This document shows positions 1 through 33,368 of a stretch of 33,368 nucleotides of DNA, one piece after another. Made by a program: the position numbers and the translations under genes. Source of the DNA: a virus; the IMG/VR virus record IMGVR_UViG_3300006845_000032, positions 1 through 33,368 of that record. One strand, 5' to 3'. Within the stretch, counting starts at the first letter, position 1; each line of letters begins with the position of its first letter. The notes under the pieces were generated by a model. The model had not been told where the DNA came from, ran no database searches, and saw only the letters and a program-made list of their open reading frames with translations.

Positions 1-1611
1 AGCGGACTGTCAGGTTATAGCGCTGAACGTCTCGTAATCGAGGCGATGTTTTCCATCGTTGATAAAGATCGACGCGTTGTTGATTTTATCTTGAACAACG
101 AGCAAGCGAAGCTAGACGCGCGCATCTCTAAACGCAACTTGGTTCCAAAAGCCCGACAACTGGGAATATCAGCTTACTACCTAGGTCGGGGGTTGGCACA
201 GTGTCTGGGAATTAAAAACACAAGGGCGGTTATAATCAGTCATGATGCTGAGGCTACGACCAAGTTGCTCGATCGGGTCCACTGGACTATCGACAATATT
301 CGAGGACCGAGCCCGGCTCTTGGAATATCTAGCCGTAACGAAATTAGCTTCCCAAAAACAGATTCGACGATCTATATCGGGACGGCCGGTGATCGCGATT
401 TCGGTCGCGGCGATACTATCAACTTTCTCCACGGATCAGAAGTAGCCTTCTGGTCGAATGCGAAAAAGCTGATGGCTGGCTTGCTGCAAGCGGTAACTCC
501 GAATGGGGAAGTCCATCTGGAGAGCACTGGAAATGGGGCGGGTGGTTATTTCTACAACAGTTGCATGCGCGCGCAGACTGGCAACAGTTTGTGGACCCTT
601 CACTTCATGAATTGGCTAGAGCATCCAGAATATCAGCAAGCGCTCAGCGAAGATGAGAAGATGGAGCTGATACAGGATTTGAGAGATGGCTGGGAAGAGA
701 ATAAGCTCTATCAGATGGGAGTAACTCTCGAGCAGCTTGCTTGGCGAAGGAGGAAGCTCGAGGAACTGGACTATGACCTCCAGCTGTTTAAGCAAGAATA
801 TCCGATTAGTCTCGACGAGTGCTTTCAGACGAGCGGTCGTTCGATCTTCCCAGCAGTTAATTACGATGCCAGAGTTGGACAGTGGATCAAGATTGACGAT
901 CAGTTCTGGGCACTAGCTGCCGATGTGGTTAGTCGAACTAGCAGGTATGTGATCGGGGCGGATGTGGCCGCAGGTGTGGGACAGGATCGCAGCTGTGCCG
1001 AGATATTCGATCTGGTTGAGTTTCGTCAGGTGGGGGAATGGGTATCGGATTCGACCGATCCTAACTTGTTCGCACACAAGTTGAAGGAGCTAGGCGACTT
1101 TTACCGTGGTGCCTACATAGGCGTAGAATCGAATAACCACGGTCTCGCTACTTTATTGAAGCTGGTAGAACTTTACCCTCCCCATCTGATCCATTCATCT
1201 GTAGAAGATAGCGATTCACTAGTCAACTATGGAGTGAAGACGACGAAGAAGACGAAGCCGATCATTCTGAATAGTCTGCGTCAGGATCTGGCTCACGAGC
1301 TGGTGATCTATAGTCCAGTTCTGAGAAGCGAATTGACGACTTTTGTCCAGAAGGAGGATACAAAGAAGCTAGAAGCAGAAGATGGGTGTTACGATGACAC
1401 AGTAATTGCAGCCGCGATCGCTTCGTATATCCGCGATGCGGCAGCTTTGATTCTGAATCCGCCCGCCTACAGGTTGAGTGGCGAAGAACTGAGGAGGTTT
1501 GACGAGTTTTCGCTAGAGGGTATCCTGGCAGGTCTACAGAAGCGACGAAGCGCTTCCTCCTTCCCTATCCCAAATCAGGTATATCTAAGTGGACGTACTC
1601 CTACTCACTAG
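1..1611 (+). CDS. terL: Terminase large subunit (TerL), 5'-partial
   Basis: This is the ATPase-nuclease motor that packages phage DNA into proheads through the portal. The frame is open to base 1, so the gene begins outside the window; the first ATG inside it is at 46. Counting from that ATG, residues 34-42 (PKARQLGIS) form the deviant Walker A seen in many TerL proteins, and about residues 125-137 (TINFLHGSEVAFW) form Walker B with the catalytic Glu. The RNase H-like nuclease follows, with acidic residues at D306 (GADVAAG), E361 (GVESNNHG) and D450/D451 (DDTVIAA). The order ATPase then nuclease, and the position just upstream of portal, are typical. The 3' end overlaps the next gene by 23 bases. 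Function is well supported; the packaging type (cos, pac or direct repeats) cannot be read here. Confidence 0.93.
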   Translation, partial: SGLSGYSAERLVIEAMFSIVDKDRRVVDFILNNEQAKLDARISKRNLVPKARQLGISAYYLGRGLAQCLGIKNTRAVIISHDAEATTKLLDRVHWTIDNIRGPSPALGISSRNEISFPKTDSTIYIGTAGDRDFGRGDTINFLHGSEVAFWSNAKKLMAGLLQAVTPNGEVHLESTGNGAGGYFYNSCMRAQTGNSLWTLHFMNWLEHPEYQQALSEDEKMELIQDLRDGWEENKLYQMGVTLEQLAWRRRKLEELDYDLQLFKQEYPISLDECFQTSGRSIFPAVNYDARVGQWIKIDDQFWALAADVVSRTSRYVIGADVAAGVGQDRSCAEIFDLVEFRQVGEWVSDSTDPNLFAHKLKELGDFYRGAYIGVESNNHGLATLLKLVELYPPHLIHSSVEDSDSLVNYGVKTTKKTKPIILNSLRQDLAHELVIYSPVLRSELTTFVQKEDTKKLEAEDGCYDDTVIAAAIASYIRDAAALILNPPAYRLSGEELRRFDEFSLEGILAGLQKRRSASSFPIPNQVYLSGRTPTH

Positions 1612-2767
1612 TTCGTATAGTGGCCTAGGGCTGGCTGAACGGCTAGCTAGAGAGGGCCACAACGTGATGGTTCACTCGTCGGCGGAGAAACCGCTCGTTA
1701 AGACCGGCGAGAATCTGTATTCGATCGAGCATCTGGCTTTGCCAGCCCTGATGAAGTGCAAATTCGCTATCGTAGCCGATGGAGATTGGTCGGAGATAGT
1801 CGATTATGCGAAACAGTATAACAAACCACTAATCGGCTATACTCCTCTAGCAGCGCATTTCAATAGAAATCTTCCCGATCAGTACATTGTTAAGCTGAAG
1901 TTTGACATTCCAACCTCTGAAGCGCGTCTCTACCGCGATTTGGCAGATATTTACTCGTTGTTGGCCGACGATCGACCAACCCGTTGCTGGATTTCATGGG
2001 AAAATCGGAAGATTTACTGCGAGAATGTGGACTGGCTCAGCTGGGCGATCCAGAAACTACCTCCAAACACCAAGGTTTTACAGTCTTTCGACGTTCCGAC
2101 CCATTCTATTATGTCACTCCGGTGGTTTGACGGCCTAGCTTGGGTTACTCCGCCTACTATTCTGTTCAACGGAGTGGGTTGGGCGACGATTTTGAAGCGT
2201 TTAAGCGATTTGACCTACTCTTATGACCGGCTAGGCCAGTTTTTGAAAGTGATAGACTATCACGGACCCGTTTTCGCTGAAATCTATCAAGTACACAACA
2301 CTTCGAGAGTCGGAGAGGTCTATCTGGGCTTTAAATTCCCCGAAACATACAGTTTTCTGGAGGGATTGCTCGAAGTGGAGGATTACGGTTCGTTTTTGCA
2401 CGATATCGCGTTCTCGAGCCGAAAAGACGTCCTATTTGGAGATGATTTCTGTGTAGCACTGACTTCCCACAGTAGAATGGAGTCCAATTTCGGTGCTCCT
2501 CTAACCGGAGTGTGTAATGGCAATCTGAAGCATAGTTTCCTAGCTGGTGTGTTCAAACAGGACGATCTCTATTACGCTAGCGGCGAATTCACTGAGATTG
2601 TGACAGTCACAGCACGGGGACGCGAAGTGGAACAAGCTCTATCCCGTGCCTACAAGACAGCTGATGCACTCCGTTTCCCGTGCTGTGACTATCCCAGTAA
2701 CATCGGCTCCCACATCGTTCCCCACTTAAACAGACTAAATGAGAGAACCCAGTGGAAGGCTACCTGA
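1589..2767 (+). CDS. PurD/ATP-grasp-like protein, possibly catalytically degenerate
   Basis: 392 aa, GTG start, overlapping terL by 23 and the portal gene by 16 bases. The layout resembles phosphoribosylamine-glycine ligase (PurD): an N-terminal Rossmann-like strand-turn-helix (MDVLLLTSSYSGLGLAERLA), a segment like PurD's IPTA motif (FDIPTSEA, about residue 110), a middle that fits the ATP-grasp fold, and a C-terminal segment (VTVTARGREVEQALSRAYK, then a CDYPSNIG end) very close to PurD's C-terminal signature. Where PurD has its glycine-rich VVKADGLAAGKGV loop, this protein has a short stretch without that pattern. PurD's E-F-N-x-R-F-G-D-P-E metal-binding motif appears as E-V-Y-L-G-F-K-F-P-E, with Asn lost. 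I infer a PurD-fold protein that may not make GAR. Its place between terL and portal suggests a late or virion-linked role. The assignment is from motif memory only. Confidence 0.55.
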   Translation: MDVLLLTSSYSGLGLAERLAREGHNVMVHSSAEKPLVKTGENLYSIEHLALPALMKCKFAIVADGDWSEIVDYAKQYNKPLIGYTPLAAHFNRNLPDQYIVKLKFDIPTSEARLYRDLADIYSLLADDRPTRCWISWENRKIYCENVDWLSWAIQKLPPNTKVLQSFDVPTHSIMSLRWFDGLAWVTPPTILFNGVGWATILKRLSDLTYSYDRLGQFLKVIDYHGPVFAEIYQVHNTSRVGEVYLGFKFPETYSFLEGLLEVEDYGSFLHDIAFSSRKDVLFGDDFCVALTSHSRMESNFGAPLTGVCNGNLKHSFLAGVFKQDDLYYASGEFTEIVTVTARGREVEQALSRAYKTADALRFPCCDYPSNIGSHIVPHLNRLNERTQWKAT

Positions 2768-4473
2768 AGAACGGTAAACCCGATGTCGGTTATTGGCTGG
2801 GCGAAATTCGCCGAGGGATAGCGTTTCGCAAGAGAACCGCTTATGAGACAAGCTGGGATCTTTGGAGGAGTTACTACAGGGGTAATTGGAAGCCGGGCGT
2901 AATGCCATCGAATATCTTTTTCAAGTACATCCGTTCGGTAGTGCCGCGCGTCTATTTCCGGAATCCTTCAATATCCGTGATTAACAAGATGGGCGGGAGT
3001 GAGGGTTGGCTCCTTTCCGCCATGATGGAGCAGACTTACAACACTCTGATTCGCAAGATCAAGCTGAAGCAGCATATGAAGAGGATGGTGCAAGATGCGT
3101 GGATGTTTGGAACCGGAGTTGGAAAGAAAGGATTTGGAAGCCAATATCAGGCATCACCTGAATCTTTTGGTGACACACAAGCGCCTCGCGTGTCTCGTGG
3201 AAAAGAGGCCATCGAATATAACCTCGATATTCTTCCAAACATGCCCTGGTTTCTGTCGTCCAGTCCCGCAAACTACATCGTACCGGATGGGACAGTTCGT
3301 TTTGAGGATCGTAGGTGGAGCGCCTTCCAGATCACTCGCGAACTCAACGATGTTAAGTCAGATCCGAGACTTAAACACACTAGCGGGCTTGGAACTCGAG
3401 GTCGACAAGTAGTAGCGGATGGTGGAGCTACCTATCTGTCGAAGCCGACTCAGGAGTGTGACCTCTATGAGATTCGGGACATTAAAACGGGTAAGGTTTT
3501 CATCATCTCACCCTACAACACCGAACAGGCTCTTCTCTTCGAAGACGACGAATATCTACAGCTCGGAAGCCGAGTTGAGTCGGTGTTGGTCTTTAACGAA
3601 GACGATGAGTGGTGTTGGGGCGTTCCTGACTCGAAGATTCTCGAGCCACAACAGCTAGAGTTGAATGATATTCGAACTTTTCAGATGTATCACCGGCGAA
3701 TCTCGATCGTCAAACTGCTTGCGAAAACAGGAGCTATCGACGCAACCGAAGTTGACAAGCTGTTAGGACCCGATGTAGCTGCTGTGGCATGGGTGAAAGG
3801 TGATATTCAGAATTCGGTACAACCACTGAACGTGGGCGACATTCCCGACGGTTTGATAAAAGCCGAGGAGATTATAACCGCGGACGTGCGTGAAACGATG
3901 GGATTCAGCCGAAACGAGAGTGGTGAATATCAGGGCGGTAGTCGTGCCAGGACAGCTGAAGAAGTCCGGGTTGTTAAAATGTCTTCGGAGATAAGGATCG
4001 ACGAGCGCCGCGACATGATAGCGGATATGTTAGTCGATCTGATTGAAACCATGAATCCTATCATATTCGCTCACTGGTCACAAGAGCAGGTGGTTAAGAT
4101 AGTAGGGCCGGCTAACTTCCCCATCTGGGTTCGCTTTCAACCTAAGATGCTAGAACGGGGACAGTATGAATTCGTGATTGATCCCGACAACAGTATACCA
4201 GAGACGAAAGAGTTGCGGGAACAGAAGGCTTTGCAGCTCTACACTGTTTTGAAGACGAATCCACTGATTGACCCCTTTCAACTGACTCAATTCCTCCTTC
4301 ACGAGATGCAGGGTCAAGCTTTTGACAACATGCTTCGGACGTTCGGTCAAACAGGCATGCCTGGCATGTCAGCGCAGAATCCGCTCTCGTTTGGTGAAGC
4401 CAATCAGTTGGTTCAAGGTGTAGGTAGGCAGGCTCCCCAAGCTATGCCGCAACGTCAGCCTATTGCTGCTTAA
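2752..4473 (+). CDS. Portal protein
   Basis: 573 aa, GTG start at 2752 overlapping the upstream gene by 16 bases. Portal proteins form the dodecameric ring at one capsid vertex, through which DNA enters and leaves, and they dock TerL and the tail adaptor. Evidence: position downstream of terL, length in the portal range, and an N-terminal pattern common in podovirus portals (FKYIRSVVPRVYFRNPSISV, then a long helix with MVQDAWMFGTGVGKKGFG). The central part carries ETMGFSRNESGEYQGGSRARTAEEV, a typical clip/stem-region pattern. The C-terminal 40 residues are Gln/Pro/Gly-rich (QAPQAMPQRQP), as in a flexible barrel or tail. The stop codon shares one base with the next ATG (TAATG). Confidence 0.85.
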   Translation: MEGYLKNGKPDVGYWLGEIRRGIAFRKRTAYETSWDLWRSYYRGNWKPGVMPSNIFFKYIRSVVPRVYFRNPSISVINKMGGSEGWLLSAMMEQTYNTLIRKIKLKQHMKRMVQDAWMFGTGVGKKGFGSQYQASPESFGDTQAPRVSRGKEAIEYNLDILPNMPWFLSSSPANYIVPDGTVRFEDRRWSAFQITRELNDVKSDPRLKHTSGLGTRGRQVVADGGATYLSKPTQECDLYEIRDIKTGKVFIISPYNTEQALLFEDDEYLQLGSRVESVLVFNEDDEWCWGVPDSKILEPQQLELNDIRTFQMYHRRISIVKLLAKTGAIDATEVDKLLGPDVAAVAWVKGDIQNSVQPLNVGDIPDGLIKAEEIITADVRETMGFSRNESGEYQGGSRARTAEEVRVVKMSSEIRIDERRDMIADMLVDLIETMNPIIFAHWSQEQVVKIVGPANFPIWVRFQPKMLERGQYEFVIDPDNSIPETKELREQKALQLYTVLKTNPLIDPFQLTQFLLHEMQGQAFDNMLRTFGQTGMPGMSAQNPLSFGEANQLVQGVGRQAPQAMPQRQPIAA

Positions 4474-4763
4474 TGCCTACTTACACCCTCAAATGCGAGA
4501 AGTGTGGAGCACGGGATGAGACCGAGGTTACGATCGCGGTGTGGACCGAAATTCGAGATAATCTCTTCTGTCCCTACTGTCCGGGTGGAAAAATGTTCCA
4601 TCAGATTCTTGGCAAGAATGATTTCTTCGCTCGGGAAGCGTTCCCTCGAGGCGATTGGGAACACCTAGCTTTTGAAAATACGGTGGTCCGCGACGCCGTG
4701 CATCTGAAAGATATCTGTCAAGAGCGCGGCTTATACAGCAAACTGCTGGAGGATGGGAAATGA
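4473..4763 (+). CDS. Small FmdB-like zinc-ribbon protein
   Basis: 96 aa. It begins PTYTLKCEKCG and carries two Cys pairs, C8/C11 and C33/C36 (CPYC), the spacing of an FmdB/zinc-ribbon module that binds one zinc. The rest is charged and has no membrane segment. The ATG shares its A with the portal stop (TAATG), and the stop overlaps the next ATG (ATGA), so translation is coupled to portal. Small zinc-ribbon proteins of this type occur in phage head operons, but I know no established function for them; a nucleic-acid or assembly role is inference. Confidence 0.6.
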   Translation: MPTYTLKCEKCGARDETEVTIAVWTEIRDNLFCPYCPGGKMFHQILGKNDFFAREAFPRGDWEHLAFENTVVRDAVHLKDICQERGLYSKLLEDGK

Positions 4764-5200
4764 GTGAGGAAGTACGACAGCTGCTTAGCACCCCGGCAGT
4801 TGCAACTATCCGCTTCACGGGGATGCGCGACCTCGAGATCACTCTCGAAGGCTATCAGTTTCTAACACCTGGGCAAATTGAACGCGCTAACACGATGTTG
4901 CGCAGAAGGTACAACGAGCTGAAGGGACGTGTTGGCCAAGCGTTGATGGAGCCTGAGTTTCAGAAGTCACTCCAAGTGGCGCCTGTCTCTTGGCCTGACG
5001 GTCGAACAATTGCGGTTGATCCCCTTCAGAATGTGATTGAGCAGTCGGTGGCTGATGAAGTAGCTGCCTCGCAGAAATCAGCGGGAGAAGAAATCTCCGC
5101 AGCTAGCCCGAAGCCGGCTAAGTCTAGAGATCCGGATCTTACGCCGGCCGAGATGGCCAAGCGAATCTCGAAGAGTTTGAAGAAATCTGGAAAGAAGTGA
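4760..5200 (+). CDS. Hypothetical protein in head operon
   Basis: 146 aa, starting in an ATGA overlap with the zinc-ribbon gene. Not recognised. The first half is a folded-looking segment (RFTGMRDLEITLEGYQFL, then a helix GQIERANTMLRRRYNELKG) that resembles small phage head proteins built around one long amphipathic helix. The second half, from about residue 95, is low complexity, rich in Ala, Ser, Pro and Lys, and ends very basic (KRISKSLKKSGKK). The basic tail could touch DNA or capsid. It sits between portal and the probable scaffold, so an assembly role is likely but unproven. Confidence 0.55.
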   Translation: MSEEVRQLLSTPAVATIRFTGMRDLEITLEGYQFLTPGQIERANTMLRRRYNELKGRVGQALMEPEFQKSLQVAPVSWPDGRTIAVDPLQNVIEQSVADEVAASQKSAGEEISAASPKPAKSRDPDLTPAEMAKRISKSLKKSGKK

Positions 5201-5214
5201 TGTAGGAGACTACG

Positions 5215-5955
5215 ATGCCCGAAGGACTGCAACAGCAACAGGCTCCCGATCCCCTGGCTGAGCTTTCCAAGAAGTTGGAAACTATGATCGGCGGTGTTTT
5301 GAAGGTAGTTGGACAGCAACAACTGGCGCTTGCCAATCAAGCGAGACAGATCGACAGTCTTCTGGTTAAGCTCGATAAGCCGCCGGAGGCTGCCGATGAG
5401 GAGGATGAAGAAGCGGATTTGAACGAGCCAGGTGGAACGAAGCGTCTGCTGGAAGCTATGTCCAAGGAGGTTGGAAGAATCCTGGACGAACGTCTAAAGA
5501 CGGTTGATGAGAAGTTCGGGGATTTGCAGAAATCCTTCGGCTCTTACAAAGTCGGAAAGGAAGTAGAAGAGTTTGCTGCGAAGAATAAGGATTTCTTCGA
5601 ATGGCAGAGTGAGTTGTCCGAGCTGGCGAAGATGAATCCCGGTCTGACAATCAAGCAGATGTATACCCTAGTCCGGAGTGAAAATCCGGCTAAGGCGAAG
5701 GAAATGGATCTGAAGTTTACGGAGAAGAAGTCCGAGCCACCGAAGTTCTTCGGACTCACTCCAACTAGCTCTCCTGATAGAGCTATGCGCCCTCGTGAAC
5801 CTGAAGTTGATGCGGCCGGACGGCCGATAAAGAGGAAGAGAGTTTCCGCGCTAGAGGCAGCCTCGAAGGCATTTGACGAAGTAATAGGTGAACTTCCTGA
5901 CGGTGCTCTAGCAATTGGAACTGAGGTACCGAGCACGATGCCTCAGCATCAGTGA
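5215..5955 (+). CDS. Probable capsid scaffolding protein
   Basis: 246 aa, ATG after a TAGGAG SD. It lies immediately before the major capsid gene, the usual place of scaffold. The composition fits: Gln-rich N terminus, long predicted coiled-coil stretches (LAELSKKLETMIGGVLKVV; LLEAMSKEVGRILDERLKTV), an acidic patch (DEEDEEADLNE, about residues 61-71), and a C-terminal third with a basic cluster (GRPIKRKRVSALEAASKAF, about residues 202-220) like the helix-turn-helix tail with which scaffolds bind coat protein. No protease motif is visible, so it is probably not a scaffold-protease fusion. The call rests on position and composition rather than sequence family. Confidence 0.65.
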   Translation: MPEGLQQQQAPDPLAELSKKLETMIGGVLKVVGQQQLALANQARQIDSLLVKLDKPPEAADEEDEEADLNEPGGTKRLLEAMSKEVGRILDERLKTVDEKFGDLQKSFGSYKVGKEVEEFAAKNKDFFEWQSELSELAKMNPGLTIKQMYTLVRSENPAKAKEMDLKFTEKKSEPPKFFGLTPTSSPDRAMRPREPEVDAAGRPIKRKRVSALEAASKAFDEVIGELPDGALAIGTEVPSTMPQHQ

Positions 5956-5977
5956 TTCGGTAGTGTGAGGTAACTCA

Positions 5978-6958
5978 ATGGCCGTTCCTAACAGTATTAC
6001 GGAACAAATTGATAATCTCTATACTACCACCTGGCAGCATATGAGAGAGGAAGGAGCCGTAGATAACATCTTCGAGGCGACTCCTTTCTACTTCTGGCTG
6101 CGAGACAACGATCGCATCAAGTTTCAGGAGGGTGGTAGGTTCATAGAGGAAACTCTGGTCTACAAGAAGAACGATGATGTGGTGTGGCTAGGTAAGGGTG
6201 GAACCGTCACGTTGCAGGATCGTGAGATCCTGACTGGCGCCTACTATATCTGGCACTACATCGTCGCTCCGATCACACGCTTTGGCGTGGATGACCAGAA
6301 GAATCGGGGCCGGATGCAGATTATCAACCTTGCGAGTACGAAGCTCGAGAATGCCCAAGACTCGCTGGTTGACACTCTGGAGATTCAGCTGTTTGCTGGA
6401 GCTGGTTCCGACGGTGGTCCTTTCGATGGCTTGCTTCTGTTGGTCGCCAACGATCCAACAACGTCAGTCACTGTTGGTGGTATCAATCAGCAGACTTACG
6501 ACTGGTGGAGAAACAAGTTCAAGGATATGACCGGCATTTCGTTCTCATCTGCGGGCGTGCAGAACATGCGCACGATGATGAACAATTGCTCGAGAAACAA
6601 GGGTCAGGAGAAGCCTGACATTCTGGTAACGAATCAGACAATCTTTGAATACTATGAAGAAGCAGTATTCGACAAGTATCAGATTCACAACCAGAAGTTG
6701 ACCGACCTCGGATTCGAGAACATGGTGTTTAAGGGAAGTCCGATGATCTGGAGCCCCTCGGCTCCTTCTAGCATCTACTTTCTAAACACCAAGTATATCA
6801 AGATGGTAGCCGACCCTGGCTACTATTTCGATATGACCGAATGGAAGCCGATTCCGAATCAGGTCAATGATCGTGCTGCACAGATCATCTCGGCTATCAC
6901 AATGACCACTAACCGTCGTCGTGCGCATGGTGTCATGCACACCATTAACACGCCGTAA
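5978..6958 (+). CDS. Major capsid protein (HK97-fold type)
   Basis: 326 aa, ATG with a GAGG SD seven bases upstream. It should form the icosahedral shell. The protein follows the scaffold candidate and has features of the short, delta-domain-free coat proteins of podo- and siphoviruses: an N-terminal arm (TEQIDNLYTTTWQHMREEGAVDN), an E-loop-like glycine-rich segment (FQEGGRFIEETLVYKK), and a spine helix (NRGRMQIINLASTKLENAQDSLVDTLEIQLF). It then has a P/A-domain segment ending in PDILVTNQTIFEYYEEAV and FENMVFKGSPMIWSP, a pattern common in this coat family. No cleavable pro-domain is obvious. It is followed after 11 bases by a decoration-like gene with a perfect SD, as expected for two highly expressed virion proteins. 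Confidence 0.82.
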   Translation: MAVPNSITEQIDNLYTTTWQHMREEGAVDNIFEATPFYFWLRDNDRIKFQEGGRFIEETLVYKKNDDVVWLGKGGTVTLQDREILTGAYYIWHYIVAPITRFGVDDQKNRGRMQIINLASTKLENAQDSLVDTLEIQLFAGAGSDGGPFDGLLLLVANDPTTSVTVGGINQQTYDWWRNKFKDMTGISFSSAGVQNMRTMMNNCSRNKGQEKPDILVTNQTIFEYYEEAVFDKYQIHNQKLTDLGFENMVFKGSPMIWSPSAPSSIYFLNTKYIKMVADPGYYFDMTEWKPIPNQVNDRAAQIISAITMTTNRRRAHGVMHTINTP

Positions 6959-6966
6959 GGAGGTGA
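6957..6966 (+). promoter_or_regulatory. Full-length Shine-Dalgarno, AAGGAGGTGA
   Basis: Ten bases fully complementary to the canonical 3' end of bacterial 16S rRNA, starting at the last bases of the capsid gene stop (TAAGG) and three bases before the ATG at 6970. It fixes the start of the decoration gene and predicts very strong translation. Confidence 0.85.
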
Positions 6967-6969
6967 TAC

Positions 6970-7473
6970 ATGGCTAGCAGAGGTATCAAGCAGGTTTTTG
7001 TTTCTTCACTGACTGAAGTTTTCACTACTCCGAAGGAAGAGTTGGGAACGCTTCGCTTTGAGGGGAACAAAGTTTACAAGTACGTCAAGTATAATGATGG
7101 CGCCGGTAATGTGGCCGGTGTTGCTGGCAATACTGTCGTCTACTACACTAACGCTGGATACGGCAACAATGAGGTGTCGATGGACACTTCGGTGTTGACT
7201 ATCGCTGCTGGACAGTTGATGGCAGCTTGTGTTGACGGTGACTATGTGTGGATTCAGATTAGAGGCGAAGCCACGCATACCACGGCCTTCGAGACTTCTA
7301 ACGATGGTACGCCGGTTGCCGTTGCTGACGGGGTTACGCTCGTGCTGGGAGATGCTGACGGAGCGCTGCGTGGACAGAATGATGTTGTCGATGCGGCGGC
7401 CGAGCGACTCCCGGAGATTGGCATTGTCACGATTGCTGCAAGCAAGAAGTTCATTGCGAATTTCCCGTTCTGA
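6970..7473 (+). CDS. Probable capsid decoration/stabilisation protein
   Basis: 167 aa, directly after the major capsid gene with a perfect SD. It is rich in beta-branched residues, Gly, Ala, Asn and Thr, with no charged clusters (VYKYVKYNDGAGNVAGVAGNT; GNNEVSMDTSVLTIAAGQL), the composition of a beta-sandwich decoration or head-stabilising protein. The C-terminal half (GVTLVLGDADGALRGQNDVV, then ERLPEIGIVTIAASKKFIANFPF) resembles small all-beta proteins encoded next to coat genes. Expected to be made at coat-like levels and to sit on the capsid exterior. No sequence family is recognised with certainty; a head-fibre or minor capsid role is the alternative. The stop TGA overlaps an AGGAGG sequence discussed with the following hairpin. 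Confidence 0.6.
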   Translation: MASRGIKQVFVSSLTEVFTTPKEELGTLRFEGNKVYKYVKYNDGAGNVAGVAGNTVVYYTNAGYGNNEVSMDTSVLTIAAGQLMAACVDGDYVWIQIRGEATHTTAFETSNDGTPVAVADGVTLVLGDADGALRGQNDVVDAAAERLPEIGIVTIAASKKFIANFPF

Positions 7474-7480
7474 GGAGGTT

Positions 7481-7511
7481 GGAGGGGGGACTAACGTCCC
7501 CTCTCCCTTTT
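7481..7511 (+). terminator. Hairpin with T-run, terminator-like, between capsid and tail genes
   Basis: Bases 7481-7491 pair with 7496-7506 (11 bp, one G-U) around the loop TAAC; CTTTT follows. This is the form of an intrinsic terminator, probably partial because the T-run is only four bases and the downstream tail genes need transcription. The same hairpin lies between AGGAGGT (7473-7479) and the ATG at 7516; folded, it would bring the SD to about 11 bases from that ATG. Confidence 0.72.
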
Positions 7512-7515
7512 AGCT

Positions 7516-8346
7516 ATGCCTACATTTGGACCATCTAATCTTCGAATCAGTCTTGGTCAAATTCGTACCGAGATTAGAGCCAATCTAGGTGGAAGAAACG
7601 AATCTGGATTGGATACCGACACTAGCAGTCGGATCGACGTAGCTATTGACCTAGCTCAGATGCGGCTAGCCAGAAAGGCTATTTGGGACGAGTTTAATAA
7701 GACAAACTCGTTTCCTGTTCCCTTCACGGATGATCCGGATGTAGATAAATTTGTCGAGTTGCAGCTTCTGACTTCAACTACATCTATCATTCGACAGATT
7801 TATTCGATCAAGGTGAAGAAACCAGCTAATCAGCAAGCCCATAAGCTGATCAAAATGACCGCTAGTGAGTTTGATCAGAAGATTCCTGATCCCGAAACTT
7901 ATCAGCGTGGCTTTCCGAAGTTCTACACTCGGTGGAATACAAAACCGTTTGATAACACGCTAGATCCACAGACTCGCGCACAGATCATTGAGACATGGCC
8001 TATTGTCGAAGATGATCAGTATGTTATGGATATTAGGTTTTGTGTATTTCCTAGATCTGTGGCAAATCTTCAGCCGCCGAGTGGAGAGGATATTGCCGAT
8101 GCGCTGGATTTCGAAGCTGCTGATGATATTATCATCGCGTTGGCGACTGCCATTCTGTGCAGTGGTCTAGGGAAGATCGAGAAGTCCAGACACTGGTTTT
8201 CTATCTATGAGCAATTATTCGCTGATTTGAAGGGAATGAAGGACGAAGACTTCGAAGGGTTGCAAGCAGCGGTTCGGGTTAGTCAGCAAGATCCTTATTA
8301 TGGTTCTCGAGGATATGACGACCCGTTCGTGCGTAGCACGGTCTAG
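7516..8346 (+). CDS. Probable head-tail adaptor protein
   Basis: 276 aa. Mostly helical with conserved-looking acidic and aromatic spots: an N-terminal helix pair (NLRISLGQIRTEIRANLGG, then SSRIDVAIDLAQMRLARKA), a central beta part (FVELQLLTSTTSIIRQIYSIKV), and a C-terminal helical part (AADDIIIALATAILCSGLGKIEKSRHWF). This architecture and its place after the capsid genes fit the podovirus adaptor (T7 gp11, P22 gp4-like) that extends the portal ring. The ATG lacks a nearby SD: the four bases before it (AGCT) directly follow the terminator T-run, so initiation may rely on the hairpin-bridged SD. The stop TAG (8344-8346) is also the first triplet of a 29-bp repeated element. Confidence 0.55.
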   Translation: MPTFGPSNLRISLGQIRTEIRANLGGRNESGLDTDTSSRIDVAIDLAQMRLARKAIWDEFNKTNSFPVPFTDDPDVDKFVELQLLTSTTSIIRQIYSIKVKKPANQQAHKLIKMTASEFDQKIPDPETYQRGFPKFYTRWNTKPFDNTLDPQTRAQIIETWPIVEDDQYVMDIRFCVFPRSVANLQPPSGEDIADALDFEAADDIIIALATAILCSGLGKIEKSRHWFSIYEQLFADLKGMKDEDFEGLQAAVRVSQQDPYYGSRGYDDPFVRSTV

Positions 8347-8372
8347 AAACATTGCGAGTTTGAAAACTTCTA
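8344..8372 (+). repeat. 29-bp repeated element, copy 1
   Basis: Starts with TAGAAACA, has the core TTGCGAGTTTGAA and ends CTTCTA. Its first triplet is the stop codon of the upstream gene, and it lies three bases before the ATG of the DUF6496-like gene. It matches copy 2 exactly over 21 bases. Its ends are inverted (TAGAA/TTCTA). Other copies are at 22911-22939 and 28631-28659, both on the minus strand. Function unknown. Confidence 0.88.
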
Positions 8373-8375
8373 GCT

Positions 8376-8546
8376 ATGAAGAAAAAGCGAAAAAAGTCGA
8401 CGAAGGGACTTAGCCGAAAGAAGATTCGGAAAGTACTTCACGAATATGCGAGCGGTTCTTTGCACAGTTCATCTGGGCAGAAAGTAACTAATCGGAAGCA
8501 AGCAGTTGCTATTGCTCTCAGTGAGGCTAGGAGACAGAAAAGGTGA
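8376..8546 (+). CDS. Small DUF6496-like basic protein
   Basis: 56 aa, very basic at the N terminus (MKKKRKKSTKGLSRKK). The body IRKVLHEYASGSLHSSSGQK and VTNRKQAVAIALSEAR matches the pattern I know for DUF6496, a small phage/bacterial family with KVMHEFKxGxLHSGSGxKVTxxKQAIAIALSEA. No function is established for that family. The gene is too short for many gene callers. It has no obvious SD: the ATG is preceded by TTCTAGCT, much like the TTTTAGCT before the adaptor ATG at 7516. The stop overlaps the next start (GTGA). Confidence 0.72.
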   Translation: MKKKRKKSTKGLSRKKIRKVLHEYASGSLHSSSGQKVTNRKQAVAIALSEARRQKR

Positions 8547-9220
8547 CCACTTTCACTAGAACGTGGAACTCCACGTATGAGGGCGATCCAGCGAACTCGC
8601 AAGCACTGAGTTTGGGAGCCCAGCGAATTCGTGAGTTCAAAGTGGATGCTAAGGAACGGGGGAATGTCGATCACTACTGGGGACAGGGAGCCCAGGACGG
8701 TCGCCATCGCTTTGTTTATCTGCCAATTCGGACTTCCACGCCAGCGCCGGTTACCGAGAATAGTTTGGACTTCTGTCCTCTCTATGTAATAAACACGGAT
8801 CCAGATGGAGATCTGAAGTTTCGACGGAAGAATAATACCGTAGTAACGCTGTCGCATGGCGAATTTCCTTTCCTGTTAACATCGGTTAATGATTGGCAAA
8901 AAGCGCAGCGATCCAAGCTAGTTACGTTGACTGACGCAGCTACCATAGCCATAGACGCAGAAGCTGCGAATATGTATAAGGTGACATTAGCGGGGAATCG
9001 AACTCTAGGATTGCCTACTAATCTAGCGGCGGGGTGGAATGCTCTTATATATGTTCGTCAAGATGGGACAGGTAATAGAACATTAGCCTACAACGCAAGT
9101 TGGAATTTTCCGCTGGGCATAGCTCCGATCCTTACGACTGCTGCAAATTCGGTTGACATTCTATCCGTAGCATATGATGGAACTACACTGGTTCTCATGC
9201 ACTCGAAGGACTTCAAGTGA
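8543..9220 (+). CDS. Tail fibre-like virion protein
   Basis: 225 aa, GTG start with AGGAG nine bases upstream, overlapping the DUF6496-like stop by four bases. The N-terminal half (TWNSTYEGDPANSQALSLGA, then the helix QRIREFKVDAKERGNVDHYW) resembles a short attachment region found on phage fibre proteins. The C-terminal half (MYKVTLAGNRTLGLPTNLAA, NALIYVRQDGTGNRTLAYN, SVDILSVAYDGTTLVLM) is a beta-rich module repeatedly seen in phage tail fibre proteins. I infer a trimeric fibre or fibre-connector component; the exact position in the virion is unknown. Confidence 0.65.
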   Translation: MTTFTRTWNSTYEGDPANSQALSLGAQRIREFKVDAKERGNVDHYWGQGAQDGRHRFVYLPIRTSTPAPVTENSLDFCPLYVINTDPDGDLKFRRKNNTVVTLSHGEFPFLLTSVNDWQKAQRSKLVTLTDAATIAIDAEAANMYKVTLAGNRTLGLPTNLAAGWNALIYVRQDGTGNRTLAYNASWNFPLGIAPILTTAANSVDILSVAYDGTTLVLMHSKDFK

Positions 9221-9948
9221 TACCCTTCGGTCCTGCTTTTGGTATGGCCGGACGGCGGTTCATCGAGTTTAATGTGACCGCCAACGATGACACACTAAAC
9301 GTAGCGACGCTAGTTGGTACGACCGCCGATGCACCGTTCATTCTATTTAATCTGAATGGGCACGACATTCTAACAACAAACACTACCCAGATTGCGATAA
9401 ACGCCAGCACAGTGAACGACTTCTGTGATCTAGTAATCGACTTTGAGGGAGGTAAAGCGAGAGCTCGAGGCGGAGATGGTGGCGATGGTGGCTGGGAGGA
9501 TGCAGATCCTACACAATTCTTCCCAGGTGGACCCGGAGGCGCTGGTGGAACAGCAATCTCGTTGGGCTGCAATACGAAAGCTGTCGGCCCTGGAGACGTG
9601 CTAGGAGGATTTGGCGGTGGCGGAGGTGGCGGATCACAAGTTGGAGCCGATGGATGCGGAGGAGGCGGTGGCGCTCCTTTGGGCCTTAAAGGAGTTAATC
9701 GCTCAATTGGAAACAATCCAGAACCTGCCGACGGTACCGATGCTACAGAGCTTGCTAATGGAGTTGGCGGAACAGCTAATGGCCTCAATGGAGGTAACGG
9801 TGGTGATGGAGGTGGTGCCCCACAAGACGGTGAAAATGGTGTACCTGCTCTCGGCGGAGACGCGGGAGCGAACGGCAAAGCGGTCGATCTAAACGGATTT
9901 ACTTGGACTACTTCGGGTGGACTAAACATCGTAGGAGCGGTGTCGTGA
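9217..9948 (+). CDS. Glycine-rich adhesin-like tail protein
   Basis: 243 aa, GTG start in a GTGA overlap. Residues 1-85 look like a beta-solenoid or shaft-cap domain (FNVTANDDTLNVATLVG; DILTTNTTQIAINAST). Residues 86 to about 225 are strongly glycine-rich, with runs such as GGFGGGGGGGSQVGADGCG and GGNGGDGGGAPQDGENG. The composition recalls the polyglycine-helix bundle of T-even gp38 adhesins and other Gly-rich receptor-binding tips. I infer a receptor-binding or fibre-tip protein. A long antisense frame across it is a by-product of Gly codons reading as Pro. Overlaps the next gene by four bases. Confidence 0.65.
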   Translation: MIPFGPAFGMAGRRFIEFNVTANDDTLNVATLVGTTADAPFILFNLNGHDILTTNTTQIAINASTVNDFCDLVIDFEGGKARARGGDGGDGGWEDADPTQFFPGGPGGAGGTAISLGCNTKAVGPGDVLGGFGGGGGGGSQVGADGCGGGGGAPLGLKGVNRSIGNNPEPADGTDATELANGVGGTANGLNGGNGGDGGGAPQDGENGVPALGGDAGANGKAVDLNGFTWTTSGGLNIVGAVS

Positions 9949-10292
9949 CTATTGCGTCTACCAGTAACTTTCCGACTTTCAAGATTCAGCCTCGTGGCCG
10001 CTCGATGGAGGCGTTCAAAGATCTGCAACAACTATGTCGACAGATCGAAAAGCTTCGGGATGAACTATATAAGAAGATCAACCAACTAGACAGCGGTGGA
10101 ATTGGCTCTGTCTACACAGATGAGAATGCGCAAGATGCAGTGGGGGGAATTCTCACTAATAGTGCTACTATCGGATTTGTCTACGACGATGCTAGTAATA
10201 CTATTAGTGCGGATTTCCTAGCTATCGAGAATCGAACGAGCGATCCGAGTTCGCCAATAACTGGACAGATTTGGCTCCGGACTGACCTCTAA
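9945..10292 (+). CDS. Short tail fibre-associated protein with coiled coil
   Basis: 115 aa. The frame is open from 9903 (TTG), but GTG at 9945 is preferred because it overlaps the upstream stop by four bases (GTGA), as its neighbours do. The product has an N-terminal linker, a coiled-coil segment (MEAFKDLQQLCRQIEKLRDE), a beta region (ENAQDAVGGILTNSATIGF), and the ending RTSDPSSPITGQIWLRTDL. That ending matches the 'DPxSPxxGQIWxxT' motif common at fibre domain junctions. Likely a connector or fibre subunit; which partner it joins is unknown. Confidence 0.55.
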   Translation: MTIASTSNFPTFKIQPRGRSMEAFKDLQQLCRQIEKLRDELYKKINQLDSGGIGSVYTDENAQDAVGGILTNSATIGFVYDDASNTISADFLAIENRTSDPSSPITGQIWLRTDL

Positions 10293-11023
10293 TGGCTATT
10301 ACTGTCACTCAGCGCGGGGCACTCAATACAACGACTAACATCGTTGCGAGTGGTACTTCGACCATCGCGAGTGTTGTATTAACGAGCGGACGTGTCTATA
10401 TCGCTTGTGTGCATCTTGCCACTTCTGCCGGATCACCCCCTGCCGTTGTCTCGATAGCAGGAACCGGATTGTCGATGTCGAAGCGAACGACGACTGGCGA
10501 TTCTGAAGTGCTCGGAGTCAAAAGGAACGAGCTGTGGTACGGAATCTGTACCGCATCTGGCACGGTCACAATAACTATGACCATTAACGCCGTCGCCTGT
10601 ACTCTTTCGGATTGGGATATTTACGAGCTAGATGGCTGCAAAACGAGTGGCACGAATGGAGCGGATGCAATCGTGCAGGCAGTTTGCGATACCTCGGGTG
10701 CCGCACTTCTTCTTAACATGACTCTTGCAGCATTTGCAGATTCAGGTAATCGCCCATTCGCTTTTTGTGTCCATGGAGCTCCTGAGGCGACCACTCATGA
10801 TTCTGGGGGCGGCTATACCGAACTTCTCGACGCGAACCACATTTCTCCGGATACCGGAGTCTGCATACAGTGGCATTCCTCGAGTGCTGATACAGCTCCT
10901 GGTTTCTCATGGGCGACAAGCAGCGCTCCCCTAGGCATTGCAATTGAGATTGCGATTGCAGCTGCTGCTGGTGGACAGCCAGTTCGATCTATTCATCAGT
11001 ACAGAATGAGACGAGCAGCGTAA
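10292..11023 (+). CDS. Beta-rich virion protein, probably tail-associated
   Basis: 243 aa, coupled to its neighbours by TAATG overlaps at both ends. It is a single Thr/Ser/Val/Ala-rich, probably jelly-roll-like domain (VVLTSGRVYIACVHLATSAG; ELWYGICTASGTVTITMTIN; CTLSDWDIYELDGC) ending in a basic tail (VRSIHQYRMRRAA). This pattern is frequent in phage structural genes between fibre genes. No enzymatic motif is visible. I assign it to the tail/fibre group from position and composition only. Confidence 0.5.
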   Translation: MAITVTQRGALNTTTNIVASGTSTIASVVLTSGRVYIACVHLATSAGSPPAVVSIAGTGLSMSKRTTTGDSEVLGVKRNELWYGICTASGTVTITMTINAVACTLSDWDIYELDGCKTSGTNGADAIVQAVCDTSGAALLLNMTLAAFADSGNRPFAFCVHGAPEATTHDSGGGYTELLDANHISPDTGVCIQWHSSSADTAPGFSWATSSAPLGIAIEIAIAAAAGGQPVRSIHQYRMRRAA

Positions 11024-12897
11024 TGGCCTTCCTAAAACAAAGCACTGCGGTTACAGTTCTTCTCGGACCTTTCGTCGATAAGACGGATGGTGTGACAGAA
11101 GAAACCGGCCTCGCTTCGACAGGCACCGAACTTAGTAAGGCCGGGGGTGCCTTCGCGGCGGGGCCGACTCTTGGAACGCATGATTCTGATGGCTGGTATC
11201 CTGTCGCCTTAACAACAACTCACACTAACACTCTAGGCGCGCTTGTAATAAAGGTTCACGATTCTGCAACTCATCTGCCTGTCTGGCAGGAGCACATGGT
11301 TCTCACGGCCAACGTCTACGATTCGTTGGTTGGCGGAACCGATGTTCTCGACGTTTCGACTACGCAGTTCAACGGAAGTGCAGTTGTTCAGAGCGGTGGT
11401 CGGCCTGAAGTAAATATGACCCACATCGCTGGCGCAGCAGTGTCTACTTCTACTGCACAACTAGGCGTGAATGCGGTTCAAGCAGGGGGCACTGCTTGGG
11501 GCTCCGGTGCTATCACAGCGGCATCTATCGCAACAGGAGCGGTGGATGCGGACGCTTTAGCGGCCGATGCAGTGACAGAGATTTGGGCCGGTTCTACTGC
11601 TCCTTCGGCAGCAACAATAGCCGATTCGGTGTGGGATGAAGACGCAACGGGCCATCAGACAACTGGAACATTCGGACAGGCCATCGGAGATCCAGGTGCC
11701 GATACCGATACGATTTGGTCACTCGTAAATGCCAATCTCGATGCGACCGTTTCCAGTCGAGCGACACAAACTAGTGTTAACACAATCGACGATTTCCTCG
11801 ACACTGAGATAGCTGCGATAAAGGCGGTGACCGATGCACTACCCAACGCGGGCGCGCTTACCACGATACAAGCTGATCTTGATAACATCCAGACTCGACT
11901 TCCCACTGCACTTGTGGGTGGCAGAATGGACTCCAGCGTCGGAGCTATGGCAGCGGATACCCTTACCGCCTCCGCCCTCGCAGCAGACGCGGTCACAGAG
12001 ATTTGGGCTGGTTCCACTGCTCCGTCGTCTGCTACGATTGCAGGCGCCGTATGGGATATGGACGCGACTGGTCATCAAACTCAGGGAACTTTTGGACAAG
12101 TGCTCGGTGACAGTGGCGCGGATACTGACACAATCTGGGGGCTAGTCAATACTAATCTCAATGCGACAGTTTCGTCTCGAGCCTCGCAGACGAGCGTAGA
12201 CACAGTTGATGACTTTCTCGATACTGAAATTGCGGCAATTAAGGCGGTTACAGACGCTCTGCCGAATGGAGGTGCGCTGACAACGATTCAAGCCGATCTG
12301 GACAACATTCAGACTAGGCTACCTGCGGCGCTGGTAGGTGGCCGAATTGATGCTAGTGTAGGGGCGATGGCAGCCGACACTCTCACCGCCTCTGCACTAG
12401 CGACTGATGCAGTAACGGAGATTTGGGCTGCTTCGACGGCGGGAAGTCAGGCGAGCGTAGATGCTGTTAAGGCGGTTGTCGATGCTATTCTCGTCGACAC
12501 GACGGAGATAGGCGTAGCAGGAGCCGGTCTCACGAATATCAATCTTCCGAATCAAACAATGGACATAACTGGCGATTTGATCGGAAACGTGACTGGTAGT
12601 GTGGGTAGTGTTACCGGAGATGTAGGAGGAGTAGCTGCAAATGGTATAACTGCAACTTCACTAGACGCAAGCGTAGGAATCGAACTGGCGGACGCGCTAC
12701 TGAAACGTGACATGAGTTCTGTGTCAGGCGAAGCAGCGCGTTCGCCTCTCAATGCGCTACGGTTCCTTCGGAATAAATGGTCAATAGCGGCTGGTACGCT
12801 AACGGTAACTGAAGAGGACGATACTACAACCGCATGGACTGCGGCGCTGACAACTAGTGCGGGGGCTGATCCTATTATAGCGACAGACCCGACATGA
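11023..12897 (+). CDS. Tail fibre-like protein with 140-residue tandem repeats
   Basis: 624 aa, ATG in a TAATG overlap. N-terminal domain (about residues 1-110, GPFVDKTDGVTEETGLASTG to HMVLTANVYDSLV) resembles phage fibre attachment domains. Two complete 140-residue repeats (about 187-326 and 327-466) and the start of a third follow, each beginning near DAVTEIWA and containing a helical segment (TQTSVNTIDDFLDTEIAAIK, then LTTIQADLDNIQTRLP). The C-terminal part (GDLIGNVTGSVGSVTGDVGG) is a Gly-Val repeat of the kind that ends many fibre shafts, before a small terminal domain (FLRNKWSIAAGTLTVTEEDD). I infer a long trimeric fibre whose length is set by the repeats. Receptor unknown. Confidence 0.65.
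   Translation: MAFLKQSTAVTVLLGPFVDKTDGVTEETGLASTGTELSKAGGAFAAGPTLGTHDSDGWYPVALTTTHTNTLGALVIKVHDSATHLPVWQEHMVLTANVYDSLVGGTDVLDVSTTQFNGSAVVQSGGRPEVNMTHIAGAAVSTSTAQLGVNAVQAGGTAWGSGAITAASIATGAVDADALAADAVTEIWAGSTAPSAATIADSVWDEDATGHQTTGTFGQAIGDPGADTDTIWSLVNANLDATVSSRATQTSVNTIDDFLDTEIAAIKAVTDALPNAGALTTIQADLDNIQTRLPTALVGGRMDSSVGAMAADTLTASALAADAVTEIWAGSTAPSSATIAGAVWDMDATGHQTQGTFGQVLGDSGADTDTIWGLVNTNLNATVSSRASQTSVDTVDDFLDTEIAAIKAVTDALPNGGALTTIQADLDNIQTRLPAALVGGRIDASVGAMAADTLTASALATDAVTEIWAASTAGSQASVDAVKAVVDAILVDTTEIGVAGAGLTNINLPNQTMDITGDLIGNVTGSVGSVTGDVGGVAANGITATSLDASVGIELADALLKRDMSSVSGEAARSPLNALRFLRNKWSIAAGTLTVTEEDDTTTAWTAALTTSAGADPIIATDPT
11581..12420 (+). repeat. Two in-frame 420-bp repeats inside a fibre gene
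   Basis: ATTTGGGC recurs at 11581, 12001 and 12421, exactly 420 bp (140 codons) apart. The two complete units are almost the same protein but differ at many third codon positions, for example GATAACATCCAGACTCGA in one and GACAACATTCAGACTAGG in the other. The third unit diverges after about 10 codons. Confidence 0.88.
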
Positions 12898-12898
12898 T

Positions 12899-13234
12899 AT
12901 GGCTCAGCATAGTCCTCCCACCCTCCTTCCACGTGGCAGTGTTCCTCTTGTCAATCCAGGAGTACGGGGCTTCCCTTGGCTTCTCTACGGCACTGGTACT
13001 CCATCAGGTCTCTTTCCAACTCAATACGCCGGATTACGCTATTTCAAGGGAACAGTACGAGAACTGTGTCTTGTTGCCGAAGGTGATGCTCCAACGGGAA
13101 TGGGCGGAGTCTGGAAGATTCGCAAGGGGGGAGTTGACTACGCAGTTTACCTCGTGGAAACCTCTGATCCAAACGCAAGTCACGTTAGAGTGCAAACGAC
13201 TACGGGCATTAAAGCTGCTCGGTTAAAGACGTAA
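12899..13234 (+). CDS. Small virion-region protein
   Basis: 111 aa, ATG two bases after the stop of the fibre gene; its own stop shares a base with the next ATG (TAATG). Not recognised. The N terminus is Pro/Gly-rich (PPTLLPRGSVPLVNPGVRG) and the body is a small beta domain (LVAEGDAPTGMGGVWKIRKG, GVDYAVYLVETSDPNASHV). A competing frame starting at 12894 covers the same bases, but this frame fits the gene spacing and looks more protein-like. A structural or chaperone role next to the nozzle gene is inference. Confidence 0.55.
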   Translation: MAQHSPPTLLPRGSVPLVNPGVRGFPWLLYGTGTPSGLFPTQYAGLRYFKGTVRELCLVAEGDAPTGMGGVWKIRKGGVDYAVYLVETSDPNASHVRVQTTTGIKAARLKT

Positions 13235-14868
13235 TGGATAACATAGAACGAGAATCCTACCGAATCAAGAAGTCTCCAGGGTTTCTGGAAGGCCAGAATT
13301 CGGCTGTCGACGCTTCGGTTATCAAAGAAAGCGAAGCGGCACTCCTAAGCAATGTTAGGTGGAAAAGAGGGAAGTGGATTCGTGATACTGGTGGGCCGGC
13401 TGTCGTAAATGCTTCCGACGTAGTGGTGGAGTTCAGCGGCTTTCCACAGGCTATCATCGAGCATAGACTCCAAACCGGAATTATCGAAACCATCCTTATC
13501 ACTACCAACACTGCTTATCGGTTAGTTGGAGAGAACTGGAATCAGCTGCTGAATGGTGCCGGGGCTGCGCTCGTGTTGTCGGGGGAAATCGACAAGCGGG
13601 TTACATGGGCATCAGCTCCGTGGGATGATCGACTAGTATTCACCAACCAGATAGATGTGGTCCAATACTATTCACCAACTGACAACAGAGTTAGAACGCT
13701 GAATAGTTTGGCCGCTTCTCTGCCGGCGAATATCAAGGCTGCTGCAGTATGCGTATTCGATGCGAGCATATTCCTCCTGGGAACGGAAGAGAACGGGAGC
13801 GATTTCCCTCAGCGGGCAAGATGGCATGCGAAGGGCGACACAACGGCTTGGACTACCCTGGACGCGGGATTCCAAGATTTTCTGGAGATTCCGGACCCGA
13901 TAGTAACGGGAAAGAAGCTTGGCCCGTATCTAGCTATATACCGAACAAGAACTATTACGAGAGGGGAAGTAGTTACAGCCGACGATCGGAGGTTCCACTT
14001 CGAAGATGCAGTGGTCAACGCCCCGGTATTGTCAGCCCAAGCGGTTGTGGATGTTCAGGATGTTCACTATGTCTTTGGAGCAAACGACTTCTTTATCTAT
14101 CGCGGTGGAGTTGATGTAGATAATAGCTTTGCAGTGAAGGTTAAGGATGAGATATTCGAGGAGATAGATCCAGATTTCTATGGTGCTTGCTATTCGTATT
14201 ACGACAAAACACTGAAGGAAGTTTGGTTCCTTTATCCTTTCACTACGATCGAGTTGGACGATGGAATTTCGGCAGTCCAAGAGTTCAACACCTATCGGAT
14301 GTATCGCTATCATCTACTTTCAACAGCTTGGTCGAGACGGCTATTCGAGCAGAAGCACATCCATGCTATTGGCTCGACAGCTTCGGTTACAGGAGCTAAT
14401 CTAACGTGGGACGCTGCCGAGGGAACGTGGGCTCAGCAGGTTATCAGTTGGAACGATGTGGTGCTTCTCGAGGGCTCGCCAACGGTCTATCTGGGCTACA
14501 TAGACGTACCAGACACGAACTCAACTAAGCTCGAAAGATATGACTATTTCAGTCCGACGGACGCCGGTACCGACATTCTACCCGAAATTCACTCGAAAGT
14601 ATTCGAAGATGAGTTGGGCTTCGAGCTGACATTTGACAGCTTAGACTATCAATTCCAAGGTGGGGATCACCATGTTTCTATCGTCGGTCTAAATAGCGAG
14701 ATTCTAGGCTTCAGTGTTGACACGAGCCTGGCTACTTACAGTTTTCCGATCAATCGTGTCGATGGACAAGTGACAGATAAGGTTCTGCAGATTCACTGGA
14801 TCGGCGAAGGCGAGGGATTTGTTCTCGGCCGGTTCGCCTTCCGCTACTCTATTGAGACGGAGTTCTAG
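13234..14868 (+). CDS. Probable tail nozzle/stabilisation protein (beta-propeller-like)
   Basis: 544 aa, TAATG-coupled. The sequence is a series of short beta blades (RLQTGIIETILITTNTAYRL; RVTWASAPWDDRLVFTNQID; VCVFDASIFLLGTEENG; DVQDVHYVFGANDFFIYRG; YYDKTLKEVWFLYPF) of the kind seen in podovirus nozzle or tail-stabilisation proteins (T7 gp12, P22 gp10). The opening segment (SPGFLEGQNSAVDASVIKES) resembles the N-terminal strand with which these proteins grip the adaptor. Its place before the internal-protein genes fits. It would form the tube tip through which DNA leaves the virion. Fairly confident about fold class; the family assignment would need a profile search. Confidence 0.62.
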   Translation: MDNIERESYRIKKSPGFLEGQNSAVDASVIKESEAALLSNVRWKRGKWIRDTGGPAVVNASDVVVEFSGFPQAIIEHRLQTGIIETILITTNTAYRLVGENWNQLLNGAGAALVLSGEIDKRVTWASAPWDDRLVFTNQIDVVQYYSPTDNRVRTLNSLAASLPANIKAAAVCVFDASIFLLGTEENGSDFPQRARWHAKGDTTAWTTLDAGFQDFLEIPDPIVTGKKLGPYLAIYRTRTITRGEVVTADDRRFHFEDAVVNAPVLSAQAVVDVQDVHYVFGANDFFIYRGGVDVDNSFAVKVKDEIFEEIDPDFYGACYSYYDKTLKEVWFLYPFTTIELDDGISAVQEFNTYRMYRYHLLSTAWSRRLFEQKHIHAIGSTASVTGANLTWDAAEGTWAQQVISWNDVVLLEGSPTVYLGYIDVPDTNSTKLERYDYFSPTDAGTDILPEIHSKVFEDELGFELTFDSLDYQFQGGDHHVSIVGLNSEILGFSVDTSLATYSFPINRVDGQVTDKVLQIHWIGEGEGFVLGRFAFRYSIETEF

Positions 14869-14870
14869 CG

Positions 14871-15719
14871 ATGGGCTTCAATTTAGGCGACTTTCTATTT
14901 GGCTCTGAGCCGAAACTAGAAACTCAGCAGCTATCTACTCTGACTCCGAAACAGGGTACCTCGCTGAATGATCTTCTGAACTGGTTCACTCAACAGGGTG
15001 GAGCAGGAGCTACGCCAACAGCTTATGGTGGTAATCTAACTTCGAAAACCTCCAACTTAGAGAATCTAAGTCTAGCTGCTCTCGAGCAGTTTGCTATGCA
15101 ACAAGCCGGTGGTGGTTCTGATCTTCAGAAGACAACCGAGAGTACGCTGCAAGATCTGTTGAGTGGTAAATCTTCGGATGTTTCGTCCTTCTTTCAGACA
15201 AACATAGAAGATCCTGCCCTCAAGAGCTTTCAAGAGAAAGTACTTCCTGGCATCTCGAGAAGCTATGGCGGATCGGACTTTTTCAGCTCTTCGAGGATGG
15301 ATACCGACAGGATGGCCCAGCAGGAGCTTATCGACAGCTTGACGAGATCGCGCTCGGATGTTGAGTTGAAGGCTAGGGAAAGCGCGCTCGATAGATCGCT
15401 CGGCGCAGCCGGTCTAGTCAACCCTTATTTGTCCGGTCGAACTGGCGATCTGATGCAAGCTATGGCCGCAGGTGGAATTCCGAGGAGTGTGGAAGAGGGG
15501 AATATAGCCCGCCAGTATGGAGAGTTTCAGAGACAGGAGGAAGAGAAGAATAGAAGAGTTTCGGAGATTCTAGCCGCTCTGGGTGTGACGGGAGTTGAGA
15601 ATATCGGTGCAGCTTTGCCGGGAGCTCCGGGATTTATCACAGAACTTATTGGCGCGTTTATGGGCGGTGGTGGATCATTCAGAGCGAGCCCAGGTGCAGC
15701 CTCTAAGGATGGAAAGTAA
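14871..15719 (+). CDS. Probable internal virion (ejection) protein
   Basis: 282 aa. Rich in Gly, Ser, Gln and Leu, mostly helical with low-complexity joints (GFNLGDFLFGSEPKLETQQL; ISRSYGGSDFFSSSRMDTD; QRQEEEKNRRVSEILAALG), ending in a hydrophobic Gly/Ala segment (GAALPGAPGFITELIGAFMG) that could insert into or cross a membrane. This composition, and a position right after the nozzle gene and before two long helical proteins, is the usual arrangement of podovirus ejection proteins. These leave the capsid with the DNA and build a channel through the cell envelope. Assigned by context and composition. Confidence 0.5.
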   Translation: MGFNLGDFLFGSEPKLETQQLSTLTPKQGTSLNDLLNWFTQQGGAGATPTAYGGNLTSKTSNLENLSLAALEQFAMQQAGGGSDLQKTTESTLQDLLSGKSSDVSSFFQTNIEDPALKSFQEKVLPGISRSYGGSDFFSSSRMDTDRMAQQELIDSLTRSRSDVELKARESALDRSLGAAGLVNPYLSGRTGDLMQAMAAGGIPRSVEEGNIARQYGEFQRQEEEKNRRVSEILAALGVTGVENIGAALPGAPGFITELIGAFMGGGGSFRASPGAASKDGK

Positions 15720-16805
15720 ATGGCTACCATAGTAAAACTCGATCCCGATGAGAGGGCTGGTAATCTCGGGAAGAGCATTGGCCAGGGTTTGGGGGACTAC
15801 TTCTCTAGGAAAGAAAAAGAGGAAAGAGCCAAAGAATTTCAAAAGGCTGTAGTGATTATTTCTGATCCTAAGAAATCACCCTCCGAGAGAGCCTCTGCCA
15901 TAGCTGGAATCCCTTCCTCCGTTTGGGAGGATCCAAAATCTGCAGCTGCTCTTCTAGGTGTTCTGGGTACCCAACAGGAGGCAGCAAAACAGGAGACAGA
16001 GGCTGAACTTGGTGGACGACACGCTACAGTTGAGGAAAGAGGAGCTACAACAGGAGAGAAGACGCAAGAGGAAACTGGTAGACATAACACAGCTGCGGAG
16101 TTGCTTCAAGGTATTCAAACTTCCCAGGACTGGGATAAATTTATCGAGGAAGCAAAGATTCAGAGAGAAAAGATGCGTTCGGAGGAGGGAATCGCAGCTG
16201 GGCATGATATAACTGCTTTGAATGTTGCAGGTATTAGAGCCGGTGCTAAGGATGATAAGGGAACGCTAGCACGAGAAAAGTTCACGAGTCACGAACTAGA
16301 ACTGGCTGCCAAAGGTATAGATGATATCTTCAATACCTACAAAGCGGCCGGTATGGTGCAGGTTATTGAAAGTCCTGTTTTCCGAACTGCTGTTTCGGAT
16401 GCAAAGGTTACTTCTAGCTCTCTAGTTCAGAAAGGCATCATACATACTGATGCTGCTGCTATGGGCATTCCCAGAACCATTAACGACACACTTAATGGTA
16501 TACAGATACTGACGGAGACGGAGCCAGATAGGATGGCACCGAATTTAGGAGAGGATGCTGCAAAACTTCGCTCAGAATTTCAGAATCAGATCGGTGTAGC
16601 CGCAAAAGATTGGAACGAAGAATATCTACCTAGACTCGCAACTAAGCCTTTGGAAGAATTTAATCCTGCTGATACGGATACAGTCTATCAGTATGCTCCT
16701 CAGCGAAAGGATGGTTCTTCCCGTCCTCCTGCTTATTTCGTCGTTGTCGATGGCGACGTAATTCCAATCTCTCCGAATTTGGCTAAGAAGTACGGTAACT
16801 TCTAA
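15720..16805 (+). CDS. Probable internal virion protein
   Basis: 361 aa, directly abutting the previous gene and TAATG-coupled to the next. Strongly helical and charged (SRKEKEERAKEFQKAVVIIS; QEAAKQETEAELGGRHATVE; WDKFIEEAKIQREKMRSEEG), with a more globular C-terminal third (RMAPNLGEDAAKLRSEFQNQ; YQYAPQRKDGSSRPPAYFVV). No catalytic motif seen. Coiled-coil-rich proteins in this position are typical internal core or ejection components. I assign that role by context only. Confidence 0.5.
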   Translation: MATIVKLDPDERAGNLGKSIGQGLGDYFSRKEKEERAKEFQKAVVIISDPKKSPSERASAIAGIPSSVWEDPKSAAALLGVLGTQQEAAKQETEAELGGRHATVEERGATTGEKTQEETGRHNTAAELLQGIQTSQDWDKFIEEAKIQREKMRSEEGIAAGHDITALNVAGIRAGAKDDKGTLAREKFTSHELELAAKGIDDIFNTYKAAGMVQVIESPVFRTAVSDAKVTSSSLVQKGIIHTDAAAMGIPRTINDTLNGIQILTETEPDRMAPNLGEDAAKLRSEFQNQIGVAAKDWNEEYLPRLATKPLEEFNPADTDTVYQYAPQRKDGSSRPPAYFVVVDGDVIPISPNLAKKYGNF

Positions 16806-19800
16806 TGGGAACTGTGATTTCAGATGTTGTGGATGAAGAACCTAAAAACATCATCCGAGATGTTATAGAAGAACCGCCGGGTAACATAATCACTGACTCG
16901 TTCGAGGATAGTGAGCCTGGTCCTCCTGAAGCCTACAATCCAGTTAGTCGTCCCGGAGATGCAGGAGTCTATGAAGCGAAGGATACGGTAGAACTATTTC
17001 CCCCCGAGCAGCCACCGATGGGACAGCCGCCGGGGATGATGTTGAAAGGACAGGGTTTCCTTCCTGGCAATTACCAGCCGTCCCTTCCGGAGTTAGGTGG
17101 AGTTGCAGAAGCTGGAGCCGCGGCAGTCACTGGCTCGCTAGCTGCGATGGGTGGCGGTCTAGCTGCTATGAGTGCAACAGCTCTTTATAAGGCGTCCAGT
17201 ATTCTTCCCTTCGTAGATTGGGGCGAAAGTTCCGCTGCGGATATATTCATGTCTACATATCGGCTATCCGAGCATTTCACCTATCAACCTAGAACTGCCG
17301 AAGGCGAGAAATATCTCGAAAATACTTTTGGTCAAATAGAGCAGCTCGGTACTATGATGGGACAGGAGGCGACAGACTTTGTTGTCGGCCTAGGAACTGT
17401 AGGTGATATAGATCTTACTCCCGGCGCTCAGGGGTGGAGTAAGCTTACGCCAGAACAGTCGAATATGACGCAAGAAGGGCAAGCTGAGCTTGCAGCAACT
17501 GTGGGAGCTGCGGCTCGGCTATTGCCAGATCTTTCGCTAATGCTTCTGGGTGTGAAAGCAGTGGAGGTTGTTGGAAAGGTTAAATCGGCTAGAATCGAGA
17601 AGGGAGTTAAAGGGAAATTGCGAGAAGCCGGCGTGGAAAGTGTAACCGAAACTCCGGTTGGTGAACTGGCAAAGTTCGAAATGCGCTGGACTAGTCTAAA
17701 AGATTTGCCTGTCACTAAGCCACTGATGAACAAAGCACAAATCAACAAGATGGTGAGGGATATCACCGAGGGAAGTCTAGAACCGGATATAGCAGTCGAA
17801 GTAGGGCCCGGCGGTATTCCGGAACTAGTAACCTCCGGAGAGAGAACTCTCCTAGCTTTTAGAGCTATGGAAGAAAAGGGGATGCCAGTTCCTCAAACTA
17901 TCGCGGTTCGGGCGATGCCTCGTAAGTATACCGAAACCGAGGTGGGGGAGATAAACAGACTGGCAGCCAGCAGAACTGGAAAGTTTCTCCGCGATAAGGT
18001 GGCCGAGAAGGAGGGAGCGGAAGCTCTCGGGAAACAGCTATCTCGAGCTGCTACTGTTGCACTGATTGACCAATCCGGGCCAATTAAGAAAGTTCTGAAT
18101 AAGTTTGGCGCGCTGGGAAAGGTTGCTGTTAGACGATTCAACATCGCTGCTGGATCGACTCCACGCTCGCATATGTATTTCCAGGATGCGAGACGAATGA
18201 TCTTTGACACCAGAAGCGCTGATAATCCGGCACTCAGCTGGCGCAGAGATGTAGAATTTAGGGCTGGCGAAACTGCTGAAGCGGTCAGACTTAGTGAACG
18301 TGATCTCTTTAACATGGTAGTCGAGGATCGACAGTTAACCGACTATCGCTACCGCGGAACGACTAGGAAGAAAGACGTTGATCCAGATATTCAGGCAGCT
18401 CGAGCCCGCCTAGCAAAGGTCGAAGAGGCAGTTGGTCGTCCCCGATTTGCAAACATGCTCGAGCGATCTGACGCTTACTTTGAGTCAGTCAAGCGGTCGA
18501 TGGATCGAGCAGTTAAATATGGGATAATGACTAAAGGTCGAGCCAAGCTTATTACTCGAAGAGAGAAGAGTAAACCCGAAGGAGCTTTCAATCCAGAAGA
18601 TTTTGATGTAGCCTTCGACATTGATGAGACTGGCCTGTATAAACCCGACAAAGGACAAGCTCGAGTTCACGATGTTGAGACCAAACTGGCAGAGATAATC
18701 GTTCGGACAGAAAGCAGAATCGCTCGGAACTATCGTGATAATGCACTGTATGATCTGGCTAACAGTGGGGTAGAGGGGATTGGCAAGCTGGTTAAGGAAG
18801 TCAAGAAGAATGAAGAAGGAAAGTTTCCGCAGGCCCCAGAAGGATATACTGCCATCAAACTTAAGGTGAAGGGCAAGACTAAAGTCCTTCACATGGATAA
18901 AACGATGGCCGAGTATTGGAATGGCCCCGATACCACGCTGACAAATAACTGGATTATGAGCACTACTAGGATGCTCGCTGGCAGCTCATTGGTAAAACCT
19001 CTGGCAACTGGCTACAATCCTGGTTTTGCAATTACGAACATGACTGTCGATCTGGTTCATGCATGGCGCACTAGCGAGGTTGGATTTAGCAGCTGGGGGC
19101 CTGTCTATCTGGGTGAGATAATCACCGATTTGGCTGCAACTTTCAAAGATGCTTTCGCCAGGAAAGGAGCCTACCGGCAGTTTGTTGAAGAAGGGGGTGC
19201 AACTGCCTTCTTGACTAGCCAAGGTAAGGGCGTGTTAATGGCAGGTGAGGGCTTATCAGCTCAGATTGCTAGGGAAGTTCGCTCGACTAGAAAACCGTGG
19301 AGACAGAATATAGAGTCCGCTAAGAAGGTGCTTAGCTATGTTAATGAGACGAGCGAAATCTGGGTGAGGCTCGCTATTCGAAATCGTGGACTTAAGAATG
19401 GTATGTCCTCAGAGGAAGCAACCGCAGCTGCTCGAGACTATCTCGATTTCTCTCAAGGTGGAATTGCTACAAAGTATCTGGATAACTGGATTCCCTATCT
19501 GAATGCCAGCACGCAGGGTATGCGTACCGCGTTGAGGGCCTACAAGAACAATCCAAAATCCACCGCTATTAAAGACATGCAGCTGATTGGTCCATATCTA
19601 GCTTGGCAAACCTATCAGTGGTACAAGAATCCTGAATTTATGAACCAGATGACGGCTCAGCAGGATAGAGATTTTGTCAACTTCGAGCTGCCCGGAGCGA
19701 CGTATACCGATCCATCGGGGAACAAACGCCTAGTGTATCTTAAGTTTAAGAAGGATCAATCCATCCTTCCTATGCTTATGATTCCTCAGCTTATGGTGAA

Positions 19801-20827
19801 TAGAGCACTAGGTAATAGGGTTCCGGGGGATAGTGTTCTTAACTATCTGCGAGCTCTTACTCCAATAACTCAGAATCCTTTTCCTCCTACTACTGCTGCT
19901 ATATCTGCGTGGATGTTAAACAAAGATGTATGGAGAGAAGCAGATGCATGGCGAGGAACAGCTGGAAAAGAAACTGGAGTCGGAAAAATCCTTCCTGGAG
20001 CGGAGTTTACTCCAGGAGTTGAACCGCAGGCGCTTGTCGATCTGGGAAAGACTTTTCCTAGCTGGTTCTCACCAGCCCGTGGATATGCAGCTTTGCGGAC
20101 TCTTGCTCCTACTAATAGCTACCTTCAGTTTGGTTGGAATCTTTATAACTATATTGATCACAATCTGAATGGCGATCCAGAAATCAAACGAGAAATAGAT
20201 GATATGCGTGAGCAGAGCTTTCTCGCTTGGCTCTCGCAGAATCCGGCTGGAAATCGTTTCCTAGGATTAACCCACCCAGGGCCGAATACCTATGATCGGA
20301 TGGACGAGGCTTCGATTGAGACGGCAACTCGAGAGAAGCTCTGGGACGATGAGGTTAGAGTAGCTATGAAGAATATGCAGCTAGCTACCTCGGAAACCAA
20401 GAAGAAACAGATAATGGACGATTTGCAAAAGAGTGCAGCTGTTTATGGCCAGCAGACGTTTAGACCCGATCTGCCAGCTAAGATAGTTCTGACGGGTATT
20501 GCCAAAGATGCAGCTCGGCGCGTTCACGCGAGACTGAACGATCCTTATTTGGAAAGCGTAGCTGGACCGCTGTGGTGGTCGGTTTTGTCAGCAACTAGCG
20601 ATCCTGCTATGCGCGCAGATAAATACTTTTGGATCTGGAAAGATGTTGACGCAGATAGGCGCAAGAAGCTGGATAGGATGCTACACGAGGTGGATGCTGC
20701 CGGAGCTATTAGCACAGGTTCTCGAGGCATCTACGATGCAGGATTTGTTCTTAATCTGAATAAACTGAAAAAGCAGTGGGGTACAGATCAAGCGGCAACG
20801 CTCGATCCACCGGATGATGGAGAGTAG
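16805..20827 (+). CDS. Large polyvalent internal virion protein (ParB-like and LPD38-like domains)
   Basis: 1340 aa, by far the longest gene. The N terminus has a short acidic motif repeated three times (VVDEEPKNIIRD, VIEEPPGNIITD, SFEDSEPG), then a Pro-rich linker. Residues about 115-150 are hydrophobic Ala/Gly helices. At about 300-400 a segment (SLKDLPVTKPLMNKAQINKM, then SGERTLLAFRAMEEKGMPVP) has the shape of a ParB-like domain. At about 855-1000 a segment (MSSEEATAAARDYLDFSQGG, WIPYLNASTQGMRTALRAYK) matches the pattern I know for the large polyvalent protein domain LPD38. Such proteins are packed in the capsid and delivered with DNA. No lysozyme or protease motif was recognised. Confident as a virion protein, moderate on domain names. 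Confidence 0.62.
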   Translation: MGTVISDVVDEEPKNIIRDVIEEPPGNIITDSFEDSEPGPPEAYNPVSRPGDAGVYEAKDTVELFPPEQPPMGQPPGMMLKGQGFLPGNYQPSLPELGGVAEAGAAAVTGSLAAMGGGLAAMSATALYKASSILPFVDWGESSAADIFMSTYRLSEHFTYQPRTAEGEKYLENTFGQIEQLGTMMGQEATDFVVGLGTVGDIDLTPGAQGWSKLTPEQSNMTQEGQAELAATVGAAARLLPDLSLMLLGVKAVEVVGKVKSARIEKGVKGKLREAGVESVTETPVGELAKFEMRWTSLKDLPVTKPLMNKAQINKMVRDITEGSLEPDIAVEVGPGGIPELVTSGERTLLAFRAMEEKGMPVPQTIAVRAMPRKYTETEVGEINRLAASRTGKFLRDKVAEKEGAEALGKQLSRAATVALIDQSGPIKKVLNKFGALGKVAVRRFNIAAGSTPRSHMYFQDARRMIFDTRSADNPALSWRRDVEFRAGETAEAVRLSERDLFNMVVEDRQLTDYRYRGTTRKKDVDPDIQAARARLAKVEEAVGRPRFANMLERSDAYFESVKRSMDRAVKYGIMTKGRAKLITRREKSKPEGAFNPEDFDVAFDIDETGLYKPDKGQARVHDVETKLAEIIVRTESRIARNYRDNALYDLANSGVEGIGKLVKEVKKNEEGKFPQAPEGYTAIKLKVKGKTKVLHMDKTMAEYWNGPDTTLTNNWIMSTTRMLAGSSLVKPLATGYNPGFAITNMTVDLVHAWRTSEVGFSSWGPVYLGEIITDLAATFKDAFARKGAYRQFVEEGGATAFLTSQGKGVLMAGEGLSAQIAREVRSTRKPWRQNIESAKKVLSYVNETSEIWVRLAIRNRGLKNGMSSEEATAAARDYLDFSQGGIATKYLDNWIPYLNASTQGMRTALRAYKNNPKSTAIKDMQLIGPYLAWQTYQWYKNPEFMNQMTAQQDRDFVNFELPGATYTDPSGNKRLVYLKFKKDQSILPMLMIPQLMVNRALGNRVPGDSVLNYLRALTPITQNPFPPTTAAISAWMLNKDVWREADAWRGTAGKETGVGKILPGAEFTPGVEPQALVDLGKTFPSWFSPARGYAALRTLAPTNSYLQFGWNLYNYIDHNLNGDPEIKREIDDMREQSFLAWLSQNPAGNRFLGLTHPGPNTYDRMDEASIETATREKLWDDEVRVAMKNMQLATSETKKKQIMDDLQKSAAVYGQQTFRPDLPAKIVLTGIAKDAARRVHARLNDPYLESVAGPLWWSVLSATSDPAMRADKYFWIWKDVDADRRKKLDRMLHEVDAAGAISTGSRGIYDAGFVLNLNKLKKQWGTDQAATLDPPDDGE

Positions 20828-20829
20828 TT

Positions 20830-22767
20830 ATGTTACAGCAAGCAGTTCCGCTAGTTCGTGATACGCCACAAATCCGGTTGTTCGGCAACCTTCAGTGGAC
20901 AAACGTAATCCCGGCTGGATCACAAAGCTTCTCGCCTGAGGAGCAGGCGACTTTAGCCGCCAGCTTTCAAGGGTGGTACCCGACTAACAATCCTAATCCG
21001 AAACCTGTGCCAGCTGAGCTGGATGCGCTACGAGTGCTTAATCCGAATATGCACTTTCATGCGTACCACAATTCTACTGCCACAGCTGCGAATATAGCTA
21101 ATATCCAGGAATGTGAAGGCGATCGTCTGAATATTATCCAGCACTACAAAGAAGGAGTACTGGAAACAGGAATCAACAATTCACCAGCAACTACGACGGT
21201 TCGAGTCACTTCGTTGGGAACCAACGGGATTAAACCATCTGCGGCTGGTTCCGGTGACGTAACAAATAGTCAAGCTGACTATGTCACATGGATAGCTATT
21301 GTGGCACCAGGTCAGCCGCTTTCCAGCGGGGAGGTATGCAAAGTACTTAGTGTCACCGGCACTGCTCCGGTTATTCTAACGGTGGAGCGCGGTCTCGGGG
21401 TGACAAGTCCACAGACTTGGGCGGTCGGTTCGCTGATTTGCTGCCCCATCTATCAGGCTGACAATTGGCCTGGCAGCCCGAATCCGATAGGCTCCTCGCT
21501 AAGATATTCACTAATCCCAGATTCGCCTCAAGTTCTAGCAACTAGCTTCTTCCGTCCTAGATTGGCTAATTTCCTAAATGTCGCCAAAATGGACGGATTC
21601 ATGTTCGATCTGCTAAGCAGCAGTTTCTCTGAAATGCGTAACGCATTTGGGATACAAGTGACTCCGTGGAACTTCAGTGCGAACACATTGCTAACTGAGC
21701 TACAGCGATTGGCTCAGCGTATTACGCAGATGGAAATGATAAAAGCTGCGATGGCAATTGACGCTCCGACAAGACCGTGTCGGATTATGGGCAACAACAT
21801 TAATACGGATTTCGAGACTATCGACGGTGACGGGAGACAGCTATTTACGTCTGGTGCTGTCGAGTTTATGCAATTCGAGGGATTTGCTGCACAGCCGAGT
21901 GGGGGGTTTTTCTCTATTTCGAATTGGCGCAAGAATCTTCGTGATGCAGCGGAGATGATGCAGCAGAACTATGGGACAATAGTATCTTGTAAGCCCAATT
22001 CAACTTATGACCTAGTGCCACAGGAGCGTGACGCCTACAACGCTCGACAGTTCTACGATTATGTGGCAATTGGGCTGATATTCGAGCCAAGTAATCCGAA
22101 GGCTCATGCTAGCTTTAACTTCCTAGTTAATCCCGGCGCAAATCCCTTTGGTCCCGGCAACTGGGTGTTCAACATTCCTGAATGGTGGTACTACGATATT
22201 GGAACGCCGCTTCCGGGGGATCACGCTACTGGAACCGATCATGCAGCTGATAACACAAACGCACTGGACCCTCTAATAGTTGCTGGGACAAACAGCTATG
22301 ACCGTCAGTGGCTGCGAGCGTTCTTTGCTCAGAATCCCACAACTACCCCTGATACTGTTCCAGTTCCTATGCCAGCTGGCCGTCATTGGGCAAGTTTCTC
22401 TGGTGGAGCCGAAGTAACTAGCAAAACACTTCCTGCTAATACAGGGGACGCTTTCTGGTGTTGGGATTTCTCGATTGCTTCTGATGCTCCGGCTGGAACA
22501 AACATCGGAACTGTGGTAGGCACGCATGGGGCAGGAGCCCCATACTCATATGCCATCCAAGGACCTACAGAGTCCTTCACGATTCATTCGGTTTCAGGGA
22601 TTGTGTCCAACCTGGAGGTTATTGAATTTGTGCAACGCGCTCGTTACGTTATTCCCATCCGCATAACGGATAAGGATGGAGTTTCTATTGTGACCGAGCG
22701 CCTGGTTATTACCACTCCGCCAGTTGGTGTCGGAAGCAACCCGCAAACGCGTGTTAGGTATCCGTAA
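20830..22767 (+). CDS. Putative TIM-barrel glycosidase with C-terminal cadherin-like domain
   Basis: 645 aa. Residues about 60-270 have the pattern of hypothetical glycoside hydrolases of the GHL15 type: LRVLNPNMHFHAYHN, then a lineup ending in RLANFLNVAKMDGFMFDLLS, where D and the F-D pair would lie at the barrel's catalytic face; a second barrel half runs to about residue 440. Residues about 550-633 (ASDAPAGTNIGTVVGTHGAG to ITDKDGVSIVTERLVITTPP) read as a cadherin-like beta-sandwich with the DKDG calcium-site motif. I infer a virion enzyme or binding protein acting on host surface polysaccharide, placed last in the structural module. The family is recalled, not searched; a carbohydrate-binding but inactive barrel is the main alternative. 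Confidence 0.55.
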   Translation: MLQQAVPLVRDTPQIRLFGNLQWTNVIPAGSQSFSPEEQATLAASFQGWYPTNNPNPKPVPAELDALRVLNPNMHFHAYHNSTATAANIANIQECEGDRLNIIQHYKEGVLETGINNSPATTTVRVTSLGTNGIKPSAAGSGDVTNSQADYVTWIAIVAPGQPLSSGEVCKVLSVTGTAPVILTVERGLGVTSPQTWAVGSLICCPIYQADNWPGSPNPIGSSLRYSLIPDSPQVLATSFFRPRLANFLNVAKMDGFMFDLLSSSFSEMRNAFGIQVTPWNFSANTLLTELQRLAQRITQMEMIKAAMAIDAPTRPCRIMGNNINTDFETIDGDGRQLFTSGAVEFMQFEGFAAQPSGGFFSISNWRKNLRDAAEMMQQNYGTIVSCKPNSTYDLVPQERDAYNARQFYDYVAIGLIFEPSNPKAHASFNFLVNPGANPFGPGNWVFNIPEWWYYDIGTPLPGDHATGTDHAADNTNALDPLIVAGTNSYDRQWLRAFFAQNPTTTPDTVPVPMPAGRHWASFSGGAEVTSKTLPANTGDAFWCWDFSIASDAPAGTNIGTVVGTHGAGAPYSYAIQGPTESFTIHSVSGIVSNLEVIEFVQRARYVIPIRITDKDGVSIVTERLVITTPPVGVGSNPQTRVRYP

Positions 22768-22913
22768 TGTCCAAGAAAATAACCTGGGGCGGGATTCGAA
22801 AATTCGTCTATAAGGCGATCCACGAAGTTATGAATATGCATCTGGAGTACCCGCCCCCAGCTGGACACGGTATCAATCTGAAAACAGGAAAGCCGAAGAA
22901 GCGCACTAAATAG
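22767..22913 (+). CDS. 48-aa basic protein at the end of the virion module
   Basis: Starts in a TAATG overlap with the upstream stop. Product MSKKITWGGIRKFVYKAIHE, then a Pro-rich joint and a Lys/Arg tail (KTGKPKKRTK). Contains one amphipathic helix; no membrane segment. Not recognised. Its stop TAG (22911-22913) is one end of the 29-bp element that separates it from the convergent helicase gene. Coupling to the upstream gene supports it being real despite its size. Confidence 0.5.
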   Translation: MSKKITWGGIRKFVYKAIHEVMNMHLEYPPPAGHGINLKTGKPKKRTK

Positions 22914-22939
22914 AAATGTTCAAACTCGCAATGTTTCTA
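22911..22939 (-). repeat. 29-bp repeated element, copy 2, between convergent genes
   Basis: Read on the minus strand it begins TAGAAACA, has the core TTGCGAGTTTGAA and ends TTTCTA. Its two ends are the stop codons of the two convergent genes: TAG of the 48-aa plus-strand gene and TAG of the minus-strand helicase gene. The ends pair (TAGAAA/TTTCTA), and on the plus strand a 10-bp stem with two G-U pairs can form around a 9-base loop. There is no other sequence between the two modules. Confidence 0.88.
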
Positions 22940-24136
22940 CGGTCCAGTATACTCGTACACTGCATCACCAGTATGGGGCTGCTCTATCACTCGTATAGCC
23001 CCCATCTTAGCAAGTGTCTCTTGAATCAGGAGCAGGTCGTGATAGTCTACACTGAGATAGAACTCGGCGAGTATCTTCGACCTGCTGACCTGCTTCTTCT
23101 TAACTAGCAATCTAAGAATCTTCTCCGTCACCCCGGCCATCTTATTAGATCCAAAACCACCGAATGCTTTGGGCATCTTCCGTTCGGTTGCTTCCAAAAT
23201 CTTAAGCGCTCGATCTATCGTATCCACTGATATAATAAGGTTATCAGAACGACTAGCAGCCAAGCACATGCATAGCTTACGCAAGTGAGTAGCGCGGCGA
23301 TCACAATAAGCGTAAAAACGGGTGTCTTGGATTGGAAAACGGCCGTTTCGCATCTCTTTATCTTGGACTTCATACCAGCTAATATAGTAGTCCTCAGCGT
23401 CCTCAGCGAACTCATATTCACCAGCCAGAGTGCAAATGCGCTCTAGATCTTCCGTCAAAGCCTTTGACAGAATGATCTCCTTTTGACCATATATTGGCTT
23501 CGCTACAGTCTTTCCCTTCTCTTCTTCAACCACGAATATAATTCGAGAAGTGAAACCGCCTCCGATCGCAGCTTCGGGAAGAATTTCGACCCACCAGTCT
23601 GGTGCAGTCGCTGCAAGAATGTTAAAACACAAGCCCTGGATAGAATCTGTTCCCTGATGCTTTGTTTCATAGGTCCAACTATTCCCACTGTCGTACCAGT
23701 CAGTTAGATCGGCCATAAACTTGGGATTGTTCTTCCCTAGAAACACACTCAACTCCGGACTGACGATCGTCATCGAGCTGTGATACTTTACTATCTTAGT
23801 ATCAGGATCGATGAATGAGTCAGTAGATTGAACCATCTTCCTGATTAGCTGTTCCCGAATGATACACTCGCTCGTGAAGTGAATCGGCATCTTCTCCAGA
23901 ATATCCTTCCCTAATTTCAACGCCGTTCCCTTTCTACACCTTCCAGCAGGACCGACGAGAACGATATACATGTTGGGATAGATGAGTTCCGAGCCCCAGG
24001 CGTGGTATACCCTCCGCTGGAGCGAACTCGCCAGCATAGCTATCCCGATCCATGTGTGATATGAAAGTGGTGGCTCCGTACTCTTCGTGTATTCTATGTA
24101 ACCGCTAAGCCAGTCATTTAGCCTGCGCGTTGCCAT
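22937..24136 (-). CDS. P-loop helicase-like ATPase (DUF3987-like), probable replicative helicase
   Basis: 399 aa, ATG at 24136 with AAGGA eight bases upstream, overlapping the polymerase gene by 23 bases. Residues 62-71 (GPAGRCRKGT) are a Walker A with K69 and T71; residues about 121-134 (SMTIVSPELSVFLG) fit Walker B, with the Glu after S-P; NILAATAPDWW (about 172-182) and GGGFTSR (about 192-198) fit sensor and arginine-finger regions. This order is that of DUF3987-type helicase-like proteins in phage replication modules. No primase or zinc-finger domain is present, so priming must come from elsewhere. Last gene of the minus-strand operon; it ends on the 29-bp element. Helicase activity is inferred from motifs and from its adjacency to polymerase. 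Confidence 0.68.
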   Translation of the reverse strand: MATRRLNDWLSGYIEYTKSTEPPLSYHTWIGIAMLASSLQRRVYHAWGSELIYPNMYIVLVGPAGRCRKGTALKLGKDILEKMPIHFTSECIIREQLIRKMVQSTDSFIDPDTKIVKYHSSMTIVSPELSVFLGKNNPKFMADLTDWYDSGNSWTYETKHQGTDSIQGLCFNILAATAPDWWVEILPEAAIGGGFTSRIIFVVEEEKGKTVAKPIYGQKEIILSKALTEDLERICTLAGEYEFAEDAEDYYISWYEVQDKEMRNGRFPIQDTRFYAYCDRRATHLRKLCMCLAASRSDNLIISVDTIDRALKILEATERKMPKAFGGFGSNKMAGVTEKILRLLVKKKQVSRSKILAEFYLSVDYHDLLLIQETLAKMGAIRVIEQPHTGDAVYEYTGP

Positions 24137-25634
24137 AGAAGGCTTCCTTCATCTCAGATTTCAAAACAGCTAGCTCGGCATCAGCCAGTTTGTCTACATC
24201 CACTTCGGTCATCTGTCCCCAACTAAAACCAATCTTCGTATCGACGGGAATGGTAAAGTCTCGACCGTTCATATGAACTGGGACTAGATGTAAGTCTCGT
24301 CCATACCGCAGACCTTCCATCGACAATCCTTCAACATCCTCCTGCGTGCCAAGCTCGTCATGCACTTGGAACATCAACTCCCAGGTGTCGGTAATATCCG
24401 AACAATCATGGTATACTCTGCGCATTCCCTGATTAAGAACGTCTGCGACCGTACTTTGGGGTGTGAAGGCGTAAGCAGCCTTAAACAGAGGATCTCCCCA
24501 CGGTTGCTTGAAGGTGTAGCTCCTGCCGAACGGGTTAACAAGTGTACGATCACGACCCAGTTGTCGCTTGATTCTCTCGTAATTCTTTCTAATTCCTGGA
24601 TACAGGCTGTGGTAGGACTCAACTGTCCTCTTCGCTTCTTGCTCAGTAACTTCGTTGTCAAGAGCAAACATCTTATACGTTTCATCGTAGTTCAGTCCGT
24701 GGTTGGCCTTCTTCCCTCCTTGTCGCATCGAGCGATTACGAGGTAGCCATTTCGCGTACCGCCCAATATCTGGATGTCTACTCCGAAGCTCTTCAATTTC
24801 TTCCGGATCTGAGGAATGCCCGCATAACTTATGATCCAGACGTATGAGTTCTTCTGGGGCTCCATACATTCCAGCTGCTGTATAAGTGTGTGGATCGCGT
24901 CCCTCCTCAACGACTTTAAGCATATTGTCGTCGCCAGTTTGGTAGGCGACAACGATCCACTCGGCTTGTCGCAAGTCCCGTGCAACAAAGATTTTGCCAT
25001 CGTCAGCCACGACAAATACCCGAAACACTTCGGGTACGTTCTGCATGTTAAGACCAGTCTTAAAAACGGTAGGCGCAGAACTAAATCTTCCGAAGCGGCT
25101 TCCCCTGGGTTTATACTGACAGCGTAGACGACCGTCCTCATCGAACATTACCTCCAAGTAGGTACCCATCAGTTTCTTGCGGGTCCTCCATTCTTGGATT
25201 AACTTCGCCTCATATAACCCTTGACGAGAAGCGCCACCCCTAGCAATCCGAGTCAGCGCTCGATCATCGCAGGTCATCACACTCTCTCCCTTTAGATTCT
25301 TCTTGAAGTAGGGAGGAATGTTCTTCTCGAAGTAGAAGTACTTGATACAATCCTTCGGACTATTCGGATTCAGGTCTCTTCCACAGAGTTCGTGTATACG
25401 CGTTTGCAGGACTTCAATTTCTTTCTCGATTTTAATTTTCGCTGATTTTAGCTTCTCCTTATCAACCCTTACTCCTCGAGTCATCATATACATGAGGGGG
25501 TCATATAGCGACATGGTGAAGTCATAGGTGGCTATCAATCCCTTGGTGACTAGCTCTCCCATGAAGGCATCGTGAGAAACTCGCTGTGCGAGCGCATCCT
25601 TCGCGTTATACTGCAATGTGATTTCGTCTGGCAT
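24114..25634 (-). CDS. Family A DNA polymerase (polymerase domain plus exonuclease motif III)
   Basis: 506 aa. The frame extends to 25661, but ATG at 25634 has AAGGAGGA upstream and shares a base with the previous stop (TAATG). Motif A is around D220 (DLRQAEW), the TxxGRxSSxxPxxQNxP-like region at about 169-201 (FGRFSSAPTVFKTGLNMQNV), the O-helix R304-xxx-K308-xxx-H312 (RQGGKKANHGLNYD), and motif C H425-D426-E427 (QVHDEL). All catalytic carboxylates are present, so it should be active. The residue equivalent to E. coli F762 is His, which is unusual. Residues 9-13 (YNAKD) look like motif III of the 3'-5' exonuclease, whose motifs I and II lie in the upstream gene. No N-terminal 5'-3' exonuclease. 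Confidence 0.93.
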   Translation of the reverse strand: MPDEITLQYNAKDALAQRVSHDAFMGELVTKGLIATYDFTMSLYDPLMYMMTRGVRVDKEKLKSAKIKIEKEIEVLQTRIHELCGRDLNPNSPKDCIKYFYFEKNIPPYFKKNLKGESVMTCDDRALTRIARGGASRQGLYEAKLIQEWRTRKKLMGTYLEVMFDEDGRLRCQYKPRGSRFGRFSSAPTVFKTGLNMQNVPEVFRVFVVADDGKIFVARDLRQAEWIVVAYQTGDDNMLKVVEEGRDPHTYTAAGMYGAPEELIRLDHKLCGHSSDPEEIEELRSRHPDIGRYAKWLPRNRSMRQGGKKANHGLNYDETYKMFALDNEVTEQEAKRTVESYHSLYPGIRKNYERIKRQLGRDRTLVNPFGRSYTFKQPWGDPLFKAAYAFTPQSTVADVLNQGMRRVYHDCSDITDTWELMFQVHDELGTQEDVEGLSMEGLRYGRDLHLVPVHMNGRDFTIPVDTKIGFSWGQMTEVDVDKLADAELAVLKSEMKEAFYGNAQAK

Positions 25635-26617
25635 TACGCGTCCTCCTTCAAGGACTGCCACTTAACCATATCCTTCCAATATGGCATATCCGTATGAATA
25701 CTCCCGATAAAGTTGAGCGACTTTTGAAAGTCGGGATACAACAAACTGTGAGCTACCATAATATCTTCATAGCCCTCAGTCAGAATTCCCAACTCCCGGA
25801 ACAGGAACTGAATATCGAATATTCCATTTTGTAGGATCTTCGTCACCTTCTTATTTCTACACAGCCTGTCCATCGCTCGCCAAAGCATCACTTCTTCCTG
25901 CTCGGTCCAGCGGCTATCAAAGGGAATCGAAATAGTCCTGGGCGGTTCAGCGCAGAGAGCTATACAAGATGTGTGGAAGTTCGATACTTCGATATCGAAG
26001 CCAGTTGGCTTTTCAAGTTTCTCGATGTGGTCTATCAGCGAGAACGCCTGACCGGCAACTTGGGGGATTATTATATCACATTCTTGAAACTGAAACTCGC
26101 GTACTAAGCTGTGTCGTCTTGCCTTCATTAGATCATGCGCGATGTAGTAACGCCAGATCTGATTCATCCAGATAGTCTCTCGTGGATGAAACGTGCCAAG
26201 CACTTTCAGTGTGGGATCGAATCGACAGGGCCAGAGGTAGCCTCTGCGCTTCTGTAGTTGCAGATGGCCGGTCAACCAATAGAATACAAAGTCACCCAAC
26301 GCTACTACAATATTAGGTTGAACTCTGTTTAACAGGTTGACAAAAGCTTCCCGATACTCAAGATCAGCAGTTGCTTTTGGCCTCTTACTGTCGCGGTTCC
26401 AATAAGCGGCGTTGTTAGTCCTATCGAATATCACATTTGCGAATTCGGCTTCGGAACTAACTAGACCACCCATATGTAGACAGGTGGTCATTGCGCTTTT
26501 GGCATGGAGCGAGAACTGCTCCCCCTTCTGGAGAGCAGTCTCGTCCGGATAATCCCCCACTATCAGGATATTAGACCGTTTGGTCTCACGAATTTCCTCT
26601 AGGGGGATAAATGTCAT
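25634..26617 (-). CDS. UDG-like domain fused to N-terminal part of a 3'-5' exonuclease
   Basis: 327 aa. Residues 15-165 read as a uracil-DNA glycosylase superfamily domain: ILIVGDYPDETALQKGEQF, PNIVVALGDFVFYWLTG (101-117) and GTFHPR (141-146). Residues 200-327 are the first part of a DnaQ-like exonuclease: motif I D208-x-E210 (GFDIEV) and motif II around N264-D268 (NGIFDIQFLF). Motif III is missing here and appears at the start of the polymerase gene. In SPO1-like phages a UDG-like domain, exonuclease and polymerase form one polypeptide; here the same series is broken into two genes. The UDG domain may serve in protein contacts rather than uracil removal, since its water-activating motif is not a clear match. 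The start overlaps the upstream stop by four bases (ATGA). Confidence 0.78.
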   Translation of the reverse strand: MTFIPLEEIRETKRSNILIVGDYPDETALQKGEQFSLHAKSAMTTCLHMGGLVSSEAEFANVIFDRTNNAAYWNRDSKRPKATADLEYREAFVNLLNRVQPNIVVALGDFVFYWLTGHLQLQKRRGYLWPCRFDPTLKVLGTFHPRETIWMNQIWRYYIAHDLMKARRHSLVREFQFQECDIIIPQVAGQAFSLIDHIEKLEKPTGFDIEVSNFHTSCIALCAEPPRTISIPFDSRWTEQEEVMLWRAMDRLCRNKKVTKILQNGIFDIQFLFRELGILTEGYEDIMVAHSLLYPDFQKSLNFIGSIHTDMPYWKDMVKWQSLKEDA

Positions 26618-28038
26618 TCGGGCGCTTCCAACTTCTGAAGCATCTTTTCAGCCTCGGCTATAAATCTACGCTTGTATTGGTCAGAAAGGTCCCAACCGAA
26701 GGCAGTAATTCCCTCCTCATAACAGCTCAAGAGAGTTTGGCCACTTCCAAGGAAAGGCACCATTGTAAGTGTTCCGGGCCATGCGAAGGTTTGAAGGATT
26801 TCTCGTACAAGTGTTCCTGGTCGCTGAGTAGGATGATACTTCTCGGACAGGGGCACTGTGTTGAATTCGAAGATGTTTGACCGTCCTCGCTTGCGTAGTG
26901 GCGGAGGATTAGATCCTTTACTAAATACGAAAAAGGGCTCCCAACAGCGTGCCAGGTAATCATCCACTGCATTCGTTTGTCCGGCAGGCTTAGCCCAGAT
27001 GCACGGAATCTTATCAACATCGAAACCGGCTCCTTCTAGCTCGGATAGGATCGTATCGTACCACTCGATCCCGAACCAAAAAATTCCCCGAGTGGATGCG
27101 GGCGTAACTTCATATAGCAACTTGCAGGTTCTTCCGATAAAATCTGGATACTTCTCTCTAGTAATCTCCTGATAATCTTCCATGTTCTTTGTCATCTTCT
27201 TCTGCGCATGTAGGTCGATTGCATAAGGCGGATCGACCTCCAAAAAAGATATCTGCGGTACATACTCTTCGTCAACCATTTCCTGAAGGGCATCCAGAGC
27301 ATCGCCGACACGATAGTGATGGGCTGCATTCTTTAGTGTGATAATAAGCTTCTCTTTGGGGAAATCCCGGCCAATGCGAGCGATAGCTGCTTTATCAGAC
27401 AGAGAATTTTCATATTCCTGATGGGGGATTTCTTCTTCTGGTTCACGAGCTTCGTGGGCTTTTGTCAGCCGTTTGACCTCAGCCGCCTCGGTTAGCTTTC
27501 TAAGGAAACGCACAGCCTCGTCTTCGCTCTTACATTCCTTCAACTTCGGAATAGCATGGAGAGCCTGCGCTAGTTCTAAGCAACGAGAAATGCCGCCTAC
27601 ACTTCGGTTTAGAAGCGAAGCAGTCTTGGATTGTGTCCAGCTTTTACCCCTCGCCTTCTTGCCGTGCTTAGCCAGCTGAAGATTATGCAAATCTTCGATG
27701 CCAAACAGCCGCTCGGTCCACGTCAAGTCTTCGCGGAACAAATTCTCGGTTAATTCGCATTCGCGAAGATCAGCAGCATCTTCTAGCTTTCGCAAGATGG
27801 CTGGCATCTTAAAACTGTCGGGAAGCTCGTGCTTTTCGAGCAGCTCGAGGACGGCCTTCGACCGTCTGCCTCCGGCTATCAGCAGATAGGAGCCATCTCC
27901 GTTCTCCGCTACCGAGATAGGCTGAATAACCCCCTTGTCGAGTATCGACTCCTTTAACTCCGTCATCTCGGTATAGACTTGCCGAATCCGTGTTCCAAAG
28001 TCTATCTTCCTCGGATCGAGATTAACAAATTTAGTCAT
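26614..28038 (-). CDS. ParB-like domain fused to a DNA adenine/cytosine (N6/N4) methyltransferase
   Basis: 474 aa. Residues 1-110 are a ParB/Srx-type domain with GGRRSKA (56-62) and ENLFREDLTW (98-107); a helical region with a helix-turn-helix-like stretch (QSKTASLLNRSVGGISRCLE, about 136-155) follows. Residues 235-474 are an amino-methyltransferase: catalytic DPPY at 269-272, HPTQRP at 402-407, and the AdoMet-binding FLGSGQT at 429-435. The order, catalytic motif before AdoMet motif, is the beta class (N6-adenine or N4-cytosine). No cognate restriction enzyme is nearby, so it is probably an orphan that protects phage DNA or marks sites for replication. ParB-methyltransferase fusions are known in phages and plasmids. 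Target sequence unknown. Confidence 0.87.
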   Translation of the reverse strand: MTKFVNLDPRKIDFGTRIRQVYTEMTELKESILDKGVIQPISVAENGDGSYLLIAGGRRSKAVLELLEKHELPDSFKMPAILRKLEDAADLRECELTENLFREDLTWTERLFGIEDLHNLQLAKHGKKARGKSWTQSKTASLLNRSVGGISRCLELAQALHAIPKLKECKSEDEAVRFLRKLTEAAEVKRLTKAHEAREPEEEIPHQEYENSLSDKAAIARIGRDFPKEKLIITLKNAAHHYRVGDALDALQEMVDEEYVPQISFLEVDPPYAIDLHAQKKMTKNMEDYQEITREKYPDFIGRTCKLLYEVTPASTRGIFWFGIEWYDTILSELEGAGFDVDKIPCIWAKPAGQTNAVDDYLARCWEPFFVFSKGSNPPPLRKRGRSNIFEFNTVPLSEKYHPTQRPGTLVREILQTFAWPGTLTMVPFLGSGQTLLSCYEEGITAFGWDLSDQYKRRFIAEAEKMLQKLEAPE

Positions 28039-28040
28039 AA

Positions 28041-28280
28041 CTATTTCCCTTGAAGTTTGGCAATAAGCACTGCCCTCTGTTCTTCGGTTAGCTTCTTCAT
28101 GATGTTGTCTAATTTCGAACGAGTGGATACACTCTTCTTGGCTTTCTTTATCTGACGCTTCTTCGCCGCGACTGGCCGCTCGATAGTTCTGTGGTTACGA
28201 ATGTCGTGGATTTTAGCCAACTGCTGATCGACAGTCAGCTCGTTGAATGGCGCAAGAAGATCTTTAAGCTTCATAGTCAC
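28041..28280 (-). CDS. Small basic hypothetical protein
   Basis: 79 aa, GTG start at 28280 supported by AGGAG nine bases upstream (an ATG two codons later is less well spaced). Helical and Lys-rich: a short N-terminal helix (LKDLLAPFNELTVDQQLAKI), a basic linker (VAAKKRQIKKAKKSVSTRSK) and a C-terminal helix (LTEEQRAVLIAKLQ). That last helix resembles the end of the protein at 32584-33006. Its start overlaps the HAD gene by 17 bases. Function unknown; could bind DNA. Confidence 0.6.
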   Translation of the reverse strand: MTMKLKDLLAPFNELTVDQQLAKIHDIRNHRTIERPVAAKKRQIKKAKKSVSTRSKLDNIMKKLTEEQRAVLIAKLQGK

Positions 28281-28620
28281 AGCATGGATCTCCTATGCCG
28301 TGGATGACCCTAACTGCGCGATCATCCCATATTGCGACACACCGAAAATCTTTCATGCAGGTGATTGGCAACACCACTCCTATGTGTAACAAGCACCAAG
28401 CTTCGATCAAATCTGTTATTTTTGCAATATCTTCGGGAGAATTATCCAGTGGATTTACACGAGCAGTAAAGATCCTTACCTCTACATCATCCTCCAACCA
28501 CTGTAGTACACGTGCTAACATTGGCTCGATAGGTGGACCTATAACCAGCCGATTGTAGGAACTCCCTCGATACTGAGCCAACGTACCGTCTAAGTCAACT
28601 GCTATCCATCCTTTACTCAT
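28264..28620 (-). CDS. HAD-family phosphatase-like protein
   Basis: 118 aa, ATG overlapping the upstream stop by four bases. HAD motif I is IAVDLDGTLA (residues 6-15; D9 nucleophile, D11 acid/base), motif II is around IFTAR (about 50-54), and motif IV WDDRAVRVI (about 93-101). There is no cap domain, and the length fits small phage HAD proteins such as 5'-nucleotidase or polynucleotide-end phosphatase relatives. Its place in a replication operon suggests a nucleotide or DNA/RNA end substrate, but the substrate cannot be read from sequence. Confidence 0.8.
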   Translation of the reverse strand: MSKGWIAVDLDGTLAQYRGSSYNRLVIGPPIEPMLARVLQWLEDDVEVRIFTARVNPLDNSPEDIAKITDLIEAWCLLHIGVVLPITCMKDFRCVAIWDDRAVRVIHGIGDPCCDYEA

Positions 28621-28850
28621 AGCTGCTTCTCAGAAACTTTCAAACTCGCAAGGTTTCTATTACTTGACTTGATAGATGCTTTGCCATCCAGAATATCTTG
28701 TATAATATAGCTGCCATACTCCTTCACACTGCTTAGAAACATAAGATAAAGCTCACGCGTAACCTGAGCACGCAACCCTCGAGGGAGAGCTATGTTTAGG
28801 CGATCGTGGAGCCCCCTTTCGAGAACTATAGAAGTTTTGATCTCTTCCAC
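28617..28850 (-). CDS. Small protein, possible ribbon-helix-helix regulator
   Basis: 77 aa, GTG start with AGGAG six bases upstream, just after a strong terminator, so it may have its own transcript or depend on readthrough. The segment KTSIVLERGLHDRLNIALPR (residues 4-23), followed by two helices, has the strand-helix-helix shape of small DNA-binding RHH proteins; this is a weak resemblance. The last 20 codons contain copy 3 of the 29-bp element, read through as NRNLASLKVSE, so the C terminus may be derived from the element rather than original coding sequence. Confidence 0.5.
   Translation of the reverse strand: MEEIKTSIVLERGLHDRLNIALPRGLRAQVTRELYLMFLSSVKEYGSYIIQDILDGKASIKSSNRNLASLKVSEKQL
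28631..28659 (-). repeat. 29-bp repeated element, copy 3, inside a coding sequence
   Basis: On the minus strand it begins TAGAAACC, has the core TTGCGAGTTTGAA and ends GTTTCTG. Twenty of its first 21 bases match the other copies. Its ends pair best of the three (AGAAAC/GTTTCT). It lies in the 3' end of the 28617-28850 gene, in a frame where the TAG triplet is not read as a stop. Confidence 0.85.
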
Positions 28851-28861
28851 TGGTAGCTCCT

Positions 28862-28895
28862 AAAAGGAGGCGGCTGACATAAGCCAACCGCCCCC
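28862..28895 (-). terminator. Intrinsic terminator after the ssDNA-binding-like gene
   Basis: On the minus strand, a 13-bp GC-rich stem (28883-28895 with 28866-28878, three G-U pairs) around loop TTAT, followed at once by TTTT. It starts seven bases after the stop of the 28903-29310 gene and ends just before the SD of the next gene. It divides the minus-strand module into a recombination part and a polymerase part. Confidence 0.85.
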
Positions 28896-28902
28896 AACTC
28901 GA

Positions 28903-29310
28903 TTAGTCGGTTTCAGCTACAGCTGGCAAAACCAGTTCGTGCTTTGGCCGACCTTCGTAATCACCCGCCTTGACGTTGCACTCTCCGCGAGAACCAACGA
29001 ACTCTTCGACATTAATCCCGCCATCGACCGTGATGCCGAATACCTGGCAGAAGCTCTTGATATTCCGCAGCTTGAACCTCCGACTCTTGACTTCATCGTC
29101 CGGATGAGGCAGGGCCAAATACTGGAAGATCGGAATGTAGATCTCCTCAGGATCATCGTCGAAACCGATCACCACTTCGATGTTGTTATGCCCTACTTTC
29201 TCCTTCGAAGGCTTTATCTTCGCACCAGTGATTACCAACGGATAGCGAGCCGTCGGCCGAATCTCGGGTTCAGTAACTTCGTCAATACCTGGCAGTTCAA
29301 TAAAACTCAT
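28903..29310 (-). CDS. Probable ssDNA-binding protein (DUF669-like)
   Basis: 135 aa. The frame extends to 29376, but ATG at 29310 has GAGGAG seven bases upstream and sits just after the previous stop. The product (MSFIELPGIDEV, then YPLVITGAKIKPSKEKVGHN, EIYIPIFQYLALPHPDDEVK, NIKSFCQVFGITVDGGINVE, GDYEGRPKHELVLPAVAETD) follows the DUF669-like pattern of small phage OB-fold proteins. These are encoded with Sak4/RecA-like ATPases, as here, and are taken to bind single-stranded DNA. The acidic end (AETD) is reminiscent of SSB tails. Function inferred from pattern and neighbour; a strong terminator follows. Confidence 0.68.
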   Translation of the reverse strand: MSFIELPGIDEVTEPEIRPTARYPLVITGAKIKPSKEKVGHNNIEVVIGFDDDPEEIYIPIFQYLALPHPDDEVKSRRFKLRNIKSFCQVFGITVDGGINVEEFVGSRGECNVKAGDYEGRPKHELVLPAVAETD

Positions 29311-29321
29311 CTTACTTCTCC

Positions 29322-29606
29322 TCAAAAAGGTGTAGACCCGTTCTGTGCGTACATTCGCTTCAAGCAAGCTAACCACCGAGCGTACGCCTTATCCGGCGGT
29401 AGCGTGATAGTCTTCGTGCAAGTTATTGTATCTAAATCCTTCTTCGCCTGATTGTAGTCCTCCCAGTGGATAAGTGGAAACAGATCTGGAAAGTGCTCCT
29501 TCACATACTCATACGTCAGTAGGCCGAAGGGGAGATACCTTAGCGCCTCTGGAATTGGCGGCTCGCTCGCGGGAACGCGCGTCTCTGAGGAGCCTTCCGA
29601 TACCAT
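29322..29606 (-). CDS. Hypothetical protein, uncertain start
   Basis: About 94 aa if it begins at ATG 29606 (SD-like GGAG only two bases away); an ATG at 29648 in the same frame would give 108 aa. Either way the 5' part overlaps the C terminus of the ATPase gene by about 100 to 140 bases; a GTG near 29497 would avoid this but lose a third of the protein. Not recognised. The C-terminal half (YEYVKEHFPDLFPLIHWEDY, NQAKKDLDTITCTKTITL, ARWLACLKRMYAQNGSTPF) looks like a real small helical protein. It lies between the ATPase and the ssDNA-binding candidate. Confidence 0.45.
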   Translation of the reverse strand: MVSEGSSETRVPASEPPIPEALRYLPFGLLTYEYVKEHFPDLFPLIHWEDYNQAKKDLDTITCTKTITLPPDKAYARWLACLKRMYAQNGSTPF

Positions 29607-30375
29607 ACTCCTTCGGATTATTCCAATTAGCGATTGTAACATCTTCATACATTTCGAGCCCCTTCAACGAACATCTAACTGTTGGATTAAATCTATCAGG
29701 ACGAGTCTGCACTACATACTTGTGCTGCTTCGCGTCTGATTGACATTCGCAATAGTAGATATCGCTAAACAAGAGCGGAAGTCTCGTCCTGAGTTTTCCC
29801 GTCAAGATGGGTTGATTCATCACTCTTCCGGTTACATCGTCCTTGACAAAGTCAACATGTCCTGTGCAAAGAATTTGCTTTTTAAGGGATACAAGAGTTC
29901 GAACCACGTTCTTAATAGTGCCCATCTGAGCTCCGTAGTCGTCCTGCTGCGGGACTCTCCCAGGGCGTTTATTAAGGAAGAGAATTCGATCCATGACGAT
30001 ATCACCAAATGTGGTGAAGGAGTCGAATCCGATATTGTCGAAAGGATCGAAGAACCGTTCTTTGACTTTCTTCTCGAAGTCATTCTCCCACTCATCATAT
30101 ACCTCGTGAGCGTTGATAAGATTCAGAGAGGTTAGAGGATCGCCGACACCCTTGGTTAAAGACTGTGCGGCGAGGTTGACCACATCTGGAACAAACTCCC
30201 CATACTCGATATCATATCCTCTGAGCGATGCTAGCGCAGAGGGATCAAATAAGTAGGCGAAGGTATTTCCAGGTAGGGTTAAAAGTTGCGTAGTTTTCCC
30301 AGAACCTGGGTAACCCAACAAAATAGATTTGTTAGGTCCCAGGTTGTCGAGAGTAGCGTCCTTGGCATTAGGCAT
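29509..30375 (-). CDS. Sak4/RecA-like P-loop ATPase, probable ssDNA annealing or recombination protein
   Basis: 288 aa from ATG 30375 (the frame continues to TTG 30390); it overlaps the upstream stop by eight bases. Walker A is GYPGSGKTT (residues 21-29). The middle part (FDPFDNIGFDSFTTFGDIVM) gives a Walker B-like strand ending in acidic-Ser, LKKQILCTGHVDFVKDDVTG is like the sensor/strand region of phage Sak4-type proteins, and DIYYCECQSDAKQHKYVVQT the C-terminal beta hairpin. Phage proteins of this type are RecA-like ATPases that work with an SSB-like partner in strand annealing; the DUF669-like gene is two genes downstream. Role inferred from family and context. Confidence 0.72.
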   Translation of the reverse strand: MPNAKDATLDNLGPNKSILLGYPGSGKTTQLLTLPGNTFAYLFDPSALASLRGYDIEYGEFVPDVVNLAAQSLTKGVGDPLTSLNLINAHEVYDEWENDFEKKVKERFFDPFDNIGFDSFTTFGDIVMDRILFLNKRPGRVPQQDDYGAQMGTIKNVVRTLVSLKKQILCTGHVDFVKDDVTGRVMNQPILTGKLRTRLPLLFSDIYYCECQSDAKQHKYVVQTRPDRFNPTVRCSLKGLEMYEDVTIANWNNPKEYGIGRLLRDARSRERAANSRGAKVSPLRPTDV

Positions 30376-31345
30376 CAGCCTTCTCCACAATCTGTCCGAT
30401 TTTCAAAATCTCGAACGGTTCCCACTTCTCTATCTTAAATCCGTCAGGAACACCAGTGTCATGAACTGGGTCGGCTCTAAATCTGCAGATATCGAAATAG
30501 GGACACCTGCGGCCGAAAGTGAAACAAGATCCAGTGTTTTTTGGGAAGCCCATATAGTTTGGTTGTTCTAGAGCTTCTTCAATTAGGAGGGATTCTTTTT
30601 CTGTTTCTATCCGAGAGATCCAATCCTGCGCCTCCCACAGCCATTGATCGACTAGGGCAAATTGCTTGTGGATTGGAAGTAGCTTGAACTTGCGGACTGT
30701 CTTGTGGATCAACGCTCCGTCGATCGTGACGCCCTCAAATTCATCGCCATAGAGCATGTTACCAGAGTGCATGTAACCGTCGATCTGGGAGTTCAAGTCC
30801 CACTGGTCGATCCAGTCAACTCGGAAGCCCCCTTCCTTTCGATACCACGCCGTAGACTTGTGTTCTATAGCGCGGATACGCTTCCCCTTGGGACGGAACA
30901 CCTTATCTAGACGACCGATATACTGAGGCTCGATCCCCAGTTCTACAACGAAAGGTTGTTCGACGGCTATCAATTCTCCTTCAGCTATCCAAGCTCTTCG
31001 TTCCTCAACATAGGAAATTATCATTTCCGCCGCAATGGCAGGAGTCCGGGGCTCGAATACCGACTCAAGTTCCATCTCGAGAGGGTATGGAGCCCCGTAT
31101 TCTTTCCAACTCCTTACGAACTCCTGAATAGCGGCGCGCTCCAACTGCGCGTCTGTGAGTCCGCTGTTTGCCAATGCCCAGACGACGTTCATAGCATCGT
31201 GCCAAGCTAATCCGAAAAGAAGCTCATGCGCGAGGCCAACGCCTACCAGATGTTGGATATGACGGAAAAAAAATTTCCGAGGACATTCCTTGTACGATGA
31301 CAACATGGTGTTATCGTAGTACGATGCTGCCTCGGTTCTATTCAT
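30368..31345 (-). CDS. PD-(D/E)XK exonuclease, Cas4/RecB-like with 4-Cys Fe-S cluster
   Basis: 325 aa, ATG with AAAGGAG ten bases upstream. Nuclease motifs in order: H49 (LAWHDAM), D147 (IGRLDKVF), E161-x-K163 (AIEHKST) and Q187 (NSQIDGYM). Four cysteines, C21 (SYKECPRKF) near the N terminus and C274, C281, C287 (GSCFTFGRRCPYFDIC) at the C terminus, match the 4Fe-4S staple of Cas4 and AddB-type nucleases. No CRISPR array or cas1/cas2 is present, so this is a phage recombination or DNA-processing exonuclease. It probably resects ends for the neighbouring RecA-like ATPase and ssDNA-binding protein, with which it forms an operon. Confidence 0.83.
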   Translation of the reverse strand: MNRTEAASYYDNTMLSSYKECPRKFFFRHIQHLVGVGLAHELLFGLAWHDAMNVVWALANSGLTDAQLERAAIQEFVRSWKEYGAPYPLEMELESVFEPRTPAIAAEMIISYVEERRAWIAEGELIAVEQPFVVELGIEPQYIGRLDKVFRPKGKRIRAIEHKSTAWYRKEGGFRVDWIDQWDLNSQIDGYMHSGNMLYGDEFEGVTIDGALIHKTVRKFKLLPIHKQFALVDQWLWEAQDWISRIETEKESLLIEEALEQPNYMGFPKNTGSCFTFGRRCPYFDICRFRADPVHDTGVPDGFKIEKWEPFEILKIGQIVEKADA

Positions 31346-31360
31346 TCCTTGGTTACTCCT

Positions 31361-31774
31361 TTAGAAGCAATCCTGCCCGTCGTTGTAGACCCATCCGTAG
31401 GTGACCCATCTGCTGTTGGCTCCGCCATACTTGGACCGAACCATGAACCAGTAGTCCTTTCCTACCAGACCAAGAACCTGGAAGGAGATTCGAGCCGTAG
31501 GCGTTCCATCCTTAACTACGGTGTCGTACAGCATCGAGCCTGTTAGATCGGTGCTGTATATGGCATCGTAGGTGTAGCCGGGGCCTTGCTCTAACCACCA
31601 CGCTTCCCAACTTCCGCAGCCTTGATAGCATTTGGAAATTTGCGAGGGTGGAGTTACAGCTTCGATCTGCGATCGTGGAGTGAGCATGATGAACCAGGGA
31701 GGTTCAACAACGATCTGCTGCGCACCAGCACTGCTGGCAGAAAGAAGGATGGCGAGAGTGATAGATTTCTTCAT
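31361..31774 (-). CDS. Exported protein with FN3-like pattern
   Basis: 137 aa from ATG 31774; in-frame GTG at 31783 is possible. A typical signal peptide is visible: MKKS, hydrophobic ITLAILLSASS, cleavage around AGA-QQ (about residue 19-20). The mature part has three Cys (CYQGCG and near-terminal C) and a beta-rich tail (ARISFQVLGLVGKDYWFMVR, SKYGGANSRWVTYGWVY) that fits a fibronectin type III-like strand pattern. Not recognised. Export out of the cytoplasm early in infection suggests an envelope role such as superinfection exclusion, or help with lysis; both are inference. No terminal anchor or lipobox is seen. Confidence 0.6.
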   Translation of the reverse strand: MKKSITLAILLSASSAGAQQIVVEPPWFIMLTPRSQIEAVTPPSQISKCYQGCGSWEAWWLEQGPGYTYDAIYSTDLTGSMLYDTVVKDGTPTARISFQVLGLVGKDYWFMVRSKYGGANSRWVTYGWVYNDGQDCF

Positions 31775-31785
31775 GTCTATCACTC

Positions 31786-32238
31786 TTACAGATGGCTAAG
31801 GATCTTGTACAGCATCTCTCGGCCCGCAGCTTGTTCGGCTGGGTTATATTCCGAGAGTTGCTCCGACGCCCATTCACCATTTGGTAGACCGGAGGCGACA
31901 AGCAGAAGTGGAAGCCGATCGCTTCGAACTGGATGGTAGGTGTTGATGTAATCCTGGATCGGAGACCCATCGTTCAGTTGGAAAGCAGCTCGGATCATGT
32001 GCTCCCGAGAATCTGCCAACCGATTGAGGTAGTCCGTTCGGCTTTCGCCAGCTCGAGCCGGTTGAGCAAAGCGGTTGGCGGTCGTCCACTCTGCCATTCC
32101 AGCCTCGACTGGATCACCAGACTGACGACGTTCCGCAGTAACTGGACCATCCAAGTCTCGATCCATTGGCTCTTCGGCGGTAGCCGCCTGATGGGAAGAT
32201 AGAACAAGAAGAATCGCGGTCGAAAGTGAGAACTTCAT
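31786..32238 (-). CDS. Exported hypothetical protein
   Basis: 150 aa, ATG at 32238 with GGAG eleven bases upstream. Signal peptide: MKFSLSTAILLVLSSHQAAT with cleavage near ATA-EE (about residue 21-22). The mature protein is helical and acidic/basic mixed (VTAERRQSGDPVEAGMAEWT; TDYLNRLADSREHMIRAAF; EQLSEYNPAEQAAGREMLYK), without transmembrane segment, lipobox, or recognised enzyme motif. It is 11 bases from the next exported protein, so the pair probably acts together outside the cytoplasm. Function unknown. Confidence 0.6.
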   Translation of the reverse strand: MKFSLSTAILLVLSSHQAATAEEPMDRDLDGPVTAERRQSGDPVEAGMAEWTTANRFAQPARAGESRTDYLNRLADSREHMIRAAFQLNDGSPIQDYINTYHPVRSDRLPLLLVASGLPNGEWASEQLSEYNPAEQAAGREMLYKILSHL

Positions 32239-32244
32239 GCTAAG

Positions 32245-32472
32245 TTACTCCAATAGTCTGCAGAGATCACGAACCAACTCTGCGTTGGCTTCACAGATCT
32301 TTGCATACAACTCAAGATCACGGGTTGTTGCTACTTCTTGAAAGAAGTCAGCTTGTTGGCTAGCTAGACGAATGCACACCTCCTTGATTCGATCAGAAAA
32401 GTCGGGGAGAGAAAATTCTGGTGGAGCCGCAGTAGATAGTTGCGGAACATCCTTTTGATGGCGCTTAGGCAT
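32245..32472 (-). CDS. Small hypothetical protein
   Basis: 75 aa, ATG 32472 with AGGAG nine bases upstream. A polar N-terminal stretch (MPKRHQKDVPQLSTAAPPEF) precedes two amphipathic helices (DRIKEVCIRLASQQADFFQE; LELYAKICEANAELVRDLC). No known family. It is the first gene after the strong terminator at 32529-32570, and its leader holds an imperfect inverted repeat. Confidence 0.5.
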   Translation of the reverse strand: MPKRHQKDVPQLSTAAPPEFSLPDFSDRIKEVCIRLASQQADFFQEVATTRDLELYAKICEANAELVRDLCRLLE

Positions 32473-32490
32473 AGGAAGTTTCTCCTGATG

Positions 32491-32526
32491 CCTGCCTATG
32501 ATTGCTTAAAAATAAGCATAGACAGG
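32491..32526. repeat. Imperfect inverted repeat in a leader
   Basis: CCTG pairs with CAGG, CTAT with ATAG, and GCTTA (32504-32508) with TAAGC (32513-32517) around AAAA, with a small bulge and one mismatch. It lies between the terminator at 32529-32570 and the SD of the 32245-32472 gene. Possible operator or leader structure; no clear promoter could be placed here. Confidence 0.45.
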
Positions 32527-32528
32527 AC

Positions 32529-32570
32529 AAAAAAAGGGCGAGGAAGTTACCGAAGGTAACCTCCCCACCC
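32529..32570 (-). terminator. Strong intrinsic terminator
   Basis: On the minus strand, a 15-bp stem (32556-32570 with 32536-32550, three G-U pairs) with loop CTTCG, followed by seven T. It lies 13 bases after the stop of the 32584-33006 gene and should end most of its transcripts, so that gene is probably expressed separately or more than those downstream. Confidence 0.92.
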
Positions 32571-32583
32571 TGGGGGTTGCCAA

Positions 32584-33006
32584 TTAGGCCTTGGCGAGCA
32601 GCTTCTCGAGAAGAGCTTCCCGATCTTCGTCCGTGAGATCTTCGAGCATTTCCAGTGCGCGCTCCTTCTTCGTCTTACGGATGCGCGTAGTAATGCCCGG
32701 CTTGTGTTCCGCTACGAGCTTCTGGATCTCTTCGTCAGACTTCGGAGTTTCACCGATCATTGCCCGACGCATGATTGCCTGAACTTCGATGACGGTTGCC
32801 TGCTTGAACCTCGAATAGACGACTTCCGCTCCGAAGAGTGCCACAGCTTCCTCGAGATTCTGTCCGATTCTCTTTGTCGCCTGCACCACGCGGTCGCTCT
32901 TGTTCGTAGTTGCGTTGATCGTGATGACCCCGCCTACTACGTCGTCCTGCTCAATACTGGTGCTCTCGTCTTCTTTGAGAGCAGCATTTTCCTGTCGCTT
33001 CGCCAT
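32584..33006 (-). CDS. Hypothetical helical protein behind a strong promoter
   Basis: 140 aa, ATG 33006 with GAGG ten bases upstream. Residues 1-25 are acidic and polar; residues about 25-100 form a helical domain (ATKRIGQNLEEAVALFGAEV, VIEVQAIMRRAMIGETPKSD); a basic linker (TTRIRKTKKERALEM) and a C-terminal helix (LTDEDREALLEKLLAKA) follow. Not recognised. It has its own sigma70-like promoter and a very strong terminator, a single-gene unit as expected for an abundant early protein. The C-terminal helix resembles that of the protein at 28041-28280. Confidence 0.65.
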   Translation of the reverse strand: MAKRQENAALKEDESTSIEQDDVVGGVITINATTNKSDRVVQATKRIGQNLEEAVALFGAEVVYSRFKQATVIEVQAIMRRAMIGETPKSDEEIQKLVAEHKPGITTRIRKTKKERALEMLEDLTDEDREALLEKLLAKA

Positions 33007-33030
33007 GATTCTTCATCCTCTAAGATAGTG

Positions 33031-33068
33031 TTGCAAAATTCGCATGGGGTTTTCATCCCTTGCAAAAT
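33031..33068. repeat. Direct repeat pair TTGCAAAAT downstream of a promoter
   Basis: TTGCAAAAT at 33031-33039 and again at 33060-33068, 29 bases apart start to start, in the untranslated leader just downstream of the minus-strand -10 box. A short CATCCC/GGG pairing lies between. Spacing near three helical turns suggests an operator bound by one dimeric regulator, but this is inference. Confidence 0.5.
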
Positions 33069-33070
33069 CC

Positions 33071-33098
33071 ATTATACACGTTTCGGATAAGAAATCAA
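33071..33098 (-). promoter_or_regulatory. Sigma70-like promoter
   Basis: On the minus strand TTGATT (33098-33093), a 16-base spacer, then a perfect TATAAT (33076-33071). It would start transcription near 33064 and give a leader of about 60 bases before the ATG at 33006. Host RNA polymerase should recognise it, in keeping with an early gene. The -35 box overlaps the stop of the next small gene upstream. Confidence 0.72.
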
Positions 33099-33319
33099 GT
33101 GCCTTCTGACAGGTTTCGGATCAGTTGGACAACAATCGAATGTGGACCGACCAACTCGCTGCGAGTTCGTTTAAGTGGACGGATCAGCAAATCGCTGATG
33201 CGGGATGGAGTTTCGATTCTCACCTGAATAAGTTTTCGAGCCTCCTCGATATGTTCGGCGATTATCTCGAGGTCTTGCAAGACCTGAGCTACGTCAGACA
33301 GTCTTTTTTCCGGCATCAT
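33095..33319 (-). CDS. Small hypothetical protein, uncertain
   Basis: About 74 aa from ATG 33319 (alternatives 33316, 33331 and TTG 33349; no strong SD for any). It has one long amphipathic helix (LSDVAQVLQDLEIIAEHIEE) and a basic C-terminal part. A frame on the plus strand (33125-33334) also looks protein-like, so this region could be read either way; the minus strand is preferred because every neighbour in this module is on it. The final stretch 33350-33368 holds nothing I can name. Confidence 0.35.
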   Translation of the reverse strand: MMPEKRLSDVAQVLQDLEIIAEHIEEARKLIQVRIETPSRISDLLIRPLKRTRSELVGPHSIVVQLIRNLSEGT

Positions 33320-33368
33320 CGCATATTCCATTAGGCGAACGCTCGTCAATGAGCATGAGTCGAATGTG

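Follow-up and report, generated by a model that had tools for sequence, protein, structure and literature searches.

A two-gene family-A DNA polymerase in environmental phages, broken between the motifs of its proofreading exonuclease

The replicative DNA polymerase encoded in a 33.4-kb virus record (the window, by which we mean the whole stretch of DNA analysed) is divided over two genes, and the break separates the motifs of its proofreading exonuclease. We put at roughly 80% the probability that the two products are subunits which complete one proofreading site in trans. The two genes, the position of the break, the conservation of the catalytic residues, purifying selection, congruent trees of the two halves, the many relatives and the existence of two split clades were established directly, and from these we infer the assembly and the activity of the pair.

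Gene 1 (25634..26617, minus strand), delimited by ORF calls, Pfam, an AF2 model and fold matches, encodes 327 aa with a UDG-like domain at about residues 12-172 and a part bearing exonuclease motifs I and II at about residues 178-317. Gene 2 (24114..25634, minus strand), assigned from its ORF call and Pfam, encodes 506 aa from its ATG and consists of exonuclease motif III followed by a complete family-A polymerase. In Pfam, protein 1 matched UDG (E = 4e-7) and DNA_pol_A_exo1 (E = 1e-8), the latter profile being covered only to position 121 of 173, while protein 2 matched DNA_pol_A (PF00476, E = 4e-38). Motif I of gene 1 (GFDIEV, aligned with AFDTETD of Klenow) holds D208 (25994..25996, minus strand) and E210 (25988-25990), and motif II (QNGIFDIQF, aligned with QNLKYD) holds D268 (25814..25816, minus strand). 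Motif III, YNAKD, forms residues 9-13 of gene 2 (25596..25610, minus strand), with Y9 and D13 aligned within RYAAEDAD. The D, E and D of the exonuclease and its YxxxD are all present, distributed over both genes, and a profile alignment with Klenow runs across the break and pairs all three exonuclease motifs. This is the layout that the first-pass annotation of the sequence had proposed, and both the ORFs and the Klenow alignment bear it out. In the polymerase, residues D220, K308, Y316, H425 and D426 of gene 2 are all present, in agreement with motifs A, B and C of family A; the alignment of relatives places the catalytic D220 of motif A at 24975..24977 and D426 of motif C at 24357-24359 (both minus strand). 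The locus is neighboured by a ParB-N/DNA-methylase fusion and a DUF3987 protein, and relatives have similar neighbours.

Gene 1 and gene 2 do not form one chain: the two ORFs are read in different frames and a stop separates them. The junction DNA reads TTG AAG GAG GAC GCG TAATG, in which TAATG (25632..25636, minus strand) joins the stop of gene 1 to the start of gene 2 by a one-base overlap. The Shine-Dalgarno (SD) of gene 2, AAGGAGGA, was read from the DNA at 25648-25641 (minus strand), within the last codons (K-E-D) of gene 1, so that the strong SD and TAATG overlap at a separate ATG described in the first pass are indeed there. The frame of gene 2 is also open upstream as far as a GTG at 25661, and the SD belongs to the ATG at 25634. 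At 25637-25648 of the window a conserved K-E/x-D-like tail of the exo half coincides with this SD, and the coding sequence of the tail has possibly been shaped by the ribosome-binding site. Among 27 dereplicated split relatives, 20 have an SD core of at least 4 nt ahead of the next start, and K324 is retained even in relatives with a weak SD.

A sequencing error as the cause of the break is ruled out by a second assembly and by the many relatives with the same break. The second assembly, IMG/VR 3300006844_000122, is identical to the window over 19117-30634 and has the same junction; the concern that resequencing might fuse the frames has not materialized. The cultured Caulobacter phage Kuura is broken at the same place, its halves being separated by two small genes.

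Each of our homology scans of IMG/VR yielded as many as 80 loci, and the counts that follow are among the matches listed. Mechanical classification of all loci gave at least 72 split, at least 45 fused and at least 12 cut by contig ends, where the 72 include the special cases L003 and L052 and the window's own second assembly. One-chain relatives with fused UDG-like, exonuclease and polymerase parts, for which the first-pass annotation had suggested looking, are thus at hand, and beside them the enzyme of the window occupies two adjacent ORFs. In at least about 70 environmental loci and in Kuura the break falls in one and the same loop, where it follows GSIYTxxxxWK and precedes YNxxD. Wherever more than about 570 nt of sequence lies downstream of an exo half, the pol half is adjacent to it. 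Three loci resemble the window in having a gap of -4 or -1 nt between the two halves, and in at least 62 the gap measures 155-1671 nt; the TAATG arrangement of the window recurs in L039 and L055, and the sisters L039 and L131 have gaps of -1 and 155 nt, respectively. Genes within the gap vary by phage and include an HNH_3 endonuclease, a dATP/dGTP pyrophosphohydrolase-like protein, a RecD-like helicase, a nucleoside deoxyribosyltransferase, DUF4406/DUF1937, DUF7768 and DUF6378. The HNH_3 gene of L062 (5034-5543) sits exactly in the gap and its near twin L063 is without it. Given that near twins and sisters differ in gap content, the gap is a place of gene gain and loss. No homing endonuclease, a frequent though not obligatory feature of split phage enzymes, was found at the window's break, with its one-base overlap, and HNH_3 occurs in the gap of one relative, L062. 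We also observed that genes of a nucleotide-metabolism type (dATP/dGTP pyrophosphohydrolase-like, deoxyribosyltransferase, DUF4406) often lie in the gaps of otherwise distant phages (L018, L047, L075, L054 and L058).

Three other loci deserve separate mention. L003 (ctLwi270) was rejected as a case of the same split, its break lying after motif III and its exonuclease being complete in one chain; in this locus (MW202554, 1727-4364) the two ORFs flank an NrdR-like zinc-ribbon reading frame. L052 (5551-8241) has a fused-type polymerase gene with two interruptions, read by eye, one an insert with a homing-endonuclease-like ORF and the other, located in the polymerase domain after NH, an intein-like start (CSVETAQILTPTG). 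L007, in which a pol half follows unrelated sequence, was considered as a loss of the exo half, a claim we dropped because the contig starts there.

A break within the active site and a polymerase domain that is complete by itself are what would be expected if proofreading had been lost, with the polymerase acting alone and gene 1 being a leftover or serving only through its UDG-like domain. Conservation argues against this. When 58 split pairs and 41 fused proteins were aligned together, D208, E210 and D268 of the one protein and Y9 and D13 of the other were invariant in 58/58 split pairs, even though the median identity within each clade of split pairs is about 40%. The D268 motif is part of the patterns used in the first scan, and a YxxxD pattern served to locate the pol half, but the pattern of the second scan contains no catalytic residue at all. 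Three failures of the YxxxD pattern are explained by another break (L003), a motif lying further in (L037) and other insertions (L052). The motif III Y and D are also invariant in A6, and split-only alignments have 19 invariant columns for the exo half and 26 for the pol half, the catalytic residues among them. Fused relatives have the equivalents of D208 and E210 in 41/41, likewise keep the Y and D of motif III, and have E instead of D at D268 in 2/41, and the polymerase residues D220 and D426 are kept in 57/58 and 56/58 split relatives, respectively. From 19-27 marine sequences we estimated dN/dS at 0.13 in the exo half; in the pol half the value was 0.06 over the first 300 residues and 0.12 over the first 30, which make up the motif III segment, so both halves are under purifying selection. 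Conservation of residues speaks for selection and not for chemistry. A dead site would nevertheless have decayed, so the invariant residues and the selection on both sides of the break count against a loss of proofreading, which we regard as improbable.

It is also conceivable that protein 1 is a self-sufficient exonuclease and that the YxxxD of gene 2 is kept for polymerase structure only. The AF2 model of protein 1 (mean pLDDT 88, last 7 residues disordered) has a UDG-like part that best matches UdgX/family-4 UDG (Z 17.7) and a DnaQ-type exonuclease part that folds by itself, with matches extending to residue 294-296 or 327. However, the modelled chain stops before the motif III helix, the Y and D of motif III align with their Klenow counterparts, and both are invariant in pol halves amid variable neighbours. 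In protein 1 we did not find the complete exonuclease fold, with YNAKD lying outside the site, that had been entertained in the first pass, and we think a self-sufficient protein 1 very unlikely. For a one-chain model we used a natural relative, L038, rather than the window's own pair fused (pLDDT 94.6; Klenow match with Z 33.8 over 557 residues). Its motif III residue Y337 lies on a long helix (331-358) directly after the loop where split phages break, and gene 2 therefore carries the helix that finishes the exonuclease site. A single protein might yet be made from both genes by -1 frameshifting, intron splicing or protein trans-splicing, given that the window's frames overlap such that a -1 shift would join gene 1 and gene 2 and that introns and inteins are frequent in phage polymerase genes (PMC10580990, PMC6892783). 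In most relatives, however, the halves lie 155-1671 nt apart with other genes in between, so that frameshifting is excluded as a general mechanism and separate translation is implied. We found no slippery heptamer in the sequence at the window's junction, no match to intron RNA (Rfam), including group I, either in the window or at the breaks of 15 split loci, and no split-intein fragments at the ends of both halves, where gene 1 ends about 12 residues past the conserved WK and gene 2 starts 8 before motif III, leaving no room for one. Frameshift, intron and intein, which the first-pass annotation had thought worth checking in relatives, are thus excluded or strongly disfavoured, and a fused product has in our view very little chance of being correct. 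The split-exonuclease reading of the first-pass annotation is the one we prefer to lost proofreading, in light of the conservation in 58/58 pairs, the purifying selection and a protein 1 fold that is missing only the motif III part.

We propose that the phage replicative polymerase is a two-subunit family-A enzyme in which subunit 1 would supply the UDG-like domain and exonuclease motifs I and II with their three acidic residues, and subunit 2 the motif III helix with its Y and D along with the polymerase. The subunits would be translated separately, in the window with coupling by the TAATG overlap and gene 2's own SD; since genes lie between the halves in many relatives, co-translational assembly cannot be general. 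The N-terminal helix of subunit 2 would then dock onto subunit 1 to give a heterodimer, and docking would complete a single two-metal 3'-5' exonuclease site in trans. Part of the role could, however, have passed to the UDG-like part or to another subunit.

Trees of the exo half and of the pol half agree on two split clades. Clade A contains the window and has as its sister a fused clade with Desulfofustis phage LS06-2018-MD01 among its members; clade B, to which Kuura and marine phages belong, is placed in another part of the tree. A single clade of all split loci was rejected on the combined tree (p-AU 0.01 under LG+G and 0.0004 under a mixture model). In these unrooted trees the same loop was either broken twice, or broken once and later re-fused; two breaks seem likelier because Klenow and many relatives are one chain. 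The two halves have diverged in step, with correlated distances (r 0.84 for clade A and 0.59 for clade B, p 0.0005). The tail shared by exo halves (hydrophobic-K-x-E/D-E/D) was set aside as a sign of single origin, being at least partly the SD of the next gene: AAGGAGGAC encodes K-E-D, and the similarity of the tails may thus be convergent. A further idea, which we offer as speculation and consider doubtful, is that proofreading is a detachable function. The polymerase would copy alone without correction and the UDG-exo subunit would switch proofreading on, with fidelity tuned by dosage; the loop would have been broken at least twice because the break is useful, and dNTP-pool genes would then have settled in the gap.

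The closest known kind is split phage enzymes such as gp43A/B of Aeromonas phages. Aeromonas phages 25 and 44RR likewise make their replicative polymerase from two genes, gp43A and gp43B, sometimes with a homing endonuclease between them, and the split proteins of phage 25 co-purify and have polymerase activity (PMC2988022). Unlike the family-A enzyme of the window, however, these are family B polymerases, and a split of the exonuclease site across whole clades is not reported for them in that work (PMC2988022). In Aeh1 NrdA, split by mobE, the break also falls in a functionally critical region and the polypeptides re-form an active enzyme, but NrdA is a ribonucleotide reductase and its split is tied to a homing endonuclease, which is absent from the window (PMC2988022). 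The OM43 phages MEP401 and MEP402 do encode a family-A polymerase as two ORFs that flank a small one, but their break lies in the polymerase domain, leaving the exonuclease and the N-terminal polymerase part together, and the authors suspect an intron (PMC10580990). The enzymes of Desulfofustis phage LS06-2018-MD01 and SPO1-like phages share domain order and catalytic residues with the window's pair, but they are made as one chain, of 826 aa in L001, or have their interruption at another place, as in Goe26. The Klenow fragment of E. coli Pol I (1d9d, 1kfs) has the same exonuclease and polymerase folds and motifs in a single chain without a UDG-like domain. No description of a split inside a family-A exonuclease site turned up in the literature searched, a weak negative since most subscription papers and all preprints lay outside the search.

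Replicative proofreading sites are normally built in one chain or in one subunit (DnaQ). In the phages described here, which include many environmental ones, each of two proteins holds part of the catalytic residues of one site, with the division at the same loop in two separate clades. The exo half of such enzymes is easily missed, and in the cultured Kuura it is annotated as a hypothetical protein. These phages provide a natural system in which to test how a composite active site is assembled, whether synthesis and fidelity can be uncoupled in phages, and why this break recurs.
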